DNA from: Eggerthellales bacterium
GTDB lineage: Bacteria; Actinomycetota; Coriobacteriia; Coriobacteriales; Eggerthellaceae
Direction of reading: 5' to 3'
DNA: 40,335 nucleotides
NCBI GenBank assembly: GCA_029225085.1
Contig: JAQXVU010000044.1
Location: 1 to 40,335 of the forward strand
Shown here: positions 1 to 40,335 of the stretch, piece by piece
Layout: every line of letters begins with the position of its first letter
Numbering within the stretch: the first letter of the stretch is position 1
The notes under the pieces: generated by a model
Seen by the model: only the letters and a program-made list of their open reading frames with translations
Told to the model about the DNA's origin: nothing
The model's database searches: none
Position numbers and translations under genes: made by a program

Positions 1-1884
1 CTGAAGGCCATGTGCGCCATCATGGCCCACCGCGGCCCCGATGGCGAAGGCCAGTACATCGACGACGGCATTGCCCTGGGCCACCGTCGCCTGAGCCTCA
101 TCGACCTGGAAAACGGCAACCAGCCCATGGTACGCGCCGATGCCGGCCACAAGTCGACCCTCACCTCCCCTGCAGTAGAAGGGCCCCAAGCCTACACCCG
201 CGGCCAGTACTGCATCGTGTTCAACGGCGAGATCTACAACTATCAGGACCTTCAGGCCGAGCTCAAGCAGTTCGGCTGGGAATTCCAGACCTCCTCTGAC
301 ACTGAGACCCTGCTGGTGGCCTACCTCGAGTGGGGCAAGCACCTGCTGAAGAAGGTCCGCGGCATGTTCGCCTTCGCCATCTACGACAAGAGGGAGCAGA
401 CCCTGTTCTGCGCCCGGGACTTCTTCGGCATCAAGCCCTTCTACTACACCTGCCAAAACGGCCAGTTCATCTTCGCCTCCGAGATAAAGTGCATCCTCGA
501 GCATCCCGCCTACCAGCGTCAGCTGAACCACGACGCTCTCGAGCAGTACCTGAGCTTTCAGTACAGCGTGCTGCCCGAGACCTTCTTCAAGGGCATCTTC
601 AAACTCATGCCCGGTCATTGCCTGACGGTGAAGAAGGGCGGCGAGCCCGTCATCGAGAAGTACTGGCAGGTAGACTACGACATAGACGAGTCCCTCACCC
701 TCGATGAGGCCTCGGAGCAGATTCATACCGCCGTACAGGACAGCGTGAAGTATCACCAGGTGGCAGATGTGGAAGTTGCCAGCTTCCTGTCCTCCGGCGT
801 CGATTCTAACTACCTCACCGCCAGCCTGAACGACCAGGGCAGCGACATTAAGACCTTCACCGTGGGCTTCGAGACCCCCGACGGCGAGAAGTACAACGAG
901 ATCAGCTACGCCAAGGAAGCTTCTGAGTGCCTGAACATTCAGAACTACGCCCACGTCATCACCGAGGACGAGTTCTGGCACAGCCTGGCCCGCGTGCAGT
1001 GGCACATGGACGAGCCCTCTGCCGACCCCGCCGCTGTGGCCCTGTACTTCGTCGACCGTGAGGCCGCCAAGCAGGTGAAGGCGGTGCTCTCCGGCGAAGG
1101 CTCCGACGAGTTCTTTGGCGGCTACACCATCTATCAGACTCCTTTGGAAAACGCCAAGCTGAAGGCCATCCCCAAGCCCCTGCTGAAGGCCGGCGCAGCC
1201 GTGCTGAAGAAAGCGGGGCTTCGCGGCGCCAACTACCTGCATCGCGCATCGACCCCCATCGAGGAGCAGTTCATCGGCAACGCCAACATGTTCAGCACCG
1301 CCGAGCGCGCCCAGCTGCTGAAGCGCCCTTCCTGCGGCGTCACCCCTCAGGACATCACCGCTCCGCGCTATGCCGAGGTTGCCGACTTAGATGACGTCAC
1401 CAAGATGCAGTACATCGACATGGAGTTCTGGCTCATCGGCGACATCCTTCTGAAGACCGACAAGATGTCCATGGCCCACAGCCTCGAGAGCCGCGTTCCC
1501 TTCCTCGACCTTGAGGTATGGAAGGTGGCCCGCACCCTGCCCACCAAGGTGAAGGTATCCACCGCCACCACCAAGCTGGCTCTGCGTAAAGCCGCAACCA
1601 AGCTGCTGCCTGAGCGGTTCTGCGAGAAGCGCAAGCTGGGATTCCCTGTGCCCACCCGCGTCTGGCTTAAACAGGACAAGTACTACGACAAGGTGAAGGC
1701 GGCCTTCACCTCCGAGGTAGCCGAAGAGTTCTTCCACACCGACTTCCTGGTGAAGCTCCTCGACGACCACCGCGCGGGCCTCGCCGATAACTCCCGCAAG
1801 ATCTGGACGGTCTACATGTTCCTAGTCTGGTACGACGTGTACTTCGTACAGCAGAACGTGCCGAGCATCCCTGTGGCTAACTAG
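1..1884 (+). CDS. asnB: Asparagine synthase (glutamine-hydrolysing), 5' end outside window
   Basis: Makes asparagine from aspartate, glutamine and ATP in the cytoplasm. The frame is open from base 1, so the true start and the N-terminal catalytic Cys (MCG...) lie upstream; roughly 20-25 residues are missing. The N-terminal glutaminase domain is recognisable by HRGPDG, GHRRLSLIDL and FNGEIYN. The synthetase half carries the ATP-pyrophosphatase motif SSGVDS near residue 265, then SGEGSDEFFGGY and ESRVPFLD, all typical of class B asparagine synthetases. A short extra segment (about residues 46-64) sits between the QPM motif and FNGEIYN. The gene converges on the minus-strand cyclase gene with only 17 bp between; a 6-bp hairpin (1893-1910) overlaps both 3' ends. 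A close relative, such as an asparagine-synthase-like amidotransferase, cannot be fully excluded. Confidence 0.93.
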   Translation: MKAMCAIMAHRGPDGEGQYIDDGIALGHRRLSLIDLENGNQPMVRADAGHKSTLTSPAVEGPQAYTRGQYCIVFNGEIYNYQDLQAELKQFGWEFQTSSDTETLLVAYLEWGKHLLKKVRGMFAFAIYDKREQTLFCARDFFGIKPFYYTCQNGQFIFASEIKCILEHPAYQRQLNHDALEQYLSFQYSVLPETFFKGIFKLMPGHCLTVKKGGEPVIEKYWQVDYDIDESLTLDEASEQIHTAVQDSVKYHQVADVEVASFLSSGVDSNYLTASLNDQGSDIKTFTVGFETPDGEKYNEISYAKEASECLNIQNYAHVITEDEFWHSLARVQWHMDEPSADPAAVALYFVDREAAKQVKAVLSGEGSDEFFGGYTIYQTPLENAKLKAIPKPLLKAGAAVLKKAGLRGANYLHRASTPIEEQFIGNANMFSTAERAQLLKRPSCGVTPQDITAPRYAEVADLDDVTKMQYIDMEFWLIGDILLKTDKMSMAHSLESRVPFLDLEVWKVARTLPTKVKVSTATTKLALRKAATKLLPERFCEKRKLGFPVPTRVWLKQDKYYDKVKAAFTSEVAEEFFHTDFLVKLLDDHRAGLADNSRKIWTVYMFLVWYDVYFVQQNVPSIPVAN

Positions 1885-1901
1885 CACGACCTGAATGCGA
1901 T

Positions 1902-2579
1902 TTAGCATTCCACCCAGGCGGTAACGGGACCGGAGTCTATCCCCTCCATACGCAGCGGAATGGTCGCCGCCGCCTTCAGGGGCGCATTAGCGGGCACCTG
2001 CGAGAGGTCGGCGTCTTCCACAATGCAGATGAAGTCGTCGGTGTAGCAACCCAGCAGATGTTTATGGGCCATGGCGCCATCGTCAGACTGGTCAGAAGGC
2101 GAAGCAAGGGACACGAAATCGAGGCAGATGGCCTTCAGCGTGGCGCCGAAGGTTTGCACCAGGTACTGGGCAGCCTGCTGGCTTACCGAAGGCGTATGGT
2201 CCTGATAAAGCGCAGGATCACTGTCTCGCAGCGCGCCGAACCCCGTGCGAATCATGAGGAAATCCGCTTGAGCGATCTCTGCCGCGTGAGCCTGGAAGTC
2301 CTCGGGGGTTAGCTTCTCGTCTGCGCCCTTGGGAATCTCTATGAGCACCGGACGCTGATAGAAGAAGTAATCGAAGGGCAGCTGGGCAATCTGTGCGCCC
2401 TCATGGTTGAAGTGGTTAGGGGCATCGAAGTGAGTGCCGTAATGCTCGTGGAACCGCACGATGCAGGAGTTGTTGCGGTCCCCCGCTGCCGTCGAGCGCA
2501 CTCGCGTAATCTCATAGATCTGGTTTCCCGGCCAACCGGGCTTTCCCGCGTTCATGGGGTAGGAAATGGGAATCCTCAT
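1902..2579 (-). CDS. Cyclase-family metal-dependent hydrolase (kynurenine formamidase-like)
   Basis: A 225-residue protein of the cyclase family (PF04199), which includes kynurenine formamidase and isatin hydrolase. The metal-binding signature HYGTHFDAPNHF is at residues 46-57. The family hydrolyses amide or ring bonds using divalent metals, but the substrate cannot be read from this sequence. The start ATG at 2579 follows a strong ribosome site (AAGGAGG about 4 bases upstream). The gene is divergent from degV, separated by 220 bp, and convergent with asnB. No tryptophan-degradation genes are visible nearby, so a kynurenine role is not supported by context. Confidence 0.85.
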   Translation of the reverse strand: MRIPISYPMNAGKPGWPGNQIYEITRVRSTAAGDRNNSCIVRFHEHYGTHFDAPNHFNHEGAQIAQLPFDYFFYQRPVLIEIPKGADEKLTPEDFQAHAAEIAQADFLMIRTGFGALRDSDPALYQDHTPSVSQQAAQYLVQTFGATLKAICLDFVSLASPSDQSDDGAMAHKHLLGCYTDDFICIVEDADLSQVPANAPLKAAATIPLRMEGIDSGPVTAWVEC

Positions 2580-2668
2580 AACGCCTCCTTACCGAGCTTT
2601 CGCCAACGTCTCCGTCTTGGCGCTGACTTTTCGACGTCGAATCCGAGCTGGGTCTCCTTACCGTGTTT

Positions 2669-2681
2669 GTACACATTGTAC
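2669..2681. promoter_or_regulatory. Palindrome GTACA-CAT-TGTAC in a divergent promoter region
   Basis: A perfect 5-bp inverted repeat with a 3-bp centre lies between the divergently transcribed cyclase and degV genes, 90 bp before the cyclase start. On the minus strand it contains TACAAT, which resembles a -10 hexamer for the cyclase gene. This fits an operator, but no regulator gene lies next to it. Confidence 0.3.
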
Positions 2682-2731
2682 GCAATGCGCAGAAAGGCCA
2701 TACCGTGGGAGCCTTATTCCTCATTCATACC

Positions 2732-2737
2732 TATAAT
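2732..2737 (+). promoter_or_regulatory. Probable -10 box (TATAAT) for degV
   Basis: A perfect TATAAT lies 63 bp upstream of the chosen degV start. No good -35 hexamer is seen at 16-18 bp, so the assignment rests on the -10 alone. Confidence 0.4.
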
Positions 2738-2799
2738 GAGCATACAAATTCAATGCCGTTGTCGGGTTGCGCGGCGGCTGCCTGGTAGGAAGGGATCTC

Positions 2800-3642
2800 A
2801 TGTCAAGAATCATCGTCGCCGACTCCTCCGCAAACCTTCCCAACTCCTGGGATGAGGACTTCGCTTCTGCGCCCCTTAAGATCATCGTGAACCATCACGA
2901 ATACATCGATGACGAGTCCCTGAATATGGAAGCCATGCTGCAGGACCTGCAGGAAGCTGACGACGCTTCTACCACTGCCTGCCCCAGCAGCGGCGAATGG
3001 ATGCAGACCTTCAACGAGGCTGATGAGGTCTTCGGCGTCACCATCACCAGCGCTCTCTCGGGTTGCTACAACTCTGCGTGCGTAGCGGCCGACATGTATA
3101 CCGACGAGCACCCCAACCGCAAGGTGTTCATCCTCGATTCACTGACCACCGGCCCCGAAATGGAACTCTTAGTCGAGAAGTACCGCGAGCTGATTAAGGC
3201 AGGCGAGCCCTTCGAAACCATTAAGGCAAAGATCCAGGAGTACCTGAAGGGCACTCACCTGCTGTTCTCCCTGGAATCCCTGAAGAACATGGCCAAGAAC
3301 GGCCGCGTCAGCCCCGCAGTAGCCAAGGCTGTGAGCTTGCTGGGCATCCGCATCATCGGTGCCGCCAGCGACCAGGGCGAGCTCGAGCCCCTGCATAAGA
3401 CCAAGGGCGAGAAGCGCGCCATCTCTACCCTGTGGAAGACCATGCGCGAGCGCGGCTTCGAAGGCGGCAAGGTGCGCATCACCCACACCAACAACCTGAA
3501 GGCCGCCGAGAAGCTGGCCGAGTTCGTGAAGGAAGCCTTCCCCACCTGCGACGTGAACATCCGTCCCAACACGGGTCTCTGCTCCTACTACGCAGAGCCC
3601 GGAAATGTCATGGTAGGCTTCGAAGGCGCTGTCCGCAGCTAG
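2800..3642 (+). CDS. DegV family fatty-acid-binding protein
   Basis: DegV proteins bind fatty acids and, in Firmicutes, act as FakB partners of a fatty acid kinase; no fakA is visible here. The 280-residue length is typical. The N-terminus IIVADSSANLP, the middle segments ACPSSGEW and ITSALSGCYNSA, the segment LDSLTTGPEME and the SLxxMAKNGRVS segment are all family landmarks. The ATG at 2800 is preferred over an in-frame TTG at 2767 because AGGAAGGGA ends 4 bases before it and the protein then begins directly with the conserved strand. It stands alone, with a terminator at about 3733-3764. Confidence 0.9.
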   Translation: MSRIIVADSSANLPNSWDEDFASAPLKIIVNHHEYIDDESLNMEAMLQDLQEADDASTTACPSSGEWMQTFNEADEVFGVTITSALSGCYNSACVAADMYTDEHPNRKVFILDSLTTGPEMELLVEKYRELIKAGEPFETIKAKIQEYLKGTHLLFSLESLKNMAKNGRVSPAVAKAVSLLGIRIIGAASDQGELEPLHKTKGEKRAISTLWKTMRERGFEGGKVRITHTNNLKAAEKLAEFVKEAFPTCDVNIRPNTGLCSYYAEPGNVMVGFEGAVRS

Positions 3643-3683
3643 GTTACTCGCATTTAGGCCCCGCAAGGAACTCTCGCATCCCT

Positions 3684-3709
3684 ACCCGCTTCGCTCTGGG
3701 AAGGCCAGG
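3684..3709. repeat. Dispersed 26-bp repeat, copy 1
   Basis: These 26 bases, beginning ACCCGCTTCGCTCTGGG, recur exactly at 25941-25966. The following GCCCTCTCG also resembles the downstream part of the second copy. It lies just after the degV stop, outside any credible gene. The left arm of the palindrome seen in copy 2 is degenerate here. Confidence 0.7.
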
Positions 3710-3732
3710 CTCAGCCCTCTCGTAAACACAGC

Positions 3733-3764
3733 AAGGCCCACCTCGCTTTCGCGGAGTGGGCCTT
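3733..3764. terminator. Probable bidirectional terminator between degV and atpC
   Basis: The arms AAGGCCCAC (3733-3741) and GTGGGCCTT (3756-3764) pair perfectly over 9 bp, with further partial pairing inside. The gap separates two convergent genes. The T-richness on either side is modest (GTGTTTA on the minus side). Confidence 0.65.
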
Positions 3765-3787
3765 TGGTTGAGCATTGAAGTTGATTG

Positions 3788-4209
3788 CTAGAGGCGCGAA
3801 CCTGCTTCTTGCTTGACCTTGGTACGAATATCGCACCAGCGGATCTTACGAGCGATAACCTTCTGATCGATGCTGCCATCCTCAACGTTCTTGAACTTGG
3901 CCTCAAGCTCAGAACGCTCGGCGGCTACTGCGTCGAGGTCGATGTTGTCGGCCACGCAGGAACGGTCAGCAAGGACATAGACCAGTCCACCTGTGCAATA
4001 GGCGTAACCGCCCTGGCTGGCAACGGTAACCACGGAACCATCGTTCAGATGGGCGCGGATAGCACCGTCGGTCAGCTTGGTCAGCGTAGGTACGTGACCC
4101 TCCATGAAGCCCATCTCGCCAGCCTTGCCGGGGACAACTACCATCTGGCAGTCCTTGTTCCGGTACTCACGCTTCTTGAGATCGACGATATCACAGGTGA
4201 TCTGGGACA

Positions 4210-4210
<1 letters not shown>
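3788..4210 (-). CDS. atpC: ATP synthase F1 subunit epsilon
   Basis: The epsilon subunit of the F1 stalk couples rotation to catalysis and can inhibit ATP hydrolysis. It is 140 residues, about the usual length, with the beta-sandwich landmarks GEMGFMEGHVPTLTKL and a VASQGGYAYC segment, followed by a helical C-terminus. It is the last gene of the operon. Its ATG overlaps the atpD stop (TAATG), with AAGGAG just upstream, so translation is probably coupled. A hairpin terminator follows within 55 bp. Confidence 0.95.
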
Positions 4211-5676
<1,466 letters not shown>

Positions 5677-6660
5677 TTAATCCTCCAATGCCGCGGCGCC
5701 ACCAACGATCTCGTTGATCTCGGTGGTAATCGCGCCTTGGCGTACGCGGTTGTAAAGTCGGGTCAGGTTAATTTCGATCTCATTCGCGTTGTCCGTAGCA
5801 GCCTTCATCGCGTTACGACGAGCGCCCTGCTCACCAGCAGCCGAATCAATCAGCGTCTGATAGAACATAGTGCGCATGTAGGCTGGCATCATGGTCCAGA
5901 GGACTTCCTCCTGGCTAGGCTCAAACTCAAGATCAGGCTCAATCACCTGCTCGTCGGCCTCAGATGCATCAGCACCAGAAGCGATCTTCTTGAGATAGTC
6001 CAGATCCATCGTAGAAACGAAGGCGGACATAGGGGCAAGCCAGTTTGGAATAGCCTTGTATGCATCAACAAATACGACGCGGCGTACAGGGAGCAGGTAC
6101 TCAGCGCGGAGTACCTGATCACCGGCATTCCTAGCGTGGTTGTACACCAGGATTACCTCGTCGTAGGTGCCGTCAGCATACTTTTCCATAGCGAAGTTAC
6201 CCAGCTGGATAGCCTCGCCCATAGTAGGCTCCTCGGACAGTCCTGCGAACTCCATGATTGGATCGATCTGCCGATACCTGAAATAGCTAATGGCCTTTTT
6301 ACCACAGGCGATGACATCGCATTCAGCACCTTGTGCTTTCTTCTGCTTAATGATGCGCTCGGACGCGCGGAGAACGTTTCCGTTGAAGCCGCCGGCCAAA
6401 CCACGGTCGGAGACGACGGAAACGATCAGCACACGCTTGACCTCATCATGCACCTTCAGCAAAGGGTTGTTGCTGTCTCCCAAGCGATCAACAACTCGGG
6501 AGACAGTTACAGCCATACCTTGGGTGTAAGGAATAGTAGTCTCAACACGTTCACGTGCCTTGCGAATCTTAGCAGCAGCAATCATCTCCATGGTACGCGT
6601 AATTTGCTTCGTCGATTTGACGGAGTTAATACGGCGATCAATATCATGAAGGTTGGGCAT
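5677..6660 (-). CDS. atpG: ATP synthase F1 subunit gamma
   Basis: The central rotor shaft of F1. The N-terminal helix (IDRRINSVKSTKQITRTMEMIAAAKIRKA) and the C-terminal helix (NATDNA-type segment followed by RQGAITTEINEIVGGAAAL) are typical. At 327 residues it exceeds the usual ~290; the excess is an acidic segment at about residues 205-235 (DASEADEQVIEPDLEFEP), placed in the peripheral Rossmann-like domain rather than in the coiled coil. It starts at ATG 6660 after AAGGAAG and lies 17 bp from atpA. Confidence 0.96.
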   Translation of the reverse strand: MPNLHDIDRRINSVKSTKQITRTMEMIAAAKIRKARERVETTIPYTQGMAVTVSRVVDRLGDSNNPLLKVHDEVKRVLIVSVVSDRGLAGGFNGNVLRASERIIKQKKAQGAECDVIACGKKAISYFRYRQIDPIMEFAGLSEEPTMGEAIQLGNFAMEKYADGTYDEVILVYNHARNAGDQVLRAEYLLPVRRVVFVDAYKAIPNWLAPMSAFVSTMDLDYLKKIASGADASEADEQVIEPDLEFEPSQEEVLWTMMPAYMRTMFYQTLIDSAAGEQGARRNAMKAATDNANEIEINLTRLYNRVRQGAITTEINEIVGGAAALED

Positions 6661-6677
6661 TGTTTACTACTTCCTTA

Positions 6678-8246
6678 TTAAGCCTGGGTAGTTGCAAAGC
6701 TAGTCTTGAAGCGAGCGATGGCATCGTGGAACTTGCCCTCGAGCTCATCGTCGAACTTGTTGGTCTGATGCAGGGTGTCGAACAGGTCCTTAGCGGAAAC
6801 CCGCAGGTCATCGAGCATCTCGGTACGGAAGCGAACAACGTCCTCAACGGGCAGATCGTCCAGGAAGCCCTGGTTACCTGCGAGGATGGCCACAGCCTGC
6901 TCGTATGCGTCCATAGGAACGTAACGACCCTGCTTCAGCAGCTCGGTCATGCGAGCACCGCGGTTCAGCTGCTTCTGAGTAGCCTTGTCCAGGTCGGAAC
7001 CGAACTGGGTGAAGGCCTTCAGCTCGCGATATGCTGCAAGGTCGAGGCGGAGAGAACCGGCAACCTGCTTCATGCACTTCAGCTGAGCGTCGCCACCAAC
7101 GCGGGATACGGAGATACCAACGTTAATAGCAGGGCGCTGACCCTGGAAGAACAGGTCGGTTACCAGGTAGATCTGGCCATCGGTAATGGAAATTACATTC
7201 GTAGGAATGTAAGCAGCAACGTCGCCAGCCTGGGTCTCGATGATAGGCAGTGCGGTCAGAGAGCCTGCACCGTTCTCATCGGACAGCTTAACTGCGCGCT
7301 CGAGCAGGCGAGAGTGCAGATAGAAGATGTCGCCAGGATAAGCCTCACGTCCGGGTGGGCGACGCAGGGTCAGAGACATCTGACGATAGGCCACAGCCTG
7401 CTTGGTCAGATCGTCGTAGACGCACAGTACGTGTCCGCCAGGATTCTCAGCGCTAGCAGGCTTGCCGTCAGCGCCGTTGTACATGAAGTACTCGCCCAGA
7501 GCAGCACCGGCCATAGGAGCGATGTACTGCAGAGGGGCGGCATCGGAAGCAGTAGCGGAAACGATGATGGTGTAGTCCATCGCACCGTGCTTCTCGAGGG
7601 TCTCTACGATGTTTGCAACGGTAGAAGCCTTCTGACCGATTGCAACGTAGATGCAGACCATGTCCTGGCCCTTCTGGTTGATGATTGCGTCGATGGCAAT
7701 AGAAGTCTTACCAGTCTGACGGTCACCAATGATGAGCTCGCGCTGACCACGTCCGATGGGGATCATAGAGTCAACGGCGAGAATGCCGGTCTGCATTGGC
7801 TGATGAACGGGCTTACGCTCGTGAACACCGGGGGCCTTGAACTCGATAGGACGAGTGGAATCAGCCTCGATTGGGCCCTTGCCGTCGATAGGCTCGCCCA
7901 GAGGATTAACGACGCGTCCGAGGAAGTTCTTGCCAACGGGAATCTCGACCAAACGACCGGTGGTCTTCACCTGGTCGTTCTCCTTGATAGCCGTGACATC
8001 ACCAAGCAGAACGGCGCCAACCTCTTCTTCCTCGAGGTTCTGAGCCAGGCCGTAGACGATGCGTCCGTCCTCTGCCTGGAACTCCAGCAGCTCACCCTGC
8101 ATGGCATCCTTCAAGCCTTCGATGCGGGCGATACCGTCGCCGATGGTAACGACAGTGCCCACTTCGCGAGACTCGACCTTAGTATCCAGCGAATCAAGCT
8201 GGGCACGCAGGTTAGCGTCGATTGCCGAAGCGGTGATTTCAGTCAC
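6678..8246 (-). CDS. atpA: ATP synthase F1 subunit alpha
   Basis: The non-catalytic nucleotide-binding subunit that alternates with beta in F1. The P-loop GDRQTGKTS is at residues 174-182, and the Arg-finger region [10 protein letters not shown] is present. Length is 522 residues, as expected. The start is GTG at 8246, inside the last codons of atpH (8-bp overlap), with GGAGGTGAAAG in front. This suggests translational coupling. Confidence 0.98.
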
Positions 8247-8823
8247 TTGCTTTCACCTCCATATTGTTCTTCTTGAGTACAATGCGAGCGCGATCGAGCT
8301 GTGCGCGAACGCTAGCATCAATACGCTTGCCCTGTACACTCATGATAATTCCGCCAAGCATGTTCTTGTTGATGCGCTCATTGAGGACTGCATCCTTACC
8401 AAGCTCATTCTTGACCTTGTTCTTAATGAGATCGCGAAGATCGTCATTAAGCTCCACGTAGGTCTGAACGTCTACGGTTACCAGATCGTACTTCTCCGAC
8501 AGGATCTCGTCGAAACGACGATACACGCGGGAGATGAGATCGATATCGTTGCGCTCAGCCATGACTCCTACGACATCAAGCAGAATCGGATTGAAGTCGG
8601 CGAAGACGTTGTGAATGAGGCCATTCTTCACGTCTCCAGCGTAGGAATCATCGTGGACTGCAGCGATGAACTCCGGCTTCGTACGCATATAGCGAATGAT
8701 GAAGCGAAGCTGCTCGCGAGCGGTTACGAGGTCATCCTTACCACCGTTGTCATGCAACGCAGTTGCAAGGGCATCGGCGTAAAACTCGATTTTCTTGTTG
8801 TCGACGAGACGATTAGTTTTCAT
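8239..8823 (-). CDS. atpH: ATP synthase F1 subunit delta
   Basis: The delta subunit joins F1 to the peripheral b stalk. The 194-residue protein is all-helical in character, with the conserved C-terminal part [24 protein letters not shown]. The ATG at 8823 overlaps the atpF 3' end by 11 bp. The ribosome site is weak (GAGGCGGG), consistent with coupling to atpF translation. Confidence 0.95.
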
Positions 8824-9424
8824 TGAAACTGCCCGCCTCGTTCACATAGCGCTCGATGATAGCGCGGTGCTCATCGTCGCTCAAATCGTTCCCGATCAGT
8901 CGAGAAGCCAGAGAGATGGACATATCAGCGACGGAGCCCTGAAGCTCGTCTATGGCGGCCTTCTTCTCGAACTCGATTGCAGCACGAGCCTTCTCGATCA
9001 TTTCGTCTGCCTGCTCCTGAGCCTTGCGGGTGATCTCAGCTGCCATACCCTCGCTAGACTTCTTAGCGTCAGCGACGATCTTGGCTGCGGTGGCCTTAGC
9101 CTCCTTCAGCTGGTCATCATGCTCTGCGAGCGCACGCTCGCTGGCCTGCTTAGCCTCCTCGGCAGCCTCGAGAGCATCCTTGATAGCGTTCTCACGCTTG
9201 TTCAGCATGTTCTCGAATACAGGCCAACCAAACTTGGCAAGCACGAACCACAGGATCAGGAAGGCAATGAGCATCGGGATGAACTCATCCATTACAGGGA
9301 GAATCGCGGCGATGCCGGAAGACTCCTCTGCAAGAGCTGCTGCAGGGAACAGAGCGAACACTGCACCAGCAGAAATCATTCCGCTCGTGAACTTGTGCGC
9401 AATTTTGGTCTTAGCTGCGTTCAA
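8813..9424 (-). CDS. atpF: ATP synthase Fo subunit b, with signal-peptide-like N-terminus
   Basis: The peripheral stalk b subunit: a transmembrane helix at about residues 47-67, WPVFENMLNKRENAI, then a long Ala/Glu/Lys-rich coiled coil to the C-terminus. At 203 residues it is longer than the usual ~160-175. The extra N-terminus (residues 1-34: basic, hydrophobic, ending AAALAEES) looks like a cleavable signal peptide with an A-L-A signal peptidase I site. The start is TTG at 9424, 8 bases after AAGGAGG; no better start is visible. Confidence 0.93.
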   Translation of the reverse strand: MNAAKTKIAHKFTSGMISAGAVFALFPAAALAEESSGIAAILPVMDEFIPMLIAFLILWFVLAKFGWPVFENMLNKRENAIKDALEAAEEAKQASERALAEHDDQLKEAKATAAKIVADAKKSSEGMAAEITRKAQEQADEMIEKARAAIEFEKKAAIDELQGSVADMSISLASRLIGNDLSDDEHRAIIERYVNEAGSFNEN

Positions 9425-9486
9425 CTCTTTTGCCTCCTTACCGTTCTTCTAGATCTTTTCCTTGAAACTTATGGGGTTCCTCAGAA

Positions 9487-9708
9487 CTAGACGATGAAGA
9501 ACAGAACCAGGCCCAGCAGTGCCAGTGCCTCAGACATAGCGGCACCGATGAAGAAGTAGCCCATCAGGGTACCCTTCATCTCAGGCTGACGTGCAGCAGC
9601 CACGCACAGACCGTAGGTAGCAACACCGATACCGATGCCAGGGCCGATAGCGGCGCAGCCGTAGCCGATTACCTTCAGAGCGGCAAGTGCAGTTGCGATT
9701 TCTGCCAT
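9487..9708 (-). CDS. atpE: ATP synthase Fo subunit c
   Basis: The c-ring proteolipid, 73 residues in two membrane helices. The glycine-rich helix 1 (IGPGIGIG, residues 21-28), the RQPE polar loop (40-43) and the ion-binding Glu60 in helix 2 (AMSEALAL) are clear. Position 28 region has Ile rather than the Gln of sodium-type rings, and Glu60 is followed by Ala, so proton coupling is the better reading. ATG 9708 is chosen over an in-frame TTG at 9714 because AAGGAGG is 9 bases before the ATG but only 3 before the TTG. A stable hairpin lies just upstream. Confidence 0.95.
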   Translation of the reverse strand: MAEIATALAALKVIGYGCAAIGPGIGIGVATYGLCVAAARQPEMKGTLMGYFFIGAAMSEALALLGLVLFFIV

Positions 9709-9730
9709 TTCCAAATACCTCCTTATAGTT

Positions 9731-9753
9731 GAACGAGAACCCTTCTCTCGTTC
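9731..9753 (-). other. Hairpin immediately upstream of the atpE ribosome site
   Basis: GAACGAGA and TCTCGTTC pair perfectly (8 bp, 7-base loop), ending a few bases before the atpE Shine-Dalgarno sequence. It could protect the 5' end of a processed atpE message or tune atpE translation. Confidence 0.5.
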
Positions 9754-9839
9754 ATGCCTATTTCAACTTCAGCTGCTCAACCAGCTGTAAGTCTTACCGT
9801 CATTCGGGCGCAGCCCTTAAAGCTCGCCCAGGACATAAA

Positions 9840-9872
9840 GCCCCGTTTCTGAACCGCTCCCCTGTTCGGGGC
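9840..9872 (-). other. Alternative GC hairpins between atpB and atpE
   Basis: A long-range pair GCCCCG/CGGGGC (9840-9845 with 9867-9872) competes with a compact one, CCCC-TGTTC-GGGG (9859-9871). On the coding strand the longer stem is followed by TTTATG. This resembles a weak attenuator or processing site in the 186-bp gap after atpB. Confidence 0.35.
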
Positions 9873-9894
9873 GCAGGCCCAATCGCTCCGCTTA

Positions 9895-10695
9895 TCAGTG
9901 AGGGTGGATAGCCATGCCCACGTAGGAGGAGCTCAAGATAGTGAATACGTATGCCTGCAAGAAGGCCACCAGGGTCTCAAGGACGTACATAGCGAAGAGC
10001 AGGATGAACCAAACAACGCCAACGATTCCGGTGATGAAGTCGAAGTGGAAGAATGCGAACTGCATGAACACCGTAGTGGCGATAGAGAAGATTGCCAGGA
10101 TCATGTGGCCAGCCAGCATGTTGCCGTAGAGTCGGACAGCCAGGGTCAGAACACGGATGATCATGGAGAGCATCTCGAGGAACCAGATGACTGGCTTCAT
10201 GGGGCCAGGAACACCGTGGGGAACGAAGCTCTTAGCGTAGCCCAGAATTCCCAGCTCCTTCAAACCGTAGAAGTTGAAGTAGATCCAGGAGATGAGAGCC
10301 AGAGCCCACGTAGCGGAGATGGTGCCGTTGGCAGCCTTGAATCCGGGGATAAGGCCCAGAATGTTAGCAACCAAGATGAAGAAGAACAGCGTTGCCAAGA
10401 AAGGAATGTGCTTCTTGAAGCCCTCGCCGATAACGTCCTCACCGATGCTGTGCTTCACGAACGTGTAGCCATACTCGATCGTGTTGAGGAGCTTGTTGGA
10501 TGGAACCAGCTGCAGATGACGGCTGGCACCGATGACCAGTGCGATTACGAGGACAAAGGAGATCATCATCCACAGCGTGTACTGGGAAATGCTCCATCCT
10601 CCGATGCTGAACACCGTGGTAGACAGGAAGGTATCGTAGATACCCTGGGCGTCTGCCACGAAGGTGCTCAACGCAGTGCCGAGATATTCACCCAT
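9895..10695 (-). CDS. atpB: ATP synthase Fo subunit a
   Basis: The membrane subunit that forms the ion half-channels against the c-ring. It is 266 residues and multi-spanning. The essential Arg lies in the segment VRLYGNMLAGH, and the C-terminal helix is hydrophobic (LVAFLQAYVFTIL). ATG at 10695 is preceded by a modest AAGGTAAGGG. It is 45 bp downstream of the atpI-like gene, and a long 186-bp gap separates it from atpE. Confidence 0.96.
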   Translation of the reverse strand: MGEYLGTALSTFVADAQGIYDTFLSTTVFSIGGWSISQYTLWMMISFVLVIALVIGASRHLQLVPSNKLLNTIEYGYTFVKHSIGEDVIGEGFKKHIPFLATLFFFILVANILGLIPGFKAANGTISATWALALISWIYFNFYGLKELGILGYAKSFVPHGVPGPMKPVIWFLEMLSMIIRVLTLAVRLYGNMLAGHMILAIFSIATTVFMQFAFFHFDFITGIVGVVWFILLFAMYVLETLVAFLQAYVFTILSSSYVGMAIHPH

Positions 10696-10740
10696 CGATT
10701 AAACCCTTACCTTTTCTTTCCTACTATCCGTGCTAAGCGT

Positions 10741-11043
10741 TTACTTCTGCTTACGCTTCTGCAAAACGTTCTTGTACAGCACGTACCCGCATGTCACCAC
10801 AATGAGGGTCACCAGCTCGGCTACGCCGAAGGGCAACACCGAATCAGCTGCGAACACGCGGCACATGATCAGAGCAACAATGACGATGATCAGCGAGACG
10901 AAGGTGCCGGCCAGTCCGAAAAGGGCTGCTTCCATAGTTCCCTGGGTGGGAACCTTACGAGAGAGCCTGAGAGCCACGAACATGGGCACGAAGCCGATGA
11001 AACCGGCTAGCGCTCCGAGTGCTATGGCGATTGAAGTGCTCAC
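10741..11043 (-). CDS. atpI: AtpI-like small membrane protein (ATP synthase subunit I)
   Basis: A 100-residue hydrophobic protein with about three membrane helices (residues 5-25, 37-61, 70-92) and a basic tail (QKRKQK). Its place as the first gene before atpB, its size and its topology match AtpI, which assists c-ring assembly or Mg uptake in other bacteria. Sequence similarity is not strong enough to be certain by eye. The start is GTG at 11043 after AAGGT. Confidence 0.65.
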   Translation of the reverse strand: MSTSIAIALGALAGFIGFVPMFVALRLSRKVPTQGTMEAALFGLAGTFVSLIIVIVALIMCRVFAADSVLPFGVAELVTLIVVTCGYVLYKNVLQKRKQK

Positions 11044-11091
11044 TTCTACCTTCTTATCCTGTTCATAGTATTGCCATCTAAACCGCGGTAC

Positions 11092-11126
11092 ATAATACCA
11101 GGGTCATTCTTGCCTGGAAGCTAAAG
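11092..11126 (-). promoter_or_regulatory. Candidate ATP synthase operon promoter
   Basis: On the minus strand TGGTATTAT forms an extended -10 (hexamer at 11092-11097), about 50 bp before the first operon gene. The -35 region (CTTCCA at 17 bp) is weak. The 258-bp gap containing it is clearly more AT-rich than the flanking genes. Confidence 0.4.
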
Positions 11127-11236
11127 AGGTCAAAATGTTCAAATCTCTTGCCAGCGGAATACCTTTTTTCTACAAACGACTTCTTATGATGGTTTCGTAT
11201 TTTTCAATTCCGCCGTTTTCGATAACTTTGCTCTAT

Positions 11237-11258
11237 AAATGGCAATCCCGCGCCATTT
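11237..11258 (-). terminator. Weak hairpin after the dCMP deaminase gene
   Basis: AAATGGC and GCCATTT pair perfectly (7 bp, 8-base loop) 44 bp after the stop. There is no real T-tract on the coding side, so terminator function is uncertain. Confidence 0.3.
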
Positions 11259-11301
11259 CAATATGGACAGATTCCGAAATTTAACCAGAAATTGCCTTTT
11301 C

Positions 11302-11814
11302 TCACTCCTGATAGATCCGGCGCTTCACACCCGCTTCATCGAGCATGCCAAGACCCAACTCGTCAGGGTAGGGATTCTTGTACACCACCTCGACGATGCC
11401 CGCGTTAATAAGCATCTTGGCGCAGGTTACGCAGGGCTGCGTGTTGATGTAGATGGTTGCTCCGCAGATATCGATACCGTAGCGCGCTGCCTGAATGATG
11501 GCGTTCTGCTCGGCGTGAAGGCCACGACAGATCTCCTGTCTCTGCCCGCTGGGAACCCCCATAGTCTCCCGCAGGCATCCGGTTTCCTCGCAATGGGCCA
11601 TTCCCACCGGCGTTCCGTTGTAGCCGGTGGTCAGGATGCGATGGTCCTTCACGATGACCGCGCCAACGGCCCGCCTCAGGCAAGTAGTTCTGGTGGCCAC
11701 CTGCTCCGCAAGGTTCATGAAATACTCGTCCCAAGAGGGGCGAGGAGGAACCTTGCGCTGAAACTGGCTGCCCGTTGGCTCTTCCTCAGCGTTGCAACCG
11801 CATGCACATGCCAT
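11302..11814 (-). CDS. dCMP deaminase (ComEB-like)
   Basis: A zinc-dependent cytidine/deoxycytidylate deaminase that supplies dUMP for dTMP synthesis. The zinc motif HAEQNAII with catalytic Glu and the PCVTCAK pair of Cys are present in a 170-residue protein. TGYNGTPVG near the middle is typical of dCMP deaminases. The N-terminus is Cys-rich (CACGCN), possibly an additional metal site. ATG 11814 is chosen over upstream in-frame codons because AGGAGGGGG is 5-6 bases before it. It lies 13 bp after the upp stop, so it is in a pyrimidine salvage operon with upp. Confidence 0.88.
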
Positions 11815-11827
11815 GGGAACCCCCTCC

Positions 11828-12472
11828 TTACAAGACATTCAGGGTGTTGAAGATGCGATCGCCCGCATCCCCCACGCCGGGAACAATGTAGGCGTTCTCG
11901 TTCAGGTGATCATCGAGAGCGCACGTATATATAGATACATCGGGGTCGGCAGACAGGACAGCTTCCACACCTTCTGGGGCGGCGATCATGCACAGGAAGG
12001 TGAGGCGGCGAACTCCCAAGCGGCGAAGCTCGGTGATGGCATCGATGGAAGAACCGCCGGTAGCCAACATGGGGTCTACCAGGAACACCTCGTCCTCTAC
12101 GATGCTGGCGGGAAGCTTCTGATAATAATGAACGGGCTTGTGGGTTTCCTCATTGCGATACATACCCATGAAACCAACGTGGGCGTAAGGCATGAGCTGC
12201 AGCATGCCGTCGAGCATGCCGTTTCCCGCTCGCAGAATAGAGACCACCGTGGCACCACGGGCAACCTCCTTGGCCACACAAGGCGCAACAGGGGTCGTAA
12301 TGGGCTTGTCCTGCACCTCGACGTTGCGAGTGGCCTCTACCGCCAAAATGGTGGTGAGCTCGGACACCAGATTACGGAACTTAGTGCAACTGGTATCGCA
12401 GTCCCTCAGAATGCCCAGCTTGTGAGCCACAAGTGGATGGTCGATAACGTGCAAACGATCAGAGGAGACCAT
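11828..12472 (-). CDS. upp: Uracil phosphoribosyltransferase
   Basis: Salvages uracil to UMP with PRPP. The 214-residue length is typical. The PRPP loop is [13 protein letters not shown]; the N-terminal [13 protein letters not shown] and the uracil-binding C-terminus ([14 protein letters not shown]) are diagnostic. The start ATG 12472 follows AAAGGGG. The dCMP deaminase gene follows directly, so the two probably share a message that handles pyrimidine salvage. Confidence 0.96.
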
Positions 12473-12621
12473 GCGGGCCCCTTTCTATCGGGAACAATGG
12501 GGACATTGTAATTCAAACGGCGCCCCCTCTTCCACCTCCTCGACGCTATTGAGCTCACCCTATAGCGCCTGTGGAAGGCCGTCGCCAGATACGGAAAGCC
12601 AAGGCCCAGAAGGCTAGCTGG

Positions 12622-12651
12622 CGGACAAAAGAGGCCAGGACACAGGAGGCC
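12622..12651 (-). repeat. Two degenerate 15-bp tandem units upstream of upp
   Basis: CGGACAAAAGAGGCC and AGGACACAGGAGGCC match at 12 of 15 positions. They lie in the 280-bp gene-free gap between glyA and upp, which otherwise holds only the glyA terminator and the upp leader. Confidence 0.3.
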
Positions 12652-12702
12652 AGCTGTCAAACAGAGGAGACAAGGCCTAGAGGCGTGAACCAAAAACGAA
12701 AG

Positions 12703-12728
12703 AAGGCCCCGACATCTGCCGGGGCCTT
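12703..12728 (-). terminator. glyA terminator
   Basis: AAGGCCCCG pairs perfectly with CGGGGCCTT (9 bp, 8-base loop), and on the coding strand TCTTTCGTTTTTGG follows. It ends 25 bp after the glyA stop. Confidence 0.85.
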
Positions 12729-12752
12729 CCCTCACGTGCGGTAAATGCGCGA

Positions 12753-14003
12753 TTACAGCTCAGGATACAGAGGGTGCTTAGCGATCAGAGCGTCGACGCT
12801 AGCCTTAACCTCGGCCTGAACAGCCTCGTCGCCCAGGTTGAAGACGCACTTGGCGATGAGGGAGCCGATCTCCTTGAACTCCTCAGCGTTGAAGCCGCGA
12901 GTGGTGCCCGCAGCGGTACCCACGCGGATGCCGGAGGTGACGAAGGGGGAACGGGTCTCGTTGGGGATGGTGTTCTTGTTCACGGTAAGGCCTACCAAGT
13001 CGAGAGCCTTCTCGGCCTCCTTGCCGGTAACGTCAGCGGCGGTGAGGTCTACCAGCACCAGATGGTTGTCGGTGCCACCGGAGACCAGGCGCAGGCCGCC
13101 CTCGATCATACCCTCGCCCATAGCCTTGCAGTTTGCCACCACATTATTAATGTAGTCGGTGAACTCAGGCTTCAGAGCCTCGCCGAAGGCCACTGCCTTT
13201 GCGGCGATGATGTGCTCGAGAGGACCACCCTGGGTTCCGGGGAACACAGCGGAGTTGATCTTCTTGGCGATGTCCTCATCGTTGCACAGGATCAGGCCGC
13301 CACGAGGACCACGCAGGGTCTTGTGGGTCGTGGTGGTAACCACGTGAGCGTAGGGAACAGGGCTAGGATGAGCACCGGTTGCCACCAGGCCGGCGATGTG
13401 AGCCATGTCGACCATGAGGTAAGCGCCCACCTTGTCAGCGATCTCGCGCAGACGAGCGAAGTCGATGACGCGAGGATAGGCGGAAGCGCCGCCAACGATC
13501 AGGGCAGGCTTGGTCTCCTCGGCGATGCGCTCGATCTCGTCATAGTTCAGGGTCTCAGTCTCAGGATCGAGGCCGTAGGCAACGAAGTTGTACAGCTTGC
13601 CGGAGAAGTTCACAGGGGAACCGTGAGTCAGGTGTCCGCCGTGATCAAGGCTCATGCCCAGTACGGTGTCGCCAGGCTTAATGAGTGCCTGATAGGCAGC
13701 CAGGTTGGCGTTGGCGCCAGAGTGGGGCTGCACGTTGGCGAAATTGGCGCCGAAGAGCTTCTTGGCGCGCTCGATTGCCAGGTTCTCTACCACGTCGACC
13801 TTCTGGCAGCCGCCGTAGTAGCGCTTTCCGGGATAGCCCTCGGCATACTTGTTGGTGAGGACGCTGCCCATGGCTTCCATCACAGCAGGAGAAACGATGT
13901 TCTCGGAAGCAATGAGCTCGATGCCGCCGCGCTGGCGGGCAAGCTCAGCATCGATTGCCTCTGCTACCTCAGGATCGGTAGCGGCAAGGAATTCCTTACT
14001 CAT
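12753..14003 (-). CDS. glyA: Serine hydroxymethyltransferase
   Basis: A PLP enzyme that interconverts serine and glycine, charging tetrahydrofolate with a one-carbon unit. The 416-residue length is typical. The PLP lysine is in [25 protein letters not shown] and [11 protein letters not shown] are family landmarks. ATG 14003 is preferred over an upstream in-frame start (14045) because the protein then begins [13 protein letters not shown] as in homologues, and AGAGAGG precedes it. It stands downstream of rpiB with a 189-bp AT-rich gap that probably carries its own promoter. Confidence 0.97.
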
Positions 14004-14109
14004 GTGAATACCTCTCTTCGTCAGGCTCTCAGGCGCCCTCCGCACCTCATGAGCCTGCTTTTATAAATATATGAAGAAGATAATAGGCGAATTACGGGAA
14101 GCAAAAGAT

Positions 14110-14131
14110 ACGAGTCGGTTAACAAACTCGT
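14110..14131 (-). terminator. Weak hairpin after rpiB
   Basis: ACGAGT and ACTCGT pair (6 bp, 10-base loop). ATCTTTTG follows on the minus strand and TTTTTC on the plus strand. It lies 62 bp after the rpiB stop and may separate rpiB from glyA. Confidence 0.35.
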
Positions 14132-14192
14132 TTTTCAGCTGGAATTTCCCTGCCAAATCCCCTAGTGAATCCCTACTGACGACCGCGACGTC

Positions 14193-14669
14193 TTACAGCT
14201 GGCCGCGACGCAGGGTCTGACCCTCGATTGGCCAGAGCTTCTGCAGGCGCCTTGCGTGGCGACCGTCAGGATTGCCCTCGTCCTCGAAAGCGGTGTTCAG
14301 GAAGGTGTCGAGGATGGCCTTGTTGTCCTCGAGCTCTACGAAGCGGCCGGACAGAGCGAGCACGTTGGCGTCGTTATGCTGACGTGCCAGCTCTGCGAAC
14401 TGGCAGGACGTGACGTTTGCGGCGCGAACGCGAGGAATCTTGTTGGCGAAAATAGCCATGCCGATACCGGTGCCGCAGATCAGAACGCCACGATCTGCAC
14501 GACCGAAGGAGACATCCATAGCCACCTTCTGTGCATAATCAGGGTAGTCTACGCGCTCGTCATTCTCAGGACCGCGATCGAGAACCTCATAGCCCTGCTC
14601 CTGCAGATAAGCAGCCAGCTCCTTCTTCTGCTCGAAGCCAGCGTGATCGCTTGCAATGCTTATCTTCAT
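14193..14669 (-). CDS. rpiB: Ribose-5-phosphate isomerase B
   Basis: Interconverts ribose 5-phosphate and ribulose 5-phosphate in the non-oxidative pentose phosphate pathway. SDHAGFEQKKEL at the N-terminus and CGTGIGMAIFANKIP (with the catalytic Cys) are characteristic; length is 158 residues. ATG 14669 is chosen because AGGAGGT lies 5-6 bases before it and the protein begins MKISIASDHAG. It is 49 bp downstream of the tsaC-like gene. A LacA/B-type galactose isomerase is less likely given single-copy context. Confidence 0.93.
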   Translation of the reverse strand: MKISIASDHAGFEQKKELAAYLQEQGYEVLDRGPENDERVDYPDYAQKVAMDVSFGRADRGVLICGTGIGMAIFANKIPRVRAANVTSCQFAELARQHNDANVLALSGRFVELEDNKAILDTFLNTAFEDEGNPDGRHARRLQKLWPIEGQTLRRGQL

Positions 14670-14718
14670 GATGAACCTCCTTGCGTTGTTCCTTGTTTCA
14701 GAGGGTATTGTACGCATT

Positions 14719-15405
14719 TCAGCCACTCAGAACAGAGGAAATGTCCGATTGTGCAATATCTCCTACGCGAATGATTTCCGGAGCGCCCCCCGTGCATTTC
14801 ACGATGGTGGACGCTCGGCCGCTCGGTTGCTCCGAGGAATTGAAGAGAGAGGGAGCGAAAGCCGTCAGGGCAGGGTCTACCTGGTCTGCCGAAATTGCAG
14901 GGGGCATGCCTGAAACATTGGCGGAGCTGGTAGCTAATGCGCTTCCCAATCTGCGCATGAGCTGCCGTAAACGAGCAGCATTAGGCACGCGCAGTGCAAT
15001 GGTGCCGTCATCGGCGCAGTAGGCAGCGGGCACCTGATCGGAGGCCTTCACGATGAGAGTTAGTCCTCCGGGCCAGAAGGCCTTGGCAAGCGTTCGCGCG
15101 TAACCGGGAATGTCGCGACCGTAGCGCAGCAGATCGGCCTCATCAGCCATGAGCCAAGCGATGGCCTTCGAGCGATCTCGTCCCTTAATGCGGAACAGGT
15201 CATCAGGAGTCGGGGCATGGCCCACGCTCACGCCGATACCGAACACCGTGTCAGTAGAGACGATGAGAGGCCTGCCAGAGGACAGCACGGCAAGGGCAGC
15301 GCCTTCTTCCACCTCTTGCAACAGGGACTCCCCCGCCCCCTTACGGTCAGGCACTTCCTCACCTGCCACAGCGGCGCCTTCCACCTCTTTCAGGGGGGAC
15401 GCCAT
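14719..15405 (-). CDS. Sua5/YciO/YrdC-family L-threonylcarbamoyladenylate synthase
   Basis: Probably makes threonylcarbamoyl-AMP for the t6A modification of ANN-decoding tRNAs. It shows the family landmarks STDTVFGIG, RIKGRDRSKAIAWL and ATSSANVSG in a 228-residue protein (the single YrdC domain). A polar, acidic N-terminal stretch of about 35 residues precedes the domain. ATG 15405 lies 3 bp after the stop of the preceding membrane-protein gene, with GAGAGGGAA overlapping that gene's end, so the two are co-transcribed. Whether this is the main TsaC or a YciO paralogue cannot be decided here. Confidence 0.85.
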   Translation of the reverse strand: MASPLKEVEGAAVAGEEVPDRKGAGESLLQEVEEGAALAVLSSGRPLIVSTDTVFGIGVSVGHAPTPDDLFRIKGRDRSKAIAWLMADEADLLRYGRDIPGYARTLAKAFWPGGLTLIVKASDQVPAAYCADDGTIALRVPNAARLRQLMRRLGSALATSSANVSGMPPAISADQVDPALTAFAPSLFNSSEQPSGRASTIVKCTGGAPEIIRVGDIAQSDISSVLSG

Positions 15406-15408
15406 GGT

Positions 15409-16983
15409 CTATTCCCTCTCCTGGGGAAGAGAGCTGCCAGAAGAGGATTTGCGAATTGCCTCGGAACCCTCTATGAGCATGGCCGTCGTTGCGCCCTGAT
15501 TGTCCGAAGGGTTCAAAGCGCCTGCAGCGCCGGAGAGCTCAGAGTTGGAAGGAACGCCGTCCTGAGGGGTGTGAATCTTCCATGGTGGGACGAACTTGGG
15601 GAAGGCCAGGGGCTTATCGAAGAACCCGCGGCGCAGATACAGCCAACCTACCAGCACCAGCGTCACCACTGCCACCGTCACCGTGGCGTAGAACAGGAAC
15701 TCGCAGCAGGCGATGAGGGTAAGCAGGCACACCGTGGCAACCCAGGCCATGCGGAAGCGGAACACCAGGCCGCAGGAGAGCAGCAGCAACAGGAAGCCAG
15801 CGATGGCCAACGTAGGGCCAACGAAAACGTTCGAGAAGTTCACCCAATCGACGATAGTGGCGAAGGGAGCCAGCATAGAGGGAACGAAAGCCAGAGCCAG
15901 GTTCACCAAGCCCAGGATACCCACCATGGTAGCGGCTACCCAACCGGTGTCCTTGGCCCGCTGCAGCTTCTCGTCAGCCTCGCCCTTCTTTTTGCCCTTG
16001 AAGAAGTCAGACTGGGACAGCATGAGGGCGCCAATGGCGAAGGGGATCCAGAACAGGATGCCGCGATACACCAGGGCGATAGCCGTTGCCGTGGCAAGAG
16101 AACCACCGCCCGTGGTCACCAAAGCGGCGATGGCGGCTTCTACCACGCCCACACCCTGAGGAGTGGGGCTTAAGAGCACGGACACCGACGCCAGGGCGAA
16201 GGCGGCGATGAGGATGGGCACGTTGGTGAAGCCATAGGCGAAGCCCACGGCAATGAGGCAGCCCATGTTGAACAGGGCAGACACAGAAGCCCAGCCGATG
16301 GCGATGGCGGTGCCTCGTGGGTTGTTGGCGAGAATCTGAGCGTTTTCCACGAAGCTGGCGGCAGTTTCGGCGCCCCAATCATCGGCAAGCCCCCGTTTAA
16401 AGAGACCCATGATCTTGTTCAGCACCTTTTGAAGGCCCGCGAAGAAGGCCCGCAGAGCCCCAGGCTTGAAATAGCCGATGAAGAACAAGCTGGAAAGACC
16501 GCCCAAAATGACCATCATGGCCACCGAGCCAATCACCACCAGCCAGTTCACCGTACCGCTAACGAACATGGCCACGAAACCGATGACAGAGATAACCAGA
16601 ACGGCGGCGAAAAAGCCGATCTGGGAAAGGAAGGCGCCGGAGGTGGCAGTGCCAAGGTCGGCGCCCTTGCGATGAGCATCGTCGACGATGAAGGCAACGC
16701 CGGTGGCACCGCCGAACATGCAGAAGGTATTGATGAACACCAAGCTGTAGATGAGCACCGTGTTAGACCATAAGGTAGTGCGCTTAAAGCCCACGGCCTC
16801 GAAAGAAGCCTTGTAGGAAATGGCCTGGGTCAGATAGCGCAGCAGCATAACGATGATGGCGATGACCAAGGGGATAATGGCTCCCTGAGCCACCGTAGAG
16901 GCGAAAGAGGCGATGGTGTCGGAGTTACCAATGAGATAGGCGCCGGCTATCACCAGGATGATGATGAGTGCAGCCTTCTTCAT
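15409..16983 (-). CDS. Flippase-like membrane protein (MprF N-terminal / UPF0104 type)
   Basis: A 524-residue integral membrane protein with about ten or more hydrophobic segments. SPTPQGVGVVEAA followed by a glycine-rich TTGGG segment is the hallmark of the lysylphosphatidylglycerol-synthase transmembrane domain (PF03706), a lipid flippase fold. The C-terminal catalytic domain of MprF is absent; instead there are extra C-terminal helices and a soluble Ser/Gly/Asn-rich tail of about 60 residues. Lipid transport is the family role; the substrate is unknown. GGGAGG precedes the ATG. It heads a probable operon with the TsaC-like gene and is divergent from the J-domain gene. Confidence 0.8.
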   Translation of the reverse strand: MKKAALIIILVIAGAYLIGNSDTIASFASTVAQGAIIPLVIAIIVMLLRYLTQAISYKASFEAVGFKRTTLWSNTVLIYSLVFINTFCMFGGATGVAFIVDDAHRKGADLGTATSGAFLSQIGFFAAVLVISVIGFVAMFVSGTVNWLVVIGSVAMMVILGGLSSLFFIGYFKPGALRAFFAGLQKVLNKIMGLFKRGLADDWGAETAASFVENAQILANNPRGTAIAIGWASVSALFNMGCLIAVGFAYGFTNVPILIAAFALASVSVLLSPTPQGVGVVEAAIAALVTTGGGSLATATAIALVYRGILFWIPFAIGALMLSQSDFFKGKKKGEADEKLQRAKDTGWVAATMVGILGLVNLALAFVPSMLAPFATIVDWVNFSNVFVGPTLAIAGFLLLLLSCGLVFRFRMAWVATVCLLTLIACCEFLFYATVTVAVVTLVLVGWLYLRRGFFDKPLAFPKFVPPWKIHTPQDGVPSNSELSGAAGALNPSDNQGATTAMLIEGSEAIRKSSSGSSLPQERE

Positions 16984-17192
16984 GGCACCTCCCTTCCCTC
17001 GTTTCGCGTGTTTCGCAGCTGCGCGCAGTAATGCACAGTATTTCTATTATCTACGGTGAGCGAACGGAATAGGACAAGTTAAGAGACTTTCATGGATAAA
17101 AGCCACAAAAATTGGGCTGATGGCGACAGAAAACAGCGTGAAGCGTTACCCTTGCTCTATTGTCCGCAATCGACAGATACGGCTCTGCATTT

Positions 17193-18002
17193 ATGAAGAA
17201 ATCTGAAGCTCTTTCAATTTTGGGTCTCTCGGAGGGCGCAACCCCCGAGGAGATTAAGGCTGCCCACCGTAAGAAGGTGCGCGAGAGCCACCCCGACCGT
17301 TTCGCCCAAGATCCCGTGAAGAAGGCACAGGCCGAGGAGAAGACCAAGCTCATCAACGAGGCCCGCGATGTTCTTGAATCGGGCAAGTGGGAGCCCGAGG
17401 GCATGTACGGCAACCCCTATGCCGGCAACCCCTACGGCAATCCCTACGCTGGCAACCCCTACGGCCAGCAGGGCGCCCCTGGCCAAACCACCTACGAGTG
17501 GGGCGGCGGCACCTGGACGGTGTACACCAACATCCCCCAGGGCGAAGCCGGCTACAACCCCTTCAACCCCTTTGCCTCTCAGATGTCCTCAGCGGCCATG
17601 GCAAAGCGTGCCTACGAGATCGCAGCCAGCAACTTCCGCAGCATGATCGTGACCCTGGCAGTCATTCTCATCCTCTGCGGCATCTGCGTAGCCCGTGGCA
17701 ACCTCTTCAGCGCTTGCGTGGTCTTCGGCCTGCTGGTTGCCACCAACATGATGGTTACCCGCATTGGTGGCTGCATGTGGTTCTTAGCACTGCCCGCCAT
17801 TTTCTACGCCATTCAGGTTGCCATGCTGGCAACTCCCCCCACCATCGGCATGGGACAGCTCATTTTCGGCGGCGTCATCTTCGTCGTGATGCTCGTCGCT
17901 GAGATCAGGGATCTGACCAGGGTGTATCGCCATCTGCAGACCACGAAGGCCGACTACGAGAAGATAATGGCCGAAGAGGCCGAGAAGGACGCCACCGCAT
18001 AA
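17193..18002 (+). CDS. Membrane-anchored J-domain protein with Asn-Pro-Tyr repeats
   Basis: A 269-residue protein. Residues 1-65 form a J domain (DnaJ-type, stimulates DnaK ATPase) with the HPD triad at 33-35. Residues 72-91 are a repeat of the unit GNPYA/GNPYG, then a Gly/Tyr/Asn-rich linker. About four hydrophobic segments follow (152-167, 171-187, 194-212, 220-236), and a charged tail. No zinc finger or DnaJ C-terminal domain is present, so this is a type III J protein that probably brings DnaK to the membrane. ATG 17193 puts the start at the conserved domain but has no clear ribosome site; an in-frame TTG at 17160 is the alternative. It is monocistronic with a strong terminator. Confidence 0.8.
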   Translation: MKKSEALSILGLSEGATPEEIKAAHRKKVRESHPDRFAQDPVKKAQAEEKTKLINEARDVLESGKWEPEGMYGNPYAGNPYGNPYAGNPYGQQGAPGQTTYEWGGGTWTVYTNIPQGEAGYNPFNPFASQMSSAAMAKRAYEIAASNFRSMIVTLAVILILCGICVARGNLFSACVVFGLLVATNMMVTRIGGCMWFLALPAIFYAIQVAMLATPPTIGMGQLIFGGVIFVVMLVAEIRDLTRVYRHLQTTKADYEKIMAEEAEKDATA

Positions 18003-18027
18003 GGCGCTTTCACCGAAACCCGCAAAC

Positions 18028-18064
18028 GAGCCCCGCACGCGCCAGCGTGTGGGGCTCTTCTTTT
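18028..18064 (+). terminator. Terminator of the J-domain gene
   Basis: GAGCCCCGCACGC and GCGTGTGGGGCTC form a 13-bp stem (one G-T pair) with a GCCA loop, followed by TTCTTTT, 25 bp after the stop codon. Confidence 0.9.
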
Positions 18065-18087
18065 CGGCCAAGCAAACTCGCACCTGC

Positions 18088-18172
18088 CCACTAAGCCCAA
18101 CTGCCCCCTAAGCCCATTTGGCCGCTAGACCCACTTAGCCCCTAAGCCCATTTAACCGCTAGGCCCGCCTTC
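18088..18172. repeat. Minisatellite: five tandem 17-bp units
   Basis: Read on the minus strand, five contiguous 17-bp units share the pattern nnAAnTGGGCTTAGnGG: units end at 18156, 18139, 18122, 18105 and 18088. Units 2 and 4 differ only in their first two bases, so the array also reads as a 34-bp higher-order repeat. It lies between two terminators (18028-18064 and 18193-18219), outside any gene. Confidence 0.75.
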
Positions 18173-18192
18173 CCGACATTCAGGCATAAAAG

Positions 18193-18219
18193 GAGGCGGG
18201 ATGACAGCCATCCCGCCTC
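18193..18219 (-). terminator. Terminator of the 98-codon unknown gene
   Basis: GAGGCGGGATG pairs perfectly with CATCCCGCCTC (11 bp, 5-base loop). On the coding strand CCTTTTATG follows. It is 62 bp after the stop of the minus-strand gene. Confidence 0.85.
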
Positions 18220-18280
18220 TCTCGTCATTCAATTGCATGAAAGCGCCTGCTTATAGCCGAAAGCAGATCGCCGTTTCGCT

Positions 18281-18577
18281 CTACTGCTTAATGGAAGCGT
18301 AGAACGTTGCCTCGTCAAAGACAGCTTCGATGGTCTTACCGTCGACGAAGGGGAGTCCCAAGAACTCAGAAACGGTTGGAACCAGCTCGGAAGCGTCGGT
18401 GTAATGACCCTTCTCGTTCAGCTTGGAAGTGTCCTGGGCGCGCCAGTAAATGTCGTTGGCGTCGGTCAGATAGTATAGGGTCTCACCAACCTGCATATAA
18501 ACGGAGTGGTTTGCGCGCAGATAGTTGGTGAGTTCCTCGTAAGAGATGGCGAGAGCCTCTTCAGCTTTCATTCCCAT
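18281..18577 (-). CDS. Small protein of unknown function, 98 residues
   Basis: I do not recognise this protein. It is acidic and probably cytoplasmic, with no signal peptide or membrane segment; aromatic residues cluster in the middle (YMQVGETLYYLTDANDIYW). Evidence that it is real: a good ribosome site (AAAGGGGA, 5 bases before ATG 18577), codon use like its neighbours, a strong terminator 62 bp downstream and a plausible promoter upstream. The fold could be alpha/beta, but nothing points to a function. It is monocistronic, between the J-domain gene and the pan cluster. Confidence 0.7.
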   Translation of the reverse strand: MGMKAEEALAISYEELTNYLRANHSVYMQVGETLYYLTDANDIYWRAQDTSKLNEKGHYTDASELVPTVSEFLGLPFVDGKTIEAVFDEATFYASIKQ

Positions 18578-18612
18578 GAGAATCCCCTTTCATCGGAAAA
18601 TACTGTGCTCCC

Positions 18613-18649
18613 ATGATAGCAAGAAGGCCGCGCTGTCCCTGATAGGACA
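18613..18649 (-). promoter_or_regulatory. Candidate promoter with TGTCC-GGACA palindrome
   Basis: On the minus strand TATCAT (18613-18618) could be the -10 of the 98-codon gene. The palindrome TGTCC-CTGATA-GGACA (18634-18649) sits over the expected -35 region, a position typical of an operator. Confidence 0.35.
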
Positions 18650-18766
18650 CGAAAACCACAGCCAGTCAAAACACAGATGTTGAGGGTACAAACTGCCTCG
18701 TAAATAGGCTTCTCGCCCCGTTTTCCCAGCACAATGGCCTTTTTACATAGCCCCTACCTGCAGAAA

Positions 18767-18793
18767 ACCCCGGGAGCTAATCGCTCTCGGGGT
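18767..18793 (-). terminator. panC terminator
   Basis: ACCCCGGGAGC and GCTCTCGGGGT form an 11-bp stem with one G-T pair; TTTTCTG follows on the coding strand. It lies 86 bp after the panC stop, beyond the duplicated 3' segment. Confidence 0.8.
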
Positions 18794-18830
18794 CTCGCAT
18801 GCTGATATCCACCCGAAAAGACGGACCTTC

Positions 18831-18884
18831 AGGCTCAGCTTCTACCCGAGCCTACTCAAGCCCAGCTTCTACCCGAGCCTACTC
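18831..18884 (-). repeat. 27-bp tandem duplication spanning the panC stop codon
   Basis: Two adjacent 27-bp units (18858-18884 and 18831-18857) match at 25 of 27 positions. The first unit includes the last sense codon and the TAG of panC; the second repeats them outside the gene. Confidence 0.85.
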
Positions 18885-19730
18885 GATGCCTTCCACAATG
18901 AAGTTGTCGATCAGGCGAGTCTTGCCAACGTACACGGCGATAGCGCAGAGCACATTGCCGGAAAGGGTGTCGATCTGCTCGATGGTGTCGAAGTTCACCA
19001 TCTTCACGTAGTCGATCTTGGCCAGTGGCTCAGCCTCGATGATCTGGGTCATAGCGTCGAGCACTGCCTTAGCATCGCGCTCGCCAGCTTCCACCATATC
19101 CTTACCGACGAAAATGGCGCGGGACAGGCACAGGGCGGCAGCGCGCTCCTCAGCGGACAGGTAGGTGTTGCGGCTCGACTTGGCCAGGCCGTCCTCCTCG
19201 CGGATGATGGGGCAACCGATGACCTCGATGCCGTACTTCATGTCGCGGGCCATGCGCTTGATGACCGCCAGCTGTTGAGCATCCTTCTGGCCGAAGTAAG
19301 CGCGGTCGGGGCACACGATGTTGAAGAACTTGGCCACAACGGTGCACACACCGCGGAAGTGGGTGGGACGGGTGAGGCCGCAGAGCTCGTTGGTGAGGGC
19401 GTCCATGTCTACATAGGTGCAGGCGTCGGCGTCATACATCTCGGAGACCTCGGGATAGAAGAACAGGGCAGCGCCAGCGTTCTCGCACAGATCCCTGTCG
19501 CGATCGAAGTCGCGAGGATAGGTGCTCAGGTCCTCGTTGGCGCCGAACTGGGTGGGATTCAGGAAGTCGGTCACCACCACCCTATCGTTCTCAGCGGCTG
19601 CACGCAGGATGAGGCTCTCGTGGCCCTCGTGCAGATAGCCCATGGTGGTCACCAGACCAACGGACAGGCCCTCACGGCGCCAGCCTCGTACAGCCTCGCG
19701 TACCTCTTCAATGGTGGTTACGGTATCCAT
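18879..19730 (-). CDS. panC: Pantothenate synthetase
   Basis: Condenses pantoate with beta-alanine using ATP to give pantothenate. The nucleotide-binding motif TMGYLHEGH is at residues 29-37, and DFLNPTQFGANEDLSTYPR, GQKDAQQLAVI and DGLAKSSRNTYLS follow as in the family; length is 283 residues. ATG 19730 is preceded by AAGGGG/AGGA. It is the last gene of the panG-panB-panC cluster, 150 bp after panB, with a perfect hairpin in the gap. Its stop codon lies inside a 27-bp tandem repeat. panD is not in the window. Confidence 0.97.
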   Translation of the reverse strand: MDTVTTIEEVREAVRGWRREGLSVGLVTTMGYLHEGHESLILRAAAENDRVVVTDFLNPTQFGANEDLSTYPRDFDRDRDLCENAGAALFFYPEVSEMYDADACTYVDMDALTNELCGLTRPTHFRGVCTVVAKFFNIVCPDRAYFGQKDAQQLAVIKRMARDMKYGIEVIGCPIIREEDGLAKSSRNTYLSAEERAAALCLSRAIFVGKDMVEAGERDAKAVLDAMTQIIEAEPLAKIDYVKMVNFDTIEQIDTLSGNVLCAIAVYVGKTRLIDNFIVEGIE

Positions 19731-19784
19731 TCCTGATCCCCTTTGGTTTGAATCTCGTGATTGCGGTTTGTCGCGCTATTGAAC

Positions 19785-19806
19785 GCTGCCCCCTTTCGGG
19801 GGCAGC
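19785..19806 (-). other. Perfect hairpin between panB and panC
   Basis: GCTGCCCCC and GGGGGCAGC pair over 9 bp with a 4-base loop, 75 bp after the panB stop and 54 bp before the panC start. No T-tract follows, so it looks like a message stabiliser or attenuator rather than a full terminator. Confidence 0.5.
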
Positions 19807-19880
19807 TCATTATAGTTCTAAACGGTGTTGTATGGGACGATTCATCGCCGATTGTCCGTCACAGGCAGAATCTGGCCAGC

Positions 19881-20729
19881 CTAACGCAGTGGATATGCCT
19901 GCTCAATCTGCGCCATGATGGAATCGTCGAGGGCCTTGTAGTTCTCGGCCTCTGCTGGGAAGGTACCGGCCTTCACCTCGTTGTCGTAGGCCTGGTAGGC
20001 ATCGATCATTCCCTGACCAATCTGGCCGAAGTGGCGAGCGAAGCGAGGGCGGAAATCCATGTTCATGGCCAGCATGTCCTGAGCCACCAGCACCTGACCG
20101 TCGCACTCAGCGCCAGCGCCAATGCCGATGGTGGGGATATCGAGCAACTTGGTGATATAGGCTGCCAGGTTAGGAGGAACGCACTCGATGACCACCGAGA
20201 AGGCGCCTGCATCCTGAACAGCAAGAGCATCTTCCACAATGAGCTTCGCAGAATCTGCGGTCTTGCCCTGCACCTTGAAGCCGCCGTACATGTTAGAGGA
20301 CTGAGGGGTCATGCCCACATGGCCCTGAACAGGGATGGAAGACTCGACAATGGCCTTGATGTGAGGAGCAACGCGCACGCCGCCTTCCAACTTAATGGCA
20401 GTAGCGCCGCCTTCCTTCACCAGACGCAGAGCATTGCGCACGGCGTCTTCTACGCTGGCATGGTAGGAACCGAAGGGCATGTCGCCTACCACCACGGTGT
20501 TGCGGGCACCGCGGGTCACGCATGCGGTGTGATGCACCATGTCGTCCATAGTCACGGGCAGGGTGTTCTCGTATCCCAGCATGGTCATGCCCAGGGAGTC
20601 ACCCACCAGAATGAAATCGATACCGGCCCTCTCCGCCAAGACAGCCATAGAGAAATCGTAGGAGGTCACCATCGAAATCTTACGACCCTCGTCCTTCATG
20701 TTGCGGATTTCAGCAACGGTCTTTGCCAT
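19881..20729 (-). CDS. panB: 3-methyl-2-oxobutanoate hydroxymethyltransferase
   Basis: First step of pantothenate synthesis: transfers a one-carbon unit from methylene-tetrahydrofolate to ketoisovalerate, giving ketopantoate. The VTSYDF and VGDSLGM metal-binding segments and the PVQGHVGMTPQS segment are diagnostic; length is 282 residues. ATG 20729 is chosen over an in-frame TTG at 20747 because the GAAAGGGAAAG ribosome site lies between them. It is 42 bp downstream of panG in an apparent operon. Confidence 0.97.
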   Translation of the reverse strand: MAKTVAEIRNMKDEGRKISMVTSYDFSMAVLAERAGIDFILVGDSLGMTMLGYENTLPVTMDDMVHHTACVTRGARNTVVVGDMPFGSYHASVEDAVRNALRLVKEGGATAIKLEGGVRVAPHIKAIVESSIPVQGHVGMTPQSSNMYGGFKVQGKTADSAKLIVEDALAVQDAGAFSVVIECVPPNLAAYITKLLDIPTIGIGAGAECDGQVLVAQDMLAMNMDFRPRFARHFGQIGQGMIDAYQAYDNEVKAGTFPAEAENYKALDDSIMAQIEQAYPLR

Positions 20730-20771
20730 GATCACTTTCCCTTTCAATAGACCTAACGCAACCCCAATGCG

Positions 20772-21608
20772 TTAGCCAGCCGAAAGCCCATGCTTCTCGG
20801 TGGCGATATCATACAGCACATTAGTGAGTAGGCGGTAAATCTCCGCAGCATCACCGTCCAGGCACTGCAGGTGCCGCTCGATAGTCTCCGTATCTCCCCG
20901 CTCTGCCGGGCCAGTCAGGGCAGCGACGGTGCCATCTTCCACAATATGATGGGCATTCCCCAAGAAAAGTGGGGCAAGGGCAGCTTCGGCGGCCTCTTTG
21001 GAAAAACCACACTGCACCAGCTGGTCGCTGGCCACCCGGTACAAGGCGATCACCTGATTAGAGGCCATGACCGCGGCGGCATGGTAGCGCACCTTGGCCT
21101 CGGCGGAGATGGTCTGCACGGTGTTGCCCGCCTGCTGCAGCACCGGCGCCACCGCATCGATGCAGGGCTGGTCGCCCTCGACGCTGAAATAGGCCCGGGA
21201 CAACTGGGTGTAGGTATCGTACTTAGAGCTGACCGCGAACAGGGGGTGCAGCGACGCGCGGAAGGCGCCGAAGTCATTGGCCTCTCGCAGCAAGTCCGAG
21301 GCGCAGGCGCCCGAGCAGTGGAAGAACAGCTTGCCCTCTACTTGCAGGGCTCCCTCGCTGGCCATATCGGCGATCTGCAGCCACACAGGACGGATGGCAC
21401 CATCGGGAACGGTAATGAAGACCGCATCGCAAGCGTTCACCAAATCGAAAACGGAAGAGAAGGCAGCGGCACCCTCCACGAAATTGGCGGCATCGCGGGC
21501 ATCCTCAGGGAACTCGCTGAAATAGCCAATCACAGGCATGCCAGCGCAGGACAGGTACTTTCCCAGCGTGCATCCCACTTTTCCGGCACCGATGAAACCC
21601 ACGTTCAT
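20772..21608 (-). CDS. panG: Rossmann-fold DUF2520 protein, probable PanG-type ketopantoate reductase
   Basis: A 278-residue protein with an N-terminal NADP-binding fold (GAGKVG at residues 7-12) and a C-terminal helical DUF2520 domain; HCSGA and ASLHPLFAV in the middle are typical of this family (COG5495). PanG of Francisella, to my knowledge a member of this group, replaces PanE as ketopantoate reductase. Here the gene heads panB-panC, 42 bp before panB, and no panE is present in the window. Function is therefore a strong inference from family plus context. ATG 21608 has an excellent AAGGAGGAG ribosome site. Confidence 0.8.
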   Translation of the reverse strand: MNVGFIGAGKVGCTLGKYLSCAGMPVIGYFSEFPEDARDAANFVEGAAAFSSVFDLVNACDAVFITVPDGAIRPVWLQIADMASEGALQVEGKLFFHCSGACASDLLREANDFGAFRASLHPLFAVSSKYDTYTQLSRAYFSVEGDQPCIDAVAPVLQQAGNTVQTISAEAKVRYHAAAVMASNQVIALYRVASDQLVQCGFSKEAAEAALAPLFLGNAHHIVEDGTVAALTGPAERGDTETIERHLQCLDGDAAEIYRLLTNVLYDIATEKHGLSAG

Positions 21609-22045
21609 AGAGCTCCTCCTTATGAGCCGCCGCGCGCTTTTTTAAGCGCAAAGGTCACGCGGGCTGTTCCAAATACGAAGAGCGCGCGCTTGTCCTAGGT
21701 GCAAAAGCTGCAGCATCTGCGCGAAGTTCCCGAAATGCGAAAGTTTGCGGGGAACCTTCCGCAGGAGCTTAACCTTTTGCCCTCGTTAGGAGAGAATAAT
21801 AGCCTTGCGCCGACACCTGTGGGGAAACTCCAAAATAAGAGTATTCTTCCCTCTGCAAGCGGCGCGCGTCACCGCATGGCCCGCCTCGACGACGCCACGA
21901 GAAAAAGCAGCCCCGACGACGCAACCAGAAACGCCGCCTCGGCGCACGCAACCGCAAGGCCCGCCCACGGCAGCGGCTTTCGCAGCAAAAGAACGCCCGC
22001 CCCACGGCGGCGGCTTTCAACATACCGAAAGAATAAGGAAGCATC
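21609..22045. other. Gene-free divergent region between panG and the nucleoid protein gene
   Basis: 437 bp with no convincing gene. It contains a short hairpin in the panG leader (GCGCTT/AAGCGC, 21634-21649), an imperfect inverted repeat at 21723-21759 (GAAGTTCCC with GGGAACCTTC), and a 23-24-bp direct repeat (21959-21981 and 21995-22018, GCCCGCCC-ACGGC-GCGGCTTTC) just before the ribosome site of the nucleoid gene. Promoters for both genes must lie here, but I cannot place them. Confidence 0.55.
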
Positions 22046-23116
22046 ATGCCCCTGAAGATCAATCACGCCATCCTGCACGTCTTCGACTTCGTAGCCTGCG
22101 AAAACACCTTCGCCGTCGAAGAGATAGACCTCACCAACAAGAACGCTAAGAACTACGTGAGCCGCATGGCGAAGAAGGGCCTCGAGAACCTGGACAACAT
22201 GCATGGCTCCTTCGCCGAGGGCAGCACCTTCGCCGCCGAGCTCTCCGCCTACTTTGCAGGGGCTCGCGACTTCGTGGGGCTTTCCGCCCAGATCGGTGAG
22301 TTCCTCGTTGGCGAGCTGGGCCACATGGAGAAGACCCCTTCCTGCGATTTGCTGGTAGTAGATTTCGAGGACTCCGGCGACGCTCCCGCCCCTGACGCCG
22401 ACGCTGACAACCAGGAGGCTCTTGCCGCCTTCAGCGCCCGCACCAACCGTTACTTCGCCCTGTTCATTTTGGAAAGCAAGCAGGCCTACATGCACGAGCT
22501 CGACTACGGCGAGACCGGTCCCCGCAACGGCATCCTGCGCAACTACGCCACCCTGCCCTCCCCCTCCCAGAAGCTCACCAGCTACGCAGTGGTGAACCTG
22601 CGCAACCTGTCCGTGCTGTTCTGCGACAAGCCCCGCACCATCGCCGGCGAAGAGCGCTGGCTCATCCCCGATGGCCTGCTGCAATGCAGCATGGAAGCAT
22701 CGAGCAAGGAAACCTTCACCGCCGTCACCGAGATCGTGGAAGCCGTGGCCGAGGAGTTCGGCATGAACACCGCCGTGGCCACCAGCAAAGCCAAGGCCTA
22801 CGCCACCCAGAACGCCGAGGAATCCGACGACCTCGACCTCGTCGAGCTGGCAGAGGACATCTTCGAAGACGACGAGGTCATCATGGCCCGCTTCCATGAG
22901 GAAGTGCAGCAGCGCCAGATGCCCGACCAGGTGCCCCTCGAGCCCAAGGCCGTGAAGCGCGTGGCCAAGAACCACAAGATTCGCACCGACACCGGCATCG
23001 AGATCACCTTCCCCGCCGAGTACAGTCAGAACCCGGAGTACATGACCTTCACCAGCGAGGCAGACGGCACCATATCCATTCAGCTGAAGAACATCGGTCA
23101 TCTGGAAAATCGCTAG
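22046..23116 (+). CDS. Nucleoid-associated protein, NdpA/YejK family
   Basis: A 356-residue protein of the NdpA/YejK family (PF04245), abundant nucleoid-associated proteins of poorly known role. The N-terminus MPLKINHAILHVFDF, the central DLLVVDFED and FALFILESKQAYMHE segments, and NEESDDLDLVELAEDIF-type acidic region match the family in order. It is cytoplasmic, with an acidic middle and basic C-terminal part. AAGGA precedes the ATG. It is 157 bp upstream of lpdD with no obvious terminator, but function gives no reason to link them. Confidence 0.8.
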   Translation: MPLKINHAILHVFDFVACENTFAVEEIDLTNKNAKNYVSRMAKKGLENLDNMHGSFAEGSTFAAELSAYFAGARDFVGLSAQIGEFLVGELGHMEKTPSCDLLVVDFEDSGDAPAPDADADNQEALAAFSARTNRYFALFILESKQAYMHELDYGETGPRNGILRNYATLPSPSQKLTSYAVVNLRNLSVLFCDKPRTIAGEERWLIPDGLLQCSMEASSKETFTAVTEIVEAVAEEFGMNTAVATSKAKAYATQNAEESDDLDLVELAEDIFEDDEVIMARFHEEVQQRQMPDQVPLEPKAVKRVAKNHKIRTDTGIEITFPAEYSQNPEYMTFTSEADGTISIQLKNIGHLENR

Positions 23117-23180
23117 ATTCTCCATCAGAAATCGGAATCCGTGTAAATAGAACGCCTCTATAGCCTGGATAGAATTTTTC

Positions 23181-23211
23181 TGTACAGGTGACCAGCCAAG
23201 CCCCTGGTACA
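23181..23211 (+). promoter_or_regulatory. Inverted repeat upstream of lpdD, candidate operator
   Basis: TGTACAGG (23181-23188) and CCTGGTACA (23203-23211) are inverted copies differing by one inserted base, with a 14-bp spacer, 63 bp before the lpdD start. The position suits a regulator of the decarboxylase operon; a -10-like TTTATATG follows at 23216-23223. Confidence 0.4.
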
Positions 23212-23273
23212 CTTCTTTTATATGCGGCAAACACGTGCAGCAACCCTAAGCAGATGCGCGCAGAAAGGTAGCG

Positions 23274-23651
23274 ATGGTGCAATTCGCTCTGGATAATCTA
23301 GCCGGATCTATGCAAGTCTCCGTTACCTTCATGGGAGACGACTGCTGCATCGCCATCTACGGAGGCGACAAGCCCCATGTAGGCTGCACCGTCCTCGCCG
23401 TACCCCGTCCCAGCCTCACCGGCCAGGGAACCTCCGCCACCGTCTCCGTGCTGAACGCCACCGGTCACAAGGACGATTTCCTCGCAACTGCCGTGGCCAA
23501 GGAAGTGGCCTCCCGCACTAATTCCACCGTGACCTGCTGTGCAGGCGTGCACGTAGACAACGCAACTCCACAGATTATCGAGAGCATTGTGCAGAGTGCC
23601 TCGCAAATCGCAGATATCGTCATTTCCACCAGAGAGGAACAGAGCCTATGA
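23274..23651 (+). CDS. lpdD: LpdD-like accessory protein of the gallate-type decarboxylase
   Basis: A 125-residue protein at the head of the ubiD-ubiX set. Size, position and sequence style (DDCCIAIYGGDKPHVGCTVLAVPR, then a Thr/Ser-rich GHKDDFLA segment) match LpdD, the small accessory protein of Lactobacillus gallate decarboxylase, thought to help load prenylated flavin. Two vicinal Cys pairs (CC at residues 24-25 and about 84-85) are notable. The stop overlaps the lpdC start (ATGA), so translation is coupled. AAAGGTAG precedes the ATG. Confidence 0.78.
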   Translation: MVQFALDNLAGSMQVSVTFMGDDCCIAIYGGDKPHVGCTVLAVPRPSLTGQGTSATVSVLNATGHKDDFLATAVAKEVASRTNSTVTCCAGVHVDNATPQIIESIVQSASQIADIVISTREEQSL

Positions 23652-25123
23652 ACAAGGAGATCACCGATTTCCGCAGCGCCCTCGACTACCTGGCCAAACA
23701 GCCCGGTCAGCTCGTTGAGACCGATGTGGAAGTAGACCCTATCGCCGAGCTTTCCGGCGTGTACCGCCACATTGGCGCTGGCGGCACCGTGCAGCGTCCC
23801 ACCAAAGAGGGCCCTGCCATGATCTTCAACAACGTGAAGGGTCACCCCGGTGCCCGCGTGGCCGTTGGCGTGCTTTCCAGCCGTAAGCGCGTGGGCATGC
23901 TTTTGGGCGAGGATCCCAAGCGTCTGGGCTTCATGCTGAATGAGGCAGTAGAAAACGCTGTCGACCCTGTAGTTGCCGAGGGTCCCGTTCCCTGCCAGGA
24001 AGTGGTGTATCGCGCCGAGGATCCCGACTTCGACATCCGCAAGATCCTCCCTGCTTCCACCAACACCCCTGACGACGCCGGCCCCTACATCACCATGGGC
24101 CTGTGCTACGCTCACGACCCCGAGACCGGCGACCATGACGTGACCATTCACCGCATGTGCGTGCAGAGCAAGGACGAGCTGAGCTTCTACGCCGTACCTG
24201 GCGCCCGCCACATCGGCCACTTCCGCGAGGTCGCTGAGGCCCGCGGTGAGGCACTGCCCATCTCTATCAGCATCGGCGTCGATCCTGCCATCGAGATGGC
24301 CACCTGCTTCGAGCCTCCTACCACCCCCATGGGCTTCGACGAGCTGAGCATCGCCGGCGCTCTGAAGGGCGCTCCCGTGCAGCTGTCCCGCTGCCTGACC
24401 ATCCCTGAGTACGCTATCGCTCACGCTGAGTACGTTATCGAGGGCGAGGTGCTCCCCGGCAAGCGCATTCGCGAGGATCAGAACACCAATTCCGGCTACG
24501 CCATGCCCGAGTTCCCCGGCTATACTGGCCCCGCCGTGGCAGAGCTGCCCGTCATTAAGGTGAAGGCCATCACCACCCGCACCAACCCCATCTTCCAGAC
24601 CTGCCTGGGCCCCTCCGAGGAGCACGTCTCTATGGCCGGCATCCCCACCGAGGCATCTATCCTGGCCATGGTGAACAAGGCCATGCCCGGCAAGGTGAAG
24701 AACGTGTACTGCGCCTCCCCTGGCGGCGGCAAGTACATGGCCGTCCTGCAGTTCTGCAAGACCATCCCCTCCGATGAGGGTCGTCAGCGCCAGGCCGCTC
24801 TGCTGGCCTTCAGCGCCTTCAGCGAGCTGAAAAACGTGTTCCTGGTAGACGAGGATGTAGACCCCTTCGACATGAACGACGTCCTGTGGGCCCTGAACAC
24901 CAGGTTCCAGGGCGACGCGGACATCATCACCATCCCCGGCGTCCGCTGCCATCCTCTCGATCCTTCCAACGATCCCACCATGTCCCCCTCTATCCGCGAT
25001 CACGGCATCGCCTGCAAGACCATCTTCGATTGCACGGTGCCCTTCAGCGAGAAGCACCGCTTCCATCGCTGCCGCTGGGCTGAGGTAGACCCCACCCACT
25101 GGGTTCCCGATTTCAAAGAGTAA
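23648..25123 (+). CDS. lpdC: UbiD-family decarboxylase, gallate/protocatechuate type
   Basis: A prenylated-FMN-dependent non-oxidative decarboxylase of aromatic acids. At 491 residues it has the length of Lactobacillus LpdC, and it shares long stretches with it as I recall: TDVEVDP-AELSGVYR-IGAGGTVQRP near the N-terminus, TNTPDDAGPYIT, DVTIHRM, FEPPTTPMGF, GPSEEHVSMAGIPTEASIL and VDEDVDPFDMNDV. The Glu-rich GPSEEH segment and the conserved Arg/Glu residues of the active site are present. Clostridial 4-hydroxybenzoate decarboxylases look less similar. Substrate is probably gallate or protocatechuate, by family inference. A hairpin with T-tract follows, before ubiX. Confidence 0.88.
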   Translation: MNKEITDFRSALDYLAKQPGQLVETDVEVDPIAELSGVYRHIGAGGTVQRPTKEGPAMIFNNVKGHPGARVAVGVLSSRKRVGMLLGEDPKRLGFMLNEAVENAVDPVVAEGPVPCQEVVYRAEDPDFDIRKILPASTNTPDDAGPYITMGLCYAHDPETGDHDVTIHRMCVQSKDELSFYAVPGARHIGHFREVAEARGEALPISISIGVDPAIEMATCFEPPTTPMGFDELSIAGALKGAPVQLSRCLTIPEYAIAHAEYVIEGEVLPGKRIREDQNTNSGYAMPEFPGYTGPAVAELPVIKVKAITTRTNPIFQTCLGPSEEHVSMAGIPTEASILAMVNKAMPGKVKNVYCASPGGGKYMAVLQFCKTIPSDEGRQRQAALLAFSAFSELKNVFLVDEDVDPFDMNDVLWALNTRFQGDADIITIPGVRCHPLDPSNDPTMSPSIRDHGIACKTIFDCTVPFSEKHRFHRCRWAEVDPTHWVPDFKE

Positions 25124-25219
25124 GGCCTAGGAAGCAAAACCCGCGCAAAGCTGGCGGCCTGGCACTCGGGCGAAACCGAGCCAGCAACCAGCTAGCGCAA
25201 CGTAAGGCATAGCGCCAAC

Positions 25220-25270
25220 AGGCCCCGCCGCAATGAGCCATTCCGGTTCACCGTGACGGGGCCTTTCTTT
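25220..25270 (+). terminator. Terminator-like hairpin between lpdC and ubiX
   Basis: AGGCCCCG (25220-25227) and CGGGGCCT (25257-25264) pair over 8 bp around a 29-base loop, followed by TTTCTTT. It lies 97 bp after lpdC and just before the ubiX ribosome site, so it would partly uncouple ubiX from lpdDC. Confidence 0.6.
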
Positions 25271-25282
25271 AAGAGGAGAGAC

Positions 25283-25864
25283 ATGGAAGAAAAACGACGG
25301 GTCGTCGTCGGCATCAGCGGTGCCAGCGGAACGCCTTTGGCCCTGCACCTGCTGCGAGTGCTGGCCGACATGCCCGACATCGAGGTGCACTTGGTGACCA
25401 CCTCAGGCGCCAAGCTCACCGCCGAGTATGAGAGCCCCGTGCCCTTCAGCGACATCGTGGCCCTGGCAGACGTCTACCACGAGAATGACGGCATCGGCGA
25501 CTCCATCGCCTCGGGAACCTTTAAGACCGCCGGCATGGTCATCGTGCCCTGCAGCATGAAGACCGTAGCGGGCATCGCCTCGGGCTACTCGGACAACCTG
25601 CTGCTGCGAGCCGCCGATGTGTGCGTGAAGGAGAAGCGCCCTCTGGTACTAGCCTGCCGCGAGACGCCCCTCTCCCCCATCCACCTGCGCAATCTTGAAT
25701 CCCTCTCCCTGTTGCCCAACGTGTACATCGTGCCACCCATGCTGACCTACTACATTCAGCCCAAGAGCATCGAGGAGATGGAGCATCACATCGTGGCTAA
25801 GCTCCTGGGACCTCTGGGCATCGAGGTTCCAGGGTTCCGTCGCTGGGGCGAGGAGCAAGACTAG
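25283..25864 (+). CDS. lpdB: UbiX-family flavin prenyltransferase
   Basis: Attaches dimethylallyl phosphate to FMN to make the prenylated FMN cofactor that UbiD enzymes need. The 193-residue protein shows GISGASGTPLALHLL (flavin loop), CSMKTVAGIASG and RETPLSPIHLRNL, the classic UbiX/Pad1 landmarks. ATG 25283, after GAGGAG, is chosen over an in-frame upstream ATG at 25253. It follows lpdC by 159 bp, with a terminator-like hairpin between. It could also serve other UbiD enzymes in the cell. Confidence 0.93.
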   Translation: MEEKRRVVVGISGASGTPLALHLLRVLADMPDIEVHLVTTSGAKLTAEYESPVPFSDIVALADVYHENDGIGDSIASGTFKTAGMVIVPCSMKTVAGIASGYSDNLLLRAADVCVKEKRPLVLACRETPLSPIHLRNLESLSLLPNVYIVPPMLTYYIQPKSIEEMEHHIVAKLLGPLGIEVPGFRRWGEEQD

Positions 25865-25918
25865 GCGGCAGATCGAACCGCTAGAAAATCCTGGATGAAA
25901 CAAGACCGAGCAGTTGTT

Positions 25919-25980
25919 GGGAGGGTCGAATCCTGGCCCCACCCGCTTCGCTCTGGGAAGGCCAGGAATTCGGCCCTCCC
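25919..25980. repeat. Dispersed palindromic element, copy 2
   Basis: A near-perfect inverted repeat: GGGAGGGTCGAATCCTGGCC (25919-25938) pairs with 25960-25980, with one mismatch and one extra base, around a 21-base loop. The loop and right arm (25941-25966) are identical over 26 bp to 3684-3709. It has no T-tract, so it resembles a REP-type element more than a terminator. Confidence 0.7.
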
Positions 25981-26125
25981 GACAGTTCACCACGCTGCAC
26001 CGCAGAACACCAGCGGCTCAACTGCCCAAATTCTCAGCCATCCGAAGCCGCACCGCATCTATGAAACCCATCGGCGCCAGCACACTCCCCAAATAGCAAA
26101 GAGGCGCACGATGCAAATTGCCCCG

Positions 26126-26417
26126 TGCAGAATTTTTGGCCTCAAAAACAGAAACGGCCCCTCAGTGCAGAAGTTGGTACCGAGATAGAATCCCAACTGT
26201 CCTGATGCCCGGAAACACAACCTGTACGACGATGGTCATCGCTTAGGAAATGTGGCGCTAAATCAGGATTTCGTCCTGGCAGGGCAACTCACTGGTCAGT
26301 CGATGGTCAGCCCATTCCCCGATACCGGCTTCGCCGCGCCAGCGAAAACATCCCGACCTTCTGCACTGAGCGGCCCATTCTGCAAAACGACTGATTTTTT
26401 TTGGAATTAGTTCTGCA
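26126..26417. repeat. Inverted cluster of TGCAGAA words around a 185-bp core
   Basis: TGCAGAA occurs on the plus strand at 26126-26132 and 26166-26172, and on the minus strand at 26359-26365, 26378-26384 and 26411-26417. The inner copies share the longer CTCAGTGCAGAAG in opposite orientation, and GGCCTCA accompanies the outer ones. The core has small hairpins (CGATG/CATCG; CAGGA/TCCTG) but no gene. Confidence 0.5.
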
Positions 26418-26505
26418 TTGAGGCCCCGATTCCGCATATCAACGCCAAAACGGAAACAGATGGCATGCGACATCAGGCAAAACCGAGACAACCTTCGCAA
26501 AGCAA

Positions 26506-26537
26506 AACGGGAGCGACCAAGCATGGTCGCTCCCGTT
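26506..26537 (-). terminator. fprA terminator
   Basis: A perfect 14-bp hairpin (AACGGGAGCGACCA with its complement, AGCA loop) at 99 bp after the fprA stop. TTGCTTTG follows on the coding strand. It lies beyond the duplicated 3' segments. Confidence 0.85.
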
Positions 26538-26568
26538 GCCATATAAGCTCACGGCTAAAAGATGAGGG

Positions 26569-26651
26569 CTTCCACAAACTGCCAGCCCGGCAGCTCGACT
26601 ACAAAAACGCTAGCCCAGCAGCTCGGGTACAAAATGCTAGCCCAACAGCTC
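26569..26651 (-). repeat. Three tandem 27-28-bp units spanning the fprA stop codon
   Basis: Units at 26625-26651, 26597-26624 and 26569-26596 each begin GAGCTG on the minus strand and contain GGGCTAG or GGGCTGG. The first holds the last codons and TAG of fprA; the second repeats ELLG-stop out of the gene; the third is more degraded. Confidence 0.8.
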
Positions 26652-27794
26652 GGCCACCAGGGCATCCATCTGATCGAGGTTCTCCTGGGTTACGGCGCCG
26701 GACAGGGTCACGGTGTTCTCGGCGAAGGTCAGGTTCTTGCAGCCCTCTAACATGGCACGCATGCCCTTAGCTGCGGCAGGTGCCCACATGCCATTCTCTA
26801 CAAACGCCACCGTACGGTTCTGGAAGTTAGCGCCCACCAGATGATTCAGGAAATCGTGCATGAAGGGGAAGATAGATCCGTTGTACGTGGTGGTTGCCAG
26901 CACCAGGGTGCCGTAACGGAAGGCGTCCTCTACCGCTTCTGCCATATCGTCGCGAGCCAGATCGGTAACGGCAACTTTGGGGCAACCGGCCTCACGCAGC
27001 TTGGCAGCCAGAGTCTCGACCGCTGCCTTAGTGTTGCCGTAGACACTGGTGTAGCACAGGCAGATGCCCTCGGACTCAACGCCATAGGCAGCCCAGGTGC
27101 TGTAAAGATCAAGGTAGTAGCCCAGGTTCTCGGTCAGCTGAGGACCATGCAGAGGCGCGATGGCGCGAACAGGCAGGTCAGAAACCTTCTTCAGCACCTT
27201 AGTAACCTGAAGGCCGTACTTACCCACAATACCGAAGTAGTAACGGCGGGCCTCGCAAGCCCAATCGTCATCCTCGCAGTCGAGAGCGCCGAACTTGCCG
27301 AAAGCATCGGCGGAGAACAGGGTGCCAGTAGCGTCATTGAAGCTCATGACCACCTCAGGCCAGTGAATCATGGCAGCGCCGATGAAGGTCAGGGTCGATG
27401 CGCCCAGAGACAGGGTATCGCCATCCTTCACCACCACGGCACGGTCAGAGAAATCACAGCCGAAGAACTTGGTCATCATGGGGAACGCCTTTGCTGAAGC
27501 CACGATCTGAGCCTCAGGGTACGCCTGAGCAAAGCGCAGAATGTTGGAAGAATGGTCAGGCTCCATGTGATGCACCACCAGATAATCAGGTATGCGACCA
27601 GCAAGAGCGTCCTGCAGGTTGCTCATCCACTCGTCGCCGAAGGAGGCCTCAACGGTATCCATGACCGCAACCTTCTCATCAAGAATCACATAGGAGTTGT
27701 AGGCCATGCCCTCGGGCACCTCATACTGACCCTCGAACAGGTCGAGGTCATGATCGTTTACGCCGATGTAGCGAATGGCTGGTTCCTGTGCCAT
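26637..27794 (-). CDS. fprA: Flavodiiron protein (A-type flavoprotein, O2/NO reductase)
   Basis: Reduces oxygen to water, or nitric oxide to nitrous oxide, protecting anaerobes. The N-terminal metallo-beta-lactamase-like domain carries the di-iron motif H-x-E-x-D-H at residues 76-81 (HHMEPDHSS), then MIHWPEV, FSADAFG and PLHGPQ ligand regions. The C-terminal flavodoxin domain has YTSVYGNTKAA for FMN binding. Length is 385 residues, with no rubredoxin extension. GGGAGC precedes ATG 27794. Upstream lie two 27-bp direct repeats, and a tandem repeat crosses the stop codon. LysR is the upstream neighbour on the same strand. Confidence 0.93.
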   Translation of the reverse strand: MAQEPAIRYIGVNDHDLDLFEGQYEVPEGMAYNSYVILDEKVAVMDTVEASFGDEWMSNLQDALAGRIPDYLVVHHMEPDHSSNILRFAQAYPEAQIVASAKAFPMMTKFFGCDFSDRAVVVKDGDTLSLGASTLTFIGAAMIHWPEVVMSFNDATGTLFSADAFGKFGALDCEDDDWACEARRYYFGIVGKYGLQVTKVLKKVSDLPVRAIAPLHGPQLTENLGYYLDLYSTWAAYGVESEGICLCYTSVYGNTKAAVETLAAKLREAGCPKVAVTDLARDDMAEAVEDAFRYGTLVLATTTYNGSIFPFMHDFLNHLVGANFQNRTVAFVENGMWAPAAAKGMRAMLEGCKNLTFAENTVTLSGAVTQENLDQMDALVAELLG

Positions 27795-27828
27795 AAGATG
27801 CTCCCGTCTCTTGTTGCCTTATCTATTG

Positions 27829-27896
27829 CCGCTGGCTCTGGGCTGCGCGACTTTCCCTCGATTGGATTACCGTCAGCTCTGGGCTGCGCGGCTTTC
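27829..27896 (-). promoter_or_regulatory. Two direct repeats 41 bp apart upstream of fprA
   Basis: 27829-27855 and 27870-27896 match at 23 of 27 positions, including GCTCTGGGCTGCGCG exactly. They lie 35-102 bp before the fprA start. The near four-turn spacing suits paired regulator sites on one DNA face. A 7-bp hairpin (CCGTACG/CGTACGG, 27914-27935) lies beside them. Confidence 0.4.
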
Positions 27897-28040
27897 GGCC
27901 ATCCGGCTTTTCACCGTACGACCCGCGCCGTACGGCTTCGCTTTGTCAGTAAGCATTCTAGCCCACCGCCAACGCAGGGAAAGAGAAGCGGGGACGGAAC
28001 ATCCCGAACGGTCTCAAGCTGGCAGAAACAGCCAGACCCC

Positions 28041-28961
28041 CTAGCCGCGGATGGACGCTGCAGCCTCGGCAGTCAGAGACACGGAATTTCGACGCGTGAA
28101 GATATCGACGAAGCGCTTCACGATATCCGGCGCGTGCTGCTCATCATGACTGCAGATATAGGTCTTCACCATGCCGCGAGGAATATTGCTGATGGGCACC
28201 GTGGCGACGCCTTCAAACGAGCTAGAGAGGAAAGATCCCACCGCAATGGCCGCATAGGTCACATCGACGCTCACCAGCGAGCACATGGTAGAGGGGTCGT
28301 TGCAGGGAATGGCCAAGGACATGCCGTGGCGCTCGAACAGGTCGTTCAGCACCTTGCCGTTCTCATGATGGGAGTCGTAGGAAATCAGCGGGAACGCAGA
28401 GATGTCTTCCATCGTGACAGAAGTTTTAGAAGCCAGGACATGCAGCTTGTTCACCAGAAGCACCAGATCGAAGCTGCGGTAGGGCAGGCACACGATATTG
28501 GGCTCGTTAATGGGCACATCGGTGAAGACCACGTCGAGGTTTCCCGACTTCAGACCCGCCGCCAAGTTCGTGGTGGAAGTCTGGCGAATCTCTACCAGGA
28601 CGTCTTTATCCATAGAATCGCGGAAGGCGCGGATGCCGCGGGACCAGATCTTGTCCTGCACGATGCCCACAGCGCCAACGCGCACCGAGGACTGCCTGAC
28701 GCCCGCTCGCTGCTGCACCACGTCGATGCCCTTGTCCAGGTTCTGCAGGGCCACGTTCACGTAGCGATAGAAGTCCTGACCGTAGGAGGTCAGATGCACG
28801 GAGCGGGTATGCTTCTGGAAGAGCGGAGCCCCCAGCTCCTTCTCGAGCTGGGAGATAGCTGCGGAAAGAGTGGGCTGAGCGATGAACAGCTCCTTAGCGG
28901 CGCGGGTGTAATGCTGCACCTCGGCCAGCTTCTTGAAGTAGTACAGATGAGACAGATTCAC
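28041..28961 (-). CDS. LysR-family transcriptional regulator
   Basis: A 306-residue LysR-type regulator. Residues 1-60 form the winged helix-turn-helix (HLYYFKKLAEVQHYTRAAKELFIAQPTLSAAISQLEKELG), followed by an effector-binding domain from about residue 90 (VGAVGIVQDKIW...). The true start is GTG at 28961, seven bases after AAGGAG; open frame continues upstream but gives a low-complexity leader foreign to the family. It lies 246 bp upstream of fprA on the same strand and about 2.2 kb from lpdC. The target is unknown; fprA or the lpd operon are candidates by proximity. Confidence 0.92.
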   Translation of the reverse strand: MNLSHLYYFKKLAEVQHYTRAAKELFIAQPTLSAAISQLEKELGAPLFQKHTRSVHLTSYGQDFYRYVNVALQNLDKGIDVVQQRAGVRQSSVRVGAVGIVQDKIWSRGIRAFRDSMDKDVLVEIRQTSTTNLAAGLKSGNLDVVFTDVPINEPNIVCLPYRSFDLVLLVNKLHVLASKTSVTMEDISAFPLISYDSHHENGKVLNDLFERHGMSLAIPCNDPSTMCSLVSVDVTYAAIAVGSFLSSSFEGVATVPISNIPRGMVKTYICSHDEQHAPDIVKRFVDIFTRRNSVSLTAEAAASIRG

Positions 28962-29143
28962 GCAGGTTCTCCTTTTTGCCCTTCGATGGTCACATTGTAC
29001 CCCACGTGGAAGCGCAATAAGGCCGCCCCTCCCCCCTAACGGACGAGAGACGGCCACGAAAAACGTGCGGAATGCAAGTGCTGACAGCGACTCGGAAGGC
29101 CTGCAGCCGCGGGAAGCGGCAGCCCCTTCCACTGCCTGCCAAA

Positions 29144-29197
29144 CAGCCGACGCGCGCAAACGAAGGATCTTTTCACCTCCAGCCAATGCGCGCAAAC
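29144..29197. repeat. Direct repeat of 18 bp, 36 bp apart, after the oxidoreductase gene
   Basis: CAGCCGACGCGCGCAAAC (29144-29161) and CAGCCAATGCGCGCAAAC (29180-29197) differ at 2 positions. They lie just after the stop of the Gfo/Idh/MocA gene, in the 248-bp gap before lysR. Confidence 0.55.
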
Positions 29198-29209
29198 AGC
29201 CAGCTGAAA

Positions 29210-30265
29210 CTAGTCGATGGTGACCACCTGGCCGGTGTTGCCGGACTCGATGGTAGCGTTGATGACCTTCAAGGAAGCCAGGCCCTGCTCACCAGTGCAG
29301 CGAGGAACGGTCTCGCGGCCGCAGCACAGGTCGAGGAAGTGATCGACCTCGGAAGCCATGGGGTTGTTGCGCTCGACGGTGAAGGTCTCTTTCACCAGCG
29401 GGTGACGCCAACCGTACTCCTCGTCCTTCTCGGAGGGATAGTGATAGAAGGTCATAGAGGGGAAGCCGAAGGAGCCCTTGGTGCCGAAGATGTGCATGGA
29501 GTCCTCGCCGGTCTCATAGGCCCACTGCTCGTTCTCGCCTGCCAGCAGGTCGTAGTTCCAAGGGCTGGGGGTACCATCGGAAACGAAGTACGTGGCCGTT
29601 GCGCCCTCCTCAAACTCGAAGAGCACCGACACGGAATCCTCAGCCTCGTAACCGCGGATGGTGTTGCGCTTGGCGGCGTAGACCTTCTTCACCGTCATGC
29701 CGGTAACGTTGTTCAGGTCGTCCAGGTCATGAATGGCGTTCACCAGCAGGATGGCGCCAGAAGGAACCTGGTGCCACTCGGCATCCCAGTAGTGAATCTC
29801 CTTGGCGATGCCGAAGGAGCTCTGAATACCCACGATATCGCCCAGCTTCCCGGAAGCCAGGAAGTCCTTCAGGAACAGGAACAAGTTGGAAGAGCGGCGA
29901 TGGTGACCGATGAGCAGAGTCACACCGTGCTCATGGCAGCAATCGATGATGGCCTGAGCATCCTCGGGAGTGTTAGCGATGGGCTTCTCGAGCAGAATGA
30001 ACTTCACGCCCGCCTCGCAGCACGCAATGGTGGCGTCCTTATGCAGGGAGTTTGGCAGCGCGATGACCGCAGCGTCCACCTCCTCGGCAGCCAGCAAGTC
30101 ATGGTAGTCGCCGTAGAGCTTAGCGCCCACCTCGGCAGCAACATCCTCCGCCTGCTGGCCGAAGCCAGCGACGCACGTGAGCTCCGCGTCCTCGTGCTCC
30201 TTCAGCAAGCGGGCGATGCGAGCACCCTGGTTCAGACCGAACACGGTCACCTTCACATTTGCCAT
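29210..30265 (-). CDS. Gfo/Idh/MocA-family oxidoreductase
   Basis: An NAD(P)-dependent sugar- or inositol-type dehydrogenase of 351 residues. The Rossmann start is VTVFGLNQGARIA (the usual GxGxxG is altered to GLNQGA), and the family hallmark EKPIANT is at residues 93-99. The C-terminal alpha/beta domain has the HDLDDLNNVTG segment. The substrate is not predictable. ATG 30265 follows AGGAGGG; the longer open frame upstream has no such site. A perfect 9-bp hairpin lies just upstream in the leader. The gene stands alone between lysR and proS. Confidence 0.88.
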   Translation of the reverse strand: MANVKVTVFGLNQGARIARLLKEHEDAELTCVAGFGQQAEDVAAEVGAKLYGDYHDLLAAEEVDAAVIALPNSLHKDATIACCEAGVKFILLEKPIANTPEDAQAIIDCCHEHGVTLLIGHHRRSSNLFLFLKDFLASGKLGDIVGIQSSFGIAKEIHYWDAEWHQVPSGAILLVNAIHDLDDLNNVTGMTVKKVYAAKRNTIRGYEAEDSVSVLFEFEEGATATYFVSDGTPSPWNYDLLAGENEQWAYETGEDSMHIFGTKGSFGFPSMTFYHYPSEKDEEYGWRHPLVKETFTVERNNPMASEVDHFLDLCCGRETVPRCTGEQGLASLKVINATIESGNTGQVVTID

Positions 30266-30284
30266 AGCGATCCCTCCTAAGGCG

Positions 30285-30307
30285 AGGCGTTTTCCTGCAA
30301 AACGCCT
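30285..30307 (-). other. Hairpin in the leader of the oxidoreductase gene
   Basis: AGGCGTTTT and AAAACGCCT pair perfectly (9 bp, 5-base loop) 20 bp before the start codon and next to the ribosome site. It could be an operator dyad or a leader structure. Confidence 0.45.
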
Positions 30308-30433
30308 GGTAATTGCGGTATTGCCTTCCCCTTCTGCACGGTGGAAGGCCCTTAGGAAAAGCCTAGCATAGGCAGATTGACCCTCGTTATTGGCAATCGA
30401 AATGCCCCAAGCGACCCTATTGCAAAACGTAAA

Positions 30434-30467
30434 GGGAGGCGGATCCGCCTTGCGGATGCCGCCTCCC
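30434..30467 (-). terminator. proS terminator (end of the pyrH-proS block)
   Basis: A 15-bp stem with one bulged G: GGGAGGCGGATCCGC pairs with GCGGAT-G-CCGCCTCCC across a 3-base loop. TTTACGTTTTG follows on the coding strand, 57 bp after the proS stop. It is the strongest hairpin in the window. Confidence 0.92.
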
Positions 30468-30523
30468 TCCAATGCAAAATTCTGAAGCTCGAACGACCCT
30501 GCTACCCAAGAAGGCTCAACAGC

Positions 30524-32266
30524 CTACTCAATCACCTGGGCGATGAAATCCTCAGGAGCACGGGTGCCCTGAGCGAATGCAGCGATGCGCTCGTACAGCT
30601 CACCGGTAGCCACGTTCTTCTTCTCGCCGGTGGCGCGAACCTTCACCTCGAAGTTGCCCTCATCGAGGCCACGCTTGCCAACCACGATCTGTACGGGCCA
30701 GCCAATGAGATCGGCATCGTTAAACTTCACGCCAGGACGATCCTTGCGGTCATCGACCACGACCTCGAGGCCTGCAGCAGTCAGAACATCGGCCAGACGC
30801 TGAGCCTCAGGGGCCACGTAGTCATCGCCCACGGACAGAGGGATCACACAAACGTGAGCAGGGGCCACGGTCATAGGCCAGATGATGCCCTTCTCGTCGT
30901 TATGCTGCTCGACGATAGCGGCCAGGGTACGGCTCACGCCCACGCCATAGCAGCCCATGATGAAGTACTGCTCCTTGCCATCGGCATCCAGGTAGGTGGC
31001 GCCCATGGTACGGGAGTACTTCTCGCCCAGCTGGAAGACCTGAGACACCTCAATGCCGCGGCAGCCGGTCATGGTTGCGCCGCAGTGAGGGCAATCATCG
31101 CCAGGCTTCACCACGGACAAATCAGCCCAGGCATCGACGGTGAAATCGCGACCAGGGGTTGCACCCGCATAGTGGAAGCCGTCCTTGTTGGCGCCTACCA
31201 CCCAAGCGGTGATGGCCTTCAGGTTCTCGTCAGCGGCAACCTTTACCTTCTCAGGCAGGCCCACAGGACCAATGGAACCCTTGGGCAGACCGATTTCTTC
31301 CAGCTCCTCGTCAGTGAGCAGCTCGAAGCCGGGAATCAGGCGCTCGGCCTTAATCTCGTTCAGCTCGTGGTCGCCAGGAATGAACAGGGCCCAGACGCAG
31401 CCCTCCTCGTCCTTGCCTACCATGGCCTTCACGGTAGAGGTCTCAGGAATGCCCAGGAACTCAGCCAGGCTGGCGATGGAGCCAACGCCGGGGGTCTCGA
31501 TCTCGGTGAGCTCGGTTACCTCGTACTGGGTGGGGTGGCAGATGCAGGCGCCAGCCTCGGTGTTGGCGGCGTAGCTGCAGTCGGGGCAGGTTACCAGCTC
31601 GGCCTCACCGGCATCGGCGAGAGCCATGAACTCGGTGGTCACCTTGCCGCCGATCTGGCCGGAGTCAGCCTCTACAGGACGATAGTCGAGGCCGCAACGA
31701 TCGCAGATGTTGCCGTAGGCCACGCTCATCTCGTCATAGGTCTTCTGCAAGGACTCCTGGCTCTCATTGAAGCTGTAGGCGTCCTTCATGATGAACTCGC
31801 GGCTGCGCAGCAGGCCGAAGCGAGGACGGATCTCGTCGCGATACTTCGACTGAATCTGATACAGCGTGGTAGGAAGCTGCTTGTAGGAGCGCAGCTCGGA
31901 ACGAACCAGAGCGGTGATGAGCTCCTCGTGAGTGGGGCCAAGGCAGAAGCCATGGTCATGGCGATCGTTGAAGCGCATGAGCTCAGGGCCGTAGTCATCC
32001 CAACGACCGGACTCGTGCCACAGCTCGGCAGGCTGCAGGGCGGGCATGAAGACCTCCTGAGCGCCGGTAGCGTCCATCTCGTCGCGGACGATCTCTTCGA
32101 TCTTGGCCAGAACCCGCTTGCCCAGAGGCAAGTAGGTGTACACGCCGGCAGCGGTCTTGCGCATCATGCCGGCACGAAGGAGCAGCTTATGGCTGGCGAT
32201 CTCTGCGTCAGCAGGATCATCGCGCAACGTAGGCGCGTACAGCTTGCTCATATACGTGATGCTCAT
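30524..32266 (-). CDS. proS: Prolyl-tRNA synthetase, bacterial type with editing domain
   Basis: Charges tRNA-Pro. Class II motifs are clear: FCLGPTHEE and RPRFGLLRSREFIMKDAYSF (motif 2), and MGCYGVGVSR (motif 3). The INS editing domain lies at about residues 225-390, placing it in the bacterial (ProS type 1) group; the C-terminal anticodon domain has VDDRKDRPGVKF. Length is 580 residues. ATG 32266 overlaps the ispG stop as ATGA, implying coupling. A Cys-rich stretch (CPDCSYAANTEAGAC, near residue 232) is common in this type. It is the last gene of the pyrH-proS block. Confidence 0.97.
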   Translation of the reverse strand: MSITYMSKLYAPTLRDDPADAEIASHKLLLRAGMMRKTAAGVYTYLPLGKRVLAKIEEIVRDEMDATGAQEVFMPALQPAELWHESGRWDDYGPELMRFNDRHDHGFCLGPTHEELITALVRSELRSYKQLPTTLYQIQSKYRDEIRPRFGLLRSREFIMKDAYSFNESQESLQKTYDEMSVAYGNICDRCGLDYRPVEADSGQIGGKVTTEFMALADAGEAELVTCPDCSYAANTEAGACICHPTQYEVTELTEIETPGVGSIASLAEFLGIPETSTVKAMVGKDEEGCVWALFIPGDHELNEIKAERLIPGFELLTDEELEEIGLPKGSIGPVGLPEKVKVAADENLKAITAWVVGANKDGFHYAGATPGRDFTVDAWADLSVVKPGDDCPHCGATMTGCRGIEVSQVFQLGEKYSRTMGATYLDADGKEQYFIMGCYGVGVSRTLAAIVEQHNDEKGIIWPMTVAPAHVCVIPLSVGDDYVAPEAQRLADVLTAAGLEVVVDDRKDRPGVKFNDADLIGWPVQIVVGKRGLDEGNFEVKVRATGEKKNVATGELYERIAAFAQGTRAPEDFIAQVIE

Positions 32267-33339
32267 TGCAGTTTCCCTATCTCCTCAAGCAGGACATCGA
32301 CGATGTCGCTCTGTTGAACTTTTCGTATTATGGCACCATGGGCGAAGATTGCGCCCGAGCCATTGCCACATGCTACACCTAAATCGGCATCCGCGGCCTC
32401 TCCTGGGCCATTCACCACGCAAACCATAACGGCAATCATCAGAGGTTTCGCCAGGTTCGCGGTGCGGCGTTCAACCTCTTTAGCCAAAGCGATGAGATCG
32501 ACCTGGCAGCGACCGCAGGTGGGACAGCTCACCAGCTCTACGTTGCGGCGACGCAGGTCGAGAGCGGCCAGCAACGCCCAGCATGCGCGAATCTCCTCAG
32601 TGGGGTCGTCGGTGAGGGAGATGCGCATGGTGTCGCCAATGCCCTCTTCCAGCAAAATGCCCAGACCAGAAGCGCTCTTCACCAAGCCTTGGAACAAGGT
32701 GCCCGCCTCCGTAACACCAATGTGCAGGGGAACCTGAGGGATCTCCTGGGACAGGATGCGGTAGGTCTGCACCGTAGTCATGACATCGTGGGCCTTAGCG
32801 GACACCACCACGTCGTTAAAGCCCCGCTCCTGGAAGTGGGCCACGTAGTCCGTGGCGCTCTTAGCCAGCTTCTGAGGCAGGGTCAGATCCGTGCGCTGCT
32901 TCAGGGCATCATCGAGAGAACCCGCGTTCACGCCGATGCGGATGGGGATGCCCGCCTTGCGCGCCTCCTCTATCACCAGGTCAGTTGGCTCCCAGCCGCC
33001 GATGTTGCCGGGGTTGATGCGCAGCTTGGCCGCTCCCCTCCTGGCAGCCTCGATAGCGATCTGGGCGTCGAAATGCACGTCGGCCACCACGGGAAGGGGC
33101 GACGCGGCACAGACGGCCTCGAAGGCATCGAGACAATTACGACGTGGAATGGCCATGCGCACGATCTCGCAGCCAGCCTCCGCCAGAGCCTGAATCTGGG
33201 CCAGGTTGGCCTCCACATCCTGAGCTGGGGCATTCAGCATAGACTGCACCGCCACCGGTGCACCGCCGCCAACGGGCACATCTCCCACCATAACCTGGCG
33301 CGTGCGCTGGTTGGGGCGCAACATCGAAGCGTCCTGCAT
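32263..33339 (-). CDS. ispG: 4-hydroxy-3-methylbut-2-enyl-diphosphate synthase
   Basis: The penultimate MEP-pathway enzyme, an iron-sulfur protein. The cluster ligands are visible as CPTCGR and the later VCVVNGPGEA (Cys plus Glu), and LRINPGNIGG is conserved. Length is 358 residues from ATG 33339; that start is chosen because AGGAGGG lies just before it, while the upstream codon at 33354 would put the ribosome site inside the gene. It overlaps proS by 4 bp and follows rseP by 94 bp. Confidence 0.96.
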   Translation of the reverse strand: MQDASMLRPNQRTRQVMVGDVPVGGGAPVAVQSMLNAPAQDVEANLAQIQALAEAGCEIVRMAIPRRNCLDAFEAVCAASPLPVVADVHFDAQIAIEAARRGAAKLRINPGNIGGWEPTDLVIEEARKAGIPIRIGVNAGSLDDALKQRTDLTLPQKLAKSATDYVAHFQERGFNDVVVSAKAHDVMTTVQTYRILSQEIPQVPLHIGVTEAGTLFQGLVKSASGLGILLEEGIGDTMRISLTDDPTEEIRACWALLAALDLRRRNVELVSCPTCGRCQVDLIALAKEVERRTANLAKPLMIAVMVCVVNGPGEAADADLGVACGNGSGAIFAHGAIIRKVQQSDIVDVLLEEIGKLQ

Positions 33340-33433
33340 GTTCCCTCCTAACAACTATCCTCGTAAGCTCGGGTTGCCCGTACCTCTCAGGCGTCAGCAA
33401 CCTGGCCCGCAATTTACCCTCGGCAGCCGCAGG

Positions 33434-34495
33434 CTACCAGTTTCCAAACACAAACCGCTGTATATCCTGATTCAGCATGAACAGGAAGAACAGCATGAAC
33501 AGCGTCATGCCCATGAGGCTGATGAACCCCAGGGTATTGGTAGACACCGCCCGACGGGTCACCAGCTGCCAGATCTCTACCAGAAAGCGACCGCCATCGA
33601 GAGGTGGAATAGGCAGCATGTTCATGAGGCCCAGAGACACCGAGATCATGGCCATGAACATGAGGGCGTTTTCAAATCCCGCCTCGAAATAGGCCTTCGA
33701 CAACACGGCGATGCCCACCACCGAGGTGGAATTAGACACCGTGTCGGCGGCAGTCTGGGGGTTGAAAAGCCCCAGGATGGCCATGAACACCATGCCGATG
33801 TAGTTGAAGCCAGCCGTAACGGCCCTGTCTACCGAGACCGTGACGTGGGTGATCTCCTGGGTGACGTTGTCTATCACGTCGAATCCCATGACAGAATAGA
33901 TGAGCACGAAGGCCAGAATGGCAAAGAGCAGGTTCATGCCGGGACCTGCCAGCAAGATGAAGATGCGCTTCAGGAAGCCCTTCGACCGATACTGCACCGA
34001 GCGCTCCGCCTCGTAGAAGGCCTTGGGGTCCGCCACCTCACGAGCTGCGCCCACGCCGCGACCATCATCGGCCACCGCGTAGTACAGGTCGTAGTACTTG
34101 TCGTCGGTGCGCTTCCCCGCCTTCACGGTGCCCCACTCATCGAGCTCTATGAGGGCAGCAAGGGCGCCATCCTCATCGGTGCCCAGATAGCGAGCGAGTT
34201 CCACCGCCGTAGCGCTACCGTGCCGATGCACGTAGGTCATGGCGTCCTTCAGAAAGGGGCTCTCCTCGTCGGCTTCCATACCGCAAACACGGGCATAGCC
34301 GCCCAGGGGAACCGCCGTCACGCCAAACTTGGTGCCATGCCAGGTAAACCCCACGTTGGGGCCCGGTAAACCCAGCATGAACTCTGTGACCCGCACGCCG
34401 CAGGCTCGAGCCGCCAGGTAGTGGCCGCCCTCATGAATGAACACCAGGACGCTCAGGACAACGACCAGGCAAACTACCGTTATCAGAATATCCAT
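33434..34495 (-). CDS. rseP: RseP/YluC-type site-2 protease without PDZ, with winged-helix-like insert
   Basis: An intramembrane zinc protease (M50). The HExxH motif HEGGH is at residues 21-25, PLGGY at 63-67, AGPGMN at 183-188, and LPIPPLDGG with the third ligand Asp300 at 294-302. The PDZ domain that normally follows the AGPxxN helix is missing: only about 20 residues separate it from the next helix. Instead residues 81-140, before the AGP helix, look like a winged helix (ATAVELARYLGTDEDGAL, then a KxGKR...YYDLYYA wing). ATG 34495 is favoured over 34528 because MDILITVV begins the first membrane helix. It sits in the usual place between dxr and ispG, so it is orthologous by context. Confidence 0.88.
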   Translation of the reverse strand: MDILITVVCLVVVLSVLVFIHEGGHYLAARACGVRVTEFMLGLPGPNVGFTWHGTKFGVTAVPLGGYARVCGMEADEESPFLKDAMTYVHRHGSATAVELARYLGTDEDGALAALIELDEWGTVKAGKRTDDKYYDLYYAVADDGRGVGAAREVADPKAFYEAERSVQYRSKGFLKRIFILLAGPGMNLLFAILAFVLIYSVMGFDVIDNVTQEITHVTVSVDRAVTAGFNYIGMVFMAILGLFNPQTAADTVSNSTSVVGIAVLSKAYFEAGFENALMFMAMISVSLGLMNMLPIPPLDGGRFLVEIWQLVTRRAVSTNTLGFISLMGMTLFMLFFLFMLNQDIQRFVFGNW

Positions 34496-34502
34496 ATACC
34501 CG

Positions 34503-35753
34503 CTAGCACATCCCTCGCACCTGCTCATCAGCGGTGCGACGAGCCCAGAAATCCAGCTCCAGGAGCTGCTCGACGCTTTCCACGGTCTGAACGCCCTCTT
34601 CCTCGTGAGCTTCCATAACCGCCTCTACCACGTCGGCGATGCCCAGATAGGACAGGCGCTCAGACAGGAATGCTGCCACCGCAATCTCGTTGGCAGCGTT
34701 CATGACGCAAGGCAGGGTGCCGCCCACGGTGCCAGCGTGACGGGCCAGGGCCAGGCAGCGGAAGGTGCGGGTGTCAGGCGCAGCGAATTCCAGAGAGCCC
34801 AGCTTGCGGAAGTCGAGGGGCTCTACAGGAGCAGGCCAACGGTCAGGGTAGGACAAGGCGAACTGAATGGGGATGCGCATGTCCGTGGTGCCCAGATGGG
34901 CCTTCACGGAACCGTCGGTGAACTCGACCATAGAATGGATGGCGCTCTGAGGCTGCACCACCACCTCGATCTTGTCGTAGGGCATGTTGAAAAGATGGTG
35001 AGCCTCGATGACCTCGAGACCCTTGTTCATAAGGGTGGAAGAATCGATGCTGATCTTCGCGCCCATGTTCCAGGTAGGATGGGCCAGGGCCTGAGCTGGG
35101 GTGATCTCAGCCAGATCAGCCAGGGTCTTACCGCGGAAGGGGCCTCCGGAAGCGGTGACCCACAGCTTGGCCACCTCGTCAGCGCGCTCCCCCAGCAGGC
35201 ACTGATAGATAGCGCCATGCTCGGAATCGATGGGCATGAGGGCGCCAGCGGGACCGGTGGCAGGAGCCAGACCGGCAGCGCGACGGGCTTCGTCTACCTG
35301 AGCAGCCAGCGGCATGATCAGGTCGCCGCCCACCACCAGGGACTCCTTGTTGGCCAGGGCAAGAACCTTACCGGCTTTCAGAGTCTCATAGCTGGCGCGA
35401 AGGCCTGCAGCACCCACCAGGGCGTTCACCACGATGTCCGCCTCGGGCATGCGGCAAAGGTCGAGCAGGGCGTCGGAGCCATAGGCGACCTCACAGGGGC
35501 CGTCTGAGCCGACGATCTTGGCAGCCTCATCTGCCCACTGGCCGCGCTGAACGCTATCGGCAGGCTCCTTAGCAGCAACCACATGGGAAACGCCGAACTC
35601 GGCAGCCTGGGCCAACATATCCTGAATGCGGGTGTTCACCGACAGGCCCACCACGGCGAGCTTCTCGGGGTTACGGCGAACCACGTCGAGGGTCTGGGTA
35701 CCGATAGAGCCAGTAGAGCCCAGAACTACGATGTTTCTCTTAGAGCCCTGCAT
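34503..35753 (-). CDS. dxr: 1-deoxy-D-xylulose-5-phosphate reductoisomerase
   Basis: First committed MEP-pathway enzyme, target of fosmidomycin. GSTGSIGTQTLDV (NADPH loop), ALANKESLVVGG, PIDSEHGAIYQ and the ASGGPFRG segment are diagnostic. At 416 residues it is slightly longer than usual because of an Ala/Gly/Pro-rich insert (about residues 160-170) before the SEHGA motif. Its start overlaps the cdsA end by 14 bp, with GGAGG 11 bases before, and it ends 7 bp before rseP. Confidence 0.97.
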   Translation of the reverse strand: MQGSKRNIVVLGSTGSIGTQTLDVVRRNPEKLAVVGLSVNTRIQDMLAQAAEFGVSHVVAAKEPADSVQRGQWADEAAKIVGSDGPCEVAYGSDALLDLCRMPEADIVVNALVGAAGLRASYETLKAGKVLALANKESLVVGGDLIMPLAAQVDEARRAAGLAPATGPAGALMPIDSEHGAIYQCLLGERADEVAKLWVTASGGPFRGKTLADLAEITPAQALAHPTWNMGAKISIDSSTLMNKGLEVIEAHHLFNMPYDKIEVVVQPQSAIHSMVEFTDGSVKAHLGTTDMRIPIQFALSYPDRWPAPVEPLDFRKLGSLEFAAPDTRTFRCLALARHAGTVGGTLPCVMNAANEIAVAAFLSERLSYLGIADVVEAVMEAHEEEGVQTVESVEQLLELDFWARRTADEQVRGMC

Positions 35754-36603
35754 AGGGGATGCAACCTCCTCCGAACAGCATGAGCGCTGCCATCATAGAC
35801 ACCATGAACAGGGAGTCGCAGCGATCGAGAAGACCGCCATGACCGGGCATGAGGTTTCCGGAGTCCTTCACGCCCACATTGCGCTTCACCCTGCTTTCTA
35901 GCAGGTCGCCCAAGACGCTGATGAGGCCTGCGACGATGCCGAAGGCCGCAGCAAGCCACCAGCTCATGGTGACACCGGGAACGAAGCACATGGCGACCCA
36001 CATAGCCGCGCTGAACAGAAGGCCCGCAATGAAGCCCTCCCAGCTCTTCTTAGGAGACACCTTCGGGGCCAGCTTATGGCGTCCGATGCGGCTTCCCACC
36101 AAATATGCCACGGCGTCATTACCCCAAATGCTGATGAACAGCAGCAGCAGCAAGATGCCGCCATAGGGCTCAGGCAGGGCTGCGCGAATGTAGATGAGGC
36201 CGCAGAGCAGCAGACCGGTATAGATAGCGCCGAAATAGCTGACGGCCACATCGACGATGCGGGCCCGCAGGTAGAACACGTACCAGATGGACAGAGCCAC
36301 GGTGAACAGCACCAAAATGGCGATGATGCCGTGCAGGCCGAACTTCCAGCAGGCAACAGGGAATGCCGCTGCCGCAATGATACCCATGAGCTCATTGGGC
36401 ATCTTGGCGTCATGGCGCAGCAGGCGATAGAACTCGAAGGCGCAGATAGCTGCCACTGCCGACAGCATGATCACGTTGGTGACGTCGTTCACCAGAACGG
36501 CGATGACAGAGATGCCGACATACACGCCGCCCGAGGCGATGCGGGTTAGCAGGCCGCTGATCCTGCTCTTCACGGCACCAGATTTCTTCTCGTTTTCAGA
36601 CAC
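35740..36603 (-). CDS. cdsA: Phosphatidate cytidylyltransferase
   Basis: Makes CDP-diacylglycerol for phospholipid synthesis in the inner membrane. About seven or eight membrane helices, and the CdsA signature SPKKSWEG followed by RVKRNVGVKDSGNLMPGHGGLLDRCDS. GTG 36603 is chosen as the start: GGAGG is 7 bases upstream and it begins one base after the uppS stop. The longer ATG frame (36618) would place that ribosome site inside the gene. Length 287 residues. Confidence 0.95.
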   Translation of the reverse strand: MSENEKKSGAVKSRISGLLTRIASGGVYVGISVIAVLVNDVTNVIMLSAVAAICAFEFYRLLRHDAKMPNELMGIIAAAAFPVACWKFGLHGIIAILVLFTVALSIWYVFYLRARIVDVAVSYFGAIYTGLLLCGLIYIRAALPEPYGGILLLLLFISIWGNDAVAYLVGSRIGRHKLAPKVSPKKSWEGFIAGLLFSAAMWVAMCFVPGVTMSWWLAAAFGIVAGLISVLGDLLESRVKRNVGVKDSGNLMPGHGGLLDRCDSLFMVSMMAALMLFGGGCIPYAGL

Positions 36604-36604
36604 G

Positions 36605-37384
36605 CTATACGCCTCCAAACCTGCGGGAACGACCCTGGTAGCTCAGGATAGCCCGCAAGAACTCGTAGCGATCGAAGTCGGGCCAGAGCACCGGAGTCAC
36701 ATAGATCTCGGAATAGGCGATCTGCCACAGCAGGAAGTTCGAGATGCGCATCTCGCCGCTGGTACGAATGAGCAGATCGGGATCAGCCACATCCGCCGTA
36801 TCAAGATGGGCGGAGAACTCCTCCTCGGTGATGGGGGCAACCTCCTTGCCCGCCAGGGCAGCTTCCACCCGCTCCTGGGCAAGGGCGTTGGCGGCCTGCA
36901 GCATCTCGGCGCGGGAGCCGTAGTTCACGGCCACCTGCAGCGTCATGCTGGAGTTGCCCTTGGTCTTCTCCCACGCCGCGGCAAAGGCGTTGCGGGTCTC
37001 TTCAGGCAAGATGGAAAGATCGCCGATGGTCTTCACGCGCACCTGCTCTGCATGCAGGCCATCTACCTCGGCCAGCATGGTCTCAGCGAAGAGCTTCATG
37101 AGGCCTTCCACCTCTTCTTGGGGCCTCTTCCAGTTCTCGGTGGAAAAGGAGTAGATGGTGAGGCACTTAACGCCCAGGTCAGATGCACAGCGAATGGTCT
37201 CGCGAACCGCCTCGATACCCGCCTTGTGTCCCTTCAGCCTGTTCAGCATGCGCTGCTTGGCCCAGCGACCGTTGCCGTCCATGATGACAGCTACGTGCTC
37301 AGGGACAGCTTCTACATCTAGCTGGGACAGGTCGATGTCCGGGGGAACCTGGGGGAATATGTACTCGAGGGGCTTATGCAGCAT
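36605..37384 (-). CDS. uppS: Undecaprenyl diphosphate synthase
   Basis: Cis-prenyltransferase that makes the C55 carrier lipid for peptidoglycan. IMDGNGRWAKQR near the N-terminus, YSFSTENWKRP and RTSGEMRISNFLLWQIAYSE near the C-terminus are diagnostic. ATG 37384 gives 259 residues; the ribosome site is weak (TTAGG). An in-frame TTG lies at 37399. It links the MEP enzymes encoded just downstream to cell-wall synthesis. A hairpin precedes it after frr. Confidence 0.96.
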   Translation of the reverse strand: MLHKPLEYIFPQVPPDIDLSQLDVEAVPEHVAVIMDGNGRWAKQRMLNRLKGHKAGIEAVRETIRCASDLGVKCLTIYSFSTENWKRPQEEVEGLMKLFAETMLAEVDGLHAEQVRVKTIGDLSILPEETRNAFAAAWEKTKGNSSMTLQVAVNYGSRAEMLQAANALAQERVEAALAGKEVAPITEEEFSAHLDTADVADPDLLIRTSGEMRISNFLLWQIAYSEIYVTPVLWPDFDRYEFLRAILSYQGRSRRFGGV

Positions 37385-37413
37385 AGGGGACCTAACCAAT
37401 CGTCAATACAAGA

Positions 37414-37447
37414 GCGGGAGCCCTCCGCGAACGAAGATAGCTCCCGC
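37414..37447 (-). terminator. Possible attenuator between frr and uppS
   Basis: GCGGGAGC and GCTCCCGC pair (8 bp) around an 18-base loop, followed by TCTTGTATTG on the coding strand. It lies 36 bp after the frr stop. The T-run is poor, so partial read-through is likely. Confidence 0.45.
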
Positions 37448-37483
37448 AAGATTAACTGCAGACAGAAAGAGGAAACGAGGGGC

Positions 37484-38041
37484 TTAGATAGCCATAACCT
37501 CTGCTTCCTTCTTCTTGTAGAGCTCGTCGATCTTAGCGACGTACTTGTCAGTGAGCTTCTGAACGTCAGCCTCACCGCGACGCTGATCGTCCTCGGTGAT
37601 GTCGCCGGCCTTCTTGGCCTTCTCGATAGCGGCGTTGGCCTCCTGGCGAGCACGACGTACGCCCACGCGACCTTCCTCAGCGTAGGTCTTGCACTGCTTG
37701 GCAAGCTCACGACGACGCTCCTCGGTGAGAGCGGGGAAAGGCAGGCGGATGACGGAACCATCGTTGGAAGGGGTTACGCCCAGGTTGCTCTCGAGAATGG
37801 CATGCTCGATAGCGCCCAGGGTGCCCTTGTCCCATGGCTCGATGACCAGCATGTGAGCATCAGGGGTCTTCACGGCAGCCATCTGGTTAACAGGGGTGGG
37901 TACTCCGTAATATTCAACACGGACCTTGTCCAAGATCATTGCATTGGCACGACCGGTCCTTACGGACGTGAAGGCGGTCTCAAGGGACTTGATGGCCTTT
38001 TCCATGCCGGCTTCAGCCTCAAGCAGAATCTCCTCTACCAT
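37484..38041 (-). CDS. frr: Ribosome recycling factor
   Basis: Frees ribosomes from mRNA after termination together with EF-G. The 185-residue length, the N-terminus with RTGRANAMILDKVRVEYYG, and the C-terminal coiled region are typical. AAAGGAGC precedes ATG 38041. It follows pyrH by 106 bp and precedes uppS by 99 bp, in the conserved pyrH-frr-uppS order. Confidence 0.97.
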   Translation of the reverse strand: MVEEILLEAEAGMEKAIKSLETAFTSVRTGRANAMILDKVRVEYYGVPTPVNQMAAVKTPDAHMLVIEPWDKGTLGAIEHAILESNLGVTPSNDGSVIRLPFPALTEERRRELAKQCKTYAEEGRVGVRRARQEANAAIEKAKKAGDITEDDQRRGEADVQKLTDKYVAKIDELYKKKEAEVMAI

Positions 38042-38097
38042 GACGCTCCTTTCAGTTCATCGAGGATAGCTCCCCGAAAGTATCTCATACGAAACCA

Positions 38098-38129
38098 GGT
38101 GCCCTCAGGAGACATCCCCTCAGAGCACC
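38098..38129 (-). terminator. Possible weak hairpin between pyrH and frr
   Basis: GGTGCCCTCAGG and CCTCAGAGCACC form an imperfect 12-bp stem with an 8-base loop, with TGGTTTCGT after it on the coding strand. It lies 19 bp after the pyrH stop and is weak; partial read-through is likely. Confidence 0.35.
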
Positions 38130-38148
38130 CAATTCCCACGTAATATGC

Positions 38149-38862
38149 TTATTTTACGGTAGTGCAGACCGCATCGCCCTTCAAAGCGCGAGCAATGTTG
38201 CCAGGCTCGGTGATATCGAACACCAAAATGGGCAGATTGTTGTCCATGCACAATGCGGTTGCGGTGGTATCCATGACGTGCAGCTCCTTGGCCAGCACCT
38301 CCTGGTAGGTGATCTCGTCGTAGCGAACGGCGTCGGGATACTTCACGGGATCCTTGTCGTAGATGCCGTCTACCTTGGTGGCCTTCATGACGCACTCAGC
38401 ACCAATCTCGCAGGCACGCAGGGCAGCGGTGGTATCGGTAGTGAAGTAGGGGTTGCCGGTGCCGGCTGCGAAGATGATCAGACGGCCCTTTTCCATATGG
38501 TGAATGGCACGACGACGGATGTAGGGCTCGGCGACCTCACGCATCTCGATAGCGCTGAGAACGCGGGTGGGAATGCCAGCGCGCTCGAAAGCGTCCTGCA
38601 GAGCAAGAGCGTTCATAACGGTGGCCAGCATGCCCATGTAGTCAGCCTGGGAGCGATCCATGCCCTCGGCAGAACCTGCAACACCGCGGAAAATGTTGCC
38701 GCCACCAACGGTAACCGCCAGCTCGACGCCGTCATCGACGACTTCCTTAATCTGGGAGGCCAGATCGGCCACCACCTTAGGATCGATGCCGTATCCGGTA
38801 TCTCCCATCAGCGCCTCGCCGGAAAGCTTCAGAAGCACACGCTTGTATTTGTAATCGCTCAT
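38149..38862 (-). CDS. pyrH: UMP kinase
   Basis: Phosphorylates UMP to UDP; bacterial UMP kinases belong to the amino acid kinase family and form hexamers. [20 protein letters not shown] and [17 protein letters not shown] are diagnostic. Length is 237 residues. AAAGGAATGA precedes ATG 38862. It is the first gene of the pyrH-frr-uppS-cdsA-dxr-rseP-ispG-proS block, with a -10-like TAGAAT about 30 bp before it. Confidence 0.97.
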
Positions 38863-38891
38863 AGGCTCATTCCTTTCGATAGACCCCGTTC

Positions 38892-38920
38892 ATTCTACCT
38901 GATAAAGGCCACTTCGACAG
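38892..38920 (-). promoter_or_regulatory. Candidate pyrH-proS block promoter
   Basis: TAGAAT (38892-38897, minus strand) is a good -10. CTGTCG about 18 bp upstream is a weak -35. The 60-bp gap to the SDR gene leaves little room for another promoter, but read-through from the SDR gene is also possible. Confidence 0.4.
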
Positions 38921-38922
38921 AA

Positions 38923-39723
38923 TTACAGCATTGCGCCGCGATCGATGACGACCTCGCGGCCCGTGAACTTGGTGGCCTCATTAGACTCGGCAAGCCAGAG
39001 TACCATTTCCGTGATGTCAATGGGGTTAAGGAACTTCAATCCGCCAGGATTCTTCTCATCCTCGAACATCTCCTGCCAGCTCTTGAAGTCCTTGCCCATG
39101 GTGGTGTTCACGAAGTCGACGTAGGCGTCGGTCTCGCACATAGGGGTGCGCACCTTGGTGGGGCATACCACGTTGCAGTAGATGGGCAGACCGGAATTGC
39201 GCAGCTCCAGAGCCAGGGTCTTGGTAAGGCCGATGATGCCAAACTTAGTCATGCAGTAGGTGGCCAGCTGCTCGGTGCCCTTCAGGCCGGAAACGCTGGA
39301 AATGTTGATGATGCGGCCATAGCCCTGCTTCATCATGTACTGGGCAGCGTACTTGTCGGTGCGCCAGGTGCCTTCCAGATTAACTGCCAGGGCCTTCTCG
39401 ACCTTCTCGTCCTCCAGCTCCCAGGTGTAGCCAAAGTTGATGATGCCAGCGTTGGCGACCACGACGTCAAGGCGACCGTACTTATCCCAAGCGGCAGCGA
39501 AAGCGGCTTCCATCTCAGGGGTCGAGCAAATGTTGGCCTTAATGGCCAGGGCCTCGCCGCCCTCAGCCTCTACCATGGCCACGGTCTCTGCGAAACGAGG
39601 ATCCTCGGGGTCGAGCATATCGAGCAGGACCGTCACGTAGCCCTTCTTGGCGAACTCTACGGCATGGGTGCGGCCCTGTCCCATAGCGCCGCCGGTGATG
39701 AGGACAACCTTCTTATCGATCAT
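38923..39723 (-). CDS. Short-chain dehydrogenase/reductase
   Basis: A 266-residue classical SDR. The nucleotide motif is TGGAMGQGRTHAV (residues 10-22), then NAG, ISSVSG and the catalytic YCMTK (Tyr-x-x-x-Lys) with Ser upstream. The GQGRxHAV form and the C-terminal TGREVVIDRGAM resemble the mycofactocin- or carveol-dehydrogenase-like SDR group, though no mycofactocin genes are visible. The substrate is unknown. GAAGGAAAAG precedes ATG 39723. It precedes pyrH on the same strand by 60 bp and follows the VOC gene by 131 bp. Confidence 0.9.
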   Translation of the reverse strand: MIDKKVVLITGGAMGQGRTHAVEFAKKGYVTVLLDMLDPEDPRFAETVAMVEAEGGEALAIKANICSTPEMEAAFAAAWDKYGRLDVVVANAGIINFGYTWELEDEKVEKALAVNLEGTWRTDKYAAQYMMKQGYGRIINISSVSGLKGTEQLATYCMTKFGIIGLTKTLALELRNSGLPIYCNVVCPTKVRTPMCETDAYVDFVNTTMGKDFKSWQEMFEDEKNPGGLKFLNPIDITEMVLWLAESNEATKFTGREVVIDRGAML

Positions 39724-39854
39724 GAATCTTTTCCTTCTCTGGTAGGGTGGTTAGTTTTGGAATGGCCCGGTGCTCCCTGCACTCTCCTGAGCTACCCGAG
39801 CCACTGCGACTGAGTTTCCCGAATCGCCGCAATTGGCGTTTTCGAACGCCCGAA

Positions 39855-40334
39855 CTACTTCTGGGGCTTGCGGGTTACGGCCTCGACGATGAAGCCCAAC
39901 TTGTCCAGGGAGTCGTAGTAGGTGAAGATGACGCCGGGGGTCACCAGGGACTCGCCCTGCTGCCAGATCCCGATGCCCTTCTCCGCCATCATGCGGTCGC
40001 AGGCGGCCATGTCGTCCACGTCGAAGCGGACGTGGTGCAGGCCGTTGTTGCCCATCTTCACCCAGTCGGACCAGATGGTGTCCTCCTCGCCGATGGGCTC
40101 GAGGAACTCAAGCTGGATGTTGAAGAAGTTGTAGAAGGCGTTGCGCACTGGCGCGTCCTGGGTCTGGCCGCGGTAGAGCACCTGCTTGTACACCACGTCG
40201 CCCTCCATGTCGGGGGCCAGGCCGAAGACTTCCAGCATGCCAGCCTTGGTCTTCTCCATGTCGGTGGTGATGATGCCGATCTGCACGATCTGGCGGAACT
40301 CGTCGGTCATGGTGAGGTCTGCGATCTTGCCCAT
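39855..40334 (-). CDS. VOC-family (glyoxalase/methylmalonyl-CoA epimerase-like) protein
   Basis: A 159-residue vicinal-oxygen-chelate protein; the window ends at its apparent ATG, so an upstream start cannot be excluded. Two beta-alpha-beta-beta-beta modules are suggested by QIGIITTDMEKT, LEFLEP, GLHHVRFDVDDM and FIVEAVT. The usual ligands are His-Glu-His-Glu; here the first position is Gln (VQIG), while LEF, LHH and VEA keep the others. That altered site may change metal binding or activity. The pairing with an SDR suggests a small catabolic set, but substrate and reaction are unknown. Confidence 0.78.
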   Translation of the reverse strand: MGKIADLTMTDEFRQIVQIGIITTDMEKTKAGMLEVFGLAPDMEGDVVYKQVLYRGQTQDAPVRNAFYNFFNIQLEFLEPIGEEDTIWSDWVKMGNNGLHHVRFDVDDMAACDRMMAEKGIGIWQQGESLVTPGVIFTYYDSLDKLGFIVEAVTRKPQK

Positions 40335-40335
40335 G

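Follow-up and report, generated by a model that had tools for sequence, protein, structure and literature searches.

An RseP-type site-2 protease of Eggerthellaceae that lacks the PDZ domain and carries a predicted cytoplasmic winged helix

Introduction

Can an RseP-type protease exchange the domain that restrains it for a module of a different kind? In the standard account, proteases of this type avoid premature cleavage by means of a PDZ size filter, and Eggerthellaceae, which are gut bacteria, manage without one. The question arose from a single gene in the window, that is, the whole 40,335-nucleotide stretch of Eggerthellaceae DNA analysed here, for which a first-pass annotation had proposed that the PDZ domain was replaced by an insert resembling a winged helix-turn-helix (wHTH). 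Here, we explored the domain content of the encoded protein, the evolutionary history of the two domains concerned, and the functions with which such an architecture might be compatible.

Results

An RseP orthologue without a PDZ domain

The gene is part of a same-strand array with the order pyrH-frr-uppS-cdsA-dxr-rseP-ispG-proS, and Pfam matches of the neighbours agree with the canonical dxr-rseP-ispG arrangement recognized at the outset (Table 1). The open reading frame spans positions 33434-34528 of the minus strand, with a second possible ATG further upstream, at 34528, that overlaps dxr; the start at 34495, from which the protein begins MDILIT..., is favoured because M1 and D2 are near-invariant in an alignment of 73 relatives. 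The same protein was matched in 134 of 138 genomes of the family, with 48-67% identity across long stretches, so that the architecture described below is not a product of chance. Elsewhere in the window genome, two more short M50-type proteins are encoded, in frames of 253 and 178 aa (L002, L003, L004).

Table 1. Position of the protease gene, its neighbours, and the elements of the encoded protein in the window
Feature	Residues	Window positions	Strand	Basis
ispG (GcpE), downstream neighbour		32263..33354	-	Pfam
rseP-like M50 site-2 protease gene, 353 aa + stop		33434..34495	-	
LPIPPLDGG active-site motif	294-302	33590..33616	-	
Region kept after the PDZ place, PCT region of group I site-2 proteases	222-272	33680..33832	-	model helices 222-242, 246-255, 259-272
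Beta hairpin of 18 residues at the PDZ place of relatives	204-221	33833..33886	-	model, residue count
TM2 helix, with AGPGMN	174-203	33887..33976	-	model
Variable linker and conserved ER..QYR.. segment, into TM2	143-177	33965..34069	-	
wHTH insert in the TM1-TM2 loop	76-142	34070..34270	-	AlphaFold, full length and alone; PDB matches; Pfam TrmB/MarR/IclR in relatives
Recognition-type helix alpha3, acidic, conserved W121 at its end	108-121	34133..34174	-	
Membrane-reentrant beta region, including PLGGY	36-70	34286..34390	-	model strands 36-42, 48-52, 55-60, 67-70
TM1 helix, with zinc-binding HEGGH (21-25)	2-31	34403..34492	-	model helix; alignment to RseP structures
dxr, upstream neighbour		34503..35753	-	Pfam

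The assignment to the M50 family is clear: Pfam M50 (PF02163) was matched at 6e-48 (163.5 bits against a cut-off of 27.2), and the catalytic landmarks that the first-pass annotation had pointed out, HEGGH (residues 21-25), AGPGMN (183-188), and LPIPPLDGG (294-302), are all there, in addition to PLGGY (63-67). The AlphaFold model of the full-length protein (mean pLDDT 87.8, pTM 0.85) matches E. coli RseP (PDB 7w6x) with Z 25.0 and rmsd 2.3 over 259 aligned residues. With that enzyme and group I site-2 proteases generally, the window protein shares the M50 motifs, the reentrant beta region (the MRE beta-loop of site-2 proteases; PMC4597795), the AGP and LDG helices, and the setting beside dxr and ispG. 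Also shared is the PCT region, which follows PDZ in group I (PMC7728848), the helices predicted within residues 222-272 occupying the position given there. Unlike these enzymes, however, the window protein has no periplasmic PDZ domain and carries an added wHTH in the TM1-TM2 loop. Bacillus RasP (PDB 9a6w, an integrative model with EcsA), a member of the same protease family (Z 25.0, 292 residues, rmsd 3.9), has a single PDZ domain (PMC7728848) and in retaining it differs from the window protein. Group III site-2 proteases, such as SpoIVFB and mjS2P, resemble it in having no PDZ, but they are characterized by a CBS domain (PMC10202637), for which the Pfam scan of the window protein gave no match, and they reach only Z 8-10 to its model. 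The score against the RseP equivalog NCBIfam TIGR00054 (143.7 bits) falls just under the cut-off of 147.55, as expected with one domain missing. The phylogeny places the protein among PDZ-bearing RseP of Coriobacteriia, and dxr and ispG adjoin the gene. By phylogeny and gene order, it is an RseP orthologue, derived from group I site-2 proteases, that fails the defining feature of that group, at least one PDZ domain between TM2 and TM3, none being apparent by Pfam, residue count, or model.

Indeed, Pfam detected no PDZ in the window protein, nor does the domain appear in the list of families matched within its alignment of 73 members; in all 4 sister-family proteins scanned, PDZ was matched, at up to 2e-11, in one case just below the curated cut-off. 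The model leaves 18 residues between the TM2 helix and the next helix, close to the 20 or so that had been counted after the AGPGMN helix, and PDZ-bearing relatives are about 77 residues longer at this hairpin; on this point, the initial claim that PDZ is absent was correct. The same holds for the entire family. The asparagine of AGP-x-x-N is separated from LDG by 112-113 residues in 126 Eggerthellaceae records and by 187-209 residues in 48 records, representing 47 distinct proteins, of 15 further Coriobacteriia families. The Eggerthellaceae records came from two overlapping collections and represent 93 distinct proteins, every one of which lacks PDZ, including those of Slackia, Adlercreutzia, Gordonibacter, Enteroscipio, and Ellagibacter, whereas the domain is kept in the 47 proteins from the other 15 families.

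The insert is predicted to be a cytoplasmic winged helix

The wHTH-like segment that had been read between PLGGY and the AGP helix emerged from both approaches applied to it, structure prediction and profile search. The confident AlphaFold model consists of alpha1 (residues 82-92), a beta strand (94-96), alpha2 (97-104), alpha3 (108-121), a second strand (124-126), the wing, and a third strand (137-140), the alpha1-beta1-alpha2-alpha3-beta2-wing-beta3 topology of wHTH domains; in the full-protein model, pLDDT is about 92-95 for the helices, dropping to 78-87 for the wing, and the insert predicted alone adopts the same fold (86.3). Its closest solved structures are all winged helices, namely, an ESCRT-II subunit (Z 9.7, rmsd 2.8, 68 aligned residues), with which Z-alpha domains (Z 9.1-9.6) and FtsK gamma (Z 9.4) are tied; matches with Z below 10, with many other wHTH domains within 1 Z, indicate the fold and not kinship. 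Sequence profiles agree independently with the model: Pfam TrmB was matched by 38 of the 73 relatives (best E 4e-6), HTH_IclR was matched at up to 2e-4 in the set for the whole class, and the profile of the insert itself recovers regulators (see below). The region that follows the domain is variable, and some Eggerthellaceae RseP (L060, L061) have about 60-80 additional residues between the wing and TM2, Ala/Pro-rich in L061.

The reentrant beta loop of RseP dips into the membrane from the cytoplasm, and the PDZ domains of the enzyme occupy the periplasmic segment connecting TM2 to TM3 (PMC4597795, PMC7728848). Given that the insert comes after the reentrant region and before TM2, it should be cytoplasmic, by homology to the RseP topology. 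Here the first-pass annotation does not hold: the wHTH has not replaced PDZ, the two being in different loops and, by homology, on opposite sides of the membrane, and they coexist, with the PDZ region at full length, in the 47 distinct proteins from the other 15 families.

Evolutionary history of the two domains

All 140 distinct Coriobacteriia RseP examined, from 16 families, contain the wHTH in a TM1-TM2 loop of 97-188 residues, so that the insert is conserved across the class, as is PDZ outside Eggerthellaceae. In most of the 26 RseP from other classes of the phylum, the loop is 31-42 residues long and the PDZ region is of full length, and the insert profile matches only the flanks of the loop. 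Three RseP of other classes have longer loops, of 68 (L216), 81 (L227), and 126 (L174) residues, apparently unrelated to the wHTH. A search of 296 genomes of the phylum with the insert profile gave matches in 26 Coriobacteriia and 17 others, but we rejected the idea that the insert extends further across the phylum: one of the 17 is the L174 RseP, with its unrelated-looking loop, and the other 16 cover mainly the wHTH part, all 3 of those examined being IclR-type regulators.

In a tree built on the membrane core, with the insert and PDZ columns excluded, a single change accounts for the absence of PDZ; it maps to the branch leading to Eggerthellaceae (support 100/99), which itself arises from within PDZ-bearing lineages. 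These sequence data make a well-supported case that Coriobacteriia acquired the wHTH close to the base of the class and that a single, later loss on the stem of Eggerthellaceae removed PDZ. With gain at the base of the class and later loss in one family, there was no substitution of one domain by the other. We are all but certain of the PDZ-less, wHTH-bearing architecture taken together with this two-step history.

Discussion

The open-access literature searched, on RseP in Coriobacteria, on wHTH domains in site-2 proteases, and on PDZ-less forms, contained nothing relevant. Apparently, then, the PDZ-less RseP with a cytoplasmic wHTH is a real variant of a well-known enzyme that is undescribed in that literature, and so is the addition, throughout the class Coriobacteriia, of a domain beside the substrate-presenting region.

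What might such an enzyme cleave? The window genome, rated 100% complete, encodes a single sigma-70 region-2 protein, the frame of which, at 467 aa, has the size of RpoD; the only Sigma70_r4_2 match reads as a LuxR-type response regulator, and a profile search found no zf-HC2 anti-sigma factor. There is no zf-HC2 match across 23 Coriobacteriales genomes either, so that a substrate of this type was discarded; of 36 genomes from other orders of Coriobacteriia, 13 have one. With only one RpoD-like sigma factor and no zf-HC2 protein, classical anti-sigma cleavage by this RseP seems unlikely in the window organism, judging from its gene content. In E. coli, RseP removes signal peptides as well as small membrane proteins (PMC10470546) and, by analogy, the turnover of both would be the likeliest task of the window enzyme. 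When its PDZ is disrupted, E. coli RseP cleaves RseA without site-1 cleavage (PMC10202637); a study cited in that paper bears the title "Dispensable PDZ domain of E. coli YaeL essential protease". The window genome also encodes an HtrA-type protease (537 aa) and an S41-type protease (420 aa), both with PDZ (L211, L212), so that a separate site-1 protease could exist.

Thus, we propose that Eggerthellaceae RseP would not be gated from outside and that, without the PDZ size filter, the enzyme would act on short or pre-trimmed single-span substrates, i.e., signal-peptide remnants and small membrane proteins. The cytoplasmic wHTH would sit just past the reentrant beta region that presents substrates, where the acidic domain could dock a partner from the cytoplasm, or that portion of a substrate which lies in the cytoplasm, beside the active site, and not DNA. 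Taken as a whole, this scenario, in which a PDZ-less RseP orthologue with an older cytoplasmic wHTH cleaves ungated short substrates and docks proteins, is the one to which we lean, albeit modestly; for docking as the role of the wHTH, the balance is even.

The cause of the PDZ loss is a separate issue. A shortage of ECF sigma factors was considered and found to have no consistent link with it across genomes: Eggerthellaceae with up to 13 sigma-70 region-2 proteins likewise have no PDZ, and a single such protein is all that some genomes with PDZ encode, so that the loss is not explained by missing ECF factors. Alternatively, the loss could have been a neutral simplification in a lineage that has given up site-1-gated signalling via RseP, the older wHTH being unconnected with it. 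Such a course of events would fit the missing zf-HC2 matches in Coriobacteriales and the presence of one sigma-70 region-2 protein in 12 of 26 family genomes (that of the window and eleven others). However, sister families of the same order are also without zf-HC2 and yet have kept PDZ, and the Eggerthellaceae rich in sigma factors have lost it too, which leaves neutral loss a tenable but minority explanation.

As for the wHTH, the preference for protein docking comes from its charge. Averaged over 73 Eggerthellaceae proteins, the net charge of alpha3 is -6.1 (range -8 to -4); in other Coriobacteriia families, the value is 0 to -6, and for the complete domain, each family of the class has an acidic average. 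An acidic alpha3 within an acidic domain favours contact with protein over DNA and, most likely, the wHTH makes protein contacts beside a protease that is not gated from outside. The ESCRT-II subunit and DDRGK1 use their wHTH domains for protein contact. The likeness of the insert to both is at the fold level only, the former being among the top fold matches and the latter a weak profile match (E 0.007).

Under a different interpretation, the wHTH needs no partner and serves as an intramolecular gate or brace on the reentrant beta region, steering the entry or release of substrates on the cytoplasmic side. Its position between the reentrant region and TM2 is constant in every Coriobacteriia RseP examined, Trp occurs at position 121 in 171 of 174 Coriobacteriia records, position 118, also at the helix end, is Leu in 171 and Val in the rest, and the full model has a high pTM, all of which suits a fixed element. 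By contrast, the linker after the domain is highly variable, with the long extensions mentioned above, and a mobile module fits such variation in length better than a rigid brace; we consider the gate or brace doubtful. Still less likely, in our assessment, is that Eggerthellaceae RseP takes its regulatory input from the cytoplasm, with recognition of a protein signal there by the wHTH giving the go-ahead for cleavage; regulated intramembrane proteolysis, which usually runs from the outside in, would then be controlled in the opposite direction. Whichever way the wHTH acts, Eggerthellaceae RseP offers a natural test both of the need for PDZ in selectivity and of control from the cell interior.

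DNA binding, by which RseP would become either a regulator tethered to the membrane or a protease under the control of adjacent DNA, has some structural appeal: among the fold matches are DNA-binding wHTH domains such as FtsK gamma, Z-alpha, and MarR, IclR regulators are recovered by the insert profile as well, and the wing, the basic hairpin of the first-pass annotation, is indeed basic in Eggerthellaceae (mean +1.9) and could suit contact with nucleic acid. The recognition-like helix described there, however, stands up in its predicted topology but not in its chemistry: with -4 to -8 in all the Eggerthellaceae proteins examined, its charge ill suits DNA contact, the corresponding helix of the IclR regulators caught by the profile being +3, and the average for the domain is net acidic in each family of the class. 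DNA binding by the wHTH is therefore unlikely on this reading of its residues, and the tethered-regulator scenario is highly improbable. Finally, the suggestion that a diverged PDZ domain, or else an artefact of assembly or frame, accounts for the insert merits virtually no credence: the wHTH model, obtained with the full length and with the insert alone, and the occurrence of both domains in sister-family proteins rule out the former, and the architecture recurs across the family.
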